From an uncultured Cohaesibacter sp. (GTDB taxonomy: Bacteria; Pseudomonadota; Alphaproteobacteria; Rhizobiales; Cohaesibacteraceae): a DNA stretch of 64,000 bases. The stretch lies in assembly GCF_963678225.1 (NCBI RefSeq), contig NZ_OY782764.1, positions 402,001 to 466,000 on the forward strand. The letters run 5' to 3'. Below are positions 1-64,000 of the stretch, in pieces. Position numbers and translations under genes: made by a program. How positions within the stretch are numbered: position 1 is the first letter of the stretch; the number at the start of each line of letters is the position of its first letter. The notes under the pieces were generated by a model, which was not told where the DNA came from, made no database searches, and saw nothing but the letters and a program-made list of their open reading frames with translations.

Positions 1-553
1 GGGTCACCATCAACAGGCCCATTCCGTGGGCATCAACATGATGACACAACAGCGCCTGCATCTGTTGGACCAAACTGAAATCAAGCCCGTGGAATGGCTC
101 GTCCAACAGCAGCATATCCGGTTCGAAAACGAGCGCCCGCGCCAGCGAAACCCGTTGACGCATACCGCCCGAAAGCTGATGGGGAAATTGCCGATAATGC
201 TCCTCAGGCAACTCCACGGCCTTCAGCATAGCCGCCGCCTTTTCCTCCCGCTCACGACGAGCAGCAACCTGCCCTTTCAAGGCAAAAGCCACATTGTCGA
301 TGGCCGTCCGCCATGGCAACAACAAGGGCTCTTGAAACATCACTGATAAGCGCTGCGCTGCACAGACAATCCGGCCAGCATCGGGCTTCAAAAGTCCAAG
401 CATCAGAGACAACAAAGTTGTCTTGCCGCATCCCGAAGGTCCCATAAGCGCCACCACTCCCTGTGCCGAGCAGGTCAGCGATATATCCGCCAGCACCGGT
501 TGGGAGCCATAGGCAAAGTGGGCATTCTCGATAGAGAGCAGATTATCCCCCAT
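1..553 (-). CDS. ABC transporter ATP-binding protein, NitT/TauT/SsuB type (3' end outside window)
   Basis: Cytoplasmic ATPase that would power import through the adjacent permease. The visible 184 residues carry Walker A GPSGCGKTT (about 38-46), a Q-loop glutamine in FQEPLLLPWR (about 74), the signature LSGGMRQR (about 127-134) and Walker B MLLLDEP (about 147-153). The FQEP-LLPW segment is typical of the nitrate/sulfonate/taurine subfamily. The start is the ATG at 551-553, inside the last codons of the permease gene (11-base overlap), so the two are translationally coupled. The reading frame is open at the window edge, so the C-terminus is not seen. Substrate cannot be told from the sequence. 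Confidence 0.93.
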   Translation of the reverse strand, partial: MGDNLLSIENAHFAYGSQPVLADISLTCSAQGVVALMGPSGCGKTTLLSLMLGLLKPDAGRIVCAAQRLSVMFQEPLLLPWRTAIDNVAFALKGQVAARREREEKAAAMLKAVELPEEHYRQFPHQLSGGMRQRVSLARALVFEPDMLLLDEPFHGLDFSLVQQMQALLCHHVDAHGMGLLMVT

Positions 554-1340
554 GCATGCCCCCTTCTTCCTGCCTGCGCCAGACATGCATGCGCTCGCGC
601 ACAAGGCGCAGCAGCAGATGGTCAAGCACAATCAAAATAAAGACAACGACAATCACCCACGCCAGCAATTGGGCCGTATCCACCCGCGCCCGCGCCGCCG
701 CGATGCCATCGCCAATGCCACCCGAGCCAGAGAGCAGCTCAGCCATAATGGAAACTTTCCATGACATAGCCAGCGTTGTGGCCAGTGCCGGATAGAGATA
801 GGCCAGCATATGAGGCCCATAGACATCGCTTACCATCGCCCGTGGTGGCGTATGGAAGGCGCGAGCCATCCGCGCCAGATCCCCATCAAGGCTGCGCACA
901 GCTTGCAAGGCGGCAGCAAAGATCATCGGCGCGGTCGCCACGGCAACCGTAAAGACCACCGCCCACCGGCCACCAAACCACAGGAGCGCCAACACGATCC
1001 ACGCGATCGCCGGAATGCCAAGAAGGATGATGGACACCGGCTGCAACACAAAACGCACATCTTTGAAGCATCCGGCAAAGCCTCCTGCCATCACACCCAT
1101 CACGACACTGATGCACCAGCCTGCAAGCGCATTGAAGGCAGTGGCCTGAACCGCAGTCACCACCTCCCCTGCCCCGATCATCCGGCCAAGCACAACAAAG
1201 GTTTCGCCGACGCCGGGCAGCACAAGCGAGCCATAGGCAACATGGCCTGCCTGCCACAGCGCGAGCATTCCCCCGACACCGACAGCAAACAGCAGGCCCC
1301 GCTTCAGATATCCGGATCTGTGTCGATCACGCTTGGCCAC
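543..1340 (-). CDS. ABC transporter permease, NitT/TauT/SsuC type
   Basis: A 265-residue integral membrane permease with several hydrophobic segments and the coupling-loop region containing AFHTPPRAM (around residue 160) that contacts the ATPase in binding-protein-dependent importers. It starts with GTG four bases after the stop of the substrate-binding protein gene, with a GGGGGT ribosome site overlapping that gene's last codons, and its end overlaps the ATPase gene. Order binding protein-permease-ATPase on one strand marks a single operon. The substrate class (sulfonate, nitrate, pyrimidine precursor or other) is not resolved. Confidence 0.92.
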   Translation of the reverse strand: MAKRDRHRSGYLKRGLLFAVGVGGMLALWQAGHVAYGSLVLPGVGETFVVLGRMIGAGEVVTAVQATAFNALAGWCISVVMGVMAGGFAGCFKDVRFVLQPVSIILLGIPAIAWIVLALLWFGGRWAVVFTVAVATAPMIFAAALQAVRSLDGDLARMARAFHTPPRAMVSDVYGPHMLAYLYPALATTLAMSWKVSIMAELLSGSGGIGDGIAAARARVDTAQLLAWVIVVVFILIVLDHLLLRLVRERMHVWRRQEEGGMHGG

Positions 1341-1343
1341 CCG

Positions 1344-2360
1344 TTACCCCCAGTAAAAATCCGGAGTCGGCTTCCTGCCACCAACAATGCCCGGATCAAG
1401 GCTCATCAGATGCTCGAAATAAAGCTCGATATCCGCGCGCGCCTCTTTGGCCGACTGCACATCCAGATGCACATAGGGCAGAGACTGAGCGATCACCGGC
1501 GCAGGCAGGGGCAGCGATTGAGATGCCAGCTTGCCCGCCTCATCCCAGTTGGCCTTTGTCCACTCGCCCGCCTCGACGCAGGCCTGATGCACGGCGGCAA
1601 CGACCTCCGGCTTCTCTTCAAGAAAGGCAGGGTTGACCGCCAACCCCACCTGCGGAATGCGCGGCCCTCGCCCCGTGTGAGCGCCGTAAACCTTAGTGAT
1701 ATCAATGGCGCGATAGAGAGGCCCTCCGGCTTTTTTGGCCCGAAACAGCGCCGCAGTCGATGCAGGTTCATGCAACACGGCCACATCGCCGCGCCCTGAG
1801 AGATAAAGCGGCACCGCTTCCCCCGGCGAGCCGACATAATCCAGCGTCACATCCTTGTCCGGGTCCAGTCCGGCCCACATAAGCACAAGACGAAACAACA
1901 AATCGGGCGCTTCATTCTTGTTGGACAGCAAAACCCGCTTGCCCGCCAGATCCTCAATTCTGGTTATGCCCTCCTCACGCGCCATCACATAGAGCACACC
2001 CCATGTCACCACATTGAGCATCACCGTGCCTGCGCCGCGATTGAAGAAATTGGCAGCAGCATAGGTGGAGGTTGCAAACAGCTTGAAGTTGCCAGAGGCA
2101 ATGCCCGCCCGCATCTGGTCGGTGCTTTTCCAAACATCAAACCGCAAATCCGGCGCAATCCCCTCCAAAGCACCAGAGGCCACTGCACGGGCGAAGACGG
2201 CAGAAGGAGAGGCGGGAATGCCCCACAAGGTTAGACTGCCACCAGAAGCAGCATTGGCCGACAGGCCGCCCAGAGAGAAAGGCGCCCCGGCAACAGCCAA
2301 GCCAGCCGCCCATTTGAGCAAAGAACGCCGATCAACTTGCATGTCCGACGGTAAAAACAT
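1344..2360 (-). CDS. ABC transporter substrate-binding protein (NMT1/SsuA-like), Tat-type leader
   Basis: Periplasmic solute receptor of the importer. The start chosen is the ATG at 2358-2360, because GGGAG lies just upstream and the protein then opens with a short leader: DRRSLLKW (twin arginines at 11-12) followed by a hydrophobic stretch ending in SANAASG, a plausible Tat signal and cleavage site. A longer in-frame start at 2420 would bury the leader and is disfavoured. The body (338 residues) shows the NMT1 features of SsuA/TauA proteins, for instance EDLAGKRVLLSN in the middle and VAVLHEPASTA near residue 220. Ligand unknown. It is divergent from the hydrogenase genes, so the two loci share an upstream region. 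Confidence 0.88.
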   Translation of the reverse strand: MFLPSDMQVDRRSLLKWAAGLAVAGAPFSLGGLSANAASGGSLTLWGIPASPSAVFARAVASGALEGIAPDLRFDVWKSTDQMRAGIASGNFKLFATSTYAAANFFNRGAGTVMLNVVTWGVLYVMAREEGITRIEDLAGKRVLLSNKNEAPDLLFRLVLMWAGLDPDKDVTLDYVGSPGEAVPLYLSGRGDVAVLHEPASTAALFRAKKAGGPLYRAIDITKVYGAHTGRGPRIPQVGLAVNPAFLEEKPEVVAAVHQACVEAGEWTKANWDEAGKLASQSLPLPAPVIAQSLPYVHLDVQSAKEARADIELYFEHLMSLDPGIVGGRKPTPDFYWG

Positions 2361-2865
2361 CTCTATTCTCCCTTTTTCCTCAAGCTGCTCCACACCGACT
2401 AGAACACCACTAAAATCCAAAGAGAAGAACAGAATTCAAAGCAAAATTTCGCCAACTGATCCCAAAGGATCATATTCAACAAGTCTTTTTTGTTTATAGA
2501 ACTAAAGTATAAAATATATACAACAAGGTCAAAATGTATCAATTCTCTGTATTAGTACCGCGACAAAACAACATATTAGAAATGATTTACAATTTTCCGT
2601 AAAGCACTAAATCTAATCGCCTTTTCAAACAAATTTGATTTTATAAAAAGAATTGCCAAATATTTCACGCATTGAATTAAACATATCCAACCCAAAATCA
2701 CATTCGTTGCTTTGTAGCAGTTTGACTTACCGCAAGATTTTTACCCTTTTCTGACCGAACATGGGCCAAAACAAGAAAACGGCTTTGTCCAAAGGGTGGA
2801 TCTACGACGAAGGCGCCAGATCAGCTGCGTAAGAGTTTGCTGTCATACTCCGCAACTGAGCCTGG
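2361..2865. promoter_or_regulatory. AT-rich divergent promoter region between the ABC importer and hydrogenase genes
   Basis: About 500 bases, clearly more AT-rich than the flanking genes. On the minus strand a TTGACC hexamer (2532-2527) followed after 17 bases by TACTTT (2509-2504), or after 15 bases by TATACT, is a reasonable promoter for the ABC operon. On the plus strand TTGACT near 2728 could be a -35 element, with no convincing -10. A 23-codon reading frame at 2761-2832 (ATG to TAA) is in the same frame as the downstream oxidoreductase and is separated from it by two stops. It may be a leader peptide or a relic of a longer N-terminus. No clear FNR dyad (TTGAT-N4-ATCAA) was found. Confidence 0.45.
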
Positions 2866-4908
2866 ATGCCTTCCTGGTTACGTTGGTTATTCTACGCGAC
2901 GGGGGTCACTGTGGCACAAGTGGTGTATGGCGTTTGGGATGGGGTTGTTCATGATGCACGGCGCGATTTGCCCGGCAAGGACACGCCACTCGCAGCCTTG
3001 CGAAATTTCGACGAATTTGACGAGGGAAATGCAGTCCGTGCCTTTTTTGCGGACAGGGGCTTTTTCGTCTTTGATGAGAGCGTCAGTCTGGTCGACGGGC
3101 TTTTTCATTATATCAACAAGGCTGCAGAACAATCCTGCGGTGCCTGCACGCCCTGCCGCATGGGCACAGTGCTTATACGAGACGCGCTAGACAAGATGCG
3201 CCGCGGGCTGGATTCCCCGCTCGATTTCGATGATATCGAAATGCTGGCTGACCAAATGAAGGAAACCTCCCTTTGTGGTCTGGGACAGACCTGCTGCATC
3301 GCCCTGTTGGAGGTCATCCATCACTTCCGCGAGCAGATCGAAAAGGAAGTGGCCGATCATATGCCCATCCGCGCCCAGCATGGCATGGCCTATATGACAG
3401 CCCCCTGCATCGAGGCTTGCCCCTCCAAGGTCAATGTGCCGCGCTATATCGACTATATCCGCGATGGTAAACCGGAAAACTCACTGGGTGTGCTGCTTCA
3501 GAAATACCCCATGGCCGCCACCTGTGGCCGTGTCTGTGTGCGCTATTGCGAGCAGGCCTGCCGACGCAAATTCGTGGACGAGGCAGTGGGTATCAAAACC
3601 CTCAAGCGCTTTGTTGCGGACCAGCAGAAAGGGCCGCATGCCCTCAAATTCACTCGGGAAATGATCCAGAAGCCCCTCGCCGATGGCATGAAGGTCGCCG
3701 TCATTGGGGCCGGACCGGCGGGCATTTCCTGTGCCTATCATCTGCTGCTGCATGGCTATCATGTGGATGTGTTTGAAAAGCAGGATAAAGCCGGCGGCAT
3801 GGCCCAGATCGGCATACCGAATTATCGCCTGCCCAAAGATACCCTCGCCATGGAAACCGACATCATCGTTGATCTGGGGGGACGTTTCCTGTTTGGCCAG
3901 CAATTGGGAGCCGACTTCACCATCGACGATCTGTTCCAGCGCGGCTACAAGGCGGTCTTCCTTGGCCTTGGCTGTCAGGAAGGCACCATGTTGGGCCTCA
4001 AGAATGAAGAACAGGTGCGCGAAGGCTATTTCACCGGCATCGATTTCCTGCTCAAGGTACATGACCATGTGGATGGCATTAACACCTTCCAGCTCAAGGG
4101 CGATGTGGTGGTCGTGGGCGGTGGCAACGTTGCCATGGACTGCGTCCGCTCGGCAGTCCGCCTTGGTGCCGACAATGCTCACCTCATCTATCGCCGCACC
4201 CGCGATGCCATGCCCGCCGACACCGAAGAGGTGGAAGAGGCAGAGAAGGAAGATATCGACTTCCACACCCTCTGCACACCGACCCGCATTATCAGCGATA
4301 ATGGCAAGATTACCGGCATTGAACTGGTTGAGATGGAAGAAACCGAGCCGGACGAAAGCGGTCGCCGAAGCGTGCGCCCCATACCGGGCACGGAGCATGT
4401 CATGGCCTGCTCAACGGTCATTGCCGCCATCGGTCAGCAGGTGGAAAGTCAGGAACGCATTGCCGAGGAAGGCATCGACTTCAACCATTGGAAATGCGTG
4501 GAAGCGGACAAGTCCCTGACCACCTCCCGGCCTGGCGTCTTTGCCGGTGGGGACTGCGTTACCGGCCCCTCTACCCTCATCTACGCCATGTCGGCTGGGT
4601 TGAAGGCCGCACGCAGCATCGACGACTGGATCCAGTTCGGCACGCCGCGCTTCTTCAAGCGCTCTCGGATGCGCGAGCTGATCAACGAGAATGCCTTCCT
4701 CGCCAATGACGCCGTGGAAACGCCGGTGCGCAATGGCTATCGCGTGCATAATCCGGCGCTTGATCCGGATTTACGCAAGAAAATGTTCGGCGAAGTGGAA
4801 CAGACCATCAGTCTGGAAGACGCCTATACCGAGGCGCAACGCTGCATGCGCTGCTATCGCCTCTATTCCGTCATCACCAAGCATTCCATCCCCGAAGGAG
4901 CGGCTTGA
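2866..4908 (+). CDS. NuoF C-terminal domain fused to GltD-like NAD(P)H oxidoreductase, hydrogenase partner
   Basis: Predicted iron-sulfur flavoprotein that passes electrons between NAD(P)H and the adjacent [FeFe]-hydrogenase. Residues about 60-150 resemble the C-terminal iron-sulfur domain of the 51-kDa NADH dehydrogenase subunit: SCGACTPCRMG gives Cys91, 94 and 97, and SLCGLGQTC gives Cys137. From about 180 it matches the glutamate synthase small subunit: cysteines 181, 185, 220, 224, 228 and 232 for iron-sulfur clusters, FAD site GAGPAG (281-286), pyridine nucleotide site GGGNVAMD (418-425) with YRRTRDAMP after it, and a second FAD motif FAGGDC near the end. The first 50 residues are not recognised and the ribosome site is weak, so the start is uncertain. 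The stop is 3 bases before the hydrogenase start, indicating a two-gene operon. Confidence 0.88.
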   Translation: MPSWLRWLFYATGVTVAQVVYGVWDGVVHDARRDLPGKDTPLAALRNFDEFDEGNAVRAFFADRGFFVFDESVSLVDGLFHYINKAAEQSCGACTPCRMGTVLIRDALDKMRRGLDSPLDFDDIEMLADQMKETSLCGLGQTCCIALLEVIHHFREQIEKEVADHMPIRAQHGMAYMTAPCIEACPSKVNVPRYIDYIRDGKPENSLGVLLQKYPMAATCGRVCVRYCEQACRRKFVDEAVGIKTLKRFVADQQKGPHALKFTREMIQKPLADGMKVAVIGAGPAGISCAYHLLLHGYHVDVFEKQDKAGGMAQIGIPNYRLPKDTLAMETDIIVDLGGRFLFGQQLGADFTIDDLFQRGYKAVFLGLGCQEGTMLGLKNEEQVREGYFTGIDFLLKVHDHVDGINTFQLKGDVVVVGGGNVAMDCVRSAVRLGADNAHLIYRRTRDAMPADTEEVEEAEKEDIDFHTLCTPTRIISDNGKITGIELVEMEETEPDESGRRSVRPIPGTEHVMACSTVIAAIGQQVESQERIAEEGIDFNHWKCVEADKSLTTSRPGVFAGGDCVTGPSTLIYAMSAGLKAARSIDDWIQFGTPRFFKRSRMRELINENAFLANDAVETPVRNGYRVHNPALDPDLRKKMFGEVEQTISLEDAYTEAQRCMRCYRLYSVITKHSIPEGAA

Positions 4909-4911
4909 GCC

Positions 4912-6771
4912 ATGTGCACCACTGAGCCCATCAGCTATGCCGGACGCGATCCTGCCGAGGCAACCATCAAGCTTCAGATCAACAACAAACAATGCATGGC
5001 CTTTCCCAATGAGACCATCCTGTCCTGTGCGCGGCGCCACGATATCTATATTCCCACCCTGTGCGAACTGGATGATATCGATCACACGCCGGGCACATGC
5101 CGCGTCTGCGTCGTGGAAATCACCCATTCAAAACACAATGGCGCGCAGATCGTCACCTCTTGCAACACTCCGGTGCGTGAAGGGATGACCGTCCAGACAC
5201 GCTCCAAAAAGGCGCGCGACATGCAGAAGCTGCAGGTCGAACTACTCATGGCGGACCATCTGCAGGACTGCGCCACCTGCATCCGTCATGGTGATTGCGA
5301 ATTGCAGGACGTGGCCCAATATGTAGGCCTGACGGAAAACCGCTTCTTTGACCGGCTTCTGGCTGAGAGCCGCCCGGTGGACGAAGCCTCCACATCCATG
5401 ATTCGAGACATGCGCCGCTGTATCCGCTGTCAGCGCTGCGTTGCCATTTGTCGCGATCATCAGGGCATTGATGCCCTCGTCATGGAAGGCACTGGCAATG
5501 ACCGCGTCGTTGCCCTGCGCGATGGCACCGATCCTCTGAGCAATATCTGCGTCTCCTGCGGACAATGCGTTCTGGTCTGCCCCACCGGGGCGCTGGGCGA
5601 GAGAGACGAAATCGACAAGGCACTCGATTATATCTGTGATCCGGACATCACAACGGTGGTCCAGTTTGCGCCAGCCGTGCGCGTTGCCTTTGGCGAAGAA
5701 TTCGGCATGCCAGCGGGCACCAATGTGGAAGGCCAGGTGATTTCTGCCTGCCGCAAGATCGGCGTCGATATCGTGCTCGACACCAATTTCGCCGCTGACG
5801 TCGTCATCATGGAAGAAGGCACCGAGCTGCTCGGCCGCCTCAAGGAAGGCCGCAAGCCAACCTTTACCTCCTGCTGCCCGGCCTGGATCAATTTTGCCGA
5901 AACCCACTATCCCGATATCCTGCCCCTGCTGTCGTCAACCAAATCACCCCAACAGGTGCTTTCGACCATTGCCAAGGCTTACCTACCGGAAAAACAGGAT
6001 ATTGCCGCCGACAAGATCCGTGTCATCTCCATCATGCCCTGCATCGCCAAAAAAGACGAAGCAGCCCGCCCGCAATTGGGAGAGGCAGGCAAGCAGGATA
6101 CCGACGTCGTGCTGACCACCCGAGAATTCGCCCGCCTTTTGCGGCGCGAAGGGATCGACCTCAAGACCATCAAGCCTTCCAGCTTCGACAACCCGTATAT
6201 GAGTGAATATTCTGGCGCTGCCGCCATCTTCGGCACCACGGGCGGCGTCATGGAAGCAGCCGTGCGCACCATCTATTCTGTCGTCAACGGCAAGGAGCTC
6301 GACAAAGTGGAGCTTACCCAGCTACGTGGCTTTGAAGGGGTGCGCGAAGCAACAGTCAATCTGGGAGGCCCAATCGGCGAGGTCAAGGTGGCCATGGTCC
6401 ATGGGCTGGGTGACACGCGCAAACTGGTGGAAATGGTCCGCTCTGGTGAAGCCGATTATGACTTTATCGAGGTCATGGCCTGTCCGGGGGGCTGCGTCGA
6501 TGGCGGTGGCTCCCTGCGCTCCAAGAAAGCCTATCTGCCGCTGGCCATGGCGCGGCGGGAAACCATCTATAATGTCGACCGGAAAACCAACGTGCGCCAG
6601 TCACACAAGAATATGCAGATGCAGGCCCTTTACAGAGACTTTCTGCAAGCGCCAAACTCGGAAAAAGCCCATCACCTGCTGCATACGCACTATGAGGATC
6701 GCCGCAAGGACTTTCAGCATACGGTGAAGGAAATCTGGGACAATCTGTCCATGAGCTCGGTTCTCTATTAG
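4912..6771 (+). CDS. [FeFe]-hydrogenase catalytic subunit, NAD(P)-linked group A type
   Basis: Cytoplasmic hydrogenase catalysing reversible H2 formation or oxidation. The 619 residues contain, in order: a [2Fe-2S] domain (Cys51, 63, 66, 84), a His-Cys3 [4Fe-4S] site (His116, Cys120, 123, 129), two ferredoxin clusters (Cys170/173/176/180 and 213/216/219/223), and an H-cluster domain with all three signatures, TSCCPAW (319-325), MPCIAKKDEAAR (375-386) and EVMACPGGC (520-528). A C-terminal small-subunit-like stretch with LLHTHY follows. All H-cluster cysteines are present, so it should be catalytic if matured. Pairing with a GltD-like protein suggests the glutamate-synthase-linked group (A2 in the HydDB scheme). 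No hydE, hydF or hydG is in the window. This enzyme class is uncommon in alphaproteobacteria. Confidence 0.95.
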   Translation: MCTTEPISYAGRDPAEATIKLQINNKQCMAFPNETILSCARRHDIYIPTLCELDDIDHTPGTCRVCVVEITHSKHNGAQIVTSCNTPVREGMTVQTRSKKARDMQKLQVELLMADHLQDCATCIRHGDCELQDVAQYVGLTENRFFDRLLAESRPVDEASTSMIRDMRRCIRCQRCVAICRDHQGIDALVMEGTGNDRVVALRDGTDPLSNICVSCGQCVLVCPTGALGERDEIDKALDYICDPDITTVVQFAPAVRVAFGEEFGMPAGTNVEGQVISACRKIGVDIVLDTNFAADVVIMEEGTELLGRLKEGRKPTFTSCCPAWINFAETHYPDILPLLSSTKSPQQVLSTIAKAYLPEKQDIAADKIRVISIMPCIAKKDEAARPQLGEAGKQDTDVVLTTREFARLLRREGIDLKTIKPSSFDNPYMSEYSGAAAIFGTTGGVMEAAVRTIYSVVNGKELDKVELTQLRGFEGVREATVNLGGPIGEVKVAMVHGLGDTRKLVEMVRSGEADYDFIEVMACPGGCVDGGGSLRSKKAYLPLAMARRETIYNVDRKTNVRQSHKNMQMQALYRDFLQAPNSEKAHHLLHTHYEDRRKDFQHTVKEIWDNLSMSSVLY

Positions 6772-6811
6772 AGGGCAGAACTAGAACATCAAAACGGGTC
6801 GGGTCTGCGCA

Positions 6812-8011
6812 TCAGGGCAGGTCCGATCCCCGCTCCTGCAAGAGATCGACATTGAGCGGAATCCGACAGCTGATTTCAAGATTGCGGTTCGCATAGCCAA
6901 CTGTCCAGTCCCCCCCAAAAATCTGCAGAATATGCTCGGCCAACAGAAGACTGCCCGCGCGTTCAGTGCCAAACAGATAGGCCAGACTGATGGTACCGGA
7001 AACATCGAATTGCCGAATATCCTGTGCCTGATCTTCTACGGAGCCAAACTCGGAGATAAAGATATCAAGCGTCTCGGAGCCGAGTTCGTAACTCACAGCG
7101 ACATCAGAGCTTTCGCCCGAGTAGCGCACCGCTCCGCGCAGCAGAACAAACAGCAGCTCCCTTAGCAATCCCTCGTCGCTGAGAATGATAGAATCCGCCA
7201 CATGCTCGCAAAAGCTCAGAGTCTTGCCAAATTGCTCGGCTTCAAAGCGGCATTCCTCGACCACTTCGGTCAAGACGGTGCTGACATCAAACGGCTTGAG
7301 TTTGAGGGCACTCTCCTTGTTCAGCATCGATATGCCCACCCCGACATAGGACACTTCGTTACGCAGGGAGGCAATCCGTTCAAGTGCATCAGAAATCAGA
7401 CCTTCAGCCTCCTGTCCGCGTCCAGCCTTGAGCGCATCGAGGGCCAGAACCGCAAAACCGTGAGACTGATCGAGCCCGCCATTGATGTGCTTCAGCCATC
7501 CGCCAATCTTGTCCGCATCTAGCTGTTTCTGATGATAGTTCAATCGAGCGTTTGATGCGATCTGGGCTATGTTGCGCAGCATAAGCTCAAGGGTCTTGGC
7601 CGACAGCTCCTGCTTGGCCAAAAACATATCCGCACCGGATTTAAGGCTGACATCCTGAAAAGACGCGTCATCAAGCGACGACATGACAACGATCGTACCG
7701 GTATCGTCGCCTCCCTCTCTCAGAGAGGAGACAAGAGAAACAGAGGAATCCTCCCCCATCCAGTAGTCGAAAAGATAGAGATCAAAGTGACCGTCCGAGC
7801 AAAGCCGCTCGGCTTCTTTCAAACTGTCGGCAAAGGTGACATCAAACCGAAATCCTGTCAGCTGTTGCAGCAACCAATGCACATAGCGCCTGTCAATCGG
7901 ATCGTCATCCAGCAGAAGACAAGAGAGATGAACATCTTCTCCAGCGGCTTGAGATATCCGCTCGAGTTCGCTCGCCATTCCCTGAGAATGCTTCATCCAG
8001 GCCGCACACAT
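6812..8011 (-). CDS. Response-regulator receiver joined to a degenerate histidine-kinase-like module
   Basis: A 399-residue cytoplasmic signalling protein. Residues about 28-150 form a receiver: acidic LLLDDDPID, phospho-acceptor Asp82 in LFDYWMG and Lys in FLAKQEL. The rest has the layout of a kinase core, but the usual H-box is replaced by LKHINGGLDQ, the ATP-binding asparagine is lost (LLRGAVRY where LLxNAxKY is expected) and the DxGxG loop is not seen. It is therefore probably not an active kinase; it may act as a phospho-accepting scaffold. The start has a good site (GGGGGTTTC) upstream. It lies 58 bases after the gene at 8070-8759 on the same strand and likely shares its transcript. It converges with the hydrogenase gene. 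Confidence 0.75.
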   Translation of the reverse strand: MCAAWMKHSQGMASELERISQAAGEDVHLSCLLLDDDPIDRRYVHWLLQQLTGFRFDVTFADSLKEAERLCSDGHFDLYLFDYWMGEDSSVSLVSSLREGGDDTGTIVVMSSLDDASFQDVSLKSGADMFLAKQELSAKTLELMLRNIAQIASNARLNYHQKQLDADKIGGWLKHINGGLDQSHGFAVLALDALKAGRGQEAEGLISDALERIASLRNEVSYVGVGISMLNKESALKLKPFDVSTVLTEVVEECRFEAEQFGKTLSFCEHVADSIILSDEGLLRELLFVLLRGAVRYSGESSDVAVSYELGSETLDIFISEFGSVEDQAQDIRQFDVSGTISLAYLFGTERAGSLLLAEHILQIFGGDWTVGYANRNLEISCRIPLNVDLLQERGSDLP

Positions 8012-8069
8012 CTGAAACCCCCGTTGATCAGAATATCGGTCCAGAAGAGAATAGTTAAAAATCTGTAAA

Positions 8070-8759
8070 TCACAAACAGATATTCACCCTGAGCACATCT
8101 TCTCCGGTCGTCTCCATGTAAAGCCCCCATCCATGCCGAAGGCAAATCTCACTACACTCATGAAGCGAAAGAAGTTCAAACAGATCTCCAGATTTATACT
8201 GCGCAAACTCAATCAGCTGGAGTTTCTCCGGAAAATCAATGCTGCAAGGAGAGCAATCCAGACGAATATGAGCGGGAACCACCTCATCACGACAAACGGA
8301 AATAACCAGCTCTGCGACTTGATCTTTGGCAATAGCGAAGGAAATGCTTTTCAAGAGTCGCTGGATAAACTGCCGCAAAAACTGGGGATCAGCGACCATC
8401 GAAATCGGGCTTTCGCTTTTGAACAGAACTGTTTCAAATTGGAGTGATTCTATTTCCGCCGCCAGAACAGCCGTAAAATCGACATCCTGCGGTGCAAGGG
8501 GCTTGCACATGGCGTCAGAATAATCGCGCACAGCTTGTGTCACGTCGGCCAAATGTCTGGTCTTATCTTGCACCATCCCCAAAATGGCCAGCGCATCCTC
8601 ATCAAGCGAGCCAGCATTCTCAGCCAGAAAGATTTCGATCAACTGGGCAATCTGCCTGATGGGGGCCTTGGTGTCATGGGCAATCCGGCGGCTAAGCTCA
8701 TAGCGCGCTTTCATGTTCTGTTCGGAAGAGGATACACAGCCGTCCTTATTGGTCATCAC
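8070..8759 (-). CDS. Histidine-kinase-like dimerisation protein with degenerate ATPase domain
   Basis: A 229-residue soluble protein. The N-terminal helix pair keeps a phospho-acceptor box, RRIAHDTKAPIRQ (His28), and a second helix resembling HisKA dimerisation domains. The remaining ~120 residues fit the position of the ATP-binding domain but lack the N-box asparagine and any DxGxG or GxGLG loop. It may therefore act as a phosphotransfer protein rather than a kinase; this is inference. The start used is GTG at 8757-8759, with an ATG immediately following; GGGGGC lies upstream. It has no sensory or membrane segment. It is followed by the receiver/degenerate-kinase gene and is divergent from the CheB-CheR fusion gene. 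Confidence 0.65.
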   Translation of the reverse strand: MMTNKDGCVSSSEQNMKARYELSRRIAHDTKAPIRQIAQLIEIFLAENAGSLDEDALAILGMVQDKTRHLADVTQAVRDYSDAMCKPLAPQDVDFTAVLAAEIESLQFETVLFKSESPISMVADPQFLRQFIQRLLKSISFAIAKDQVAELVISVCRDEVVPAHIRLDCSPCSIDFPEKLQLIEFAQYKSGDLFELLSLHECSEICLRHGWGLYMETTGEDVLRVNICL

Positions 8760-8819
8760 AATAGCCCCCGATACCGTGAAAAATCAGCAACCAAACAACC
8801 TTAAGATGTATAGACATAT

Positions 8820-8844
8820 TTAACTATGGTTAATTTGATGTTAA
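8820..8844. promoter_or_regulatory. Candidate CtrA-binding site (TTAA-N7-TTAA) in the divergent promoter
   Basis: Three TTAA words stand in series, at 8820-8823, 8830-8833 and 8841-8844, with spacings of 6 and 7 bases. The last pair, TTAA-TTTGATG-TTAA, matches the consensus of the alphaproteobacterial cell-cycle/motility regulator CtrA. It sits in the 230-base gap between two divergent signalling genes. Binding is inferred from the consensus only. Confidence 0.5.
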
Positions 8845-8989
8845 TCTTCCCCCTAAGTTTCGGATATGTCTAGATAAAACTGATCCTTTATATTGATTAT
8901 AAAAGTCTTCAGTCAATGGATCATCAGCCGAGCGCAGGGCGACCTTGCATCGAGAACCGTGTTTTTCATTCCTTGGGGGAGGATTGATC

Positions 8990-11900
8990 ATGAGTAAAGA
9001 TACTGATTCCGAACAGCTTTCGGCGCCAACGGGCCAAGAAGCGCTCGAACCAAAGGAGCGGGACGAGGCAGCCCCTTCGGAAAACACCGAAGCAAATGCA
9101 TCCGAACAAATATCGCATGCGCCTTCAGAAGAAACAGTTCCGGACGATCCGCAAAAAGAGCCCCGTCAAACAGACAATCCGATTCGCATCGTTGCGATCG
9201 GCGCGTCAGCTGGCGGATTGGAGCCGATCGAGCAGTTTTTTGATGCCTTACCCACAGACCCCAATGTGGCATTTGTCATCATTCAACACCTCTCCCCCAA
9301 CTTTCAGTCGATGATGGATCAGTTGATCGCCCGCCACACGCATATGCGCATCGTCCATGCGCAAGATCAGATGGCAATCGAACCCAACGTCATTTATCTC
9401 AATCCGCCCCGAACCGAACTCCTGATAAAGAATGGCAAACTCTCGGCAACCGCCTATCCCGACAATGATATGCTGAGCCTGCCCATCGATGCCTTTTTCA
9501 CCTCTCTTGCCAAAGAGGAGGGCGAGCATGCCATCGGCATCGTCTTATCGGGAACAGGATCGGACAGTACCAGAGGCAGCTTGCAGATCGTGCAACATGG
9601 GGGCGTTGTCATCGCGCAAGACCCCTCCACGGCCAAGTTTGACTCAATGCCCCGAAAGGTCATCGACACCATCAACACGGCTTATGTTGCCGATGTGAAG
9701 GACATGCCGGAAATCCTCGCCGCGGTGATCAGTGGCTCAGAGGTTCCCCGCCCGGAACCGGAAGCCATAGATGCGGACAATCCTGAATCACGCATTCTGG
9801 CCATCTTGCAAAAATCCTACGGTACGGATTTCACCTTCTACAAGAACGCCACTATCCATCGCAGAATTCAGCGCCGCGCTTTGCTCAAGCGCGAGGCCAG
9901 CCTCGACAAATACTGCGAGAGCCTGCTGTTTGACAAAGAAGAGATGGACATTCTTTACTGCGACCTGCTGATTGGTGTCACCGAATTTTTCCGCGACAAG
10001 GAAGCCTTCGAAGCCCTCAAGTCAAAAGTTCTGCCAGAGCTCGTTGCAAATATGACGTCGGAAAGGCAAATCCGAATCTGGGTTCCCGGCTGCGCAACCG
10101 GTGAGGAGCCCTATTCCATCGCCATACTGGTGAGCGAAACCGCCAAGCGCAACGGCATCACGCCCAACCTCAAAATATTCGCAACCGACATCCATTTCAG
10201 ATCGCTCGAAATTGCGGCAGAAGGGAGCTACAACGCCGAGAGCGTTGCCCATATTCCAGAGACATTGCTCAAGACCTATTTTGATCTTGTCGACAACCGC
10301 TATCAGGTGAAGAAAAGCCTCCGGCGCAAGGTCGTCTTCTCGACACAAAATCTGCTCAAAGATCCACCCTTTACCAAGATAGATCTGATCACCTGTCGCA
10401 ATTTGCTGATTTACTTTAATGAGTTGGCCCAGCGCAAGGTGTTGTCGCTGTTCCATTTTGCCCTCAAGGAGAAAGGCCACCTCTTTCTGGGGTCAAGCGA
10501 GACCGTGGGTAATCTGGATCTAGAATTTGCCTCGGTCGACAAGAGATGGCGCATTTTCCAGAAGAAACGCAACAGCCAGATCCGCGATGCGGCCTTTTTG
10601 ATTCCCGCCTCGTCACGTTCAAAAGAGGGCGCGGAAAATGGCCTTTCCCTAAGAGAAACGCGGTCTCACAATCTAGCGGCAGCCAAAAAGGAAAGTCTCA
10701 CCCGCCAAGCCCTGTATGGCGCCTATGACAGACTGCTGGAACGGTATGCGCCGACAGGGTTCCTGATCAATGACCTTGGCGAATTGATGCATATCTTTGG
10801 CAATGCGGACAAATTCCTGCAGGTCCGCAAGGGGTTGTTCAGCAATCGCATCACGGATCTGGTGCAGGCTGATCTCAAACTCGCAATCACGTCCGGCATC
10901 GAACGCGCCATGACGACCAGCCACGAACCGGACTTCGAGCGCGCCGTCCAGATCAAGGATTCCGAAGACAATCTGACCCGCCTGACCATCAGGATTACCA
11001 AGATCCTGAATGTGGAAAGCCACAGCGTTTTCCTGCTAATCACATTGGAAGAGAGGAAATCCCCGCTTTCCGAGCGTACAATCAAAAACAGCAATGCGCC
11101 CATGCTGGAACATGAAGAGGTCTATGTCAGCCGGATTGCCGAACTGGAAAATGAGCTTCGCTCCACAGGAGAAAGCCTACAGACCACCATTGAAGAGCTG
11201 GAAACGAGCAATGAGGAACTGCAGGCAACAAACGAAGAACTGACCGCCTCCAACGAGGAACTGCAAAGCACCAACGAAGAACTGCATTCGGTCAACGAAG
11301 AGCTCTATACCGTCAGCGCCGAGCATCAGCGCAAAATTGTCGAACTGACCGAAATGACGGATGACATGGAGAATCTGCTGCGCAGCACGCAGATCGGGAC
11401 CATCTTTCTTGATGAAGAGGCAAAAATCCGTCGCTTCACACCAGCCTCGACAAAAGCCTTCAACCTGATGCCCCATGACGTAGGCCGCCCGATTGGCCAT
11501 GTCACCTGCCGCTTTGACAACACCGATTTGCTCACCCAAACGCTGGAAACAATCACCAGAGGCACCGAACATTCAAGAGAAGTCGAGTGCGACGGCGTCA
11601 TCTATCTGCTGAATATTTTGCCCTACAAGACAGAATTGGAAACCATCACCGGCGCCGTCATTACCGTGTTTGAAATTGATGAATTGAAGCGCGCGCAGGA
11701 GCGGGTGAGACAGGAACGCGAATTTTACAAGACCCTCGTCGATCTGCAGAGTGATCTCATCTGCCGCTTCAAACCTGACACAACCATAACCTACGCCAAC
11801 AGTGCCTTTCTTGCCTTTTTCAACATCACCCCAGACGCCATAAAGGGCACTCTATTCCAAAATCTGTTGAAGACGCCGCAAAAGGAAGATCTGGTCAATG

Positions 11901-13660
11901 CGATTGAAAATCTGGAACAGGATGTCCCCATTGAATGGGAGTTCGAACAAGCCGACAAGACCAGCAGATGGCTACAATGCCGCTTCAACATCCTGCGAGA
12001 CGAGCATGGAGCAATCTTCGAGATACAGGCGGTCTTGCACAATGTGACTGAGATTGTCGAACGGGAAAATCTGATCAGCGAGTTCAACCGCATAGCTGCG
12101 AACACCAATCTTGACCTCAACGACAAGATCGAACGTATTCTGACCCGCGTGTCAGAGGTTTCCCGGCTACCTGCTGCGCTGAAAATAAGCTTCGAAAATC
12201 AGCAGATCGAAGTCGACACCATTATCGGAATGAAAAAGGGCCGACTCTCAGTCGGGCAAACCTTTTCAACCCCTTGTGCGTCTTGCCATCATGCCCTGGC
12301 GTCTGACGAGGGGATACCCTATCGGGACTATTTCATCGACTGCATCGTCCGAACCACAGACATATTCCACTCCCAAGGCTATCAGACGGTCATTGGCGCA
12401 CCGACTATGAGCAATGGCGAGGCCAACGGAGCCATTCTCTTTGCCTCGAAATTCCCCATCAACAAAAGCTATCTTGAAAATTACCAGCCGATAGTCGACC
12501 GCATCGCCGACTGGATTGGCTATGAGTTGTTTCGCAGGGACCAGCAAGAGAAGCTGGAAATGCTCAACAACATGTTCATGGAAGAAGAAGAGCGCTTCCG
12601 CAAGCTCTATATGGAAACACCGGTCATTATGCATTCCCTCGACAAGGATGGCATTATCGTTGAGGCCAATGAAGAATGGCTCACAACGCTGGGCTACGAA
12701 CGCGAGGACGTCATCGGCCACCATTGGGAAGAATTCATGACGGAAGCCTCAACGCAATATGCCTATGAGGTGGTATTGCCCGAGACCACCAAGAACAAGC
12801 AGGCCGACAATGTGCCGTTCCAGATGGTTAAAAAGGACGGGGGCATCATAGATGTCGAAATGTCGACCATCATCGTCGCAGACGGCAAAGGCGTTGAGCA
12901 GACACGCACCGTGCTCGCCGATGTGTCCGACAGAGTCCGAGCGGAAAAGGAACTCGAAGCACACAATCAGGAACTCAAACTGATCAACGAGAATCTCAAC
13001 CAGTTCACTCATATCATCAGTCACGATTTGGCAGGCCCGCTTCGCGCCATCCAGCACACCGCGACATGGATCGAGGAAGATCTCGACGAAAATACCCAAA
13101 ACGAGATCCAGGAGCATATCGACCGACTAAAGGACCAGATTTCACATCTGGGCAGTCTGATCGCAGATCTGTCAGATTATTCCAAAGCCGGTTCTAATGT
13201 TCAGGAGGCCGAAGAAATCAATCTGACCGTCAATCTTCAGAGCATCTTCGATATCGTGGACGGCAGCGATGCCATCCGCTTTGAAACCAGCCTGCCACAG
13301 GAAAGCATTCACACCTACCGCGCGCCCCTGCTGCTCGTACTGCGCAACTTGATTGAAAACGCTATCAAATATCACGACAAGGACAATGGTATTGTGAAGG
13401 TCTGGCAGGAAGACCTGGGCGATGCATGGGCCTTTTCTGTCTCCGATGATGGACCGGGCATCGACCCCAAGCATCACGGCAAGATCCTGCTCCCCTTCAG
13501 GAAGCTGGAACGCAAGGACAAGGTTCCCGGAAACGGCATGGGTTTGGCATTGGTCAAGAAAGCCATTGAGTCCGTTGGCGGAACGTTGACAATCCTCTCG
13601 GATCCATCCATAGAGCCGGGGACGACATTTCGCTTTACCTGGCCCAAACAAGGAAAATAG
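8990..13660 (+). CDS. CheB-CheR-PAS-GAF-PAS histidine kinase fusion
   Basis: A 1556-residue soluble signalling protein. The start is the ATG at 8990, preceded by GGGGGAGG; a further upstream in-frame ATG at 8945 lacks such a site. After an acidic ~60-residue tail comes a CheB-like methylesterase domain (GASAGG with Ser73, His100 in IIQH, Asp192 in LSGTGSD). A CheR methyltransferase follows (about 270-530; CATGEEPYS near 367, [10 protein letters not shown] later). A long heptad-rich coil of repeated SNEELQxTNEEL units spans about 710-780. After it come PAS-type regions, a probable GAF domain, another PAS, a HisKA box [10 protein letters not shown] near 1343 and an intact ATPase ([24 protein letters not shown]). 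It lacks a CheB receiver domain. It likely links methylation-type chemistry to a kinase output; stimulus unknown. The neighbour receiver at 13678-14121 is a plausible partner. Confidence 0.9.
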
Positions 13661-13677
13661 CCTCCCGCAAACAGCAT

Positions 13678-14121
13678 TCAGGATGGCAAGCGGATGATCT
13701 CACAAAAATCGAACAGAAGCTGCATGGAGCGCGCCATCCTGGCAGGCTCCATTTCCTTGACGATATAGCCAGACGCAAAATGCTGATAGGCAAGATTGAC
13801 ATCTTCAGCCAGATTTGAGCTGGAGATGACAAAGATGATGCTGTCTCTCAAAGCGGCGTCAGCTCTGATTTCATCAAGAAATTCATAGCCAGACATGCCC
13901 GGCATGTTGAGATCGGACAAGATGACGAACGGTCGCTCGATCTCTCCCCTACGCAACATCTCCAGCGCCTCCGCCCCGTCGCGGGCATTGACAAGTGCGA
14001 TGTTACCACCATGCTTTGCCAGCGCACGCTTGACCAGAAAAACATCCGCCTGATCGTCTTCAACCAGCAACAGAGTCGCCTTGCTATCATCTTGTGAAGT
14101 CAATGGCTGGGTTTCTTTCAC
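13678..14121 (-). CDS. Single-domain response regulator (Rcp1-like receiver)
   Basis: A 147-residue stand-alone receiver with no output domain. It shows the acidic pair in LLLVEDDQAD, phospho-acceptor Asp70 in ILSDLNMPGMSG, a Ser/Thr switch position in FVISSS and the conserved Lys in YIVKEM. This family typically accepts phosphate from bacteriophytochrome-like or hybrid kinases. Its start overlaps the stop of the upstream kinase gene by four bases (ATGA), so the two are made together. It is convergent with, and 17 bases from, the CheB-CheR-kinase gene. Confidence 0.9.
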   Translation of the reverse strand: MKETQPLTSQDDSKATLLLVEDDQADVFLVKRALAKHGGNIALVNARDGAEALEMLRRGEIERPFVILSDLNMPGMSGYEFLDEIRADAALRDSIIFVISSSNLAEDVNLAYQHFASGYIVKEMEPARMARSMQLLFDFCEIIRLPS

Positions 14122-15338
14122 GCTTCATCTCGAGACAGACACAGGGAAACACAGGTTCCCTCACCCGGCGAGCTCTCTATCAAGACCTTGCCACCGTGGC
14201 CGTCCATAATTTTCTCAACGATCGGCAGCCCGAGTCCCGTTCCTTCCTGAGCCAACTCGGCTGAGGGTTGTACGCGTCCATAAGGTTTGCGTGCCAATTC
14301 GATCTCTTCGGGGCTCATTCCCGGTCCGTTATCCCTGACCGCTATGCAATAGCCATCCGATGTCGCAGCCAGTGACACATCAATCCGGCCATGTGCCGGG
14401 GTATATTTGATCGCATTGGACAGGAGGTTCACCAGCGCCTGGGTCATCAACGATCGGTGACAGTGCGCACAGAGTTTTTCTTGCTGCAAATGCACAGCAA
14501 GGTCTATCCCCTTGTCCGAAGCAAAGAACTGGACCAGTTCGACCGCTCTGGCGATCACCTCATCAAGATAGACATCTTCAAGCTGCTGTTTGACCGTTTC
14601 AAGCGCATTGCCATTCTGCAGCATCAGATTGTTGATGACTTCTAGCAGATGCAGACCGCCGGTATGAATTTTGGTAGCAAATTTTTGATATTCTTCAGGC
14701 ACTTGAAGATTGAGACTATTACCCAAAATCATTTCAGAATAGCCCAGTATGGCATTCAGAGGCGTGCGCAAATCATGCCCCATGGTGGCATAAAAGCGAT
14801 CCTTGGCTTCATTGGCCTTCTTGAGATTGTCTATGGTTTGTTGCAGCTGTTGTTCCAATCGATGGGTATGACGCGCGCTGCGAATGGTCGCCTCCAGCAA
14901 CACGGGCGTCAGCTGGCTTTTGTTGATGCAGTGTCGGGCCCCAGCCTTGAGCGCGATTTTCTGCACATCTTCGCCGGGCATCCCCGTCAGCAGAATGACA
15001 ACCGAATTGGAATTGATGTCCCCGATAGCATTGATCGCAGCCACCCCGGTTTCCATACCAACCCAGAAATCCACCAGTACGACATCATAATGCGTCTTTC
15101 TGGCGGCAATCACTGCATCGGAAACAGATGTCACCCAATCCAGATCCACCCTGTAGGAGTCCAGATAGAGAAGTGCCTTCTTGGTGATCAGGAAGTCGGT
15201 TTCGTCATCTTCCAGCACCAGCACGCGAAGCGTCTTTTCAAGTGGAAGTTGCTCTTCCGAGAACATATCGACAGAAGTAGCCTCACTTAATGCCTCACTC
15301 GATGGTACGCCCCCCAGATTCCATTCCTCCAAGTGCAT
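14118..15338 (-). CDS. Receiver-histidine kinase hybrid (REC-HisKA-HATPase)
   Basis: A 406-residue soluble kinase with an N-terminal receiver: acidic VLEDDETD, Asp90 in VLVDFWVG, Lys140 in CINKSQ. A short helix leads to a complete kinase core: H-box ATMGHDLRTPLNAI (His188), N-box LLSNAIKYTP, DNGPGM and GTGLGLPIVEK. Unlike the two degenerate relatives at 6812-8759, all catalytic motifs are intact. It has no membrane segment, so its input is probably phosphorylation of its own receiver by another kinase. The ATG has a GGGGG site upstream. A CtrA-like box lies 77 bases upstream of the start codon. Its last bases overlap the single-domain receiver, its likely target. Confidence 0.92.
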   Translation of the reverse strand: MHLEEWNLGGVPSSEALSEATSVDMFSEEQLPLEKTLRVLVLEDDETDFLITKKALLYLDSYRVDLDWVTSVSDAVIAARKTHYDVVLVDFWVGMETGVAAINAIGDINSNSVVILLTGMPGEDVQKIALKAGARHCINKSQLTPVLLEATIRSARHTHRLEQQLQQTIDNLKKANEAKDRFYATMGHDLRTPLNAILGYSEMILGNSLNLQVPEEYQKFATKIHTGGLHLLEVINNLMLQNGNALETVKQQLEDVYLDEVIARAVELVQFFASDKGIDLAVHLQQEKLCAHCHRSLMTQALVNLLSNAIKYTPAHGRIDVSLAATSDGYCIAVRDNGPGMSPEEIELARKPYGRVQPSAELAQEGTGLGLPIVEKIMDGHGGKVLIESSPGEGTCVSLCLSRDEA

Positions 15339-15674
15339 GGCTAACCCCCTGTCAGCAACACTGCCTTATCACCGGAAACAACAAATAAAGCCAAGTTTAG
15401 AATCAAATCAGTTATTAACAAATAATTAACATGATTATAGTTTGAAATCAAACACCTATTGAATTTCAAGAAAATCCATCGCTCCAAACTATTAAACAAC
15501 ACTGCACACAAACACTGTTTTACAAAGAAAAAGAACAAACAAATAGCACCAAATTACCCGAATATCTTCGCCTATACTTAATCATCAACAGCCAAGCCCA
15601 ACGCTCAGCCCAACAGCACTTGGATTGACCTGGCTATTTCCCTTTCCTTTCCGACAAAACGCATGAACAAATGC
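15339..15674. promoter_or_regulatory. AT-rich gap with a candidate CtrA box (15415-15429)
   Basis: The gap between the receiver-kinase operon and the tRNA terminator holds no convincing gene. At 15415-15429 the sequence is TTAA-CAAATAA-TTAA, an exact TTAA-N7-TTAA match to the CtrA consensus, placed 77-91 bases upstream of the kinase start codon. The rest is AT-rich and otherwise featureless to the eye. Confidence 0.5.
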
Positions 15675-15711
15675 AAAAAACCACCCGACCATTGAAGGTC
15701 TGAGTGGTTTT
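15675..15711 (-). terminator. Rho-independent terminator of tRNA-Leu
   Basis: Read on the minus strand, the arms AAAACCAC and GTGGTTTT pair, with an inner GACC/GGTC pairing, and the hairpin runs into a T-rich stretch (TTTTTTGC). It lies about 20 bases after the tRNA 3' end. Confidence 0.8.
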
Positions 15712-15729
15712 GATGATCCATAAAATTGA

Positions 15730-15816
15730 TGGTGCCCCTGGCCCGACTCGAACGGGCACTCCGGTGAAGGAAACGGATTTTGAATCCGTCGCGTCTACCA
15801 GTTCCGCCACAGGGGC
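15730..15816 (-). tRNA. tRNA-Leu, anticodon CAA
   Basis: An 87-nucleotide minus-strand tRNA including an encoded CCA end. The acceptor arms GCCCCTG/CAGGGGC pair. The anticodon arm reads GGATT-CAAAA-TCCG in outline, with the loop TTCAAAA giving anticodon CAA. The T arm contains GTTCGAGTC. A long variable arm follows, as expected for class II leucine tRNAs. It decodes UUG. Confidence 0.96.
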
Positions 15817-15829
15817 TATGTGAGGGCCG

Positions 15830-15857
15830 AATATAGAAGCAAAATTTGTCCCGTCAA
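15830..15857 (-). promoter_or_regulatory. Promoter of tRNA-Leu
   Basis: On the minus strand TTGACG (15857-15852), a 16-base spacer and TATATT (15835-15830) form a good housekeeping promoter. It would start transcription about 7 bases before the mature tRNA 5' end. Confidence 0.7.
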
Positions 15858-16065
15858 CTCATAACCGTCATAAATTTCTTATAGTCAACACGAATTGACA
15901 CTTGTTTCCACCTTCCGATATGAACGCGACTGGTATTAGCACGCGCAATTGCTTACTTATAACCAACACAACAAAAAGACCGAGCCGATGGGAATGAGAC
16001 CACGGGCGACCGAAAAGTCCCGTAGAATCTTCCCTTGACGCATGACAACAAGGATAAGAACTGGC

Positions 16066-16647
16066 ATGCTTCGCAAACTGTATGATTGGACGATGGGGCT
16101 GGCCAGCAGCCGACGCGCCACTTGGGCGCTGGCTGGCGTTTCCTTCGTTGAAAGCTCCGTCTTCCCCATTCCGCCCGACACACTGCTCGTACCTATGGTC
16201 ATCGCCAAGAAGGAAAAGGCATGGTTTTACGGCGCCATATGCACCGTTGCTTCGGTGATTGGTGGCCTGTTGGGCTACACCATAGGGGCATTGCTTTTCA
16301 CACAGGTGGCAGAGCCTATTCTCGCCTTCTATGGTTATGCAGACAAATTCGCGTCATTTACGGAGCGCTACAATGATTGGGGCGTCTGGATCGTATTGAT
16401 CGCAGGGCTCACCCCCTTCCCCTACAAGGTGATCACAATTGCCTCGGGCGCTACCGGTCTGTCACTGCCCGTCTTCATGGTAGCTTCCATCGTGGCGCGT
16501 GGTTTGCGCTTTTTCGTTCTGGCTGCTCTGCTCTACTGGCTAGGCCCTCCAATCCGCGATTTCATCGAAAAGCGCCTCGGCCTTGTCTTCACCATTCTCA
16601 TGCTTCTGCTCGTAGGCGGTTTCGCTGCCGTCAAATATCTCTTGTGA
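16066..16647 (+). CDS. YqaA-like DedA/VTT-family membrane protein
   Basis: A 193-residue polytopic inner-membrane protein of the SNARE-associated/VTT (DedA) family. It contains the family's SFVESSVFPIPPD segment (proline-rich re-entrant region, about residue 27) and GLTPFPYKVITIASG (about 117), the region of the conserved basic residue. Several hydrophobic helices follow. DedA-family proteins help move undecaprenyl phosphate or phospholipids across the membrane; the role of this YqaA branch is not settled. I chose the ATG at 16066 (MLRKLYDW, AAGGA upstream) over 16042, which lacks a ribosome site. Confidence 0.85.
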   Translation: MLRKLYDWTMGLASSRRATWALAGVSFVESSVFPIPPDTLLVPMVIAKKEKAWFYGAICTVASVIGGLLGYTIGALLFTQVAEPILAFYGYADKFASFTERYNDWGVWIVLIAGLTPFPYKVITIASGATGLSLPVFMVASIVARGLRFFVLAALLYWLGPPIRDFIEKRLGLVFTILMLLLVGGFAAVKYLL

Positions 16648-16756
16648 CCCAAGCTCGCCCTTGAGACGAATTGCAGCAGCCACGGCCATTGACAAAATTT
16701 GGACATGGTTGCTCTTTAGCGACATATCGTAAGATATACCTCTGAAAGATAGCCTC

Positions 16757-17341
16757 ATGAATCTGACTGCTCCTATCGGCAAATCCCAAGCACTGGCCGC
16801 CACACTTCTCGTGCTCGGCGCCCTCTTCATTTCAGCCTGTTCTTTGGGCTTTGAGCATATCGGCGGCTATCAGCCCTGCCAACTATGCTATGTCCAACGC
16901 CATGTCCACTATGCTTTGATCCCGCTAACGCTGGTCACCCTGCTCACGGTTTGGCGCAATCTGCCACCAATCGTCGTGCGCCTTGCCTTCATCATTTTGG
17001 CTGGTGTGCTGGTTTATGGAGCTGGCGTTGGCGTTTATCAAGCTGGCGCGGAATGGGAATTCTGGCTTGGGCCGAATGACTGCGCCAACACCATTCCTGT
17101 CACCAAAGACGCTTCCAACCTTCTGGCCCAGTTGAAGACCACCAAGCTGATCAGCTGCGATGTCGCCCAGTTGCGCATCCTCGGTCTGTCCTTTGGTGGC
17201 TGGAACGCAGTGCTATCTTCCATTGAGGTCATCATCGCGCTGTGCGGCGCCTTCCTTTCCAAAGATGCTTTGGCGCCTCTGTTTGCGCGCCTGCCCTTCC
17301 TTGGCAACTGGATGCAGGCAATCGTCAAGGACCGAGCCTGA
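16757..17341 (+). CDS. Disulfide bond formation protein B (DsbB-like)
   Basis: Inner-membrane thiol oxidase that re-oxidises a DsbA-type periplasmic protein and passes electrons to quinone. The 194 residues hold four hydrophobic segments. The first periplasmic loop has the redox pair Cys-Gln-Leu-Cys in QPCQLCYVQR, and the second loop has a Cys in PNDCAN and another in LISCDV, matching the CxxC plus Cys-Cys layout of DsbB. No dsbA gene is adjacent. It lies 110 bases downstream of the VTT-family gene and ends at a bidirectional hairpin. Confidence 0.9.
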   Translation: MNLTAPIGKSQALAATLLVLGALFISACSLGFEHIGGYQPCQLCYVQRHVHYALIPLTLVTLLTVWRNLPPIVVRLAFIILAGVLVYGAGVGVYQAGAEWEFWLGPNDCANTIPVTKDASNLLAQLKTTKLISCDVAQLRILGLSFGGWNAVLSSIEVIIALCGAFLSKDALAPLFARLPFLGNWMQAIVKDRA

Positions 17342-17365
17342 TTGCCTCTGCCAGCGGAAAAAATC

Positions 17366-17403
17366 AAAGGGCGTGCGGGTTACAGAACACCCTCGCGCCC
17401 TTT
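17366..17403. terminator. Bidirectional terminator between dsbB-like and alkA-like genes
   Basis: The arms AAAGGGCG and CGCCCTTT pair around a further CGGG-rich inner stem, with TTTCTTT following on the plus strand and an A/T-rich run on the minus side. The last codons of the glycosylase gene lie inside it. Confidence 0.65.
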
Positions 17404-18021
17404 CTTTATCTGCCGATAGAAGGCCCAGAACAGGTGTGCCGCCGCTCCGCGCTCCGGCGCCCAAAGCGCCTCGGCCATAGCCGCAAGCGCCTTCTCACCG
17501 GGGCGATCATCCAATCCCAGCGCTGAGGCCACCGAGACCTGAAGCGCCAAATCGCCAGCGGGGAATATATCGGCCTGCCCCAGACAAAATAGCAGATAGA
17601 CATCCGCCGTCCATGGCCCGACGCCGTGGAGAGATATAAGCGCGCGCCGGATCTCTGATGGGTCCTGCTTTGCCAACGCATCAAGATCAAACCCGCCCTT
17701 GATGACCTCAATGATCCGTTGCACCGTCTTGATCTTGGGGCGCGAGAGCGTGCAAGAACGCAAATCCTCTTCGCTAGCATCCGCTAACAGTTGAACATCG
17801 CCCCCCGGAAAACGCGTCGTGAATTTTTGCCAGATAGCGCGGGCTGACGCCACCGAAACCTGCTGGGCCAGAATGATTTGCAACAGCCCCTCCAGTCCTG
17901 CTGGCTGACGTCGCAAGGCAATCGGCTCACACTGCTCCAGAAGAGGCACAAGACGTGCATCAAGCGCAACCAGCCGCAAAAGCGATGCATCAAGATCTGC
18001 CTGACAATGCAAATAGGACAC
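17380..18021 (-). CDS. DNA-3-methyladenine glycosylase II (AlkA-like)
   Basis: Base-excision repair glycosylase of the helix-hairpin-helix-GPD superfamily, removing alkylated purines from DNA. The 213-residue protein shows the HhH in LHGVGPWTADVYL (about 140) followed by the catalytic aspartate in FPAGDLALQ (about 160). An earlier segment, LLQIILAQQVSVASA, is typical of the family's minimal catalytic core. It lacks the N-terminal domain of E. coli AlkA, as many alphaproteobacterial versions do. The start is GTG at 18019-18021, with AGGGAGAGG upstream; a TTG one codon earlier is also possible. Confidence 0.88.
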   Translation of the reverse strand: MSYLHCQADLDASLLRLVALDARLVPLLEQCEPIALRRQPAGLEGLLQIILAQQVSVASARAIWQKFTTRFPGGDVQLLADASEEDLRSCTLSRPKIKTVQRIIEVIKGGFDLDALAKQDPSEIRRALISLHGVGPWTADVYLLFCLGQADIFPAGDLALQVSVASALGLDDRPGEKALAAMAEALWAPERGAAAHLFWAFYRQIKKGREGVL

Positions 18022-18139
18022 CAAGCCCTCTCCCTATCAAAGATGGATGCTGCCCTAATGCAGCCAATATGCTGGACGAATCCCACATCTAGAGGCTATC
18101 AATGCAGCACGCAACACCAGCCGGACCCCATTTCGCCTC

Positions 18140-19033
18140 ATGCCTGCACTCTTCCGCTTTGCCCCCAGCCCGAACGGCACCCTGCATTTGGGCCATGCCC
18201 TCTCGGCTCTTCTGAATTTCGAGGCTGCAAAACAGACCGGTGGCCGTTTCCTGTTGCGCATTGAAGACATCGACACCGTACGCTGTACTGAGGACAAGAT
18301 CACGCAGATGCTTGATGATCTTGACTGGCTCGGCATCCGTTGGGAAGAACCGGTCACGCGCCAATCTGAACGGTTTGCCTTTTATGAAGCTCACCTGCAA
18401 GACCTTAAGGCGAAGGGGCTGCTTTATCCATCGCAGGCAAGCCGCAAAGACATTCAAAGGGTCGTAAATGAATGGGAGGCAACAGCCCAAAGCCCTTGGC
18501 CGCGAGACCCCGACGGCGCGGTTCACTATCCGCGCGCCCTTCTGTTTGAAAAAGAAAAGGATGGGGGCAATGCAGCCTGGCGGCTCGACATGGAGAAAGC
18601 GCTCGCTACCTATAGCCCCCCGCTATTCTGGCAAGAGACCGGCCCTCTTGCCCCCACCTATCCGCAAGCCACCCAAATAGCGGCATCCCCACAGGAGTGG
18701 GGCGACGTCATTCTGGCACGCAAGGATTGCCCGACAAGCTATCATCTCTCGGTGGTGCTTGATGACGCCGCCCAAGGCATCACCCATGTGGTGCGCGGTC
18801 AGGATCTCTATGTAGCAACAAGTCTGCACAGGCTGTTGCAAAGCCTGCTCGATCTGCCCGCCCCGCGTTATCATCATCACCGGCTGCTCACAGATATTGA
18901 GGGGCAGAAGCTGTCAAAATCGCGTCAGAGCCTCAGCCTCAGAGCATTACGCAAAGACGGCGTCACCCCGTCCCAGATCAAAAAGCTGATCCGTTGGAGC
19001 GACGCCGACCTTGAAGCCTTTACGGCTGTCTAG
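18140..19033 (+). CDS. gluQ: Glutamyl-Q tRNA(Asp) synthetase
   Basis: Paralogue of the glutamyl-tRNA synthetase catalytic domain that attaches glutamate to queuosine in tRNA-Asp. The HIGH-type motif is FAPSPNGTLHLGHA (about 7-20) and the KMSKS-type motif is GQKLSKS (about 255). The protein is 297 residues and lacks an anticodon-binding domain, as expected. Odd point: the zinc-binding cysteines usually found after LLYP (as in CxC, later C) are absent here; the segment reads LLYPSQASRKD, with no later cysteine pair. The fold may have lost the zinc. No strong ribosome site is visible. Confidence 0.9.
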   Translation: MPALFRFAPSPNGTLHLGHALSALLNFEAAKQTGGRFLLRIEDIDTVRCTEDKITQMLDDLDWLGIRWEEPVTRQSERFAFYEAHLQDLKAKGLLYPSQASRKDIQRVVNEWEATAQSPWPRDPDGAVHYPRALLFEKEKDGGNAAWRLDMEKALATYSPPLFWQETGPLAPTYPQATQIAASPQEWGDVILARKDCPTSYHLSVVLDDAAQGITHVVRGQDLYVATSLHRLLQSLLDLPAPRYHHHRLLTDIEGQKLSKSRQSLSLRALRKDGVTPSQIKKLIRWSDADLEAFTAV

Positions 19034-19065
19034 AGCCTAGCGATGGTCTAGAGAGCAGCGACGAC

Positions 19066-20022
19066 CTAGTGGCCCATGATGGTATGCGCCACCGAAATCC
19101 AGAAAGGCAGCGTCACAAGACTGACCAGCACGGACAGGGAAATTGTGTTGGCTGACAATCTGTGGCCCACGCCGAAATGGTTCGCCAGAAGATAGGCATT
19201 GACCCCGGTCGGGCTGGCAGCCCCCAAAAGGATCACTGCCGTCCATGCATTGGGCAGTGGCAGGATGGTGGCCGTAACCAGATAGAACAGCGCAGGAAAA
19301 GCCACTGTCTTGATGATCGCCAGCGCCAGGCCGTTGAGGATATCCCCTTGCAGGCCATATTCACGCATGCTCATGCCCATGGCCATCAGGGCGAGTGGTA
19401 CCGTGACCGGCACGATCCGGTCAATCACACCCGAGGCCAACTCGGGGATCGGCAGCCCGATGAAGCCCCAGATACCACCGGCCAGAATGCCCAGAATGAT
19501 GGCGTTGCTCATCAGCCCCTTGCCAACCTTGAGCAGAATGGCACCGAAATGCAGTGCCTGGCCGGGCTCGCGCGCATAGACTTCGACCATGATAGAACTG
19601 AGCAGGGTCATGATCGGCAGATGTATCGTCAACAACATGACCAGAGGCACCAGTGAATCCTCCCCGAACACGGCCGAAATAACCGGAATCCCCAGCAACA
19701 CCAGATTGGAAAAGCCGCTCGAGATACCAGCCACTGCCAACACGCTTCCTTCCCTCCCAAAAAGAAAGTGTGTGACAAGCATGCCCAGGCCAAACATGGC
19801 GAAGACACAAAGAAAGAAGGCACCCCAAAGGGACCATGGCGCCTGCTCGGACAGATTGGCTGTGGCCAAAGAGCGGAACATGGTCAAGGGCAGAGGCACG
19901 GTGAAAACGAATTTCGACAAGGCCGCGCCAGCTTCCTTGGGAATAAGGCCACTGAAGATCAGCCCATAGCCTATGGCTATCAAAGCAAAAATCGGGAAGA
20001 CAATATTAAAAATATCGAGCAT
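19066..20022 (-). CDS. AEC-family transporter (auxin efflux carrier superfamily)
   Basis: A 318-residue inner-membrane protein with about ten hydrophobic segments in two similar halves, as in the AEC/MdcF family. Recognisable family segments are NLVLLGIPV (about 107) and GAASPTGVNAYLLA (near 270). Members export or import small organic acids such as malonate or malate, but the substrate here is unknown. The start has CGGAG 8-9 bases upstream. It converges with gluQ, with only about 30 bases between the two stops and no hairpin noticed. Confidence 0.85.
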   Translation of the reverse strand: MLDIFNIVFPIFALIAIGYGLIFSGLIPKEAGAALSKFVFTVPLPLTMFRSLATANLSEQAPWSLWGAFFLCVFAMFGLGMLVTHFLFGREGSVLAVAGISSGFSNLVLLGIPVISAVFGEDSLVPLVMLLTIHLPIMTLLSSIMVEVYAREPGQALHFGAILLKVGKGLMSNAIILGILAGGIWGFIGLPIPELASGVIDRIVPVTVPLALMAMGMSMREYGLQGDILNGLALAIIKTVAFPALFYLVTATILPLPNAWTAVILLGAASPTGVNAYLLANHFGVGHRLSANTISLSVLVSLVTLPFWISVAHTIMGH

Positions 20023-20222
20023 ATAAGAGCTCCGGAAGGAAGGGGTCGTTCGAGGGACGTTGTTCCCGGGACATTAGCAAAAGAACCCACGACAAAGGAC
20101 CATTGACCGAAAAGACAAGCGGTTCGAGGAAAATTGTGTTGGAACCTGCCGAAAATACAGGGCATCTTAGGATGCATGCCCGTACTCTAATGAAACAACA
20201 ATGTGTGCCTATAGCATAGATT

Positions 20223-21371
20223 ATGACAAGAAACAGCCTGAATACCGATACAAAAAGACAAAAAACGGACAGCTTTCGTCACGACTTGCGCACACATTTG
20301 AGCGCCATTGTGTCTCTGACTGACCTTATCCGCAAATCCGAAGATCAGGAGAAAATAGCCGCCCTTATCGAGGCTCTGCATTTTGCCGCCAGCAATGCCA
20401 TGACCATCGTGGAAGGCGGGGCCGAACTATACAAACAGCCCAAACAGGAGATGATCCTCTTGAGCTGTTGGCTAAAAGAGTTCGAAGGTCTGGCATCGCT
20501 TCTGGCCAATTCCCATGGCGCCCGGTTCCAACTGGAGATTTCTCCAGATCTTGAAGATGGAGCCCTAATGGCCCCTGCACCGAGCTATCTACATCGGACC
20601 CTGATGCTGCTGCTCGACAATGCCCTCAAATATGCGCAGCAGGCGACGATCACGCTAACCGCCGCGCTCAAGTCGGACACCGAAATTCTGCTCACCTTAT
20701 GCGACGATGGCCCGGGCTTTCGGGAGGAAAATCCCGAATTGCTTTTCGAGCCCTATCATCGCGGCGAAGGCCAAGGGGCCTCAGATGGCAAGGGCCTCGG
20801 CCTATGGAGTGCACGCCACATTCTCTCCGTCATGGGCGGCACCATCACGGCACAGGAAAACACGCCAAACGGAGCCTGCTTTCTCATCACACTGCCCTTG
20901 GAAGAGGCCCACCTTCCCGAGCAGGAAAAGACGCAAAGCGTCAGTTCCCCTATCAGGCACGCACCGCTCGGGCATACCGGGCAGCAAGGTGAGGACAAAG
21001 AGCGCGCAAAAATACTCATCGTTGATGACAATAAAACCAATCTGCTCATTCTGGCCGAAATCCTGAAGGCGTTGGGCTTTTGCCCGATCACCGCGCAATC
21101 GGGCAACGAAGCACTGGAAATACTAGAAAGCACTCAACCGGATCTGGCGATCTTTGATATCCGCATGGACGGTATGAGCGGATGGGATCTGATCAAGCAC
21201 ATGCAGCAAAAGAAAGATCTCGCGGGTCTACCCGTCATCGCCATTTCTGCAGACGACGCCCCGGAGAGGATTGTCCCCTTCAAGGCATGGCTCAGACGCC
21301 CGATTGAAGCGGATATTCTCTATGAGCTACTGAAATCCTGCCTTGCTGAAAGCATGACCGTTCAGCCTTGA
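20223..21371 (+). CDS. Hybrid histidine kinase (HisKA-HATPase-receiver)
   Basis: A 382-residue soluble hybrid kinase. The H-box is FRHDLRTHLSAIV (His20), very near the N-terminus, so there is no sensor domain. The ATPase domain is intact: LLDNALKYAQ, CDDGPGF, GKGLGLWSAR. A receiver follows from about 260 with acidic LIVDDNKTN and Asp in AIFDIRMDGMSG (about 312). The usual conserved lysine in the last receiver strand is replaced by arginine (AWLRRPIEAD), which may change phosphorylation behaviour. It is followed by a strong hairpin terminator and is not in an obvious operon. Confidence 0.88.
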   Translation: MTRNSLNTDTKRQKTDSFRHDLRTHLSAIVSLTDLIRKSEDQEKIAALIEALHFAASNAMTIVEGGAELYKQPKQEMILLSCWLKEFEGLASLLANSHGARFQLEISPDLEDGALMAPAPSYLHRTLMLLLDNALKYAQQATITLTAALKSDTEILLTLCDDGPGFREENPELLFEPYHRGEGQGASDGKGLGLWSARHILSVMGGTITAQENTPNGACFLITLPLEEAHLPEQEKTQSVSSPIRHAPLGHTGQQGEDKERAKILIVDDNKTNLLILAEILKALGFCPITAQSGNEALEILESTQPDLAIFDIRMDGMSGWDLIKHMQQKKDLAGLPVIAISADDAPERIVPFKAWLRRPIEADILYELLKSCLAESMTVQP

Positions 21372-21398
21372 AAGCAGCGTCGGTAAAACACCATGAAA

Positions 21399-21421
21399 AA
21401 GGGCCCGCAATACGGGCCCTT
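21399..21421. terminator. Bidirectional terminator between hybrid kinase and ecm
   Basis: AAGGGCCCG and CGGGCCCTT form a 9-base-pair stem around CAATA, with an A-run on the left and T/G sequence on the right, so it can serve both converging genes. Confidence 0.7.
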
Positions 21422-21473
21422 GCTGTATGTGCCAACATTTCCATGCGCTGGTAGCGCTCTGCTTAAAACGGCC

Positions 21474-23492
21474 TCAGGCAACCAGCTCAGCAATATTCTT
21501 CATGATTTCATTGATCTGGAAATTCTTCGGCGTGTAAACGGCCGCCACTCCATAGCCCTTGAGGATCTCTTCATCCGCAGGTGGAATGATCCCCCCCACC
21601 ACCACCGGTACATCGTCGAGATCAGCTTCCTTCATCAACTTCATGACATCGCCCACCAGTGCCAGATGCGAACCGGACAGAATGGACAGGCCAACCACGT
21701 GAACACCCTCTTCCAGCGCTGTATTGACAATCTGCTCCGGCGTCAGGCGGATGCCCTGATAGACAACTTCCATGCCAGCGTCCCGCGCCCGCACGGCAAT
21801 CTGCTCCGCACCGTTGGAATGACCATCAAGCCCCGGTTTGCCGACCAGAATCTTGAGGCGTCGACCAAGGTTTTCCGAAGCCTTGTTCACCGCGTCGCGC
21901 ACATCGGAAACATCGTCTCCCTCCATGCGAGCGGATTTGCCAACGCCGGTTGGTGCTCGATATTCCCCGAAAACATCCCGCAACACGGCGGCCCATTCAC
22001 CGGTTGTCACGCCTGCCTTGGCGCAAGAAATGGAAGGCTCCATGATGTTGGCCCCGGCCTCGGCTGCCTCGCGCAGAGCTGTCAGCGCATCTTCAACAGC
22101 AAGATCATCGCGCGCCTCGCGCCAAGCCTTGATCTTGTTAATGGCTTCCTCTTCAACAGCTGGATCAACGGTCAGGATTCCGCTATCTTCGCCGGATGAG
22201 AGCGGGGAAGGCTCGCTTTCCTGATATTTGTTGACGCCGACAAGAACCTGCTCACCATTTTCGATCCCCTCAAGGCGCTTGGCGTTTGATTCAACGAGCT
22301 TCTGCTTCATATAGCTTGATTCAATGGCCGAAATCGCACCGCCCATTTCTTCAATGCGGACCATTTCCTCGCGGGCTTCAGCCTTAAGTGCCCTGACCTT
22401 GGCATCAATCGCGGATGACCCGTCAAACAGATCCCCATATTCCAGAAGGTCTGTCTCAAAAGCCATGATCTGCTGCATCCGCAAAGACCATTGCTGATCC
22501 CACGGGCGGGGCAAGCCCAACGCTTCGTTCCAGGCGGGCAACTGAACTGCGCGGGCGCGGGCATTCTTGGACAGCACCACCGCCAGCATCTCGATCAGAA
22601 TACGGTAGACGTTATTTTCGGGCTGTTGTTCGGTAAGCCCCAACGAATTGACCTGCACTCCGTAGCGGAAGCGGCGATAGCGTTCCTCTTCCACCCCGTA
22701 ACGCTCGTGGCAGATCTCATCCCACAATTCCGCAAAGGCGCGCATCTTGCAGATTTCGGTCACAAAGCGCATGCCCGCATTGACGAAAAAGGAAATGCGC
22801 CCCACAGCCTTTGGGAAGTCCTCCTCACTGAGCACATCGCTTGCCTTGACAGCATCCAGCACGGCGATCGCCGTTGACAGCGCATAGGCCAACTCTTGCA
22901 CCGGTGTCGCGCCCGCTTCCTGCAAATGATAGGAGCAGACATTCATCGGGTTGAACTTGGGCATATGGCTGTAGGTAAAGCCGATGATATCGGTTGTCAG
23001 CTTCAGGGATGGCTTGGGCGGGAAGACATAGGTCCCCCGCGAGAGATACTCCTTGATAAGATCATTCTGCGTGGTGCCTGCAAGCTTGGCTCTGTCAGCC
23101 CCCTGCTCGTCAGCCACCGCGATATAGAGCGCCAGCAACCAGGCAGCCGTTGCATTGATCGTCATCGAGGTATTCATCTGCTCGAGCGGTATCTGATCGA
23201 ACAGCTCCCGCATATCGCCGATATTGGCAATAGGCACACCGACCTTGCCCACTTCACCACGTGCCAGCGGATGGTCCGGATCATAGCCCGTCTGGGTCGG
23301 CAGATCGAAGGCGACCGACAGGCCCGTCTGCCCCTTGGACAGGTTGTTCCTGTAAAGCGCGTTGGATGCCTTGGCGGTTGAATGCCCCGCATAGGTACGA
23401 AAGATCCACGGGCGGTCCTTTTCCTGACCGGACACGGATTTTTTTGCACCGGCAGCTTCCATACTTTTGTTTATAGCTTCTGCGCCACTCAT
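21474..23492 (-). CDS. ecm: Ethylmalonyl-CoA mutase (coenzyme B12-dependent)
   Basis: Converts (2R)-ethylmalonyl-CoA to (2S)-methylsuccinyl-CoA in the ethylmalonyl-CoA pathway. The 672-residue protein has the mutase catalytic barrel first (RPWIFRTYAGHSTAKASN near 30, FDLPTQTGYDPDH near 65) and a C-terminal cobalamin-binding domain with DGHSNG (about 552-557; the His ligates cobalt) and GLSILSGSH. The single-chain length and this signature set match Ecm/MeaA rather than two-subunit methylmalonyl-CoA mutase. The start is the ATG at 23490-23492, preceded by GGGAGGAG. It is divergent from ccr, the preceding enzyme of the pathway. AdoCbl may come from the adenosyltransferase at 32281. Confidence 0.93.
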   Translation of the reverse strand: MSGAEAINKSMEAAGAKKSVSGQEKDRPWIFRTYAGHSTAKASNALYRNNLSKGQTGLSVAFDLPTQTGYDPDHPLARGEVGKVGVPIANIGDMRELFDQIPLEQMNTSMTINATAAWLLALYIAVADEQGADRAKLAGTTQNDLIKEYLSRGTYVFPPKPSLKLTTDIIGFTYSHMPKFNPMNVCSYHLQEAGATPVQELAYALSTAIAVLDAVKASDVLSEEDFPKAVGRISFFVNAGMRFVTEICKMRAFAELWDEICHERYGVEEERYRRFRYGVQVNSLGLTEQQPENNVYRILIEMLAVVLSKNARARAVQLPAWNEALGLPRPWDQQWSLRMQQIMAFETDLLEYGDLFDGSSAIDAKVRALKAEAREEMVRIEEMGGAISAIESSYMKQKLVESNAKRLEGIENGEQVLVGVNKYQESEPSPLSSGEDSGILTVDPAVEEEAINKIKAWREARDDLAVEDALTALREAAEAGANIMEPSISCAKAGVTTGEWAAVLRDVFGEYRAPTGVGKSARMEGDDVSDVRDAVNKASENLGRRLKILVGKPGLDGHSNGAEQIAVRARDAGMEVVYQGIRLTPEQIVNTALEEGVHVVGLSILSGSHLALVGDVMKLMKEADLDDVPVVVGGIIPPADEEILKGYGVAAVYTPKNFQINEIMKNIAELVA

Positions 23493-23851
23493 TTTGCTCT
23501 CCTCCCGCAAGGCCGTAGGGGCTCCACCCCTATTCAGAGCCCTTCCCTGTCAGGCCGTCGCCGAACACATCCGGACAGCTCAATTGAGACAAGGTCTTAC
23601 GGCTTTTCCCTCTGCTCTCCCGTTCTTTTCGACCCTCAAGACGACCACAGGAGAGATTACCTCTCTTCGATCTCAGAGTGTCTCTTCGCACACGCAAAAT
23701 GCAAATTGGCAATAAGACTTATATCTTCTGGCCCAATAATTTTGGATAATTTCGCAATCGCACCATAAAATGGGATCAAGCTCGCCCATTTTTGCTGCAC
23801 CGCAACATAAACAGAATCGCAGACAGTTCGTAATGATCGGGAGGAGCACCA
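23493..23851. promoter_or_regulatory. Divergent ecm/ccr promoter region with motif shared with mcd
   Basis: About 360 bases between the two start codons. At 23796-23811, 41 bases upstream of the ccr start, the sequence TGCACCGCAACATAAA occurs. The same word with one change (TGCACTGCAACATAAA) lies 93 bases upstream of mcd, and TGCACCGCAACAT also occurs at 27451. The core can be read as CTGC-ACC-GCAA, a near-dyad like published PhaR sites (CTGC-N3-GCAG). The regulator is unknown; PhaR, CcrR and RamB types are candidates. Nothing else recognised in the gap. Confidence 0.5.
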
Positions 23852-25138
23852 ATGACCGAGGACTTGCTTGCCCAAGGCACAACCGGTGAGAAGAAGGATC
23901 TCTATGAAATCGGAGAAATTCCACCGCTGGGCCATGTGCCAAAAGAAATGTATGCCTGGGCCATCCGCCGCGAACGCCACGGGCCACCGGAAAAATCATT
24001 TCAGGTCGAAGTGGTGCCAACATGGGAACTGGACAGCCACGAAGTGCTGGTTCTGAATATGGCCGCCGGTGTCAACTATAATGGCATCTGGGCGGGCCTT
24101 GGCGAACCGGTCTCCGTGTTCGACGTGCACAAGCAGCCTTACCACATCGCAGGGTCTGACGCCTCCGGCATTGTCTGGGCGGTTGGCAGCAAGGTCCGCA
24201 ACTGGAAAGTCGGCGATGAAGTTGTCATCCATTGCAATCAGGATGACGGCGACGACGAGGAATGCAATGGTGGCGACCCGATGTTCTCGCCTACCCAGCG
24301 CATCTGGGGCTATGAGACGCCAGACGGCTCCTTTGCCCAATTCTCAAAGGTTCAGGCGCAGCAGCTGATGCCCCGCCCCAAGCATCTCACTTGGGAAGAA
24401 AGCGCCTGCTACGTGCTTACCCTCGCCACCGCCTACCGAATGATGTTTGGCCATATGCCTCATGAGCTGAAGCCGGGCCAGAATGTGCTGATCTGGGGAG
24501 CTTCGGGTGGCTTGGGTGTCTTCGGCGTGCAGATTGCAGCGGCAGCAGGCGCCAATGCCATTGGCGTCATCTCCGATGAAAGCAAGCGCGATTTCGTCAT
24601 GAGCCTTGGAGCCAAGGGTGTCATCAATCGCAAGGATTTCCATTGCTGGGGCCAGCTACCCAAGGTGAACTCCCCCGAATATGCCGACTGGTTTGCCGAA
24701 GTGCGCAAATTCGGCAAGGCCATCTGGGAGTATACCGGCAAGGGCAAGAATGTCGATCTGGTCTTCGAGCATCCCGGTGAAGCCACGATGCCGGTCTCCA
24801 CATTCGTCGTCAAGCGCGGCGGCATGGTGGTCATCTGCGCAGGAACCTCAGGCTTCAACCTGACCATGGATGCCCGCTATGTCTGGATGCATCAAAAGCG
24901 CGTTCAGGGCTCCCACTTTGCCCACCTCAAACAGGCCATGGCCGCCAACCAGATGGTGATTGACCGCCATATTGACCCTTGCATGTCAGATGTCTTTACG
25001 TGGGAGCAGATTCCCAAGGCCCATGAATTGATGCTGAGCAACAAGCATCAACCGGGCAACATGTCCTGCATGGTCAATGCCACCAGAACGGGCCTCAAGA
25101 CGCTGGAAGAAACCATTCTGGCCAGCCGCAGCTCCTAA
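23852..25138 (+). CDS. ccr: Crotonyl-CoA carboxylase/reductase
   Basis: Key enzyme of the ethylmalonyl-CoA pathway: reductive carboxylation of crotonyl-CoA with NADPH and CO2 to ethylmalonyl-CoA. The 428-residue medium-chain reductase shows the Ccr-specific N-terminal region (EIGEIPPLGHVPKEMYAW), a GroES-like domain with AAGVNYNGIWAGLGEP, the nucleotide-binding loop GASGGLGVFG (near 210) and FEHPGEATMP, and the HFAHLKQA segment near 355. Length and these motifs separate it from ordinary quinone oxidoreductases. A strong ribosome site, GGGAGGAG, precedes the ATG. It is followed by a perfect palindromic terminator. Confidence 0.95.
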   Translation: MTEDLLAQGTTGEKKDLYEIGEIPPLGHVPKEMYAWAIRRERHGPPEKSFQVEVVPTWELDSHEVLVLNMAAGVNYNGIWAGLGEPVSVFDVHKQPYHIAGSDASGIVWAVGSKVRNWKVGDEVVIHCNQDDGDDEECNGGDPMFSPTQRIWGYETPDGSFAQFSKVQAQQLMPRPKHLTWEESACYVLTLATAYRMMFGHMPHELKPGQNVLIWGASGGLGVFGVQIAAAAGANAIGVISDESKRDFVMSLGAKGVINRKDFHCWGQLPKVNSPEYADWFAEVRKFGKAIWEYTGKGKNVDLVFEHPGEATMPVSTFVVKRGGMVVICAGTSGFNLTMDARYVWMHQKRVQGSHFAHLKQAMAANQMVIDRHIDPCMSDVFTWEQIPKAHELMLSNKHQPGNMSCMVNATRTGLKTLEETILASRSS

Positions 25139-25169
25139 CCGGCAAGGCTAATCCGGAAAACAGACAAAC

Positions 25170-25194
25170 AAAAGCCGGGATATCCCGGCTTTTT
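25170..25194 (+). terminator. Terminator after ccr
   Basis: AAAGCCGGGA and TCCCGGCTTT form a perfect palindrome around TA, followed by TTTTCTTTTC on the plus strand. Confidence 0.8.
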
Positions 25195-25258
25195 CTTTTC
25201 CGCCAATTGTTCAACATCACCTTATGAGCGTATGCCCGCACACACGCCAGTTCGGGCC

Positions 25259-26182
25259 CTAATAGTCATTGGCCGGTTCTTCCGGCGGAGGCATGGCTGT
25301 CTTTTCTTCCGGGACGGGATATGGCTTGGCATGCTTGCTGCGCTCAATGCGTCGCCAGCGAATGATCCATGCATTCACCTCGGCGCCATACAGAAAGATC
25401 ATGGAGATGATCTGCAAAAAAATCAGCGTCGCAACAACACCGGCCAGGCCCGCATAAACGCGCGCATATTGGGCAAAATGCGACAGATAGTAGGAATAGG
25501 CCTCGGCTGTAAACCACCACAAAACAAGGGTCGACAAAGCACCGGGCCACAGATCGGCCCATTCCGTCGTTCGCATGGGGAGCCAGCGATGGCTCGCCAC
25601 CAGAAACAACGTCAAAAGCGGAATGGCGATACCGAACCGCACCACGTTGAAGGTGAACTGAAAATCCTCGATCCATGAAAAATGCGGCTTGAGCATATTC
25701 CATGCGATGGGCGCAAAGAACAGAGCCGAGGCAACAATGATCATCACACCCGTTGCCCCGAAAATGGCCAGCAGCCCCATCGCCCTGCGCGACAGGATCG
25801 ACCGGCGTTCATAATAGCCATAGGCTCGATTAAGCCCTTCGCGCAGGCTCTCCACCAGAGATGTCAGGGTAACGAGGAAGACGACCAGAGAAATAGACAG
25901 CAGGCTACGGGTACGCTCGGCGATGACGGCATCCACATCGGGCTGCAAGATATCGGCGATCGCGTCCGGCAGCAGCAAAGTCAGCATATCCTGCAGCACC
26001 TTGCCCAGCGCATCGCCACCGATCCAGACGGACACCCCCGTGAGCAGCAGCAAAAAGGGAAAGATTGACAGCAGCATGGAAAAGGCAATGTTGCTGGCAA
26101 GCGCAAAGCCGTGATTGTCTGAAAAGCGCCAGAAAATTCGGACCGGCACGACTATCCATTCCCAAAGACGCATCATATCCAA
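25259..26182 (-). CDS. YihY/BrkB-family inner membrane protein
   Basis: A 307-residue membrane protein of the YihY/virulence factor BrkB family, often annotated (wrongly in many cases) as ribonuclease BN. It shows the family's N-terminal segment NHGFALASNIAFSMLLSIFPF (split here as NHGFALASNIAF then SMLLSIFPF), about six hydrophobic helices, and a charged C-terminal tail rich in proline and glutamate. Biological function is not established for the family. It converges with ccr and is divergent from the DMT transporter gene. Confidence 0.87.
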   Translation of the reverse strand: MDMMRLWEWIVVPVRIFWRFSDNHGFALASNIAFSMLLSIFPFLLLLTGVSVWIGGDALGKVLQDMLTLLLPDAIADILQPDVDAVIAERTRSLLSISLVVFLVTLTSLVESLREGLNRAYGYYERRSILSRRAMGLLAIFGATGVMIIVASALFFAPIAWNMLKPHFSWIEDFQFTFNVVRFGIAIPLLTLFLVASHRWLPMRTTEWADLWPGALSTLVLWWFTAEAYSYYLSHFAQYARVYAGLAGVVATLIFLQIISMIFLYGAEVNAWIIRWRRIERSKHAKPYPVPEEKTAMPPPEEPANDY

Positions 26183-26507
26183 CTATCCGAATTCATCAGC
26201 CTTACGCAACAACAGGAAACCACGAACAGTACACACCCCATGTGACAGACAGAATCTGATCGCCAGATATGGAGCCAGTATGCTTGTCCAATTTCCAAAA
26301 AAAGTTCGGTCATGCGCGCAGCCTTTATAGGCTTCTGATCTGAAAAAGCAATCCGCTCCATCTGCCATGAAAATCTGCCGCGTCCCACATCATAATCAAT
26401 GTTTACGCAGCCGTTCCGGTTCCCATTGGACTTTTCCGCCCCCAGCGGATAAAGCTGGAGCTTCTATATTTTAGCCCTTTCTTTCGACCAGCCGCTCAAG
26501 AAACACC
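26183..26507. other. Intergenic gap, divergent promoters expected
   Basis: A 325-base gap between yihY-like and the DMT transporter genes. It must hold promoters for both, but I see no convincing -35/-10 pair, hairpin or small gene in it. Confidence 0.3.
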
Positions 26508-27392
26508 ATGACATCCAGAACCGCAGGCATCTTGCCGATCCTCGCCCCTCTTTTGTTTGTTGTCCTCTGGTCAACCGGCTTTGTCGGCTCGCGCATGGGC
26601 GCGCCCTATTCCGAGCCCATGACATTCCTGTCTCTGCGCTTTGGTTCGGTCCTGCTGCTTTTGCTGGCGATTTCGCTCATCCAGCGCGCGCGCTGGCCCA
26701 ATCCGCGCCAAGGCTTTCATGCCTTTGTGTCCGGTTTCCTGATTCATGGGGTTTATCTATCGGGCGTCTTCTGGGCGATTGATGATGGCATGCCTGCGGG
26801 CCTGTTCGCCTTGATGACCGGATTGCAGCCCGTATTAACGGCCTTTTTCGCCCATCTTGTTCTGAAAGAGCAGATCACCAAAAACCACGCCCTTGGCTTT
26901 GTCCTCGGGCTTATAGGCATCTCTATGGTGCTGCTTCCGCGTCTCAGCGGCGGGGCTTACTCTGTTACCCCGATGCAGATTCTCGTCTCCCTCGTGGCGG
27001 TCATAGCCATTTCCTTTGGCACGGTCTACCAGAAACGCTTTGCAGCCAATCTGGACATCCGCACAGCCACCATCTGGCAATATATCGCGGCAGTGCTTCT
27101 CTGTGGTGGCCTCAGTCTGCTAACGGAAAGCCAAACCATCATCTGGTCCGGCGAATTCGTCTTTGCGCTGGTTTGGCTTGTGCTGGTGCTGTCCATCGGA
27201 GCCATCTTCCTGCTGCTCTGGCTCATCGAGAAGGGGGCCGTGTCCAACACCGCATCGCTTTTTTATCTCGTACCCGCCGTGACCGCGACCATTTCCTTTC
27301 TGCTCTTTGGCGAGCCCATCACGCCCATGCAGGTGGCCGGCATGATCGTCACTGCCCTCGGCGTCATTCTGGCCAGCCGTAGCAAAGGCTGA
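26508..27392 (+). CDS. EamA/DMT-superfamily transporter
   Basis: A 294-residue inner-membrane protein with about ten hydrophobic segments arranged as two EamA repeats, each beginning with a short glycine-rich helix (WSTGFVGSRMGAPYSEP near residue 22 and the second repeat near 155). Members of the drug/metabolite superfamily export amino acids or other metabolites; the substrate is not predictable here. It starts at ATG with a weak AAGAAA site. It stands alone, about 250 bases before mcd. Confidence 0.87.
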   Translation: MTSRTAGILPILAPLLFVVLWSTGFVGSRMGAPYSEPMTFLSLRFGSVLLLLLAISLIQRARWPNPRQGFHAFVSGFLIHGVYLSGVFWAIDDGMPAGLFALMTGLQPVLTAFFAHLVLKEQITKNHALGFVLGLIGISMVLLPRLSGGAYSVTPMQILVSLVAVIAISFGTVYQKRFAANLDIRTATIWQYIAAVLLCGGLSLLTESQTIIWSGEFVFALVWLVLVLSIGAIFLLLWLIEKGAVSNTASLFYLVPAVTATISFLLFGEPITPMQVAGMIVTALGVILASRSKG

Positions 27393-27449
27393 CAGCGACG
27401 GCCCGTCGGCCACCTCAAAGAGAGCGGAAAATTCTGCGACAAAAGTCGT

Positions 27450-27546
27450 GTGCACCGCAACATGTCATACGAACGTCTTTGATGCTTTACCCCTTTGGCT
27501 TATTGCAAATATAGCTCTCCCCCTTCAATGTGCACTGCAACATAAA
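27450..27546 (+). promoter_or_regulatory. Two copies of the TGCAC(C/T)GCAACAT motif upstream of mcd
   Basis: TGCACCGCAACAT at 27451-27463 and TGCACTGCAACATAAA at 27531-27546 lie upstream of the mcd start codon at 27639. The second differs by one base from the 16-base word upstream of ccr. The two copies are 80 bases apart, and the proximal one ends about 90 bases before the start codon. Confidence 0.5.
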
Positions 27547-27638
27547 AGCATTTGATCGCACCCGTCACCCTGCCCTACGCCGCCATCCGGCGGAAGAGAC
27601 CATTGGCAGGCCAGACATTGCATCAGGGGGGAGAAACC

Positions 27639-29324
27639 ATGTCTTTAACCATCGAGACCCAGCCGATCGCCATTCCTGACACTTTGATGTCCGACATGGA
27701 CGCAGCGGTCGCTACCTGCGAAAGCCTGCTCAAGGGCCTTGTCGATATCGTCTATGAAAAGGTGGCCGAGGATGGCCGCGTCAAGTCTGGCAAAGTGGAA
27801 GCAGAACAGCGCCTCACCCACGGCCTTGCATGGTTTGCCACCTATGTGGAAGCGCTCAAGGAAATGCGCGGCTATAGCAAGACCATGAGTAGTGAAGGGC
27901 GTTATGGCGAGATGGAATCGCTGGTCACCCGCCTTGCCTTTGCTGAATATCTGGCACAGATTTTTGGCGGTATTCCCATGACGCAGGGCGAAATCGTGCG
28001 CCTTGCTGATTTTGGCGTGTCTGCCGAGACCATCGCGGCTGCCCAGAGCCCGGAAGTGGCCCGCCTCATGGCCGAAGGCAACACCAAGGAAATCCGCACC
28101 CGTCTTGTCGCCCTCATGGAAGCGGCAGAAGGCTCCGCCTCCTTTGGCGATGCGGGCCTTGACGAAACCATGGAAGCCTTCCGCGATGAAATGAACCGCT
28201 TTGCCGAAAGCGAAGTCACCCCCAATGCCCATGAGTGGCATCTCAAAGATGCCTATATCCCGATGAAAATCATCGAGCAAATGGCCGAAATGGGTGTCTT
28301 TGGCCTGACCATTCCGGAAGACTATGGCGGATTGGGTCTCGGCAAGGAAAGCATGTGCGTGGTCTCCGAAGCCCTTTCGCGTGCCTTCATCGGCGTGGGC
28401 TCACTCGGCACCCGCTCCGAGATTGCCGCCGAACTGATCCTGTGCGGCGGGACGGAAGAGCAGAAGGAAAAATGGCTGCCGATGATCGCCTCTGGCGAGA
28501 TCCTGCCCACCGCTGTTTTCACCGAACCGAACACCGGCTCCGACCTTGCCAGCCTGAAGACTCGCGCCACGCTGGACGGGGACACCTACAAGGTGACCGG
28601 CAACAAGACATGGATCACTCACCCGGTGCGCGCTGACCTGATGACCCTGATGGTCCGGACCAACCCAGCCGAAGCCGGCTACAAGGGCCTGTCTATGCTG
28701 CTGGCAGAAAAACCGCGCGGTGATGATGACAATCCCTTCCCTGCGCAAGGCATGGATGGCGGCGAAATCGAAGTACTCGGCTATCGCGGCATGAAGGAAT
28801 ATGACATTGCCTTCGACAATTTCGAAGTCAGCAAGGACAATCTGCTGGGCGGAGAAGAAGGGCAAGGTTTCAAGCAATTGATGCAGACCTTCGAGGCAGC
28901 CCGCATCCAGACAGCTGCCCGCGCCATTGGCGTGGCCCAGAATGCTCTGGATCTTGGCCTTCGATACGCGCAAGAGCGGGTGCAGTTCGGCAAATCGCTG
29001 ATCAACTTCCCACGTGTCATCGACAAGCTGGCCATGATGGCCGCAGAAATCATGGTGGCCCGTCAGCTCACCTATTACTCAGCCCGTCAGAAGGACCATG
29101 ACAAGCGCTGCGATCTGGAGGCAGGCATGGCCAAGCTGCTTGGCGCTCGCGTCGCTTGGGCCGCAGCTGACAATGCCTTGCAGATCCACGGCGGCAACGG
29201 CTTCGCTCTGGAATATGCCATCTCCCGAGTCTTGTGCGACGCCCGCGTGCTCAATATTTTCGAAGGAGCAGGCGAAATCCAAGCACAGGTGATTGCACGC
29301 CGCCTTCTGGACACGCGCAGTTAG
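27639..29324 (+). CDS. mcd: (2S)-Methylsuccinyl-CoA dehydrogenase
   Basis: FAD enzyme oxidising methylsuccinyl-CoA to mesaconyl-CoA in the ethylmalonyl-CoA pathway. At 561 residues it is longer than ordinary acyl-CoA dehydrogenases because of a ~150-residue helical N-terminal extension, which is characteristic of Mcd. The dehydrogenase core shows FGLTIPEDYGGLGL, FTEPNTGSDLASL (flavin contact), GNKTWITH and the C-terminal LQIHGGNGFALEY. The catalytic acid is expected near NIFEGAGEIQAQ. The start is the ATG at 27639, with GGGGGAG upstream; an in-frame start at 27552 has no such site. Electrons would pass to ETF (33961-35661). ecm, ccr and mcd are within 8 kb. Confidence 0.92.
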   Translation: MSLTIETQPIAIPDTLMSDMDAAVATCESLLKGLVDIVYEKVAEDGRVKSGKVEAEQRLTHGLAWFATYVEALKEMRGYSKTMSSEGRYGEMESLVTRLAFAEYLAQIFGGIPMTQGEIVRLADFGVSAETIAAAQSPEVARLMAEGNTKEIRTRLVALMEAAEGSASFGDAGLDETMEAFRDEMNRFAESEVTPNAHEWHLKDAYIPMKIIEQMAEMGVFGLTIPEDYGGLGLGKESMCVVSEALSRAFIGVGSLGTRSEIAAELILCGGTEEQKEKWLPMIASGEILPTAVFTEPNTGSDLASLKTRATLDGDTYKVTGNKTWITHPVRADLMTLMVRTNPAEAGYKGLSMLLAEKPRGDDDNPFPAQGMDGGEIEVLGYRGMKEYDIAFDNFEVSKDNLLGGEEGQGFKQLMQTFEAARIQTAARAIGVAQNALDLGLRYAQERVQFGKSLINFPRVIDKLAMMAAEIMVARQLTYYSARQKDHDKRCDLEAGMAKLLGARVAWAAADNALQIHGGNGFALEYAISRVLCDARVLNIFEGAGEIQAQVIARRLLDTRS

Positions 29325-29367
29325 GCCAGCATTCCAGCTGAGCAAACGCCACATCCAGCATCACGAG

Positions 29368-29398
29368 GGGGAGGCCCACGCCTCCCCTTAGTGTATTT
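29368..29398 (+). terminator. Probable terminator after mcd
   Basis: GGGGAGGC and GCCTCCCC pair around CCAC, followed by TTAGTGTATTTT on the plus strand. The T-run is imperfect. Confidence 0.5.
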
Positions 29399-29533
29399 TG
29401 CCAATTGCCATTCCTTCCGAAATGAGGCTTTTTCACACCTCTGTCATGCCCCTGCCATCAATCAGGGAAAAGCTCTTGATCCGATGCGCTCAGGCGCGTT
29501 TAACTCAAAATGCTGAAGCGGAAGGAAAAGATA

Positions 29534-30082
29534 ATGCGCTTGCGTGGAATAAATCATGTAGAATTTTCAGTGCTCGATTACGACAAATCGATCGCCTTTT
29601 ACGACCAGATGTTCGGCTGGCTCGGCTACAAGAGTTTCTGGACGCTGGATGTGGGCTACCGCTCCACCTATTACATGGCCCGCTTCCCCATGCCGCACAG
29701 CTATATCGGCATTCAGCCCGCCAAGAGCGGAGAAAAATTCGACTTTCCGGCCCGTCCTGTCGGTGTGCATCACATCGCGCTCTGGGCCAAAAACCGCAAG
29801 GAAGTGGATGCCTTCCACAAAGAGTTTCTCATGCCCAACCACGTGCCGGTGACAGAAACACCTGCTGAATATCCTCTCTATGCGCCGGGCTATTATGCCA
29901 CCTTCTTTGACGATCCAATCAATGGCATCCATTGGGAACTGGCCCACATCCCGCGCTTGCCCTCGCTTGGGGCCATCCGCAATTGGCGCAAGGCCATGAA
30001 GGATGAAGAAGCAAGACATCCCGAATGGAAGCACCCTTTTTCAAAGGAATCCGAGCGTTCCTTACCGCCTCGCAAGCGTTAA
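29534..30082 (+). CDS. VOC (glyoxalase/bleomycin-resistance) superfamily protein
   Basis: A 182-residue protein with the paired beta-alpha-beta modules of the vicinal-oxygen-chelate fold: INHVEFSVLDYDKSIAFY at the N-terminus and VHHIALWAKNRKEVDAF near 80, with a C-terminal metal-ligand region GIHWELAHIP. The metal ligands would be the His in NHVEF, the His in HHIAL and the Glu in HWELA. Methylmalonyl/ethylmalonyl-CoA epimerase is also a VOC enzyme, but this protein is longer and its sequence is not clearly that family; no reaction is assigned. The start is the ATG at 29534, preceded by GGAAGGAAAAG. It lies downstream of mcd. Confidence 0.72.
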   Translation: MRLRGINHVEFSVLDYDKSIAFYDQMFGWLGYKSFWTLDVGYRSTYYMARFPMPHSYIGIQPAKSGEKFDFPARPVGVHHIALWAKNRKEVDAFHKEFLMPNHVPVTETPAEYPLYAPGYYATFFDDPINGIHWELAHIPRLPSLGAIRNWRKAMKDEEARHPEWKHPFSKESERSLPPRKR

Positions 30083-30128
30083 GCGCGCTGCCCTCCCCAG
30101 GCTTTGAAGACATTTCCCGAAAGACATC

Positions 30129-30959
30129 ATGACCCAGCGTTCCATCCTTATTACCGGCTGTTCCTCAGGCATTGGTCGCCACTGCGCGCTGCAACTCCAC
30201 AAAGAGGGCTGGCAGGTTTTTGCCACCGCCCGCAAGATCGAAGACATAGAAGCCCTCAAGAATGAGGGGGTCACGGCCATTTACATGGATTACACGGACC
30301 ACCAGTCGATCAAGGCCTGTGTGGAAGCGGTGTTGAACCATACCGGCGGCCAGCTTGATGCCCTCTTCAACAATGGTGCCTATGGGCAGGCCGGCGCGGT
30401 GGAAGACCTCAAGACCGATGTGCTGCGCACCCAGTTCGAGGCCAACCTGTTTGGCTGGCACGAGCTGACCCGCCAGATCATTCCCGTCATGCGACGTCAG
30501 GGATATGGCCGGATCATCCATTGCTCCTCGGTTCTGGCGCTTACAGGCCTTGCGTTCCGCGGCGCCTATGTGGCTTCGAAATATGCCCTTGAAGGCCTAA
30601 CGGACACCATGCGCATCGAGATGCACGGCAGTAACATTTCCATTTCGATGATCCAGCCTGGCCCAATCACCAGTCAGTTTCGCGAAAATGCCCGCCTGAA
30701 TTTCATCTCAACGGTGGATACAGAAAAATCTGTCTATAGCGAGCGCTACAAGCATCGTCTCAAGGCCATGGAATCCGATGCGCCGGGCAAGTTCGAGTTG
30801 CCGCCCGAAGCGGTTTACAAAAAGCTGCACCACGCCCTTCATGCCCGCAATCCGAAACCACGCTATATGGTGACGGTGCCAACCTACATCATGAATGTTT
30901 TGCGTCGCTTTCTGCCCACCAGAGCGCTTGATGCCTTTTTGCGGGCCTATGGGGATTGA
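30129..30959 (+). CDS. Short-chain dehydrogenase/reductase (classical SDR)
   Basis: A 276-residue Rossmann-fold oxidoreductase. Cofactor motif TGCSSGIG lies near residues 9-16, NNGAYG near 82, catalytic Ser in HCSSVLALTG near 137 and YVASKYALEG (Tyr-x3-Lys) near 150. The C-terminal extension past 200 is basic and ends in a hydrophobic segment, a shape seen in the retinol-dehydrogenase-like branch of SDRs. The substrate is unknown. It follows the VOC gene by 46 bases and may be co-transcribed. Confidence 0.88.
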   Translation: MTQRSILITGCSSGIGRHCALQLHKEGWQVFATARKIEDIEALKNEGVTAIYMDYTDHQSIKACVEAVLNHTGGQLDALFNNGAYGQAGAVEDLKTDVLRTQFEANLFGWHELTRQIIPVMRRQGYGRIIHCSSVLALTGLAFRGAYVASKYALEGLTDTMRIEMHGSNISISMIQPGPITSQFRENARLNFISTVDTEKSVYSERYKHRLKAMESDAPGKFELPPEAVYKKLHHALHARNPKPRYMVTVPTYIMNVLRRFLPTRALDAFLRAYGD

Positions 30960-31162
30960 CCCCGCCCAACCAAAGTTCAGTAACGGGCATCTTTCATGCG
31001 GTTATGCCCCCCTGCTAGACTGCGCCGACAAGCCCTTGCGAGTGCGCCTCTTTTCCAGAGAGATCAAAAGAAAGGCCGCAATCAACGAAAAGGGCGCCGA
31101 GGCAGCATCCAGCAAGAATGAAGAAACGCGCATGTTGCTTAACCCCAGATCAGGAGTGCAGC

Positions 31163-31351
31163 ATGTCTTCGATTCTTTCCGCTCTCATTCCCGTCGCTCT
31201 GCTCGCCGTTGCGCTCATTCTGGTTGTCGGCCTCGTCAACATGATGCGTGGCAGCAATCCCAACCGGTCGCAAAGATTGATGCGCTGGCGCGTTCTGTTG
31301 CAATTGTTGGCGATCGTCATCGTCATGGCGAGTTTATATTTCCTGCAATAG
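31163..31351 (+). CDS. Twin-transmembrane small protein (HIG1-like)
   Basis: A 62-residue protein with two hydrophobic helices separated by a short basic loop (RGSNPNRSQRLMRWRV). The pattern of small residue, basic RWR and second helix resembles the hypoxia-induced-gene (HIG1/Rcf1) domain found in alphaproteobacterial twin-transmembrane proteins near cobalamin adenosyltransferase. Some HIG1-domain proteins associate with cytochrome oxidase; that role is only inferred here. The ATG at 31163 follows CAGGAG; an earlier in-frame start at 31118 is less likely. Confidence 0.75.
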   Translation: MSSILSALIPVALLAVALILVVGLVNMMRGSNPNRSQRLMRWRVLLQLLAIVIVMASLYFLQ

Positions 31352-31504
31352 GAGCCGGACGCGCAAGGGCTGGCCCTGTGACCAAAACAACACGCCAGCA
31401 TGAAGATGCCAGCTGGTACATAAAAATTTCCCGATTTCGGGTGACATCCACCGCTTGCTTGGGCTAAAGATAGGGAAACAATAGCTTTGCCTTGGACGAT
31501 TAGC

Positions 31505-32068
31505 ATGAAACATGCCGCTCTTATTTCAGCACTAATGCTCACCTGTGCCGCTGGTGCAGCCAACGCAGCCGATTATGCCGCACCCGGCGAAATGGGTTTT
31601 CTCAGCGAACTGCGCATGGGCGTCATGGCGCATGACGTAACCCGTCGCGAGGATGGTACGGTTGATCTGCAGGCCGAAGTTCTTTTCAATGCCTTTGGCA
31701 CACCATCAGAAAACGCCTCTGTCTGGGAGCGTTTCCTGACACCACGCCCTCATATCGGTGCTTCCCTCAACACAGATGGCAAGACTTCTTACGGCTATGC
31801 AGGCTTTAGCTGGCTGTTCCCGGTCTACGGCCCTGTATTCGTTGAAGGCAGCTTCGGCGGCATGGTTCATGATGGTAAACTGAGCAACACAGACCCTGAC
31901 CGCGAGCCTCTGGGCACCCGTGCTCTGTTCCACGAATCAGCCTCCATCGGTCTTGACTATGAGCGCATCCGCGTGATGCTCACCGTTGAGCACAGCTCCA
32001 ATGCCGGTCTTGGCAACTGGAACCACGGCCTGACCAATGTCGGCGCACGCGTCGGATACAAATTCTGA
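31505..32068 (+). CDS. PagL-like outer membrane protein (lipid A 3-O-deacylase family)
   Basis: A 187-residue secreted protein: signal peptide MKHAALISALML... ending in AANA|ADY, then a beta-rich body ending in an aromatic terminal residue (VGARVGYKF), the form of an outer membrane barrel. The segment VEHSSNAGLGNWNHGLTN near the C-terminus carries the His-x-Ser-Asn pattern of PagL lipid A deacylases (catalytic His and Ser). If active it would trim the 3-O acyl chain from lipid A. No neighbour supports this directly. The start chosen is the ATG at 31505, because it opens the signal peptide; a start at 31487 would add six residues. Confidence 0.7.
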   Translation: MKHAALISALMLTCAAGAANAADYAAPGEMGFLSELRMGVMAHDVTRREDGTVDLQAEVLFNAFGTPSENASVWERFLTPRPHIGASLNTDGKTSYGYAGFSWLFPVYGPVFVEGSFGGMVHDGKLSNTDPDREPLGTRALFHESASIGLDYERIRVMLTVEHSSNAGLGNWNHGLTNVGARVGYKF

Positions 32069-32152
32069 TAAGCCTGTGGCCTGAAACAACGGCCGCTTGA
32101 AGCAAGAGAAGGGCAATCCGTCACCTTGCTTCTGATCAGGAACCATTTAAAG

Positions 32153-32183
32153 TGCGCCTGACATTGCATCAGGCGCATTTTTT
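32153..32183 (+). terminator. Terminator after the PagL-like gene
   Basis: TGCGCCTGA and TCAGGCGCA pair around a 7-base loop and are followed by TTTTTT. Confidence 0.85.
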
Positions 32184-32280
32184 GTATGTGCCGGCATGAT
32201 CGATCAGGTGACCTTTATTCTTTAACGGCGCAGCTCGTGACAGCGCCGCAATCCCATAGCCAAAAACGGAAAGATCTTCG

Positions 32281-32859
32281 ATGGTTCGTCTCAACAAAAT
32301 CTACACGCGTACAGGTGACAAGGGAACAACCATGCTGGGCACTGGCGAGCGCCGCCCCAAGCACGATTTGCGCGTTGAAGCCTACGGAACAGTTGACGAA
32401 ACAAACTCGATTGTTGGCCTCGCAAGGCTGGAAACGACAGACAGCCCGGAACTGGATCTCATGCTTTCCCAGATCCAGAACGACCTGTTTGATCTGGGTG
32501 CCGATCTGTGCACGCCAGACAGTGGCGAAAAGCTCGATTATGAACCGCTGCGCATCATTGCCAGTCAGGTCGAGCGCCTTGAAAAGCAGATTGACCAATT
32601 GAATGCGGATCTGAAGCCCTTGAAGAGCTTCATTCTGCCCGGCGGCGCCAGAGCATCGGCCTATCTGCACTATGCCCGCACGGTTTCGCGCCGCGCCGAG
32701 CGTCTGGTAACAGCCCTTGCCGCAGAGGAAAACGAACCCGTATCCGCTGAGGCCATTCAATATCTTAACCGGCTTTCCGACTTCTTCTTCGTTGCGGCTC
32801 GTTGGGCCAATGACAAGGGCACCGCAGATGTTCTCTGGGTTCCCGGCCAGAATCGCTAA
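32281..32859 (+). CDS. Cob(I)alamin adenosyltransferase, PduO type
   Basis: Transfers adenosyl from ATP to cob(I)alamin to make coenzyme B12, which Ecm needs. The 192-residue protein has the PduO signatures YTRTGDKGTT near 8-17, VDETNSIVGLAR near 39-50 and RLSDFFFVAARWAN near 160. It is a cytoplasmic trimeric enzyme by family knowledge. The start has GGAAAG about 8 bases upstream. The rhomboid gene follows on the same strand after 63 bases, and etfBA lies beyond, an order I associate with other Rhizobiales (from memory). Confidence 0.93.
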   Translation: MVRLNKIYTRTGDKGTTMLGTGERRPKHDLRVEAYGTVDETNSIVGLARLETTDSPELDLMLSQIQNDLFDLGADLCTPDSGEKLDYEPLRIIASQVERLEKQIDQLNADLKPLKSFILPGGARASAYLHYARTVSRRAERLVTALAAEENEPVSAEAIQYLNRLSDFFFVAARWANDKGTADVLWVPGQNR

Positions 32860-32922
32860 GAGACCAGAGCTGAGCCTGAGCGCGATGCGACAGATCAGAA
32901 GGCCAACGGAGACACGCCGAGC

Positions 32923-33612
32923 ATGTTCATACCCTTGCATGACAGGAATGCCCTTCACTATGTCCGCTGGCAATATGTCACGCTCGGCCTCATCCTTGCC
33001 AATTGTCTGGTTTTCCTGATCAGCGGCGGCCCGGGTGACGGACAAACCCTACAAAGATTTGCCGTATCCTATGGTCTCATTCCGGGCAGCCTGATTTGGC
33101 AATCTGCAGACCTGCTCGGGCCAACCTCTGGCATGCATTGGAGCACCTTCATCTCCTATGCGTTTCTGCATGGTGGCTGGATGCATCTCATCGGCAACAT
33201 GGCCTTTCTCTGGGTCTTTGGTGACAATATCGAAGACGCGATGGGGCATATCCGCTTTCTCGTCTTCTATTGCCTTTGCGCTGCGGGAGCGGCCCTTCTG
33301 CATGCGCTGGCAAACTGGGGCTCGCCAGTGCCGCTCATCGGAGCTTCGGGCGCAACAGCCGGTATCATCTCTGCCTATCTATTGTTGCATCCTGATGTCC
33401 GCGTCTGGATTTTGATCCTTGGACGCATACCCCTTCCAATTCCCGCCATTTACTGCCTTGGTGCCTGGCTCGGGCTGCAACTTTTCAACTCCCTGACCAG
33501 CACGGAGGCCACTGTCGCATGGTGGGCGCATGTGGGTGGAGCAATCACGGGAGCCATTCTTATCCCCTTTATGAAGCGAAAATCGGTTCCCCTGTTCCAA
33601 CGCGCTACGTGA
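32923..33612 (+). CDS. Rhomboid-family intramembrane serine protease
   Basis: A 229-residue polytopic membrane protein. Rhomboid signatures are visible: HLIGNMAFLWVFGDN (HxxxN region, near 86), catalytic serine in GASGATAG (near 142) and catalytic histidine in WWAHVGGAITG (near 200). Six hydrophobic segments fit the basic rhomboid core. It would cleave transmembrane segments of unknown substrates. GGAGAC precedes the ATG. It lies between the adenosyltransferase and etfB on the same strand. Confidence 0.92.
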   Translation: MFIPLHDRNALHYVRWQYVTLGLILANCLVFLISGGPGDGQTLQRFAVSYGLIPGSLIWQSADLLGPTSGMHWSTFISYAFLHGGWMHLIGNMAFLWVFGDNIEDAMGHIRFLVFYCLCAAGAALLHALANWGSPVPLIGASGATAGIISAYLLLHPDVRVWILILGRIPLPIPAIYCLGAWLGLQLFNSLTSTEATVAWWAHVGGAITGAILIPFMKRKSVPLFQRAT

Positions 33613-33960
33613 AACTACCCAAAGGTTTAAGGGCCATGACAGAAACTCATGCGTCTCAGACTGACGGATTGTTGACAGGCCCAAAAGCTGCCATTACCGT
33701 CCTCCCCGATCAGGAACAAAACAATGAAGCCGCTGATATTGGATGGTCTTTTCCAAATGATGTCAGCCAAATAATATCTGTGATCATATTTCTGAAATCC
33801 CAAGACATCAGAAATTGATCTCGTGGGCCTCAAACAGCAGGGACGGCACAGCGGAGCATAAAGACTCCAGGCGCTCGCAGCGAGCCAAAGCCAGTTCTCT
33901 TGCATAACGCTCAAGTCAATTGAGCCGGCCTGATGCCGGTTCACATGGGAGAATTAATCC
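33613..33960. other. Intergenic gap upstream of etfB
   Basis: A 348-base gap. A 61-codon open frame from the ATG at 33636 has no recognisable similarity and unusual composition, so I do not call it a gene. The only clear element is the etfB ribosome site GGGAGAAT just before 33961. No hairpin terminator after the rhomboid gene was noticed. Confidence 0.3.
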
Positions 33961-34710
33961 ATGAAGATCCTTGTACCCGTCAAACGGGTTGTCGATTACA
34001 ACGTCAAAATCCGCGTCAAGGCCGATGGCACTGGTGTTGATCTGGCCAATGTCAAAATGTCCATGAACCCGTTTGATGAAATTGCGGTAGAGGAAGCCGT
34101 GCGCCTGAAAGAAGCCGGCGTGGCCAGCGAGATTGTTGTTGTCTCCATTGGCGTTCAGCAGGCGCAGGAAACCCTGCGCACCGGTCTGGCCATGGGCGCC
34201 GACCGAGCCATCCTTATCAAGACAGACGCCCCCGTCGAACCACTGGGCGTCGCCAAGCTCCTCAAAGCCGTTGTTGAAGAAGAACAGCCCGGCATGGTCA
34301 TCGTGGGCAAACAGGCCATTGACGATGATGCAAACCAGACCGGCCAGATGCTGTCGGCGCTTCTTGGCTGGGGCCAAGGTGCTTTTGCTTCGGGCATCAA
34401 GGTTGAAGGCGATGTTGCCAGCGTGACGCGCGAAATCGATGGCGGCCTGCAGAATGTCACGATCAAGCTGCCTGCCGTGATGACCGCTGACCTGCGCCTC
34501 AACGAGCCACGCTATGCGTCTCTGCCCAACATCATGAAGGCCAAGAAAAAGCCGCTCGACACGAAGGAAGCCGCAGACTATGGCGTTGACATTGCGCCGC
34601 GCCTTGAAGTGCTCTCAACCGCAGAGCCGGAAGCCCGCAAGGCAGGCATCAAGGTTGAAAGCGTGGCCGAACTGGTCGACAAACTGAAAAACGAAGCCAG
34701 CGTGCTTTAA
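33961..34710 (+). CDS. etfB: Electron transfer flavoprotein beta subunit
   Basis: Small subunit of ETF, which accepts electrons from acyl-CoA dehydrogenases (Mcd here) and delivers them to ETF-quinone oxidoreductase. The 249 residues begin [18 protein letters not shown], typical of EtfB, with the AMP-binding region [16 protein letters not shown] (near 118) and the recognition-loop region [16 protein letters not shown] (near 175). etfA follows after 21 bases with its own GAGGAG site, so the two are co-expressed in equimolar operon fashion. Confidence 0.96.
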
Positions 34711-34731
34711 GGCAAAGCGAGGAGATAGATT

Positions 34732-35661
34732 ATGACAACCCTTCTGATTGCCGAACATAACAACACGGCTTTGAATGACGCCACTGCAAAGGCCCTGAGC
34801 GCAGCGCTCGAGCTGGGTGGTGACGTGGACATCCTGATCGCTGGCAAGGATTGCGCAGCTGCTGCCGAAGAAGCAGCCAAACTGAGCGGAGCGGCCAAAA
34901 TTCTGGTTGCTGAAAGCGATGCTCTTGGCCACCATATTGCAGAAGCCCTGTCTGCTCAGGTCGTTGCCATGGCAGACGCATATGATGCAATTGTGGCTCC
35001 GGCCACTTCCGTGGGCAAGAACTTCATGCCGCGTGTCGCCGCTCTGCTCGACGTCATGCAGTTGTCCGAAGTCACCAAGATTGTCTCGGCCGACACCTTC
35101 GAGCGCCCGACCTATGCTGGCAATGCCATCCAGACCGTCAAAAGCGCCGACAACAAGAAGGTCATGACGGTGCGCACCGCCAATTTTGCAGCCGCGGCAT
35201 CCGAGGGCTCTGCCCCGATCGAAAATGTTGCTGCAGCTGACGCGCCCGACACCACAACCTTCGTGAGCGAAGAGCTTTCCACATCGGATCGTCCCGAACT
35301 TGCAAGCGCCCGCGCCATCATCGCCGGGGGCCGTGGTCTGGCATCTGAAGAACAGTTCAACGGACTTCTGACCCCGATTGCCGACAAGCTAGGCGCAGCC
35401 ATTGGTGCTTCACGCGCAGCTGTTGATGCTGGTTACGCACCGAACGACCTGCAGGTCGGCCAGACCGGCAAGGTGGTCGCTCCCGAGCTGTATATCGCAG
35501 CAGGTATCTCCGGTGCCATCCAGCATCTGGCAGGCATGAAAGACTCCAAGGTCATTGTTGCCATCAACAAGGATGAAGAAGCACCTATCTTCCAAGTTGC
35601 CGATTACGGCATCGTGGGTGATCTGTTCGACATTCTGCCAGAGCTTGAAAAAGCCCTCTGA
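34732..35661 (+). CDS. etfA: Electron transfer flavoprotein alpha subunit
   Basis: FAD-binding large subunit of ETF. The 309 residues have an N-terminal domain and the C-terminal FAD domain with [10 protein letters not shown] (near 203), [11 protein letters not shown] (near 225), [18 protein letters not shown] and [13 protein letters not shown]. The length is normal for bacterial EtfA of the mitochondrial-type (fatty-acid oxidation) group. A strong hairpin terminator ends the etfBA unit at 35733-35764. ETF-quinone oxidoreductase is not in the window. Confidence 0.96.
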
Positions 35662-35732
35662 TCTTGCGCCGAATGGCCGCTCAGATCCGGTGAAGCCGGT
35701 CAGGTGACGAAGCGGAACAAACCATTCCATTC

Positions 35733-35764
35733 ATCCCGCGCTCCTCTTGGAGCGCGGGATTTTT
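35733..35764 (+). terminator. Terminator after etfBA
   Basis: A 12-base-pair stem, ATCCCGCGCTCC with GGAGCGCGGGAT around TCTT, is followed by TTTTC. Confidence 0.9.
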
Positions 35765-36012
35765 CATATCTGGCCTCACGGGACTGGCAAATTATCCCCA
35801 TTGTTTCGCGTAACTATCAGACTTTGATCGTAGTTTTGTCGAGCAAAGGCGCTTGGCACTTGCTGCACACATTCCATGCATTCATTTGCATTTGCGAAGC
35901 AATGCACAATCTGCCAAACTTGCCCGACCATCTGGAGGCCATGCCCTGGGCATCTTCCAGCCGCCGGGACAACGAGCAGAGAACCAGACCAGAGCAATCG
36001 GTGAGCAGTGAA
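35765..36012 (+). promoter_or_regulatory. Upstream region of the 3-hydroxybutyryl-CoA dehydrogenase gene
   Basis: The gap from the etfA stop to the next start codon is about 350 bases. Besides the terminator it holds TTGC-GAA-GCAA at 35892-35902, a perfect short dyad similar in form to the CTGC-ACC-GCAA element upstream of ccr. The frame of the dehydrogenase stays open back to 35704, but the residues encoded there are unlike any known dehydrogenase N-terminus, so I treat them as non-coding. Confidence 0.4.
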
Positions 36013-36891
36013 ATGTCTGAAATCAAGAAAGTTGGGATCATTGGAGCCGGACAAATGGGCAGCGGCATTGCGCATGTCTGCGGTCTATCCGGTTATGATG
36101 TGCTTCTAAATGACATCAATCAGGAAAGACTCGACGAGGCCATCGCCGAAATCACCAGCAATCTGGACCGGCAGGTCACCAAGGGGCGCATTTCGGATGG
36201 GCAGAAGCTGGCAGCGTTGGCCAAGATCACGACGACATTGGACCTGCAGACCATGGCTGACGTAGATCTGGTTATCGAGGCTGTCACTGAGCATGAAGAA
36301 ACAAAGCGCAAGGTTCTTGCCTCCATCACGCCATTCCTCAAGCCCGAAGCCCTGATTGCGTCGAACAGCTCGTCCTATTCCATCACCCGCCTTGCGGCAG
36401 CCACCGACAGGGCAGAACAGTTTATCGGCATGCATTTCATGCGCCCCGTGCCTGTCATGAAGTTGATCGAACTTGTGCGCGGCATAGCGACCGACGAGGC
36501 GACCTTCAAAACTTCGGAAAAATTCGTTGAGAGTCTGGGCAAGACCGTTGCCGTCTCGGAAGATTTCCCCGCCTTCATCGTCAACCGCATCCTGCTTCCC
36601 ATGATCAATGAAGCCATCTACACCCTGTATGAAGGGGTCGGCACAGTGGACGCCATCGATACCGCCATGCGGCTGGGAGCCAATCACCCGATGGGGCCAC
36701 TGGAATTGGCCGACTTTATTGGTCTGGATACCTGCCTGTCCGTCATGCAGGTGCTTTATGATGGATTGGCGGACAGCAAATATCGCCCCTGCCCGCTGCT
36801 GGTCAAATATGTCGAAGCCGGCTGGCTGGGGCGCAAAACACAGCGCGGCTTCTATGACTATCGCAGCGAGATACCGATTCCGACGCGCTAA
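36013..36891 (+). CDS. 3-Hydroxybutyryl-CoA dehydrogenase
   Basis: NAD(P)-dependent dehydrogenase interconverting 3-hydroxybutyryl-CoA and acetoacetyl-CoA. The 292-residue protein starts with the dinucleotide fold VGIIGAGQMGSGIAHVC (residues 7-23). It continues with ASNSSSYSIT and FMRPVPVMKLIEL (the usual FFNPVPVMKL) carrying the catalytic His in GMHFM, then the C-terminal DFPAFIVNRIL and MRLGANHPMGPLELADFIGLD. The size fits the single-function FadB-C type rather than the fused fatty acid complex. The start is the ATG at 36013, where the family's N-terminus begins. Confidence 0.94.
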   Translation: MSEIKKVGIIGAGQMGSGIAHVCGLSGYDVLLNDINQERLDEAIAEITSNLDRQVTKGRISDGQKLAALAKITTTLDLQTMADVDLVIEAVTEHEETKRKVLASITPFLKPEALIASNSSSYSITRLAAATDRAEQFIGMHFMRPVPVMKLIELVRGIATDEATFKTSEKFVESLGKTVAVSEDFPAFIVNRILLPMINEAIYTLYEGVGTVDAIDTAMRLGANHPMGPLELADFIGLDTCLSVMQVLYDGLADSKYRPCPLLVKYVEAGWLGRKTQRGFYDYRSEIPIPTR

Positions 36892-36931
36892 GCTTTGCCC
36901 GAGCGATCAGGTATCCCCCGTCAAACATCAC

Positions 36932-36958
36932 GCCAGCCCAGCATCTGGGCTGGCTTTT
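36932..36958 (+). terminator. Terminator after 3-hydroxybutyryl-CoA dehydrogenase
   Basis: GCCAGCCCA and TGGGCTGGC pair around a short loop and are followed by TTTTC. Confidence 0.85.
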
Positions 36959-36992
36959 CTGTACAGAAATACAGAAAAACACAGAAAACTAT

Positions 36993-37007
36993 TTAAACAC
37001 ACTTTAA
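36993..37007 (+). promoter_or_regulatory. Candidate CtrA box upstream of the small motility-type gene
   Basis: TTAA-ACACACT-TTAA is an exact TTAA-N7-TTAA match to the CtrA consensus, 80-94 bases upstream of the start codon of the 68-residue protein. A third TTAA follows at about 37015. Confidence 0.5.
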
Positions 37008-37086
37008 CACAGTCTTAAGAGAGCTACCGGACAATTGGGGTAAGGCAAACCATGAAGCAGGAGTAACCCCCAAAGGAGAATACTCG

Positions 37087-37293
37087 ATGTCCAGCGTAGC
37101 TTCGTCCGGTGCGGCAATCGCCTACACCAACGCAGCCCAGTCAAGCATGGATCTGGGTTCGACCCTAATAAAGATGGCGCATAACGCCGATATGAACATG
37201 GCCAACACCCTTGATGCCCTCGTCCAAAAGGGCATGCAGAATAGCGGCTCGCCCCCCCAAGGCATGGGCCAGGCAGTCAATATCAAGGCATAA
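37087..37293 (+). CDS. Small YjfB-like putative motility protein
   Basis: A 68-residue protein with no signal peptide or membrane helix. The central helix LGSTLIKMAHNADMNMANTL and the C-terminal methionine- and glycine-rich tail resemble the small YjfB family annotated as putative motility proteins. The similarity is by eye only. The ribosome site AAAGGAG is strong and well placed. It has its own upstream region with a CtrA-type box, fitting a motility or cell-cycle gene. It converges with the TlpA-like gene. Confidence 0.6.
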   Translation: MSSVASSGAAIAYTNAAQSSMDLGSTLIKMAHNADMNMANTLDALVQKGMQNSGSPPQGMGQAVNIKA

Positions 37294-37445
37294 GGTCGCT
37301 CAAACGCGCCCAAACAAAAAGCCGCGCAGCCCTTTTCAACAGCCTGCGCGCTAAAACCTGCGCTCCGAACCGGGCGCGGGATCGCTCTTGTGTGCGGCTT
37401 CTCCCCCAGTGCCCAGCCCCAGTTCCCTAAGTCCTCCCGGTCCTT

Positions 37446-38078
37446 CTATTCCGATTCTACAATCGTCTTGACCAAATCCTGCGCTTCCGCTGATGCCCAG
37501 GCTGCAGGGCCTGCCATATGCGCCAGCGAGCAGCCATCCTTGTTGATGATCAGCGTTGAGGGCATACCAAACGCCATGCCCTTTGAGCGCAGGGCCGGAA
37601 ACATTCCCATTTTCTCATCATAATAAAGCGTCAGATGCTCAATGCCTATCTCATCGAAAAAGGCACGGGGCTTGTCTGGCGATTTGCGATCAAGGCTTAC
37701 CGTGACCACTTCAAAGTCATCCCCCCCGAGCGCAGCCTGTAGCCCATCAAGATCAGGCATCTCGTGACGACAGGGTGCGCACCAGGTCGCCCACAAATTG
37801 AGAAGCACCGTCTTGCCCTTGAAATCGGCAAGAGAAACAGCGCTGCCATCCTCGCGCTTGAACGCAAGTCCTGAGAAATCCACCGGATGCCCGCTGGTCT
37901 GGAGCGCCGCAATCGGCCCCTTGATCATGGGATCGATGGCGCCAATCTGCTGCTTGGCAGCAGGGCAGCTTTCTTGCGCGGAAACGGAGGGAGCCGCGAT
38001 GGCAACAGCGCCGGAAAGGGCCATCAGAAAAAGCAGGCCAGCACGCAAGGGCCGGAATTTTTGAGCAAATGAAAACAT
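37446..38078 (-). CDS. TlpA-like thiol:disulfide oxidoreductase
   Basis: A 210-residue exported thioredoxin-fold protein. Signal peptide: RPLRAGLLFLMALSGAVAIA, likely cleaved near VSAQ-ES. The redox-active pair is in WATWCAPCRHEMPDL (near 100) and the cis-proline loop in FGMPSTLIINKDG (near 175). TlpA/ResE proteins reduce or oxidise periplasmic thiols, often for cytochrome c assembly. The start is the ATG at 38076-38078 with AAGGGGAAA upstream; the in-frame extension to 38312 would hide the signal peptide. Standing divergent from argH is common in Rhizobiales as far as I recall. Confidence 0.88.
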   Translation of the reverse strand: MFSFAQKFRPLRAGLLFLMALSGAVAIAAPSVSAQESCPAAKQQIGAIDPMIKGPIAALQTSGHPVDFSGLAFKREDGSAVSLADFKGKTVLLNLWATWCAPCRHEMPDLDGLQAALGGDDFEVVTVSLDRKSPDKPRAFFDEIGIEHLTLYYDEKMGMFPALRSKGMAFGMPSTLIINKDGCSLAHMAGPAAWASAEAQDLVKTIVESE

Positions 38079-38238
38079 TTCTGTTTCCCCTTCTTCAATC
38101 AAGACCCCCGCCGAAGACGGGAAATCATCACAATGAGCCACAAGTGAACGATCTTTCCTCAGTATTGGCGCTGACAGTCCCATTTTGTTATGGCATAAAG
38201 CAACACGACTTACCGATCTGATCAATGGAATAAGCATC

Positions 38239-39639
38239 ATGAGTAATAAAATGTGGGGCGGCCGCTTCTCCGAAGGTCCGGACGCCATTATGGAAGAAAT
38301 CAATGCTTCCATCGATTTCGATAAAAAACTCTACTCCCAGGACATTGCCGGATCCAAAGCGCATGTGCGCATGTTGGCCAAGCAGGAAATCGTGCCTGCC
38401 GATGATGCCAAAGCCATTGAACAAGGTCTAGACACAATCGCTGGAGAAATTGAGGCAGGGGACTTCACTTTTTCGCGCGCGCTGGAAGACATTCACATGA
38501 ATGTGGAAAGCCGCCTTTCAGACCTCATCGGCCCCAATGCCGGACGGCTCCATACAGCCCGCTCGCGCAATGATCAGGTAGCCACCGACTTCCGCCTATG
38601 GGTACGCGACACGCTCGACACCCTTGATGGCCAGCTGCTCGAGCTACAAAGCACTTTCGCAAGCAAGGCGGAAGAGTTTGCCAATGCCGTCATGCCAGGC
38701 TTCACCCATCTTCAAAGCGCCCAGCCAGTAACCTTCGGCCACCATATGATGGCCTATGTGGAAATGCTCTCCCGCGACCGGGGCCGGGTGCAGGATGCCC
38801 GCAAGCGCATGAATGAATGCCCTCTGGGCTCTGCTGCGCTGGCTGGCACCTCCTTCCCGATCGATCGCCACATGACGGCAGAAGCCCTTGGCTTTGACCG
38901 CCCGACGGCCAACTCTCTGGACGGGGTTTCTGATCGTGATTTTGCTCTTGAAGCACTGTCTGCCGCCTCCATCTGCGCCATGCATCTTTCGCGCTTTGCC
39001 GAAGAGCTGGTCATCTGGTCATCCGCCCAGTTCCGCTTCGTGAAGCTTTCGGACAAATTCTCCACCGGCTCTTCCATCATGCCACAAAAGCGCAATCCCG
39101 ACGCAGCCGAGCTGGTCCGCGCCAAATCCGGCCGCATCATCGGTGCGCTCAATGCCCTGTTGATCGTCATGAAGGGCCTGCCGCTTGCCTATTCCAAGGA
39201 CATGCAGGAAGACAAGGAGCAGGTCTTCGACGCCTTGCAGAATCTGTCCCTGTGTGTCGCAGCCATGACCGGCATGGTAGCGGATCTGGAACCCAATGTG
39301 AAAGAGCTGAAAAAGGCCGCTGGCTCTGGCTATTCCACAGCCACGGATCTGGCCGACTGGCTCGTACGGACACTGGGCATGCCCTTCCGCAACGCCCATC
39401 ATGTCACCGGCAGCCTTGTTGCCATGGCCGCCGAGCGCAATATCGAGCTGCACAAGCTTAGCCTTGAAGACATGCAGACGGTCGAACCAACCATTACCGA
39501 AGATGTTTTCTCGGTGCTCTCGGTCGACAAATCCGTCCGCAGTCGCGTCTCTTTTGGGGGCACCGCCCCAGCCAATGTCAAAAAACAGGCAAAAAGCTGG
39601 CTGAAAAAGCTTGAAAAAGAAAAAGCAGCCAAGCAATAG
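38239..39639 (+). CDS. argH: Argininosuccinate lyase
   Basis: Last step of arginine biosynthesis: argininosuccinate to arginine and fumarate. The 466 residues open with [15 protein letters not shown] and carry [11 protein letters not shown] (near 110), [16 protein letters not shown] (near 155, catalytic His/Thr region) and the flexible fumarase-superfamily signature [15 protein letters not shown] (near 275). Length is normal. The start chosen is the ATG at 38239, since the upstream in-frame residues from 38185 are not family-like. It begins the argH-lptM-lysA cluster. Confidence 0.96.
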
Positions 39640-39743
39640 TCAACAAGAACAAACAGGCCGGAGCCAACAAAGCCCGGCCTCGTTCATGGTGCGCTTACCT
39701 CCGTCACCATCCAGACCATGCGAAGAAAAAGGGATATCAAGCG

Positions 39744-39992
39744 ATGGCTCATGGCATTTTTTCAAAGTCCGTCGTCAAAACCGCCGCAACCGGCCTCATC
39801 GCATTGGGCATGGTGGCCAGCCTAGCCGCCTGCGGTGTGCGCGGACCACTGCAGGCCCCGTCAGCCAACACCAATGCGCAAAGCACCATCAAGGATCCGG
39901 TGGCAAGCGAAGGAGCCGTTGACGAGCAAGAGCCTCAGGCCACCCCGACGAAGACGGCCAATGACGACTTCTTCCTCGACCCTCTGCTCTAG
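39744..39992 (+). CDS. lptM: LptM-like lipoprotein
   Basis: An 82-residue lipoprotein. The signal peptide ends in the lipobox LAAC (Cys31 or nearby), immediately followed by GVRGPLQAP, which matches the conserved CGxRGPL start of LptM (YifL) proteins. LptM helps mature the LPS-transport protein LptD in the outer membrane. The remaining sequence is a flexible acidic/proline tail. Location between argH and lysA is the usual place for this gene. AAGGGATAT precedes the ATG. Confidence 0.88.
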   Translation: MAHGIFSKSVVKTAATGLIALGMVASLAACGVRGPLQAPSANTNAQSTIKDPVASEGAVDEQEPQATPTKTANDDFFLDPLL

Positions 39993-40104
39993 CGCCAAGC
40001 TCACGGTACTGCCCTCCGGTGCCCGGAATCGAAACTATGCCCCGCTCGTCTGCCGTGCAAAAGCGCGTGCTTTCGACTGAAGTGACCAAAGAAAAGAGAT
40101 AGCC

Positions 40105-41376
40105 ATGCACCATTTCGATTATATCGACGGCGTCATGCATGCTGAAGGCGTTTCCATTCCGGACATCGCCGAGCAAGTCGGCACCCCTTTCTATGTCTAT
40201 TCCACCGCGACGCTCGAACGCCATTACAAGGTATTTTCCGAGGCTTTTGGTGATGTGGACTCCATGCTCTGCTACGCCATGAAGGCCAACTCCAATCAGG
40301 CCGTGCTGAAGGTACTCGCACGCCTTGGTGCTGGCGCCGACGTTGTCTCTGAGGGGGAAATGCGGCGCGCTCTGGCAGCAGGCATTCCCGCTTCCAAAAT
40401 CCTCTTCTCCGGCGTAGGTAAAACCCGCCGCGAGCTGACCTTTGCGCTGGAACAGGACATTCTCTGCTTCAATGTCGAATCCGAACCAGAGCTTGAGCAT
40501 TTGAGCAAGATCGCAGCAGAGCTTGGCAAAGAGGCTCGCATTTCCTTGCGGATCAATCCAGATGTGGATGCAAAGACCCACGCCAAGATCGCGACCGGCA
40601 AATCGGAAAACAAATTCGGCATTCCCTGGAAGCGCGCCCGCGAGGTGTATCAACGCGCCAACTGCCTGCCCGGCATCAAGGTCACCGGCATCGACATGCA
40701 TATCGGTAGCCAGATCACCCATCTGGAACCCTTTGATTCTGCATTCGAGCGCCTTGAGGAACTGGTCAAGCAGCTGCGCAGCGACGGCATCGAGATCGAT
40801 CATGTGGATCTGGGTGGCGGTCTGGGCATACCCTACCAGAACACCCAGTCGCCACCGCCTCTGCCGCGCGACTATGCCGAAACGGTCAAGAAGCATGTCA
40901 AGGATCTCGACTGCAAGGTCTATTTCGAACCCGGTCGCCTCATCGCAGGCAACGCGGGCGTGTTGATCACCCAGGTCATTTATCGCAAGGAAGGGGAAGG
41001 CAAAACCTTCGTCATCGTAGATGGTGCCATGAATGATCTCATCCGGCCCACGCTCTATGAAGCATGGCACGAGGCCAAACCCGTAACCGAACCATCCTAC
41101 GACACCCCAGTCTCGAATGTGGACATTGTAGGACCCGTTTGTGAAACAGGAGATTTCCTGGCGCAGGATCGCCCCCTGCCTCATATGGATTCAGGCGATC
41201 TGGTGGCTATCATGTCAGCGGGAGCTTATGGCGCGGTGCAGGCCTGCACTTATAACAGCCGCCTGCTGGTGCCCGAAGTGCTGGTCAGTGGCGACAAGTG
41301 GCATGTCATCCGAGAACGCAAGAGCTATGACGCATTGCTCGCGCTGGACAGTGTGCCAGACTGGCTGGAAGAATAG
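40105..41376 (+). CDS. lysA: Diaminopimelate decarboxylase
   Basis: PLP enzyme converting meso-diaminopimelate to lysine. The 423 residues show the PLP lysine in CYAMKANSNQAVLK (near 57), NKFGIPW (near 172), the glycine-rich HVDLGGGLGIPY (near 235) and CETGDFLAQDR (near 350), as well as EPGRLIAGNAG for substrate and PLP contact. Length is normal. A strong terminator follows. The product links with the lptM/argH cluster only by location. Confidence 0.96.
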   Translation: MHHFDYIDGVMHAEGVSIPDIAEQVGTPFYVYSTATLERHYKVFSEAFGDVDSMLCYAMKANSNQAVLKVLARLGAGADVVSEGEMRRALAAGIPASKILFSGVGKTRRELTFALEQDILCFNVESEPELEHLSKIAAELGKEARISLRINPDVDAKTHAKIATGKSENKFGIPWKRAREVYQRANCLPGIKVTGIDMHIGSQITHLEPFDSAFERLEELVKQLRSDGIEIDHVDLGGGLGIPYQNTQSPPPLPRDYAETVKKHVKDLDCKVYFEPGRLIAGNAGVLITQVIYRKEGEGKTFVIVDGAMNDLIRPTLYEAWHEAKPVTEPSYDTPVSNVDIVGPVCETGDFLAQDRPLPHMDSGDLVAIMSAGAYGAVQACTYNSRLLVPEVLVSGDKWHVIRERKSYDALLALDSVPDWLEE

Positions 41377-41396
41377 TCCGACCGATAGCTGAATGT

Positions 41397-41427
41397 AAAA
41401 AGGGATGGCAAATGCCATCCCTTTTTT
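41397..41427 (+). terminator. Terminator after lysA
   Basis: AAAAAGGGATGGC and GCCATCCCTTTTT pair around a very short AT loop and run into a T-tract. Confidence 0.9.
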
Positions 41428-41462
41428 TAAACGCTTGTCATAAGCTCCAGGCGGAAACCATC

Positions 41463-41873
41463 TTATCCATACATCGCACGCGACATGGAAACCGGACCAA
41501 GAGACGCCTCTCCAGACAGAGCCTCTCTTACGGCACGGCGAATTTCTGCCAGAGAAAAGGGTTTTGACACCACATCATGCACAATAGCAGCGAGGCTATC
41601 ACAGCGCTCGCGCTGATCGGCAAATCCGGTCATCATAAGGATGGTCATTTCCGGCCAGCTGGTTGCGGCAGACTTGGCCAGTTCAATGCCATCCATTTCG
41701 GGCATCTTGATATCAGTCAGAAGCAGATCGAATGACCCTCCATGCTCAGCAAGAAGGTCCATAGCATCTGTTCCGTCTTCAGCGGTTTTGACGTCATGCC
41801 CGTCCATCATCAATGCCCGCTGCACAAACATGCGAACCCCGTCGTCATCTTCGGTAAGAAGAATTCGGGCCAT
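41463..41873 (-). CDS. Single-domain response regulator (CpdR-like)
   Basis: A 136-residue stand-alone receiver: acidic LTEDDDGVRMF, phospho-acceptor Asp in LLTDIKMPEMDG (near 54), Thr switch in MMTGFADQ and Lys in VVSKPFS (near 105). This sequence type, with TEDD/MPEMDGIELA and KPFSLAEIRRAV, is close to the CpdR group that controls ClpXP proteolysis of CtrA in alphaproteobacteria, but several related receivers exist, so the identity is tentative. GGGGGTAAGG lies 3-12 bases before the ATG. Confidence 0.85.
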   Translation of the reverse strand: MARILLTEDDDGVRMFVQRALMMDGHDVKTAEDGTDAMDLLAEHGGSFDLLLTDIKMPEMDGIELAKSAATSWPEMTILMMTGFADQRERCDSLAAIVHDVVSKPFSLAEIRRAVREALSGEASLGPVSMSRAMYG

Positions 41874-42014
41874 AACCTTACCCCCAAAATACTCTTTTTA
41901 GTCACACCAAGATCTTTTGCCGATCTTGCTCGCCTATTTGACAGCCAAAAGGTTTACCAAAAGCGAAAACGGGACGGAAAAATTGAAGCACCGGCATGTT
42001 TACACATAAGGAAA

Positions 42015-42048
42015 AGCGCAGATCCAACCACTCGGTTCGACCTGCGCT
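42015..42048 (-). terminator. Possible terminator after hpt
   Basis: On the minus strand AGCGCAG and CTGCGCT enclose a second small stem (AACC/GGTT), followed by TTTTCC. It lies about 35 bases after the hpt stop. Confidence 0.5.
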
Positions 42049-42082
42049 CTTGCTCTCAATCACATTCAGTTATCTGATTTTA

Positions 42083-42616
42083 TTAATTATTTTCTTCCAG
42101 ATAGCCAACAAAAGGCACTTCGCGGTATGAGTGTGCCTTGTCCATTCCGTAGCCGACAACAAATTTGTCAGGGCATTCAAAACCGACATATTCCGCATTA
42201 AGATCGACGATCCTTTTACCCGGCTTATCGAGCAAAACTGCAATGTCTGCGCGATTGGCGCCCCGTTCCTGCAAGAGGTTCTTCGCATAGGCCAGAGTGC
42301 GCCCGGATTCCAGAATATCATCGATCAAAAGCACATCGCGATCCTTCACAATGACCTCGATGTCACGCACAACCTTCACATTGCCCGAAGATTTGGTGCC
42401 AGACCCGTAGCTGGAGAGCGACATGAATTCCACTTCCAGCGGAACGCCGGCGCGGTACAGAGAGCGCAACAGATCTGCTGCGAACACGAAGCTTCCCTTG
42501 AGGACCGCAATAACGAGCAGATTTTTATATCCAGCCTCTGCGATGGCGTTTGCCAGTTCCTGATTTCGGCTGGCGAGTGTCGCCTCGTCATAGAGGACTT
42601 CAATGGTATCTGTCAT
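42083..42616 (-). CDS. hpt: Hypoxanthine phosphoribosyltransferase
   Basis: Purine salvage: hypoxanthine (and usually guanine) plus PRPP to IMP or GMP. The 177 residues contain VLKGSFVFAADLLR (near 40), the SYGSGTKSSG flexible loop (near 70), the PRPP signature VLLIDDILESGRTL (near 96) and PDKFVVGYGMD near 150. GGAAGCCGGAAA precedes the ATG. It is downstream of the zinc-ribbon repeat gene on the same strand (59 bases apart) and possibly co-transcribed. Confidence 0.95.
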   Translation of the reverse strand: MTDTIEVLYDEATLASRNQELANAIAEAGYKNLLVIAVLKGSFVFAADLLRSLYRAGVPLEVEFMSLSSYGSGTKSSGNVKVVRDIEVIVKDRDVLLIDDILESGRTLAYAKNLLQERGANRADIAVLLDKPGKRIVDLNAEYVGFECPDKFVVGYGMDKAHSYREVPFVGYLEENN

Positions 42617-42675
42617 GAATTTTTCCGGCTTCCCTTCAGACGCAGACTCTGTCAGATGGCCTGGCCTTTGATGAT

Positions 42676-43959
42676 CTATTCGTTGAACACGCGCATCGAG
42701 AGATATCGTGCTTGCGCGGGCGCAGCAATCGACGTCTCGATCAGTTTGCGCTCACCCGGCCCGAGGCCCACATGGTCCGGTCCGATGGTCCATGAATAAA
42801 GCTCAAGACGCTCCTTGCCAAGGACGGAAAACTCCACAGAGGGAAGAATCACAGGTTCAGTGCCCGGATTGACCAGTTCCGTCTCGATAGCAAGCACTGG
42901 TGACCCGCTTTTCTGCTCAAGGCGCACATCAACCATCTCGATATCGACACCGACCACATTCACATTCATTCCAAACATGGAATAAAGAGAGGCAAGGTCC
43001 GGAATGCGTTTCACCCAAAATTGAGGCGCCATGAACAGAGCCCCCAACAAAATCATCGTGGTTGCAAGAGCAGCGCCACCCAGCACCCACTCCCTCTTCA
43101 CGGAACGGTTGACCCCGGCTCCCCCCTTTTGTTTTTTGTTTTTCGCCTTTCGACGTCGGCGGCGTGCCCGGGCTTCTGTTCCGCCGCGCGCGACTTTCTT
43201 TTGCGCTTCAAAAGCAGCGGCATCCAGAAGATCGACCACAGGAGGCTGGAAGTCGTCCCCGCCGTCCCCCTTCACCACAAAGGGCTTTGAAGCCCCATCA
43301 TCAGAAGTGGCGTCGTCCGACCCGGCCTCAGGCTCTCCTGCGGACGAAGCCTCGGCTTTCTGAGCTTTTTCCGCCTTGCCAGCAGGCTCATCAAACAGGG
43401 AATCGATATCGTCCTGGCTCTGCTCCTCGCCCCCTGAGGGGCTATCGAACAGGGCGTCGATATCATCCTGACTTTGCTCTTCACCGCCGGAAGGGCTGTC
43501 AAACAGCGCGTCGATATCGTCCTGACTTTGCTCTTCACCGCCGGAAGGGCTGTCAAACAGCGCGTCGATATCATCCTGGCTTTGTTCCTCGCCACCAGAC
43601 GGGCTGTCAAACAGAGCATCGATATCGTCCTGACTTTGCTCTTCACCACCTGAGGGGCTGTCGAACAACGCGTCAATATCATCCTGACTTTGCTCTTTGC
43701 CGGCGGAGGGGCTGTCGAACAACGCGTCAATATCGTCCTGACTTTGTTCCTTTCCTGCATCTGGCTGCGGCTCGGGCTCTTTTGCCGCTGGCTTTGGGGC
43801 TGGTTTGAGGTCAGGTGCCTTTTCAGGCTTCGGTTCAGGGGTCTGTTCCGCATGCCAAGTTTCCCCGCAACTGGAACAACGCACGGACCGCCCTTCAGCG
43901 CCGATATAATCATCGGGGACCTGATAGCTTGTCGCACAATTTGGGCAGGTTATCTTCAT
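42676..43959 (-). CDS. MJ0042-type zinc-ribbon membrane protein with seven SQDDIDALF repeats
   Basis: A 427-residue protein. The N-terminus is a zinc ribbon: MKITCPNC with Cys5, Cys8, then RCSSCGETWHA with Cys28 and Cys31. A proline/lysine-rich linker leads to seven tandem 18-residue repeats (about 68-193) of the form GGEEQSQDDIDALFDSPS. An acidic stretch, a basic RRRRRKAKNKK segment and one membrane helix (around 285-310) follow. The last ~120 residues form a beta-rich DUF3426-type domain. The start is the ATG at 43957-43959; upstream in-frame residues are not family-like. Such zinc-ribbon proteins commonly sit between hpt and ftsE. Function unknown; the repeat resembles the FliM N-terminal CheY-binding peptide. 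Confidence 0.85.
   Translation of the reverse strand: MKITCPNCATSYQVPDDYIGAEGRSVRCSSCGETWHAEQTPEPKPEKAPDLKPAPKPAAKEPEPQPDAGKEQSQDDIDALFDSPSAGKEQSQDDIDALFDSPSGGEEQSQDDIDALFDSPSGGEEQSQDDIDALFDSPSGGEEQSQDDIDALFDSPSGGEEQSQDDIDALFDSPSGGEEQSQDDIDSLFDEPAGKAEKAQKAEASSAGEPEAGSDDATSDDGASKPFVVKGDGGDDFQPPVVDLLDAAAFEAQKKVARGGTEARARRRRRKAKNKKQKGGAGVNRSVKREWVLGGAALATTMILLGALFMAPQFWVKRIPDLASLYSMFGMNVNVVGVDIEMVDVRLEQKSGSPVLAIETELVNPGTEPVILPSVEFSVLGKERLELYSWTIGPDHVGLGPGERKLIETSIAAPAQARYLSMRVFNE
43381..43758 (-). repeat. Seven-copy 54-base tandem repeat inside the zinc-ribbon gene
   Basis: Seven in-frame units of 54 bases, each containing GATATC or AATATC followed by (G/A)TCCTG on the plus strand at exact 54-base steps (43405, 43459, 43513 and so on). 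The fifth and sixth units are almost identical in DNA, pointing to recent duplication, while the outer units have diverged (KEQ instead of EEQ, ending DEPA). Confidence 0.97.
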
Positions 43960-44185
43960 CGGTGCTTCAACACTGCAAAGGAATGGGTATAAGCGGCTCC
44001 CCGCCTTTTGACGCCCACATTCTAGACAAAGCATTGAAAGGAGGCGAATCATCCACAACATAGGATATCAGCCATTAAGGCTTTGCCAAGCCCCGCTCAA
44101 AGATCAATGATTGTGTATAGTTATCGGGTGAATCGGGACACCAAATCATGCAAGCTGCCATCAAACGACCAGAAGGAAGATCATA

Positions 44186-44845
44186 TTGATTCGCTTTGAG
44201 AATGTTGGCCTGCGCTATGGAATGGGACAGGAAGTGCTGCGCGATGTGTCTTTTCACATCCCACAGAACTCTTTTCAGTTTCTTTCCGGCCCCTCGGGGG
44301 CTGGCAAGACATCCCTGCTCAAACTGATGTTCCTTTCACTCAAGCCCAACCGCGGCCTGATCAAGATCTTCGGTCGCGATACCGCTCGTCTTGACCATGA
44401 CGAACTGGCCAAGCTGCGCCGACAGATCGGCTTTGTCTTTCAGGAATTCCGCCTGCTCAACCATCTGACAACCTTCGAAAATGTCGCTCTGCCATTACGG
44501 GTCAAGGGCATGTCTGAGAGTGCCTATAGAACCGATGTGGCCGAATTGCTGGAATGGGTCGGTCTTGGCCACCGTATGCATGTCTATCCGCCTGTGATGT
44601 CTGGCGGGGAAAAGCAGCGTGCAGCGATTGCGCGCGCCCTCATCTCCCGCCCCAAGCTTCTGCTGGCAGACGAGCCGACCGGTAACGTTGACCCGATTCT
44701 TGCCCGCCGCCTTCTGCGCCTGTTTGTTGAATTGCACAGATCAGGCACCTCCATTGTCATCGCAACGCACGACACCAGCCTGATGGATCAGATCGAGGCG
44801 CGCCGCATTGTGCTGAACGATGGAACTCTCTACATTTACGATTAA
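44186..44845 (+). CDS. ftsE: Cell division ATP-binding protein FtsE
   Basis: ATPase of the FtsEX complex that controls septal peptidoglycan hydrolases. The 219 residues hold Walker A SGPSGAGKTSLL (near 35), Q-loop FVFQEFRLL (near 85), signature MSGGEKQR (near 138) and Walker B LLLADEPTGNVDP. GPSGAGKTS with DEPTGNVD is typical of FtsE. The start is TTG at 44186-44188: AGAAGGAAG lies just upstream and no ATG fits the conserved MIRFENVGLRYG opening. ftsX follows after 14 bases. Confidence 0.95.
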   Translation: MIRFENVGLRYGMGQEVLRDVSFHIPQNSFQFLSGPSGAGKTSLLKLMFLSLKPNRGLIKIFGRDTARLDHDELAKLRRQIGFVFQEFRLLNHLTTFENVALPLRVKGMSESAYRTDVAELLEWVGLGHRMHVYPPVMSGGEKQRAAIARALISRPKLLLADEPTGNVDPILARRLLRLFVELHRSGTSIVIATHDTSLMDQIEARRIVLNDGTLYIYD

Positions 44846-44859
44846 GAGAGGAGAGCCCT

Positions 44860-46050
44860 ATGGCCAGACGCCCCACCGATAGAGACGGACAAGACAGAAC
44901 GCACGCCCCGATGCCGTCCAGCACGCCACGCGTCGGCCCCAATCTTGGCCCCAAGCCGGGCCCTGACGGCAAGGAAGCTTTCGAGCCGCACGCCAGCACA
45001 AGACAGTCGGCAGGCCCCAATGAGCTGCCTTCCCTGACCAAGGGGAAGAATCCGCTCTCCAAACCGGGCAAGGTGCGCAAGAAAAGCTCCAGAATGCGCC
45101 AGCTGCGTCAGATGAAGCCCAAGCGCTTTACCCAGCAGATCCCCTTCTCGGACAAGAAGCCCGGCCCGATTGTGCCCAAAGGAACCATCGCGGGCCACGC
45201 GCTCGTACTGGTGATCGCCATCATGAGCTTTCTTGCCGCACTCACTGTCGCAGCCGTGACCATCATTTCCGATGCCACGCGGGACTGGCAATCTGACATC
45301 AGCCGCGGCGCAACCATCCAGATCAGACAGCTGGAGGGCGTCGAGATGGAAGGGGAATTGGCCAAGGCCATCAATATTGCGCGCCAGACTCCGGGCATCA
45401 CAAGCGCCACGGCCCTCACCTCGGACGAATCCAATTCGCTGCTTGAGCCATGGCTGGGGTTGGATATCACCTTTGATGATCTGCCAATTCCACGTCTCAT
45501 TGAGCTGACCATCGATGACCCTTCGGCAGTGGACTTCGCCTCATTAAGCAAGCAATTGCAGGAGCAGGTGCCGGGTGCCGTTCTGGATAACCACCGCTTC
45601 TGGGTGGAACGACTGCGTTCCATGGCCGAAACCGCCATCTTCATCGGCTTCACCATCATGGTGCTGGTCGTCACAGCTACGGTTCTGACTGTGGTCTTTG
45701 CCACCAGATCGGCCATGTCGGGCAACAAGGAAACGATCGAGGTGCTCCACTTTGTGGGGGCCAGCAACAAATTCATTGCTGGCGAATTCCAGCGCAAATT
45801 CTTTACCCTCGGCTTTCAGGGCGCCCTTGCTGGCGGCGGAACCGCCGTCGTCACCTTCCTCATCATACAGGTGTTGCTGCGCGCTCAGGAAGGGTCTGCC
45901 GCCCTTGACCAGATGCAGGCCCTACTCGGTGTTGTGCAACTGGGCACCAACGCCTATCTTGGCACCTTCGCTCTGGTGATCTTGATCGCCGTATTCACCG
46001 CAATCACAACACGATTGACCGTTATGAATACGTTGAAAAAGCTATCCTGA
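44860..46050 (+). CDS. ftsX: Cell division protein FtsX
   Basis: Membrane partner of FtsE. The 396 residues begin with an unusually long (about 105-residue) cytoplasmic extension, rich in Pro, Lys, Arg and Gly, before the first membrane helix (HALVLVIAIMSFLAALTVAAV). A periplasmic domain follows, then three C-terminal helices with the FtsX motif ETIEVLHFVGASNKFIAGEF between them. AGAGGAG precedes the ATG. FtsX in rhizobia often has such an extension, so it is lineage-typical rather than aberrant. It probably regulates a murein hydrolase activator. Confidence 0.93.
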   Translation: MARRPTDRDGQDRTHAPMPSSTPRVGPNLGPKPGPDGKEAFEPHASTRQSAGPNELPSLTKGKNPLSKPGKVRKKSSRMRQLRQMKPKRFTQQIPFSDKKPGPIVPKGTIAGHALVLVIAIMSFLAALTVAAVTIISDATRDWQSDISRGATIQIRQLEGVEMEGELAKAINIARQTPGITSATALTSDESNSLLEPWLGLDITFDDLPIPRLIELTIDDPSAVDFASLSKQLQEQVPGAVLDNHRFWVERLRSMAETAIFIGFTIMVLVVTATVLTVVFATRSAMSGNKETIEVLHFVGASNKFIAGEFQRKFFTLGFQGALAGGGTAVVTFLIIQVLLRAQEGSAALDQMQALLGVVQLGTNAYLGTFALVILIAVFTAITTRLTVMNTLKKLS

Positions 46051-46121
46051 GCAGAATTGGCCTCGACAGGCTATGCCCAAATGCGGATAAAGCACCCATT
46101 AGAACAAACGCCGGATCCGGA

Positions 46122-46763
46122 ATGCCCCAGTCACTCGCACAACAGAGCTCTGCCTTGAGAAAAGGGCTATACGCACTTTTGTTCGCAGCCTCTATTGGTC
46201 TGTGTGCGCTGTTGATCGGCTGGGCAATCTTCATCGCCTATGCGCTGACAGCCGACGAAACGCCCCCTGAGCCAGCCGACGCCATCGTGGTTGTTACAGG
46301 AGGGGCCGGCAGACTGGAAAGAGCCATTGAGCTGCTCAAGGAAGGCAAAGGCCACAAACTGCTCATTTCCGGCGTTCATTACAGAAACTCGGACCACACG
46401 CTCTTTGCCCGTTTCGATCTGGATAAAGAAATGATCAACTGCTGTGTCGATCTGGACAGGGAAGCGCTGAATACGGTTGCCAATGCCACCCAGACGGCGA
46501 TCTGGGCCAAGGAAAACAATTTCAAAAGCCTCATCATCGTCACCAGCGCTTATCACATGCCCCGGACCCTTTTGGAAATGCGCCGCGCTGCACCAGACGT
46601 ATCCTTCCAAAGCGATCTCGTGGCCGGACCAACCAAACAGCCGCTCTTGTCGCGCCTGATCAACTGGAACACGGTACACCTGCTAACCAAGGAATATTTC
46701 AAGCTTCTGGCCGCTGTACTGCACGGGACCACCGAGAGACTCTTGAGCCATCGGGGGCAATAG
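46122..46763 (+). CDS. YdcF/SanA-family (DUF218) membrane protein
   Basis: A 213-residue protein with one N-terminal membrane helix (GLYALLFAASIGLCALLIGWAIF) and a DUF218 domain: ADAIVVVTGGAGRLERAIEL (near 50), GHKLLISGVHY, ANATQTAIWAKENNF and TSAYHMPRTLLEM (near 140). These ElyC/SanA/YdcF proteins face the periplasm and are linked to envelope or peptidoglycan homeostasis, with no settled reaction. It follows ftsX by 71 bases and precedes plsC, an order typical of Rhizobiales (as I recall). The ribosome site is weak. Confidence 0.88.
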   Translation: MPQSLAQQSSALRKGLYALLFAASIGLCALLIGWAIFIAYALTADETPPEPADAIVVVTGGAGRLERAIELLKEGKGHKLLISGVHYRNSDHTLFARFDLDKEMINCCVDLDREALNTVANATQTAIWAKENNFKSLIIVTSAYHMPRTLLEMRRAAPDVSFQSDLVAGPTKQPLLSRLINWNTVHLLTKEYFKLLAAVLHGTTERLLSHRGQ

Positions 46764-46956
46764 CCTGAGACGATCATGTCTCTGGACAGATCTGTCATTT
46801 TCACCGATAAATGGTTTCACCAAGCCAGATCCGAGAGCTGCGCGCGCGGAGCTGTACAAAGGCACATAAAACCAATGGACCAGTGCGTGTCTTTCAAACC
46901 GGAAGAGCCGAATGAAAGAAAAACGCATCAGATAACCCGAGCGGAACAAGACCCAG

Positions 46957-47718
46957 ATGCTGATTATCCGATCCGTACTATTCAACGCAGCCTTTTATCT
47001 GTCGACAGCGCTCATGCTGATCATCTCCATTTTCACCTACCCTCTCCCCCGCCGCTATCTGATCAAGCTGGCTGGCATCTGGGCAAAGGTCTGTGCATGG
47101 CTCTTTACCACCATCGTGGGCGGCAGCTTCGAGGTGCGAGGGGCGGAGAAAATTCCCAAAGGCCAGAGCATTATTCTCGCTTCCAAGCATATGAGCGCCT
47201 TTGAAACCTTTGCGCTGGTGCCGTTGGTGGACGACCCGCTATTCATTCTCAAGCGCGAATTGCTGCGCTATCCGCTTTTCGGCTGGGCCTTGCTGAAAAC
47301 CGACATGATCCCCATCGACCGCAGCGCCGGACTGAAAGCCCTGCGCGGCATGCTGGTCGAAGCGCGCAAGAAGATGACAGCCGACAGCCGGCAACTCATC
47401 ATCTTTCCCGAAGGCACACGCCGACGCCCGGACACCGAACCAGCCTACAAATTCGGCATCAGCCATATCTATCATGCTCTGAAAGTGCCCTGCTATCCGG
47501 TGGCCCTCAACACCGGTCTGTTCTGGCCAAAAGGCAGCCCGATTCGCCAATCCGGCAAGATCATCATCGAGATTCTGCCTCCGATTGAACCGGGTATGGG
47601 GATGCGGCCATTTTTCGAACAACTTAGTGAAACCATAGAATCGCATTCAAATCGGCTGATTTCCGAAGCCCGCGCCGCGAACAAAGACCTCCCTCAACCA
47701 ACAAAAACCGAAGCCTAG
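46957..47718 (+). CDS. plsC: 1-Acyl-sn-glycerol-3-phosphate acyltransferase (PlsC)
   Basis: Membrane enzyme adding the second acyl chain to lysophosphatidate. The 253 residues have an N-terminal hydrophobic segment, then the catalytic block ASKHMSAFETF (near 75). Here the HX4D motif is HX4E, a variant also seen in alphaproteobacterial PlsC of the KHxSAWET type. The phosphate-binding block is FPEGTRRRPD (near 150). A further conserved PVALNTG segment follows. The weak ribosome site leaves the exact start open, but the hydrophobic N-terminus fits ATG 46957. Confidence 0.92.
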   Translation: MLIIRSVLFNAAFYLSTALMLIISIFTYPLPRRYLIKLAGIWAKVCAWLFTTIVGGSFEVRGAEKIPKGQSIILASKHMSAFETFALVPLVDDPLFILKRELLRYPLFGWALLKTDMIPIDRSAGLKALRGMLVEARKKMTADSRQLIIFPEGTRRRPDTEPAYKFGISHIYHALKVPCYPVALNTGLFWPKGSPIRQSGKIIIEILPPIEPGMGMRPFFEQLSETIESHSNRLISEARAANKDLPQPTKTEA

Positions 47719-47840
47719 ATTCTAAATATTGTATTTTTTAAGAATCGAACTACATAATGTAGGTGAAGAACAAGTTGCATCCCGTGAAGAAATGTTCTAT
47801 ATTTGTTCTTATCAAGATCAAGATGTGTTGGGGATTGAGT

Positions 47841-48203
47841 ATGTCGTTTGGGGCCATTGGGGACTTTGCTGTCGACAGCCTGCGCAACCGCTTCTGCTAC
47901 TGGCAGAGCGACAGCGGCAATCGATATATTTTCACCCAGATTCCCGAAGATGACATTTCCAGCTTTGAAAATTGCATCCTGTTGCTGGCCACCGAAAGCG
48001 CAGACAAACTTCAGCCTGAATTGAAGTGGATCGGCGAAATCTCGGATTTGTCCCCGCTCGCCTTTCGCGACATCGCCCCTGAGGACATCAAGGATCTCAC
48101 AGTCTATGTTCACCTGCTGGCTGGCAGCGAACATGAACGCCAGCAGGTCATTGACGATCTGGCACGCGATGCCGGACGGGAAATCTGTCTGCTGAGCGCC
48201 TGA
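47841..48203 (+). CDS. Hypothetical protein, 120 residues
   Basis: I do not recognise this protein. The ATG at 47841 follows GGGGATTGA, a better start than the in-frame TTG upstream at 47763. It is soluble and acidic, with no signal peptide or membrane helix. The visible pattern is a beta-rich first half (CYWQSDSGNRYIFTQIP) and a helical C-terminus (EHERQQVIDDLARDAG). Codon usage looks like that of the neighbouring genes, and it stands between plsC and the ChaC-like gene, about 120 bases after plsC, so it may be a real small gene of unknown role. Confidence 0.6.
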   Translation: MSFGAIGDFAVDSLRNRFCYWQSDSGNRYIFTQIPEDDISSFENCILLLATESADKLQPELKWIGEISDLSPLAFRDIAPEDIKDLTVYVHLLAGSEHERQQVIDDLARDAGREICLLSA

Positions 48204-48287
48204 GACTCATCTGGCTCAAAGCTACAGACGGCCTCATGATAGCCGCCTCTCATATAATCGCTCTTGCTTCTCCGCTGCGTCGTGCCT

Positions 48288-48836
48288 TTACGGTTTAGCC
48301 TTTTGCCTTAGTGCGTCAGCCAGCTCATAAAGAGCTTCATCCTCGATATTGATCTCCTTGAGATGATCCACCGTGTTGAGCACATAGTCGATGTTCGGAC
48401 CGGCCTCCCCCTGACTTTTCAGCACAATCCTCACCTGTTCCTCAAGGCCCAACTTCCCGGCATATTGCCCATGCTTAGTGTCGGCAACATAGGTCACAGC
48501 CTCCACCTTGCGCGGCGCGCCGTCAGCCGTGATCGAAGCGATCTCGACGGGCACGAATTCTTCCAGATAAACCGAAGTGACCTGTTCGCGCGCGCGCAGA
48601 TAGTCAATCACCGCCTCGCGCTCGCTGGCATCAACGCGAAACACCATGCCCTGACAGGAACCGCCCTCACTCAAGCCCATCACCAGTCCGGGATTTTCCG
48701 GCGATCCACGATAGACATGGGAATAGACACAGAGTGCGCGGTGATAGCCTTCGAGGGTACCAATATAGGATTCTTCAAAGTCGAATCCGGGTCGCCACAT
48801 GAGAGAGCCATAACCAAAGACCCAAAGATCACGCAT
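48288..48836 (-). CDS. Gamma-glutamylcyclotransferase, ChaC-like
   Basis: A 182-residue cytoplasmic enzyme of the ChaC type, which cleaves glutathione to 5-oxoproline and Cys-Gly. The N-terminal signature is VFGYGSLMWRPGFDF (residues 6-20). The catalytic glutamate is in LRAREQV (near 83). GFDF and RVDASEREAV are also family-like. The start is the ATG at 48834-48836, preceded by GGAGGCAG; 10 extra residues in frame upstream are unlikely. It is divergent from the DUF2125 gene. Confidence 0.9.
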   Translation of the reverse strand: MRDLWVFGYGSLMWRPGFDFEESYIGTLEGYHRALCVYSHVYRGSPENPGLVMGLSEGGSCQGMVFRVDASEREAVIDYLRAREQVTSVYLEEFVPVEIASITADGAPRKVEAVTYVADTKHGQYAGKLGLEEQVRIVLKSQGEAGPNIDYVLNTVDHLKEINIEDEALYELADALRQKAKP

Positions 48837-48973
48837 GCCAACTGCCTCCAAACAGGATACAAACAATTAAAATCGGTTCGCTATAACGACCGCCATGATT
48901 GCGCCATAAGATAACGCAACAAAGGACGTGAAATACCAATACCGGTCGACATTTGCAACAGAACGAGTGCCGA

Positions 48974-50029
48974 ATGCCTCAACAGCCACCTGAGCAAACC
49001 AACCAGATCAAACAAAAAAAAGGCGCCAAACGCCTCCTATGGGGTGGCGCCATCATTCTTGTCCTGATCGCTGCAGGATGGTCAGGTTTCTGGTATTATG
49101 GCTATACGACGACCCAGGCGTTGGTGGATCGCTTTGTTGCGCGTGAGGTGAACGGGCAGAAAATTCTTACCTGTCAAGACCAGGCTCTGGGGGGCTACCC
49201 GGTGCGGCTGGCTCTTGATTGTTCGTCCTACGCAGTTGTCGATCCCGCGTCCGGATGGCAGGTCACCGGCGGCCCCTTGCAAGTCTACTGGCAAATTCAT
49301 GAGCCAGGTCAGGCCAGTATCAAGACCCACGCCCCCATGCATATCGAGCAGCCAGCCTTTGGCCAGAGCTACGACATTACGGGCAGCCTGATCCAGAGTT
49401 CGGTTTTGCTCACACCGCCCAATGGCATACGTGCCGTGTCCTTCAAAGCGGAGGACGCCACGCTGGCCGCCAACAATGCAGCCCTTGGCCAACCCGTTGG
49501 CACCATCAAGGCTGACAGCCTTGAGTTCAATGCCAGCCCACGACAGCAGGCAACCGGCGATCTGGATCTCACTTTCAAGGCAAGCGAGCTTTCCATCGAC
49601 CGTATCCCTGTTCTCAATGGCGAAATGACGTTCACCGCCAAGGACGGTCTGCACGCATTGATGCAGGATCGGCGTGATCCAGCCGGATTATGGCTGCGCC
49701 AGTCAGGCAAAATCGAGAATATCGATGGCTGGCTGGAGATTGGCCAGAAGACTCTGAAACTGAAGGGTGACATCACCTTCAATCAGGCAGGTCTTGCCAA
49801 TGGCACCCTCAAGCTGCGCATCCTCAACCCCAACCTTGAGACCGCCAAGGTCAAGTCTACCCTCTCAGCCGAGCGCGACGGCTTCAACGGCCCGCTCACC
49901 GGCCTGCAATTGATGGGAAAACCGGTGCGGGATGGTGATCTGGTGGGATCTGAAGTCAAGATCACGCTAGTCAATGGCGCAATAAAGGCAGGGTTCCTGC
50001 CTTTGGGAACCCTGCCTGCTTTACGATAG
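48974..50029 (+). CDS. DUF2125 family protein
   Basis: A 351-residue protein with a single N-terminal membrane helix (LLWGGAIILVLIAAGWSGFWYY) after a lysine-rich cytoplasmic start, then a large periplasmic domain. The segment YTTTQALVDRFVAREVNGQKI and TCQDQALGGYPVRLALDCSS match DUF2125 proteins of alphaproteobacteria, whose function is not known. The start is uncertain: ATG at 48974 is used, while an in-frame TTG at 48953 is possible; neither has a good ribosome site. The final codons lie within a hairpin. It is followed, convergently, by the tyrosine-pathway dehydrogenase gene. Confidence 0.8.
   Translation: MPQQPPEQTNQIKQKKGAKRLLWGGAIILVLIAAGWSGFWYYGYTTTQALVDRFVAREVNGQKILTCQDQALGGYPVRLALDCSSYAVVDPASGWQVTGGPLQVYWQIHEPGQASIKTHAPMHIEQPAFGQSYDITGSLIQSSVLLTPPNGIRAVSFKAEDATLAANNAALGQPVGTIKADSLEFNASPRQQATGDLDLTFKASELSIDRIPVLNGEMTFTAKDGLHALMQDRRDPAGLWLRQSGKIENIDGWLEIGQKTLKLKGDITFNQAGLANGTLKLRILNPNLETAKVKSTLSAERDGFNGPLTGLQLMGKPVRDGDLVGSEVKITLVNGAIKAGFLPLGTLPALR
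49987..50016 (+). terminator. Hairpin overlapping the end of the DUF2125 gene
   Basis: An 11-base-pair perfect stem, GGCAGGGTTCC with GGAACCCTGCC around an 8-base loop, codes for the last residues of the protein. The T-run afterwards is poor, so termination is only likely. Confidence 0.45.
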
Positions 50030-50057
50030 CGTTTTAAAACAAAGTGCGTTAGGGCCG

Positions 50058-50088
50058 AAAACCGGATGCCTCACGCTTACGCATCCGG
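50058..50088 (-). terminator. Terminator after the prephenate dehydrogenase gene
   Basis: Read on the minus strand, CCGGATGC and GCATCCGG pair around an 11-base loop, followed by TTTT. It lies 10 bases after the stop codon at 50098. Confidence 0.6.
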
Positions 50089-50097
50089 AGATCGAGG

Positions 50098-51072
50098 TCA
50101 GCTGCCGGTATATTCGTGATCGTCGCTGCTCAGGGTCGGCGCATGGGTCTCGCCCTCTTTGAGATGACGGCCAAAGTCCGAAGCGGCGATTTCCTGACCG
50201 GCATCGATAATGCTGCGGCGAATGGAACGCGTGCGCGAGAAGAGGTCGAACAGCGCATCTCCGTCGCCCCAGCGAATGGCACGCTGCAAAGCCGTCAAAT
50301 CTTCGGTAAAGCGCCCCAGCATCTCCAGAGCGGCTTCCTTGTTATGCAAAAAGACATCCCGCCACATGGTCGGATCGGATGCTGCAATACGGGTAAAGTC
50401 GCGGAAACCACCGGCAGAATATTTGATGACTTCGGAATTGGTCACCATTTCCAGATCCGACGCAGTACCCACGATGTTATAGGCAATCAGATGCGGCAGG
50501 TGGGACGTGATGGCCAACACATTGTCATGATGATGCGCATCCATCAGCTCCACATTGGAGCCGACCGTTGACCAGAAGGTCTTGACCTTCTCGATGGCTC
50601 CCTCATCTGTGCCTTCGGGCGGCGTCAGAATGCACCAGCGATTGATGAACAACTCGGCAAAGCCAGCATCCGGACCAGATTCCTCGGTACCCGCAATCGG
50701 GTGTCCAGGCACGAAATGGACATGGGCAGGCAGATGTGGCTGCATCTGGCGAATGATCGACATCTTGACCGAACCGACGTCCGTTACGATGGCGCCTTCT
50801 TTCAGGTTGGGCGCAATCATCTCTGCCACGGAGCCACAAACGCCGACTGGCGTACAGACCACGACGAAATCGGCATCCTTGACGCTTTCAGCCACATCCT
50901 TGTGATAGCTGTCTCCCAAGCCCAATTCTTCAGCACGTGCCAGCGTGGCGTCTGACCGCGTATGCACCGCGATATGCTCGACCAGCCCTTTCTGACGGGC
51001 GGCCAAAGAAATGGAAGACCCCAGAAGACCGATACCGATCAGGGTCATGCGCTTGAAAAGAAAGTCTGTCAT
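50098..51072 (-). CDS. tyrC: Prephenate/arogenate dehydrogenase
   Basis: Tyrosine pathway dehydrogenase converting prephenate (or arogenate) to the 4-hydroxyphenyl product. The 324 residues open with a nucleotide fold TLIGIGLLGSSISLAARQ (residues 10-27), then VVVCTPVG, TDVGSVKMSII and the catalytic-region HFVPGHPIAGTEESGPDAG (His near 130), with the later TSHLPHLIAYNI segment. This is the TyrA-type domain without a fused chorismate mutase, and the mutase is two genes upstream. It starts 5 bases after the hisC stop. Confidence 0.93.
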   Translation of the reverse strand: MTDFLFKRMTLIGIGLLGSSISLAARQKGLVEHIAVHTRSDATLARAEELGLGDSYHKDVAESVKDADFVVVCTPVGVCGSVAEMIAPNLKEGAIVTDVGSVKMSIIRQMQPHLPAHVHFVPGHPIAGTEESGPDAGFAELFINRWCILTPPEGTDEGAIEKVKTFWSTVGSNVELMDAHHHDNVLAITSHLPHLIAYNIVGTASDLEMVTNSEVIKYSAGGFRDFTRIAASDPTMWRDVFLHNKEAALEMLGRFTEDLTALQRAIRWGDGDALFDLFSRTRSIRRSIIDAGQEIAASDFGRHLKEGETHAPTLSSDDHEYTGS

Positions 51073-51077
51073 CCAAT

Positions 51078-52187
51078 TTACCCTTTGAGGAATTCCGCCA
51101 AATGGCCGATCACGGCCTCACACGCTTCTGCGGTGCCAATGGTCATACGCAGAGCGTTTGGCAAACCATATCCTCCAACCTGTCGCAGCACGCAGCCCTT
51201 GGTCTGCAAAAAAGCGTCTGCTTCTGCTGCACTTTTGCCCGGTGCATCCGGAAAATGAATGAGAATGAAGTTGCCCACACTCGGGGTCACTTTCAGTCCC
51301 AGTGCTTCCAGCGCCGCGGAGGTCTTTGGCAGCCATTCCTTGTTATGCACCACGGCCTTGCGGATGAAATCCTGATCACGCAGGGCGGCAACACCGGCAG
51401 CTTGTGCCGCACCGGAAATGTTGAACGGCGGGCGAATACGGTTCATGGCATCAATGATGGCCTGCGGCCCATAGCACCAGCCAAGGCGCAGGGAAGCAAG
51501 ACCATAAACCTTCGAGAAGGTGCGCGACATCACCACATTCTCTGTTGTCGCTGCCAGCTCGATGCCAGCTTCATAATCATTTTCGGACACATATTCCGAG
51601 TAGGCCGCATCCAGAACCAAAACCACATGCTTTGGCAAACCGGCATGCAAGCGGCGCACTTCGGACACAGGAATATAGGTGCCGGTCGGATTGTTCGGGT
51701 TGGCCAGAAAAACCATCTTGGTCTTGTCGGTAACAGCAGCAAGAATGGCATCCACATCGGTCGTCAGATCCTGCTCCTCGGCAACGACCGGAACACCGCC
51801 CGCGGCCTGAATGGCAATGGGATACACCGCAAAACCATATTGGCTGTAGATCGCTTCGTCACCACGCTCAAGGAAGGTGTAGCACAACAGGCTGAGTACT
51901 TCGTCAGAGCCAGCACCACACAGAATACGATCAGGATGAAGGCCATGCACCTCGCCGATCACCTCGCGCAGAACAACACTGCCGCCATCTGGATAAAGCT
52001 CCAGATTGCCCGTCATCTGACGGAAGGCATCCATTGCCTTGGAGCTTGCACCGAAAGGAGATTCGTTGGAGGACAGTTTGTGAATGGGCGCCGCCCCATC
52101 AATCTCGGCCTTGCCGGGAACATAAAGCGGGATATCGAGAAGCCCTTCACGCGGCTGAGGCCGTTGGGGCTGTCCGGAAGAGGACAT
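51078..52187 (-). CDS. hisC: Histidinol-phosphate aminotransferase (HisC-type)
   Basis: PLP aminotransferase of class I/II. The 369 residues contain KLSSNESPFGAS (near 37), FLANPNNPTGTY (near 160), the PLP-Asp region LDAAYSEYV and the Schiff-base lysine in MSRTFSKVYGLASLRLGW (near 220). In this gene order it may also act on aromatic precursors (a known overlap in alphaproteobacteria). The start is the ATG at 52185-52187, preceded by AGGAGTGG. It lies 156 bases after the chorismate mutase gene and 5 bases before the dehydrogenase gene, forming an aromatic operon. Confidence 0.92.
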   Translation of the reverse strand: MSSSGQPQRPQPREGLLDIPLYVPGKAEIDGAAPIHKLSSNESPFGASSKAMDAFRQMTGNLELYPDGGSVVLREVIGEVHGLHPDRILCGAGSDEVLSLLCYTFLERGDEAIYSQYGFAVYPIAIQAAGGVPVVAEEQDLTTDVDAILAAVTDKTKMVFLANPNNPTGTYIPVSEVRRLHAGLPKHVVLVLDAAYSEYVSENDYEAGIELAATTENVVMSRTFSKVYGLASLRLGWCYGPQAIIDAMNRIRPPFNISGAAQAAGVAALRDQDFIRKAVVHNKEWLPKTSAALEALGLKVTPSVGNFILIHFPDAPGKSAAEADAFLQTKGCVLRQVGGYGLPNALRMTIGTAEACEAVIGHLAEFLKG

Positions 52188-52343
52188 TTCACCACTCCTG
52201 ATAATCTTAAGTCTACAATTGCTTCCGGCAGTCTTACAGCCAAGCCGGAAGCCCATTCAAGCAAAAAGGTCGGATTGATCGATCAAAGAGCCAGATTTGA
52301 TCAAAGAATCGAAAATTCGCGCCTATCAAAGCAAAATCAAGGC

Positions 52344-53189
52344 CTATTCGGCAGCAGAGAGCGCAATTGGCGTCCAATAGCCACCAACAACCCCGCGGAT
52401 CACCATCGGATTGCTGGGCGAGCGTGTCAGACCTTCCACTTCCACATCAGCCACCGAGAAAGGCACGGCAACAAGGCATTCACAATGCCCCTCTTCCATG
52501 ACACAGGAAATCAATTGTCCGCCGATGCGGCTGACAGCGTCCTGCACCCCTTCTTCATGCGGAGCACAAAGGGCGACCAGACGCATGTCAGGTACGGTCG
52601 TATCCATCAATGGCATGGACAGCACGAAGGTATCCAGATCCACCGGGCGCCCCGCCTGTTTGATCACCGGCAAGCGACCGATGATCTGCACGCCATCCTT
52701 GGAAAGCGGAACCCACCAAGCACTCTGAGCTTCACTCTGGTTGGCGACCAGCCCGAGAGCAGCCCCGTCGCCCGCACGCACCTGTTTGATCACGTCAGCG
52801 CTGTCGGCAGCTTCCTTAAAGCCAACCGTAAATCCGAAATAGAAGCGGGCGACATCACGCAGTTCAACGCCCGGCTCGACAATCACGTCGTAAGGGGCCT
52901 GCATATGGGTAAAAGTGGCGATGATTTCGCGCCAGAGATGCTCCACGGTCGTAATCGGCAGGATACCCCGATGCCGCCCGACAAGGCGGCGCATCATGTC
53001 CATCTCGCGTCCGGGCCGGAAGGCCGCGCCGGGCTTGTGTGTGCGCTTCACCGCAATCAGGGCCTGAACGATTTCACTGCGCTCGATCAAATGCCGGTGA
53101 ATGGATTCGTCGATGCTGTCAATTCTCTGCCGCAGCTCATCCAGTGTCGGCTCGTCCTTTTGCGGGCCGCTCTCTTTGCTATCCGTCAT
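52344..53189 (-). CDS. Chorismate mutase (AroQ-type) with C-terminal extension
   Basis: Chorismate to prephenate. The N-terminal ~100 residues are an AroQ-class mutase: LDELRQRIDSIDESIHRHL and RSEIVQALIAVKRTH. A further ~170 residues follow with a mixed alpha/beta composition, resembling a periplasmic-binding/prephenate dehydratase-like domain but without its TRF-type signature, so a dehydratase role is not supported. Extended mutases of this kind head the same operon in other Rhizobiales as far as I recall. AGGACG precedes the ATG. It is divergent from metX. Confidence 0.85.
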   Translation of the reverse strand: MTDSKESGPQKDEPTLDELRQRIDSIDESIHRHLIERSEIVQALIAVKRTHKPGAAFRPGREMDMMRRLVGRHRGILPITTVEHLWREIIATFTHMQAPYDVIVEPGVELRDVARFYFGFTVGFKEAADSADVIKQVRAGDGAALGLVANQSEAQSAWWVPLSKDGVQIIGRLPVIKQAGRPVDLDTFVLSMPLMDTTVPDMRLVALCAPHEEGVQDAVSRIGGQLISCVMEEGHCECLVAVPFSVADVEVEGLTRSPSNPMVIRGVVGGYWTPIALSAAE

Positions 53190-53302
53190 GATCGTCCTGT
53201 CTTCATTTGTCTTTGCGCAGTCTCTTGGCCAACGCCGATGAGCCGATGAAACGCATCCGGCAACAGGCTGATTTCCGCGCGCCGTTCAATGCGCTTAATC
53301 GA

Positions 53303-53394
53303 ATAGTATCCCTTTGGTTGGATAGTATCCTTAAAAGGGAGACACCACAAAAGCAAAGAAAAGATTTGACTTGTCCCCCCATGCTCCCTAGCTA
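53303..53394 (+). promoter_or_regulatory. metX promoter with upstream direct repeats
   Basis: TTGACT (53366-53371), a 17-base spacer and TAGCTA (53389-53394) form a good promoter about 48 bases before the metX start codon. Upstream, ATAGTATCC occurs twice (53303-53311 and 53322-53330), 19 bases apart, between the divergent mutase and metX genes, as possible operator repeats. No SAM-II riboswitch was recognised here. Confidence 0.5.
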
Positions 53395-53441
53395 CTTTGC
53401 ACAAGACAAAAAAACCAGTCCGTCTTTGGAGAAAATGCCCA

Positions 53442-54674
53442 ATGAACAGTCCGACCGACAGCAACAATCCGGAAGCCGGAGTGAAAAGTCGGGAAGAGCG
53501 CGCCCATCACGAGGCGCTGTCTCCATCCAGCCGGAGTGTCACCTTCGGCCCGGACACCCCGCTCAAGCTGGATGCTGGCGGAGAACTCTCTCCCTTCACC
53601 ATCGCCTATGAAACCTATGGCAGCCTGAACGAAGACCACTCCAACGCTATCCTCGTTTTTCACGCCCTGACCGGTGACCAATATGCCGCCTCCCCCTCGC
53701 CGGTAACAGGCAAGCCGGGCTGGTGGTCCACCATGATCGGACCGGGCAAGCCCATTGATACCGAACGCTATTTCGTTATCTGCTCAAACGTTCTGGGCGG
53801 CTGTTCAGGCTCTACAGGCCCGGCTTCCATCAATCCGGCCACCGGCAAGCCCTATGGCCTTGATCTGCCGGTGATTACCGTGCCGGATATGGTGCGCGCC
53901 CAGACGATGCTGGTGGACTATCTGGGTATCGACAAACTCTTCAGTGTGATTGGTGGCTCCATGGGCGGCATGCAGGCCATGCAATGGGCGGCCGCTTACC
54001 CCGAACGGGTCAACTCGGCGATCCTGATCGCCACCGCTTCGCACCATTCGTCGCAAAATATTGCCTTTTACGAGGTTGGCCGCCAAGCCGTGATGGCCGA
54101 TCTGGACTGGCATAGCGGGCGCTACTATGACTATGACGTCACGCCGAAAAAGGGGCTCGCCGTAGCGCGGATGGCAGCCCATGTGACCTACATGTCCGAG
54201 CAGTCACTGCAGAATAAATTTGGCCGCAATCTGCAAAATAGTACGGAAAAAGGCTTTTCCTTTGATGCCGAGTTTGAAATCGAAAGCTATCTGCATCATC
54301 AGGGCATGACCTTCGTGGATCGCTTCGACGCCAATTCCTATCTCTATGTGACGCGGGCGATGGATTATTTCGATCTGGCCGCAAGCTATGATGGACAACT
54401 GGCCAAAGCCTTCATGGGAACCAAGGCGCGCTTTTGCGTTGTCTCCTTCACCTCGGACTGGCATTTTCCAACTTCGGCCAGCCGCACCATCGTGCATGCG
54501 CTCAATGCGGCAGGCGCTTCGGTCAGCTTTGTCGAGATTGACAGCGACAAGGGCCATGACGCCTTTTTGCTCGAAGAGCCAGAATTCTTCGATGCCATCA
54601 ACGGCTTCCTGCATGCTGCCGATCGCAACAATGACCAGCCCGGCAACCACGATGATACGGAGGAGCGCTCATGA
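53442..54674 (+). CDS. metX: Homoserine O-acetyltransferase (MetX)
   Basis: Acylates homoserine for methionine synthesis. The 410 residues show an alpha/beta-hydrolase fold: FHALTGDQY (near 72), [16 protein letters not shown] (near 112), the nucleophile Ser in [13 protein letters not shown] (near 170), and the later Asp and His in SFTSDWHFP and [10 protein letters not shown]. The N-terminal ~35 residues are poorly conserved. The start is the ATG at 53442, preceded by TGGAGA; the earlier in-frame ATG at 53397 is less likely. It overlaps metW by 4 bases (ATGA). Confidence 0.94.
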
Positions 54675-55324
54675 GCAAGCCCGACAAGAAGGCTCTCATC
54701 GTCGGCGGACGCGCAGACAACACCCGCATCGACTTCGAGCTGGTGGCAGACATGATCGAACCCAACACCAAGATTCTTGATGTGGGCAGCGACGATGGCG
54801 CCCTGCTGGAATTGCTGCGTGACAGTCGCAATGTGGAAGGACGCGGCATCGAGCTGTCCCAGAAGGGGGTCAACAAATGCGTTGCCCGTGGCTTGTCGGT
54901 CATTCAGGGCGATGCGGATGAAGATCTGATCTATTATCCCGATGACAGCTTTGATTATGTCATCCTCAGCCAGACGATTCAGGCCACCCGCAATCCAAAG
55001 CTGGTGCTGGAGCATTTGCTGCGCATCGGGCGCAAGGCGATTGTCTCCTTCCCCAATTTCGGCCATTGGCGCGTGCGTTCGGATCTTCTCTTCCGTGGCA
55101 CGATGCCGGTCAATGATTACCTCCCCTATAGCTGGTATGACACGCCGAACATCCATTTCTGCACGGTGCGGGATTTCGTCAATCTGTGTCGGGAAACCAA
55201 TGCGGAAATCGAGAAAGCCCACGGCATTCGGGGCGATGGCGAACGCATTTCCTTTTCCGCCCCCTGGTGGTTCTGGAACCTGTTTGCCGAACAGGCCATT
55301 TTCCTCCTAAGCCGCAAGCACTAG
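54671..55324 (+). CDS. metW: Methionine biosynthesis protein MetW
   Basis: SAM-methyltransferase-fold protein that works with MetX in methionine synthesis. The 217 residues have the SAM motif [15 protein letters not shown] (near 35), [13 protein letters not shown] and the MetW-specific [24 protein letters not shown] (motif pieces near 80), followed by [13 protein letters not shown]. The start overlaps the last bases of metX. It converges with the methyltransferase gene, with a 4-base overlap of the stops. Confidence 0.94.
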
Positions 55325-56124
55325 TCGCTCTCCCCCTTCGGCCAATCTTCAGCATTGGCAAAGGGATTGTAGGCTGGAAAATGCCCACCCGCTGCAGGCA
55401 GGTTGGGAACCGGCAGGAACACAGGCCGGAAGCTGGTCTTAACCTTGCTGGCTTCCGTGCTCACCAGCCCTTGCGCCAACAACTTGGTTGCCTCCACTAT
55501 CAGAACGCCGGAAAAAGCGGGCCAGCATTGCGCCCCGATCCGCTCCCACAGATGGGCCGAGCCTAGAAAGCGCTGCCTCTTGAAGGGGGCGAAATAAAGT
55601 CCGTCATTCCAGCGCGTCGGCGTAAACATGGTATCGCGCAAGAGGTGTCTTAGCTGTCTTTTGGAAAAGGGCCGCCCATAGGCAAAGGGAGAATGCTCCA
55701 CCCGCGCCCAGACGCCGCGTCTATTGGGCACCACGATCATCAAGCGCCCGCCCGGTGTCAGAACCCGCCAGATTTCGCGCAAATGCTCAGCCGGATTGTC
55801 AACCAGTTCCAACATATGCACCAGCACGACCCGATCGAGACTGGCATCGGCCAAAGGCAAATCATTGCTGTCGACAAGTGCGGTTGAAGAAGCGCCATCG
55901 GAAGGCCAATAAACGGCGCCCTGCTGCGAGGGCATGAAAGCCAGGGCCCGTTCGGCGTTATCACGCATACCGCGAATATAGGGGGGAGCGTAGCCCATCC
56001 CCAAAACGCTCAGGCCCTTGAGGTTGGGCCAGAGAGTCTGGATGCGCTGATTGACATGATGCGCAGTCACACGTCCCAACGGCTGGGTATAGAAATTTCT
56101 CAAATCCAGAACATCAAGAAACAT
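55321..56124 (-). CDS. Class I SAM-dependent methyltransferase-like protein
   Basis: A 267-residue protein. The methyltransferase core is seen as LSVLGMGYAPPYI (near 38), LPLADASLDRVVLVHMLELVDNPAEHLREIWRVLTPGG in pieces near 90-125, and LMIVVPNRRGVWARVE. The SAM-binding glycine motif is unusual (GMGYAPPY instead of GxGxG). The N-terminus MFLDVLDLRNFYTQPLG resembles the rhizobial homologues. The target is unknown. The start used is ATG 56124; an ATG at 56136 is possible. It is divergent from gloB, with no clear promoter motif between them. Confidence 0.78.
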   Translation of the reverse strand: MFLDVLDLRNFYTQPLGRVTAHHVNQRIQTLWPNLKGLSVLGMGYAPPYIRGMRDNAERALAFMPSQQGAVYWPSDGASSTALVDSNDLPLADASLDRVVLVHMLELVDNPAEHLREIWRVLTPGGRLMIVVPNRRGVWARVEHSPFAYGRPFSKRQLRHLLRDTMFTPTRWNDGLYFAPFKRQRFLGSAHLWERIGAQCWPAFSGVLIVEATKLLAQGLVSTEASKVKTSFRPVFLPVPNLPAAGGHFPAYNPFANAEDWPKGESD

Positions 56125-56351
56125 GAAAAACAGCACGCACCGCGCAAGCGGCTCCCCATCGTTGGCCAGTGGCTAGCCTCTCTAATGTGGCATCTCGCAC
56201 CACCAATTCCAAGCGGCAAAAATCACATATTGAGCAGGCAAGCGATTGCGTCCGTGCGGGCGGCCCCTATATTGAGAAATAATCTGGGCATTCCCTCGAA
56301 AACATGCAACTGTTATCAGCAATGCCAGACAGCAATCACTGGAGAGACCCA

Positions 56352-57128
56352 ATGGCCAATCAGCCCCTTGAAACAAAACTCATTCCCTGCCGCTCGGACA
56401 ATTATGCCGTGTTGGTCCATGACAAGGAGGCGAACCTCACATTTCTGGTGGATGTCCCCGAAGCACCGGCCATCCGACAAGCCTTGAAGGAAACGGGCTG
56501 GTCTCTGTCCCATATTCTGATTACCCATCATCATTATGATCATGTGGAAGGGCTTGCAGCCATCAAGGCGGAAACCGGAGCCAAGGTCTATGGCCCCGCC
56601 GACAGCGCCAGCAAGATAGGCAGCATTGACGAACCTCTCTCCGATGGCGATAGCTTCGCTTTTGGCGACCAGAAGGTCTATGTACTGGGAACACCGGGCC
56701 ACACGCTGGACCATATCTGCTATTGGCTGCCCAACGCCGAACTGGCATTCACGGGCGACACGCTCTTTGCCATGGGCTGCGGTCGCGTGTTTGAAGGCTC
56801 CCTCAAGGACATGTGGTTTTCCGTTGACAAGCTGGCCAAACTGCCCCCAGAAACCACTTTCTTCTGCGGTCACGAATATACCGAGGCCAATGGCAATTTC
56901 TGCCTGACGATCGAACCGGAAAACGAGCTGCTCTTGCAGCGGGTAGAAGAGGTTAAGAACTTGCGAGCTCAAGGACTGCCAACCGTACCGTCCACTATTC
57001 TGGATGAACTGACCACCAACAGCTTCTTGCGTGCCAATAATTCAGACGTAAAGGCCTCTCTGGGCATGACCGATGCTGAGGATTGGGAAGTTTTTGCTGA
57101 AATTCGCACCCGCAAGGACAATGCCTGA
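56352..57128 (+). CDS. gloB: Hydroxyacylglutathione hydrolase (glyoxalase II)
   Basis: Metallo-beta-lactamase-fold thioesterase hydrolysing S-lactoylglutathione. The 258 residues carry the metal motif THHHYDHVEG (near 60-69), GTPGHTLDHI (His near 115), FTGDTLFAMGCGR (Asp near 137) and FCGHEYTEAN (His near 175). The C-terminal region has the glutathione-binding pattern. The start is the ATG at 56352, with GGAGAG upstream; 16 upstream in-frame residues are not family-like. It is followed by a hairpin shared with the Lrp-type gene. Confidence 0.95.
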   Translation: MANQPLETKLIPCRSDNYAVLVHDKEANLTFLVDVPEAPAIRQALKETGWSLSHILITHHHYDHVEGLAAIKAETGAKVYGPADSASKIGSIDEPLSDGDSFAFGDQKVYVLGTPGHTLDHICYWLPNAELAFTGDTLFAMGCGRVFEGSLKDMWFSVDKLAKLPPETTFFCGHEYTEANGNFCLTIEPENELLLQRVEEVKNLRAQGLPTVPSTILDELTTNSFLRANNSDVKASLGMTDAEDWEVFAEIRTRKDNA

Positions 57129-57159
57129 CGGGAAGAAGTGCAGAGCGCTCAAAATGACA

Positions 57160-57186
57160 AGAGGCACTTCGGCGCCTCTATTTTCT
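57160..57186. terminator. Terminator between gloB and the Lrp-type gene
   Basis: AGAGGC and GCCTCT pair around an 8-base loop, followed by ATTTTCTT on the plus strand; it may serve both converging genes. Confidence 0.6.
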
Positions 57187-57204
57187 TGCGTAAAAGCCAG
57201 ACCC

Positions 57205-57696
57205 CTAGAAGGGTTCATTGCCGAACAGTTTCTTGGCAGTTTCATTGATCAACGTATGGCGGCGATCGAATTTCTTGGCAAGAATGATGTTGGTCATCGT
57301 GCGCACAACACCTTGAATCTCGCCGATCTCATCAAGCAGCACATCCAGATCTTCAAGCTGCGGCATTTCCACGATCAGGGACAGATCGAACGCCCCGTTC
57401 ACCGTGAAGCAGGAGGAAATTTCGGGATAGCCTTCAAGCTTCTGCACGATAGGCCCCTGCAATTTGGGGTCGATCTCGACAAAGACAATCGCCCGATTGA
57501 GCGCCTCCATGGGATCGCTGTTGAGCAACACGGTAAAGCCGTCAATCACGCCTTCCCGCTTCAGCCGCTCTATGCGCTCATGCACCGTGGAGCGCGCCAC
57601 ATCCAGCTTGCGACCGATTTCAGAGGTCGAAAGACGCGCATCTGCCTGCAACAACCGGATGAGTTTTCTGTCCAGATCATCTAGCGAACGCCGCAT
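57205..57696 (-). CDS. Lrp/AsnC-family transcriptional regulator
   Basis: A 163-residue feast/famine regulator. The N-terminal helix-turn-helix is LDRKLIRLLQADARLSTSEIGRKL, then RSTVHERIERLKREGVI. The C-terminal ligand (RAM) domain contains FVEIDPKLQGPIVQKLEGYPEI, GAFDLSLIVEM and the final VRTMTNII segment. It is divergent from an ALDH7-type aldehyde dehydrogenase gene and probably controls it, with lysine or a lysine catabolite as a likely effector (inference from gene context). AGGAGAG precedes the ATG. Confidence 0.92.
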   Translation of the reverse strand: MRRSLDDLDRKLIRLLQADARLSTSEIGRKLDVARSTVHERIERLKREGVIDGFTVLLNSDPMEALNRAIVFVEIDPKLQGPIVQKLEGYPEISSCFTVNGAFDLSLIVEMPQLEDLDVLLDEIGEIQGVVRTMTNIILAKKFDRRHTLINETAKKLFGNEPF

Positions 57697-58025
57697 TGTT
57701 CTCTCCTGAATGCTATCGGGCCCCTTGGCTCAATCTTGTAAACAGGCTATTGTCCTCACCTGTATTTCATTAGCTCACTTATTCATGATTTTCCCTCAAG
57801 AGCTACCGCTAATTTGACATATTACCAAATATTTCCAGCAAAATGCTTCAATTATTCGGCATATTGCCAAATAGCAGCAATCGCCCCTCTGTTTCTGTTG
57901 TAGTCGCCTCATTATACTATCAGCCGACAAATTCCTTTTCATGAATAAAATCAACATATTAAAGACGGATTGATTTTCCTCCCCCTTCAAAACCGTCTTC
58001 AATCACACTTGCCGGAGATCCCTCG
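57697..58025. promoter_or_regulatory. Divergent regulator/aldehyde dehydrogenase promoter with two operator-like dyads
   Basis: Two near-palindromes lie in this 329-base AT-rich region. ATTTG-ACATATTAC-CAAAT at 57812-57830 is a dyad with 9-base spacing. ATTCG-GCATATTGC-CAAAT at 57854-57872 repeats it with few changes. Their starts are exactly 42 bases apart, about four helical turns, which suits the multimeric Lrp-type regulator encoded next to them. No other element recognised. Confidence 0.6.
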
Positions 58026-59540
58026 ATGAGTTCATCCCTCGCTTCTGAAGCAAAAACCCTGCTCGACGCCATGGGCGTTGACGCCGCCAAACTTGGCGGA
58101 TCCATTTCCGTTTCCAGCCCGATTGACGGCTCAACCATCGCAACGGTCGCAGAGCAGTCCGCTGACGACATGAACAAGGCCGTAGAGGCCGCCCATGCTG
58201 CCTTCCTTGAATGGCGCACCGTGCCTGCGCCTGTCCGCGGCGAACTGGTTCGCCTACTGGGCGTTGAACTGCGCAAACACAAGGAAGCACTGGGCAAACT
58301 TGTGTCCATCGAAGCTGGAAAGATCCTGTCTGAAGGCCTTGGCGAAGTGCAGGAAATGATCGACATTTGCGATTTCGCGGTTGGTCAGTCCCGCCAGCTT
58401 TATGGCAAAACCATCGCGTCTGAACGCCCTGGCCATCGCATGATGGAAACATGGCACCCAATGGGCGTTTGCGGTGTGATCTCTGCCTTCAACTTTCCTG
58501 TTGCGGTCTGGTCATGGAACACCTGCCTCGCTCTTGTCTGTGGCGACAGCGTCATCTGGAAGCCATCGGAAAAGACCCCACTCACCGCGCTTGCCTGTGA
58601 CGCAATCCTCAAAAGCGTGATCGAGTCCTTTGATCAGGCTCCAGCCGCGCTGGCTCAGGTTGTCATTGGCGGGCCGGCTGTTGGCGAAGCACTCGTGGAC
58701 AATCCGCTTGTTCCAATCATTTCGGCCACCGGCTCCACCCGCATGGGCAAGGCTGTCGGCCCGCGTGTAGCAGCCCGCTTTGGCCGCTCTATTCTGGAAT
58801 TGGGCGGCAACAATGCGATGATCGTGGCGCCAAGCGCCGATCTGGATATGGCCGTACGGGCCATCTGCTTCTCCGCAGTGGGCACCGCCGGTCAGCGCTG
58901 CACCTCCCTGCGCCGTCTCATCGTGCATGAGAGTGTCGTTGACAAGCTGGTGCCGCAACTTAAGAAAGCCTATGGCTCCCTGCCCGTCGGCACCCCGCTG
59001 GATGGCGGCACACTGGTTGGCCCGCTGATCGATGAAGCAGCCTTCTCCATGATGCAGGATTCCCTTGCCAAGGCCAAGGAACAGGGCGGCACCGTCACCG
59101 GTGGTGAACGTGTCACGGTCGAAGAATGCGAAGACGGCTTCTATGTGCGCCCCGCCATTGCGGAGATGCCAGCCCAGAGCGACGTGGTCAAAACGGAAAC
59201 CTTCGCCCCGATCCTCTATGTCATGACCTACAAGGATTTCGACGACGCGCTCAAACTGCATAACGAAGTTCCGCAGGGCCTATCTTCTTGCATCTTCACG
59301 CAGGATATGCGCGAAACCGAACTGTTCATGAGTGCTGCCGGCTCTGACTGCGGTATCTGCAACGTCAATATCGGCCCGTCGGGCGCAGAAATCGGCGGCG
59401 CTTTTGGTGGTGAAAAGGAAACCGGCGGAGGCCGCGAATCCGGCTCTGATGCCTGGAAAGGCTATATGCGCCGTGCGACCAACACCATCAACTATTCCAC
59501 CGAGTTGCCTCTGGCACAGGGTGTGTCCTTCGACGTCTGA
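58026..59540 (+). CDS. ALDH7-family aldehyde dehydrogenase (L-aminoadipate-semialdehyde type)
   Basis: NAD-dependent aldehyde dehydrogenase, probably oxidising alpha-aminoadipate semialdehyde in lysine breakdown. The 504 residues show the substrate-binding SAFNFPVAVWSWNTCLAL (near 160), WKPSEKTP, catalytic Glu in FGRSILELGGNNAM (near 260), catalytic Cys in GTAGQRCTSLRR (Cys near 295) and the ALDH7 end segment CNVNIGPSGAEIGGAFGGEK then TGGGRESGSDAWK. GGAGATCC precedes the ATG. The divergent Lrp-type regulator supports an amino-acid-catabolic role. A UUCG-loop terminator follows. Confidence 0.92.
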   Translation: MSSSLASEAKTLLDAMGVDAAKLGGSISVSSPIDGSTIATVAEQSADDMNKAVEAAHAAFLEWRTVPAPVRGELVRLLGVELRKHKEALGKLVSIEAGKILSEGLGEVQEMIDICDFAVGQSRQLYGKTIASERPGHRMMETWHPMGVCGVISAFNFPVAVWSWNTCLALVCGDSVIWKPSEKTPLTALACDAILKSVIESFDQAPAALAQVVIGGPAVGEALVDNPLVPIISATGSTRMGKAVGPRVAARFGRSILELGGNNAMIVAPSADLDMAVRAICFSAVGTAGQRCTSLRRLIVHESVVDKLVPQLKKAYGSLPVGTPLDGGTLVGPLIDEAAFSMMQDSLAKAKEQGGTVTGGERVTVEECEDGFYVRPAIAEMPAQSDVVKTETFAPILYVMTYKDFDDALKLHNEVPQGLSSCIFTQDMRETELFMSAAGSDCGICNVNIGPSGAEIGGAFGGEKETGGGRESGSDAWKGYMRRATNTINYSTELPLAQGVSFDV

Positions 59541-59574
59541 TGGCGACAAGGAATTTTAAAGTGAGAATTTCAGG

Positions 59575-59598
59575 AAAGGGCCGTTCGCGGCCCTTTTT
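59575..59598 (+). terminator. Terminator after aldehyde dehydrogenase
   Basis: AAAGGGCCG, a TTCG tetraloop and CGGCCCTTT form a very stable hairpin followed by TTTTT. Confidence 0.92.
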
Positions 59599-59636
59599 TG
59601 TGTTATGTAACGCTCACCACTTGCGCTTTGCGCAAA

Positions 59637-59653
59637 ATGTTATAATGTAACAT
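59637..59653 (+). promoter_or_regulatory. Zur box upstream of znuC
   Basis: ATGTTATAATGTAACAT is a 17-base imperfect palindrome that fits the alphaproteobacterial zinc-uptake-regulator consensus TGTTATAATATAACA. It lies about 40 bases before the znuC start codon. A second partial copy (TGTTATGTAAC) occurs at 59600-59610. Zinc repression of znuCB is therefore expected. Confidence 0.8.
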
Positions 59654-59691
59654 CCCCATTATAATCCTCGACCAATCAAGATTGCAAGCTC

Positions 59692-60513
59692 GTGCCCCAT
59701 ACCGACCCATTGCTCGTTGGAACAGACATCACAGTCAAAGCTGACGGCAAGACACTGCTGAATAACGTTTCCGTTTCGGTTTGTGAAAATGAAATCGTGA
59801 CCATTATCGGCCCCAACGGCGGCGGCAAGACTACCTTGCTGAAATCCCTCCTTGGCCTCAGGTCGATTGCGTCCGGGAGCGTCAAACGCAAGAAAAATCT
59901 CAATCTGGGCTATGTGCCCCAAAAGCTCGTTATTGACCGCACGTTGCCGCTCACGGTGCAGCGCCTGATGCAGCTCACAGGCTCCTACAAGCGCGCTCAG
60001 ATCGAGGATGCGCTGGGAGAAACAGGTGTTGCGCACAAGATCCACGACAATATCCACTCGCTTTCGGGCGGCGAGATGCAGCGTGTGCTGCTCGCTCGCG
60101 CCATTATCCGCCAGCCTGAACTGATGGTACTGGATGAGCCGGTACAGGGCGTCGACTATCTGGGCGAAATCGCCCTCTATCAGCTCATCGAAGCCATCCG
60201 CAACAAATATAAATGCGGTATTCTTCTGGTCTCCCACGACCTGCATATGGTGATGCGCGCATCCAACAGGGTCATTTGCCTCAACACCCATGTCTGCTGC
60301 TCCGGACAGCCGACCGATGTCGAACAAAGCCCAGACTATCAGCGCCTATTTGGCTCTCGCGGCTTGCAAACCATGGCTCCCTATGGCCATAGGCACGGCC
60401 ATTTTCATGATATCCCGCCCGATCCGGCCTCCCTTAACGACCATGATGCTGATGGGCATTCATGCGCGGACCATCACCATTGCGATCACGAGGGACATAA
60501 CCATGCTGGATGA
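59692..60513 (+). CDS. znuC: Zinc ABC transporter ATP-binding protein ZnuC
   Basis: ATPase of the high-affinity zinc importer. The 273 residues start at GTG and show Walker A GPNGGGKTTLL (near 40), Q-loop GYVPQKL, signature SLSGGEMQR (near 123) and Walker B LMVLDEPVQGVD. The C-terminus (from ~225) is histidine-rich: YGHRHGHFHD and DHDADGHSCADHHHCDHEGHNH, which may bind zinc or serve as a metal sensor. The zur box upstream and the overlapping znuB gene support zinc, not manganese. znuA is not in the window. Confidence 0.95.
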   Translation: MPHTDPLLVGTDITVKADGKTLLNNVSVSVCENEIVTIIGPNGGGKTTLLKSLLGLRSIASGSVKRKKNLNLGYVPQKLVIDRTLPLTVQRLMQLTGSYKRAQIEDALGETGVAHKIHDNIHSLSGGEMQRVLLARAIIRQPELMVLDEPVQGVDYLGEIALYQLIEAIRNKYKCGILLVSHDLHMVMRASNRVICLNTHVCCSGQPTDVEQSPDYQRLFGSRGLQTMAPYGHRHGHFHDIPPDPASLNDHDADGHSCADHHHCDHEGHNHAG

Positions 60514-61315
60514 TTTCTTTACGCGCGCCCTTCTCGGAGGCATCGGCATCGCCCTTGTATCCGGACCTCTTGGCTGCTTCATCGTCTGGCGCCGCATGGC
60601 CTATTTCGGAGAAACCATGTCCCATGCGGCTCTGCTGGGCATCTCTCTGAGCCTGATGATGGATTTGTTGCCTTTCTGGGGCGTATTCGCCGTTTCCATC
60701 GCCATTGCCATGGCACTATATGGTCTGGAAAAACTCGACCGTCTGTCCAGCGATACACTGCTGGGCATCCTGTCGCATGCCTCGCTCTCCATCGGGCTCA
60801 TCGCTCTGGGCTTCATGGCGTGGCTGCGCGTTGATGTCATGTCGCTGCTGTTTGGCGACATCCTCTCGATCACCCGTGGTGATCTGGCCCTCATCTGGGG
60901 TGGAGGCATTCTGGTGCTTGGCCTGCTTCTTTTTCACTGGCGCAGCCTTTTGGCGGCAACCGTCAGTCAGGACATTGCCTCTGCTGAAGGTCTGCCAACC
61001 AAGCGAGCCAATCTGGTTTTCATTCTGCTGATCGCGCTGGTCATCGCGGTAGCCATGAAGCTCATCGGCGCCTTGCTGATCACCTCGCTACTGATTATTC
61101 CCGCGGCCAGCGCCAGACAATTTGCCCGCAGTCCGGAAATGATGGCGATATTGGCCGCCATCATGGCCTGCCTGTCTGCCATTCTGGGCCTCAACATGTC
61201 GATGATCTGGGATTCCAACCCTGGTCCGTCCATTGTGCTGGGGGCCTTCATGCTTTTTCTGCTGTCTCTGGCCATCGCACCTCTGGTGCGGGCTCTGCGC
61301 CCACCCCAGCGCTAA
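60503..61315 (+). CDS. znuB: Zinc ABC transporter permease ZnuB
   Basis: A 270-residue ABC-3-type permease with about eight hydrophobic helices. Family segments are GCFIVWRRMAYFGETMSHAALLG (in pieces near 22-45), SHASLSIGLIALG, and LLITSLLIIPAASARQFAR (near 195). The start chosen is the ATG at 60503, within the last codons of znuC (11-base overlap), rather than the far upstream in-frame start at 60290. It converges with the DMT exporter gene, with 4-base overlap of the stops. Confidence 0.94.
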   Translation: MLDDFFTRALLGGIGIALVSGPLGCFIVWRRMAYFGETMSHAALLGISLSLMMDLLPFWGVFAVSIAIAMALYGLEKLDRLSSDTLLGILSHASLSIGLIALGFMAWLRVDVMSLLFGDILSITRGDLALIWGGGILVLGLLLFHWRSLLAATVSQDIASAEGLPTKRANLVFILLIALVIAVAMKLIGALLITSLLIIPAASARQFARSPEMMAILAAIMACLSAILGLNMSMIWDSNPGPSIVLGAFMLFLLSLAIAPLVRALRPPQR

Positions 61316-62184
61316 CGCCGCAGGAACAGATCCTTGGAAGCCAACACGGCGCCGCAGGTGATCAACAGCGCTGCGGCCCCGATGATGACCGTAAAGTCAG
61401 ACACGCCTGCCAAAATGAGAAGACCGGTAGACAGGAGCGGCGCTGCATAGGCTGCCGCTCCCAACACCTGAATGTCACCGTGTTTGACCCCGAAATCCCA
61501 AACATAGAAGGCCCCGCCAGCCGGGCCAAGCCCCAGCCCGATGGTTGCCATCCACTGAATGGCATTTTCCGGCCAAACCGTGGTTTCAAACAACAAGTGC
61601 GCCACAATGCTAAGCGCGGCCGCTACAAAGCAGAAGCCCACCACAATATCCGTGGGCACATGGGAGAAGCGGCGCGAGAGAACCGAATAGCCTGCCCAGA
61701 AGAAAGCGCCGAACAGCGCCACGCTATAGCCGCGAATATATTGCGGATCGATCGAGATCGTTTGTCCCTTGGTGACGACCAGCACCGCACCGGACAGGCC
61801 CAGAAGCGCCCCCAGACTGTGAAACCAGCGCAACCGCTCTCCAGGCAGCAGAGACGAGAAGACAACGATAAGCAGCGGCCAGAGATAATTCACGAGCCCC
61901 GCTTCCACTGGCGGTGCCAGACGCAGCGCTGCATAATAGGCCGCATGATAGCCAAACAGCCCGAACACCCCTAGCGCCCAGACATTCCACGGCTGCTTGA
62001 GCACCCTTATCGCGGAAGGGCGAAACACCCAGCTGACCAGACCAACCAGCCCACCCACGATGAAAGACATCGCGGTCAGCTGAAAAGGCGGCACCGTTCC
62101 ACTCCATACGGTAAACAAGGCAAGGAGCGACCACATCAGGATTGCCGTGAATCCGACAAGCGTGGCAAGCAGGCGTTTGGACAT
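61312..62184 (-). CDS. DMT-family exporter (YddG-like aromatic amino acid type)
   Basis: A 290-residue inner-membrane protein of the EamA/DMT family with ten hydrophobic segments. The N-terminal MSKRLLATLVGFTAILMWSLLALFTVWSG stretch (given in pieces) and YYAALRLAPPVEAGLVNYLWPLLIV resemble the YddG aromatic-amino-acid exporters, which is the closest guess by eye. GAAAGTGAAG lies upstream of the ATG. It stands on the minus strand, ending within the end of znuB. Confidence 0.8.
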   Translation of the reverse strand: MSKRLLATLVGFTAILMWSLLALFTVWSGTVPPFQLTAMSFIVGGLVGLVSWVFRPSAIRVLKQPWNVWALGVFGLFGYHAAYYAALRLAPPVEAGLVNYLWPLLIVVFSSLLPGERLRWFHSLGALLGLSGAVLVVTKGQTISIDPQYIRGYSVALFGAFFWAGYSVLSRRFSHVPTDIVVGFCFVAAALSIVAHLLFETTVWPENAIQWMATIGLGLGPAGGAFYVWDFGVKHGDIQVLGAAAYAAPLLSTGLLILAGVSDFTVIIGAAALLITCGAVLASKDLFLRR

Positions 62185-62231
62185 GGAAACTTCACTTTCA
62201 ACGGACCATCAAAAAACGCCTCAGCAAAGAC

Positions 62232-62264
62232 AAAAAAACCGCAGAAGAAAAGCTCCTGCGGTTT
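62232..62264 (-). terminator. Terminator after phaB
   Basis: On the minus strand AAACCGCAG and CTGCGGTTT pair, followed by TTTTGTC. It lies about 35 bases after the phaB stop. Confidence 0.85.
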
Positions 62265-62297
62265 GTTATCAAACGCTTTTTAGGCAATGACTAAAAT

Positions 62298-63026
62298 TTA
62301 GCCATTCGCGATATACTGGCCGCCGTTGATCGTCATCACAGACCCCGTGATAAAGGCTGCTTGCTCAGAGGCCAGAAAGGCCACCATCGCGGCAATTTCC
62401 TCGGCCTGCCCCAACCGTCCAACCGGAATATTGGAGACGATGCTTTCCAGCACTTTCTCGGGAACAGCCGACACCATGTCGGTATCGATATAGCCCGGAC
62501 AGATGCAATTGACCGTAATGCCCTTGCGCGCCACTTCCTGCGCCAACGCCTTGGTAAAGCCGATCACGCCAGCCTTGGCCGCAGAATAGTTGGTCTGGCC
62601 CATCTGCCCCTTCTGGCCATTGATGGACGAAATATTGATGATCCGCCCATGCCCGCGTGCACGCATTTCGTCGATGATCGGCTTGGTCATGTAATACATC
62701 GAGTTCAGATTGACATTGATGGCTTCATGCCACTGCTCGAATTCCATCTTGTGCAACATGCTGTCGCGCGTGATACCGGCATTATTGACCACAATATCGA
62801 TGATACCGAGATCTTCCTCGACCTGTTTCAGGCCCGCCTTGCAGGCTTCGAAATCCCCTACATCCCATTTATAGGCCTTGATGCCCGTGCGCTCCGTAAA
62901 GCCCCGGGCACTGTCATCATTGCCTGCATAGTTGGCTGCAACAAAAAACCCGGCCTCTTTCAGGGCAATGCAGATCGCCTCGCCAATACCCCTTGTTCCA
63001 CCAGTTACAACTGCAACCTTGGACAT
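62298..63026 (-). CDS. phaB: Acetoacetyl-CoA reductase (PhaB-type)
   Basis: NADPH-dependent SDR making (R)-3-hydroxybutyryl-CoA for PHB or for the ethylmalonyl-CoA pathway. The 242 residues contain TGGTRGIGEAICIAL (residues 9-23), NNAGITRDSMLHKM (near 90), catalytic Ser in NISSINGQKGQMGQTNYSAAK with the Tyr-x3-Lys, and PGYIDTDMV near 180, all typical of PhaB. The start is the ATG at 63024-63026, preceded by GGGGAGAG; longer in-frame ORF sequence upstream is not family-like. phaR follows on the other strand, 604 bases away. Confidence 0.94.
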   Translation of the reverse strand: MSKVAVVTGGTRGIGEAICIALKEAGFFVAANYAGNDDSARGFTERTGIKAYKWDVGDFEACKAGLKQVEEDLGIIDIVVNNAGITRDSMLHKMEFEQWHEAINVNLNSMYYMTKPIIDEMRARGHGRIINISSINGQKGQMGQTNYSAAKAGVIGFTKALAQEVARKGITVNCICPGYIDTDMVSAVPEKVLESIVSNIPVGRLGQAEEIAAMVAFLASEQAAFITGSVMTINGGQYIANG

Positions 63027-63630
63027 GCTCTCTCTCCCCTCATGAAAACCATTCCCCGTCCCCCTCTCCGGATCGGGCTGGTCCCTCCATCTTGAATGTG
63101 TATCGCTGCCGCGCCCCTCGTCGCCTCGGGCAGGTCGGCAAGCAGACAGACGTCCTAGTCTGTTTTGTGCCTGTTGAATGCTGTCCGGCCCACCTTCATT
63201 GCGCATCGCAGTTTGCATCTTGGCGCATCTTTTCACCTTGTGTGCACCGGCCAACCGAATGGACGCAGGATGCCATTTATCCCGAGCCCGAAATGCGCTC
63301 GATATTTTTGCGGCGAAACAGCAACTTCGGGTACCTCATCCCTTATTGCGCCGCAGCAAAAATCCAAATTTTGCCAGATCCCGAGAAGAATTTGGCTCCC
63401 TGAAAATCGTTTAGAAAGTGGCAAGGAGTCAATTACGCCATGGGCCTAGTCTGAAAGACCTAGAAAATAGACATGCCCTTTTACTGGTCATTCCTATCTT
63501 TTTGCACTTGCTAAAAGGATAGGTCATAGGCTCTTGGCAATGCAGCATGAACGATTTAAGTTGGGGGCATCAACAGGCGCTTTTCAAGCCGCTGACACCA
63601 GTGTCCATTCCGTCACGAGGCCTTGCATAA
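63027..63630. promoter_or_regulatory. Long divergent phaB/phaR intergenic region
   Basis: About 600 bases without a supported gene. A CTGC-N3-GCAG-like word, TTGC-GCC-GCAG (63346-63356), and TTGC-GCATC-GCAG near 63216 are possible PhaR-type operator sites. Around 63500-63530, TTTTTGCAC and AGGATAGGTCATAGG could be promoter elements, but no pair is convincing. No phasin-like small gene was recognised. Confidence 0.35.
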
Positions 63631-64000
63631 ATGACAAAACAAGCGGATCAAACTGTCATCAAGAAATATGCGAACCGCAGATTGTACAACACCGGCACCA
63701 GCACCTATGTCACGCTGGAAGATCTCTCCGACATGGTAAAGGCGCAGGAGGATTTCGTCGTCTATGATGCCAAGAGCGGGGAGGACATAACCCGCTCTGT
63801 TCTCACGCAGATCATCTTCGAACATGAGAATAAGGGCCAGCATCTGCTGCCCATTGATTTCCTGCGCCAGCTGATCCGTTTCTATGGCGACTCGATGCAG
63901 CATCTGGTGCCAAGTTATCTTGATTTCACCATGCAGAATCTGGCCAAGGATCAGGAAAATCTGCGCAAGCAGATGGCCGACTCTTTCGGCGACTCAGCCA
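63631..64000 (+). CDS. phaR: PHA synthesis repressor PhaR (C-terminus outside window)
   Basis: DNA- and PHB-binding repressor of polyhydroxyalkanoate genes. The visible 123 residues contain the characteristic DNA-binding N-terminus VIKKYANRRLYNTGTSTYVTL (in pieces from residue 9) and the PHB-binding helical region LLPIDFLRQLIRFYGDSMQ, followed by LDFTMQNLAKDQENLRKQM. It is open at the window edge. It lies divergent from phaB and has a GAGG site about 10 bases before the ATG. It may autoregulate and bind PHB granules. Confidence 0.94.
   Translation, partial: MTKQADQTVIKKYANRRLYNTGTSTYVTLEDLSDMVKAQEDFVVYDAKSGEDITRSVLTQIIFEHENKGQHLLPIDFLRQLIRFYGDSMQHLVPSYLDFTMQNLAKDQENLRKQMADSFGDSA

Follow-up and report, generated by a model that had tools for sequence, protein, structure and literature searches.

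The window analysed here (64,000 nucleotides from an uncultured Cohaesibacter sp.) carries on its forward strand two consecutive genes, encoding a GltD-type flavoprotein and the catalytic subunit of a group-A [FeFe]-hydrogenase (HydA). Both open reading frames lie where a preliminary description of this DNA had placed them (2866..4908, 680 aa, and 4912..6771, 619 aa, plus strand), except that for the first only the frame and the end hold, its true start being more likely GTG 2911 than ATG 2866, as judged from the orthologues. The flavoprotein starts with the [4Fe-4S] domain otherwise found at the C-terminus of NuoF (PF10589, 82-160), followed by PF14691 (169-255) and Pyr_redox_2 (275-578), and its best solved match is NfnA (9n5u). 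No NuoF FMN domain is listed among its domain matches, which agrees with the NuoF-tail/GltD fusion proposed earlier. A further fusion, of gltD with hydA, as long open frames might suggest, was shown in none of the 78 loci checked, because the two genes are either in separate frames (Rhodoplanes, PH10 and locus L091) or, where the frame is shared (L094, L099, L100 and L119), a stop falls just inside the match. The divergent intergenic region upstream (2421..2910) is AT-rich to the eye and contains promoter-like hexamers; a search for an FNR box in front of gltD gave 42 matches, all of them outside this region.

The hydA product scores 520.7 bits against TIGR02512 (curated cut-off 405.95) and 300.5 bits against PF02906, which bears out its designation as a group-A catalytic subunit; its nearest solved chains are HydA1 of 8a6t and 7q4v, and further domains are Fer2_4, NADH-G_4Fe-4S_3, Fer4-type and Fe_hyd_SSU. 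The three H-cluster motifs that had been described as intact were all found, i.e. L1 TSCCPAW (5866..5886; CpI C299, C300), L2 MPCIAKKDEAAR (6034..6069; CpI M353, C355, K358, E361) and L3 EVMACPGGC (6469..6495; CpI M497, C499, C503), all on the plus strand, and with them the four H-cluster cysteines and the proton-relay Cys, Glu and Ser that mark group A. The accessory clusters were likewise correctly read as intact, since their full Cys/His set is invariant in an alignment of 10 sequences (C51, C63, C66, C84; H116, C120, C123, C129; C170, C173, C176, C180; C213, C216, C219, C223, grouped by the cluster that each set presumably binds).

The earlier comparison of this layout with HydDB group A2 holds to the extent that, under the gene-neighbour rule, the layout is A2-like. 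In the available text of PMC5037454, group A2 is the (putative) glutamate synthase-linked group, its role given as undetermined, and is recognised by a GltD-type protein that is encoded directly downstream and has no NuoF domain. Read from neighbours and domains, the Cohaesibacter pair shares with A2 the GltD-type partner and the lack of the NuoF FMN domain, but here the partner lies upstream and retains a NuoF piece (the C-terminal cluster domain PF10589), two clades are without HydEFG, and an ABC importer is often nearby. HydABC enzymes (bifurcating, A3, or NADH-dependent, NCBIfam A6 model NF040763) have the same HydA cluster domains (solved relatives 8a6t, 7q4v and 7p5h), whereas no NuoE-type subunit or NuoF-type FMN subunit adjoins hydA here, which by gene content leaves the operon outside A3, and the score against NF040763 (720.3 bits, cut-off 765) leaves it outside A6. 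The Fer4_20 and FAD/NAD(P) domains of the partner also occur in NfnB-type flavoprotein subunits (9n5u, 9bov, 8oh5, 5jca), although in Nfn and in StnABC-type complexes these are joined to catalytic subunits other than HydA. The notion that such enzymes are rare in alphaproteobacteria had to be dropped, as relatives at 65-98% identity occur in many genera (Cohaesibacter, Rhodovulum, Tropicimonas, Rhodobium, Rhodopseudomonas, Aliiruegeria, Pleomorphomonas, Rhodoplanes, Blastochloris, Magnetospirillum and Rhizomicrobium).

An active [FeFe]-hydrogenase is considered to need the maturases HydE, HydF and HydG. Their reported absence from the window extends to the whole Cohaesibacter assembly (two contigs, 99.74% complete), in which a profile search gave no match over cut-off for any of the three, so that the functional (rather than sequence-based) mark of a normal H-cluster, HydEFG in the same genome, is missing. 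The preliminary description would give up its reading upon two joint observations, no maturases in the genome and no H2 turnover, and the first of these is what was found. Neither do the weak matches point to divergent versions: those to HydE and HydG fall at C2:3278-3280 kb on two neighbouring genes resembling CofH and CofG, with a CofD-like gene next in line (all named by eye), and the nine to HydF (frames of 254-1006 aa) were taken as a group for other GTPases. Across 61 HydA-bearing genomes (by Fe_hyd_lg_C), all three maturases were absent (no match over cut-off) in 34, of which 32 are distinct. Many assemblies are drafts and strains can lose plasmids, and maturases could thus have been missed through a lost plasmid, an assembly gap or too great a divergence for the models; this is very improbable, because all three are absent together in all 34, including the one-contig assemblies G288, G175, G219 and G197, whereas with these models HydE and HydF score over cut-off in all 27 other genomes and HydG in 25 of these. 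The Hyp proteins were also considered as a stand-in, but in 10 of the 34 genomes HypF, which might supply the CN ligands, is not matched at E <= 1e-50, and the [NiFe] pathway is therefore no general substitute. In the HydA tree, the maturase-less proteins form two supported clades and one singleton; genera are intermixed within clade I, as would be expected if hydA moves among maturase-less hosts.

On the opposite strand (1-2420), the preliminary description overlooked an ABC importer that is a recurring neighbour of hydA. It comprises a Tat-type periplasmic substrate-binding protein (SBP) of the SsuA/NMT1/phosphonate-binding type, divergent from gltD-hydA (1344..2420; PF12974, PF13379, PF09084), a permease (543..1340; PF00528) and an ATPase (1..586; PF00005) that extends beyond the window (gene G000:C2:401810-402586; L182:13810-14586), all on the minus strand. 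The twin-arginine pair of the SBP is invariant in 20 aligned sequences. The SBP scores 42.3 bits against the SsuA model TIGR01728 (cut-off 163.5) and is not SsuA by that measure, the best NCBIfam match of the permease is SaoP (76 bits, far under the cut-off of 295), and the ATPase is TauB-like (187.8 bits, under cut-off). The predicted fold of the SBP resembles SsuA, PqqT and Thi5, and binders of sulfonate, nitrate, pyrimidine, PQQ and thiamin all match it at low identity, for which reason no substrate follows from sequence or fold. Neighbouring genes were compared by tblastn and with a filter on codon position. A radical SAM/SPASM gene close to hydA of Blastochloris (L078) was set aside, as nothing like it was seen at the other five loci (gene starts, by eye).

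The distribution of the importer raises the question whether bacteria with an intact HydA and no HydEFG acquire the 2Fe cofactor, whether finished or as a precursor, from other microbes through this dedicated Tat/SsuA-type system, which in clade I lies beside hydA. The SBP and permease are found near hydA at 18 of 24 maturase-less loci versus 6 of 24 maturase-bearing ones, and in a survey of the order (297 genomes) an SBP of at least 54% identity occurs in 13 of the 19 genomes with HydA and in none of the 278 without. Five of the six clade-II genomes that lack the SBP at hydA hold one of 46-53% identity elsewhere, and those of the three genomes put in the tree group with the hydA-linked SBPs (99/98), while in 21 maturase-bearing genomes outside Pleomorphomonas (including G282, G266 and G165) there is none of at least 44% identity. 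Such uptake would also fit the predicted likeness to PqqT (which binds the cofactor PQQ and is one of several folds matched) and, by analogy, the scavenging of other cofactors by some bacteria, and a synthetic 2Fe complex given to living Escherichia coli or Synechocystis activates apo-HydA, according to the available text of PMC6984386. Against this, the association with maturase lack is not significant once corrected for kinship, there being only two to three independent contrasts. In addition, G084 and G197 have HydA and no SBP match, Pleomorphomonas has both importer and maturases, the SBPs of Blastochloris and of the L091 genome reach only 36-39% identity and fall outside the hydA-linked clade, and in Rhodoplanes and PH10 the importer does not adjoin hydA. 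We also know of no natural extracellular 2Fe complex, and consider cofactor uptake unlikely.

The hydA gene is under purifying selection, with dN/dS values of 0.023-0.101 in 11 clade-I pairs, compared to 0.044-0.140 in seven pairs from maturase-bearing groups; only the Rhodoplanes copies (0.166 and 0.214 in two pairs) look somewhat relaxed. In all 32 distinct maturase-less proteins, C299, C300, C355, C499, C503, E279, E282, S319, M353, K358, M497, Q325 and F417 are kept, while R286 varies, and of the 18 residues that belong to the pocket or the proton path without being ligands, 17 are invariant, versus 138 of 301 columns across the domain (hypergeometric p = 1e-5). Together these values rule out gene decay, although conservation proves selection and not H2 chemistry. 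According to the available text of PMC4967309, earlier authors thought that a HydA of this kind was probably not active or served another purpose. In the main rival reading, HydA would contain no more of the H-cluster than its [4Fe-4S] part and, in place of a hydrogenase, be an NADPH-linked iron-sulfur redox enzyme that uses a different acceptor; the importer would then bring its substrate or another factor. The missing maturases favour this, as do the paralogous importers, which adjoin genes read by eye as NnrS, UbiU/UbiV-type or an FNR/CRP-type regulator, and hence seem to lie in anoxia or nitric-oxide clusters. A new role should, however, have freed some of the residues for proton transfer and the 2Fe site, which are invariant in two separate clades and the singleton. 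We rate this rival a serious possibility, though less likely than not.

As the H-cluster pocket is strictly kept although HydEFG are not found here or in two related clades, we tentatively prefer, at a confidence a little short of even, a working NADPH/H2 enzyme that is still a hydrogenase and receives its 2Fe subcluster by a HydEFG-independent route inside the cell. GltD and HydA would form a soluble complex. Its FAD, in the GltD-type subunit, would be where NADP(H) reacts (coupling to NADPH being plausible), and electrons would pass via the iron-sulfur clusters to the H-cluster site, where H2 would be evolved or oxidised at low oxygen. The analysis itself establishes the domains, the intact motifs, the missing maturases, the purifying selection and the recurring importer, while NADPH specificity, H2 turnover, low-oxygen use and the existence and nature of the alternative maturation route are inferred. 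It counts against the preferred reading that, to our knowledge, no alternative route to the 2Fe subcluster has been described.

An alphaproteobacterial HydA without maturases is already in print for Rhodospirillum rubrum, the only such species named in the available text of PMC4967309; compared with that published account, the extent of the clades, the active-site test and the importer are added here. In 32 distinct genomes (61 tested), HydA is under strong selection with its active site untouched and none of HydE, HydF or HydG. This leaves two options: there is another way of making or acquiring the H-cluster, or a flawless hydrogenase site serves a different purpose. As the carriers include cultured phototrophs (Rhodopseudomonas, Rhodovulum), the question is open to experiment, and the linked importer is the first candidate to examine. 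The question extends to eukaryotes, among them Entamoeba, that are listed with HydA and without maturases (PMC4967309, Table 1).

The hydA gene (4912-6771) is the sole PF02906 (Fe_hyd_lg_C) match in the source genome (two contigs, 4.94 Mb, 99.74% complete; the window is G000:C2:402001-466000). By profile matches and alignment, its product contains the accessory-cluster, H-cluster and small-subunit domains with all motifs kept. The partner gene upstream (2866 or 2911 to 4908) encodes a NuoF C-terminal cluster domain and a GltD-type part (a Fer4_20 domain plus FAD/NAD(P) domains), and the preliminary description was right to see an [FeFe]-hydrogenase with a GltD-type/NuoF-tail partner. HydA matches that of Cohaesibacter marisflavi at 98% and that of G288, the nearest same-genus genome, at 99.5%. 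The closest solved structures to the partner are NfnB-type subunits, and since its second Rossmann fold carries a YRR motif (a putative mark of NADPH, shared with NfnA 9n5u), its sequence suggests NADPH as the cofactor.

The genome search for hydE, hydF and hydG proposed in the preliminary description gave zero matches over cut-off for all three maturase models. Relatives were surveyed to tell whether this lack is a quirk: 80 loci were retained from 124 confirmed HydA relatives, and 19 of 297 genomes sampled across the order were HydA-bearing (our count of near full-length matches). HydG was over cut-off in 31 of the 71 genomes searched. The HydF, HydE and Fe_hyd_lg_C models were run on 65 genomes, of which 61 contained Fe_hyd_lg_C and four (G119, G239, G273, G044) were HydA-less relatives included on purpose. 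Among the 61, HydE and HydF were over cut-off in an identical set of 27, of which 25 also had HydG over cut-off (the other two being G341, at 210 bits, and G343, with a weak match only), while none of the three maturases was over cut-off in the remaining 34. These represent 32 distinct genomes, as G149/G298 and G060/G308 are each the same genome twice, and include four one-contig assemblies (G288, G175, G219, G197). That maturases are present but were missed is very improbable in our judgement. Outside these searches fell 30 of the 80 relative loci, mostly MAGs, and also L050 and L118. A second Fe_hyd_lg_C protein occurs in Blastochloris sulfoviridis (L221, 7601-9532) and in a Tropicimonas MAG (L222, 1499-3604); HydE, HydF and HydG were not over cut-off in either genome. 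Elsewhere the Cohaesibacter genome has two adjacent genes of CofH and CofG type with a CofD-like gene next to them (G000:C2:3277734-3281519; names assigned by eye), which points to F420 synthesis.

In a quick, midpoint-rooted maximum-likelihood tree of 96 HydA rows with some forks open, the 32 maturase-less rows fall into clade I, clade II and one MAG row (L091), and maturase status requires a minimum of 3 changes, versus 21.7 with shuffled labels. Clade I (27 rows, SH-aLRT 100) holds 24 maturase-less rows and three without maturase status (L050, L053, L118), and clade II (7 rows, SH-aLRT 100) holds Blastochloris, a Xanthobacteraceae strain, Rhodovulum sp. PH10 and four Rhodoplanes. Because each clade joins a maturase-bearing group (Pleomorphomonas and kin for clade I, node 96; Rhizomicrobium and kin for clade II, node 89), this provisional topology is consistent with two or three maturase losses. 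Clade I also mixes genera, with Rhodobium and some Cohaesibacter together (93) and Rhodopseudomonas among Rhodovulum (97), which suggests hydA transfer among maturase-less hosts.

The four ligand cysteines are kept in all 32 maturase-less rows, as are C299, E279, E282, S319, M353, K358, M497, Q325, F417 and others (CpI numbering). Of 18 non-ligand residues that we listed on the basis of the CpI literature, 17 are invariant in maturase-less rows (R286 varies) versus 138 of 301 domain columns (p = 1e-5, assuming independent columns and alone no proof of H2 chemistry); in maturase-bearing rows the figures are 16 of 18 versus 81 of 301. dN/dS was 0.023-0.101 in 11 clade-I pairs (four, with dS > 0.8, are less sure), 0.166 and 0.214 in two Rhodoplanes pairs, and 0.044-0.140 in seven pairs from maturase-bearing groups, two of all pairs including a partner without maturase status (L118, L079). 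An enzyme carrying [4Fe-4S] clusters only is a possible, if somewhat doubtful, reading. According to the accessible text of PMC4967309, previous studies took the HydA of Rhodospirillum rubrum to be most likely without activity, or else to serve another function, on the ground that maturases are missing there; the paper also reports maturases for Pleomorphomonas and kin. Our tentative preference, held at a little under even confidence, is a real hydrogenase whose cofactor supply inside the cell is independent of HydEFG.

Beside hydA lies an ABC importer on the reverse strand, comprising a permease (543-1340), a Tat-type substrate-binding protein (SBP; 1344-2420) and an ATPase running past the window edge. 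In the window the SBP is divergent from gltD-hydA, as it is in C. marisflavi, Rhodobium and Pleomorphomonas, and in L045, L046, L047, L050, L057 and L089 it follows hydA within 100 bases on the same strand, with the permease next. The stretch retrieved around hydA contains both SBP and permease in 18 of 24 maturase-less loci (16/16 of clade I, together with L074 and L091); for maturase-bearing loci the figure is 6 of 24, every one of them Pleomorphomonas. Contig ends cut some of these stretches short. Across the order survey, 13 of the 297 genomes have an SBP of at least 54% identity, and each of the 13 also has HydA; 14 further genomes have only paralogues of 35-40%. Among maturase-bearing genomes there, G165 has no match and G282 and G266 only 35-40% (G203 being the same genome as G313). 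A whole-genome check of 33 genomes found the SBP at 44-53% in six of seven clade-II genomes, adjoining hydA in the Xanthobacteraceae strain and elsewhere in the other five, at 36-39% in Blastochloris and at 37%, beside hydA, in the L091 genome. G084 and G197, both of clade I, had no match, nor did the 18 maturase-bearing genomes checked besides Pleomorphomonas oryzae. In the SBP tree, those of PH10 and two Rhodoplanes genomes cluster with hydA-linked SBPs (99/98), and those of L091 and Blastochloris fall outside.

In a plain 59-row table the SBP is present in 28 of 32 maturase-less versus 6 of 27 maturase-bearing rows (21 of the latter lacking a hydA-type SBP; Fisher p = 7e-7), an association that on the tree amounts to just 2-3 independent contrasts, leaving a sign test powerless. 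Scavenging of the cofactor via this importer is an unlikely reading. According to the part of PMC6984386 available, a synthetic 2Fe complex fed to living cells activates HydA produced without maturases. The permease's top NCBIfam match is SaoP, and kinship at 76 bits, far below the cut-off of 295, is only a hint; SaoP is a 'Sec-assisted organometallic' operon member in the available text of PMC13188914. The SBP model (mean pLDDT 86) has a predicted fold like SsuA, TauA, PqqT and Thi5. Paralogous importers have neighbours that, by our reading, encode NnrS, UbiU/UbiV, an FNR/CRP-type regulator and a TonB receptor, so the importer may equally well serve an ordinary function under anoxia. An NnrS-like gene (by eye) and a TonB receptor gene separate hydA from the SBP in the Xanthobacteraceae strain (L074, 11806-17023). 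Also by eye, an NnrS-like gene adjoins the importer ATPase in L227, and related importers in PH10 and Rhodoplanes (L225, L226, L228, L229) are divergent from ribE-like, mostly also ribH-like, genes.

In Blastochloris, a radical SAM/SPASM protein (L078, 1635-2858) and another ABC transporter are encoded upstream of gltD-hydA. Downstream of hydA in the window runs a series of sensor-kinase and response-regulator genes (6812-15338), the first two with matches only in the Cohaesibacter loci L043 and L044 among the loci compared, the third with additional 28-32% matches in L046, L050 and L051. Further along, a 461-aa protein (42676-44061, reverse strand) carries an 18-aa unit of the type GGEEQSQDDIDALFDSPS, repeated about 6.6 times (43391-43746, 54-base period); this unit may resemble the FliM EIDALL-type peptide.

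Group A2 is described as having an undetermined role in PMC5037454 and as functionally unresolved in PMC6776011, as far as their accessible text goes, and the accessible parts of PMC10418091, PMC10711303, PMC3785491 and PMC2216082 have no direct bearing on the claim. A literature search, with subscription papers mostly outside its scope, found no publication on the maturase-less clades or the importer link, which is weak evidence of novelty. The hydA of this Cohaesibacter encodes an [FeFe]-hydrogenase that is intact and under selection although its lineages have lost HydEFG or never possessed them, and an intact HydA without HydEFG is of greater interest than the glutamate-synthase-linked arrangement under which the preliminary description had listed it.
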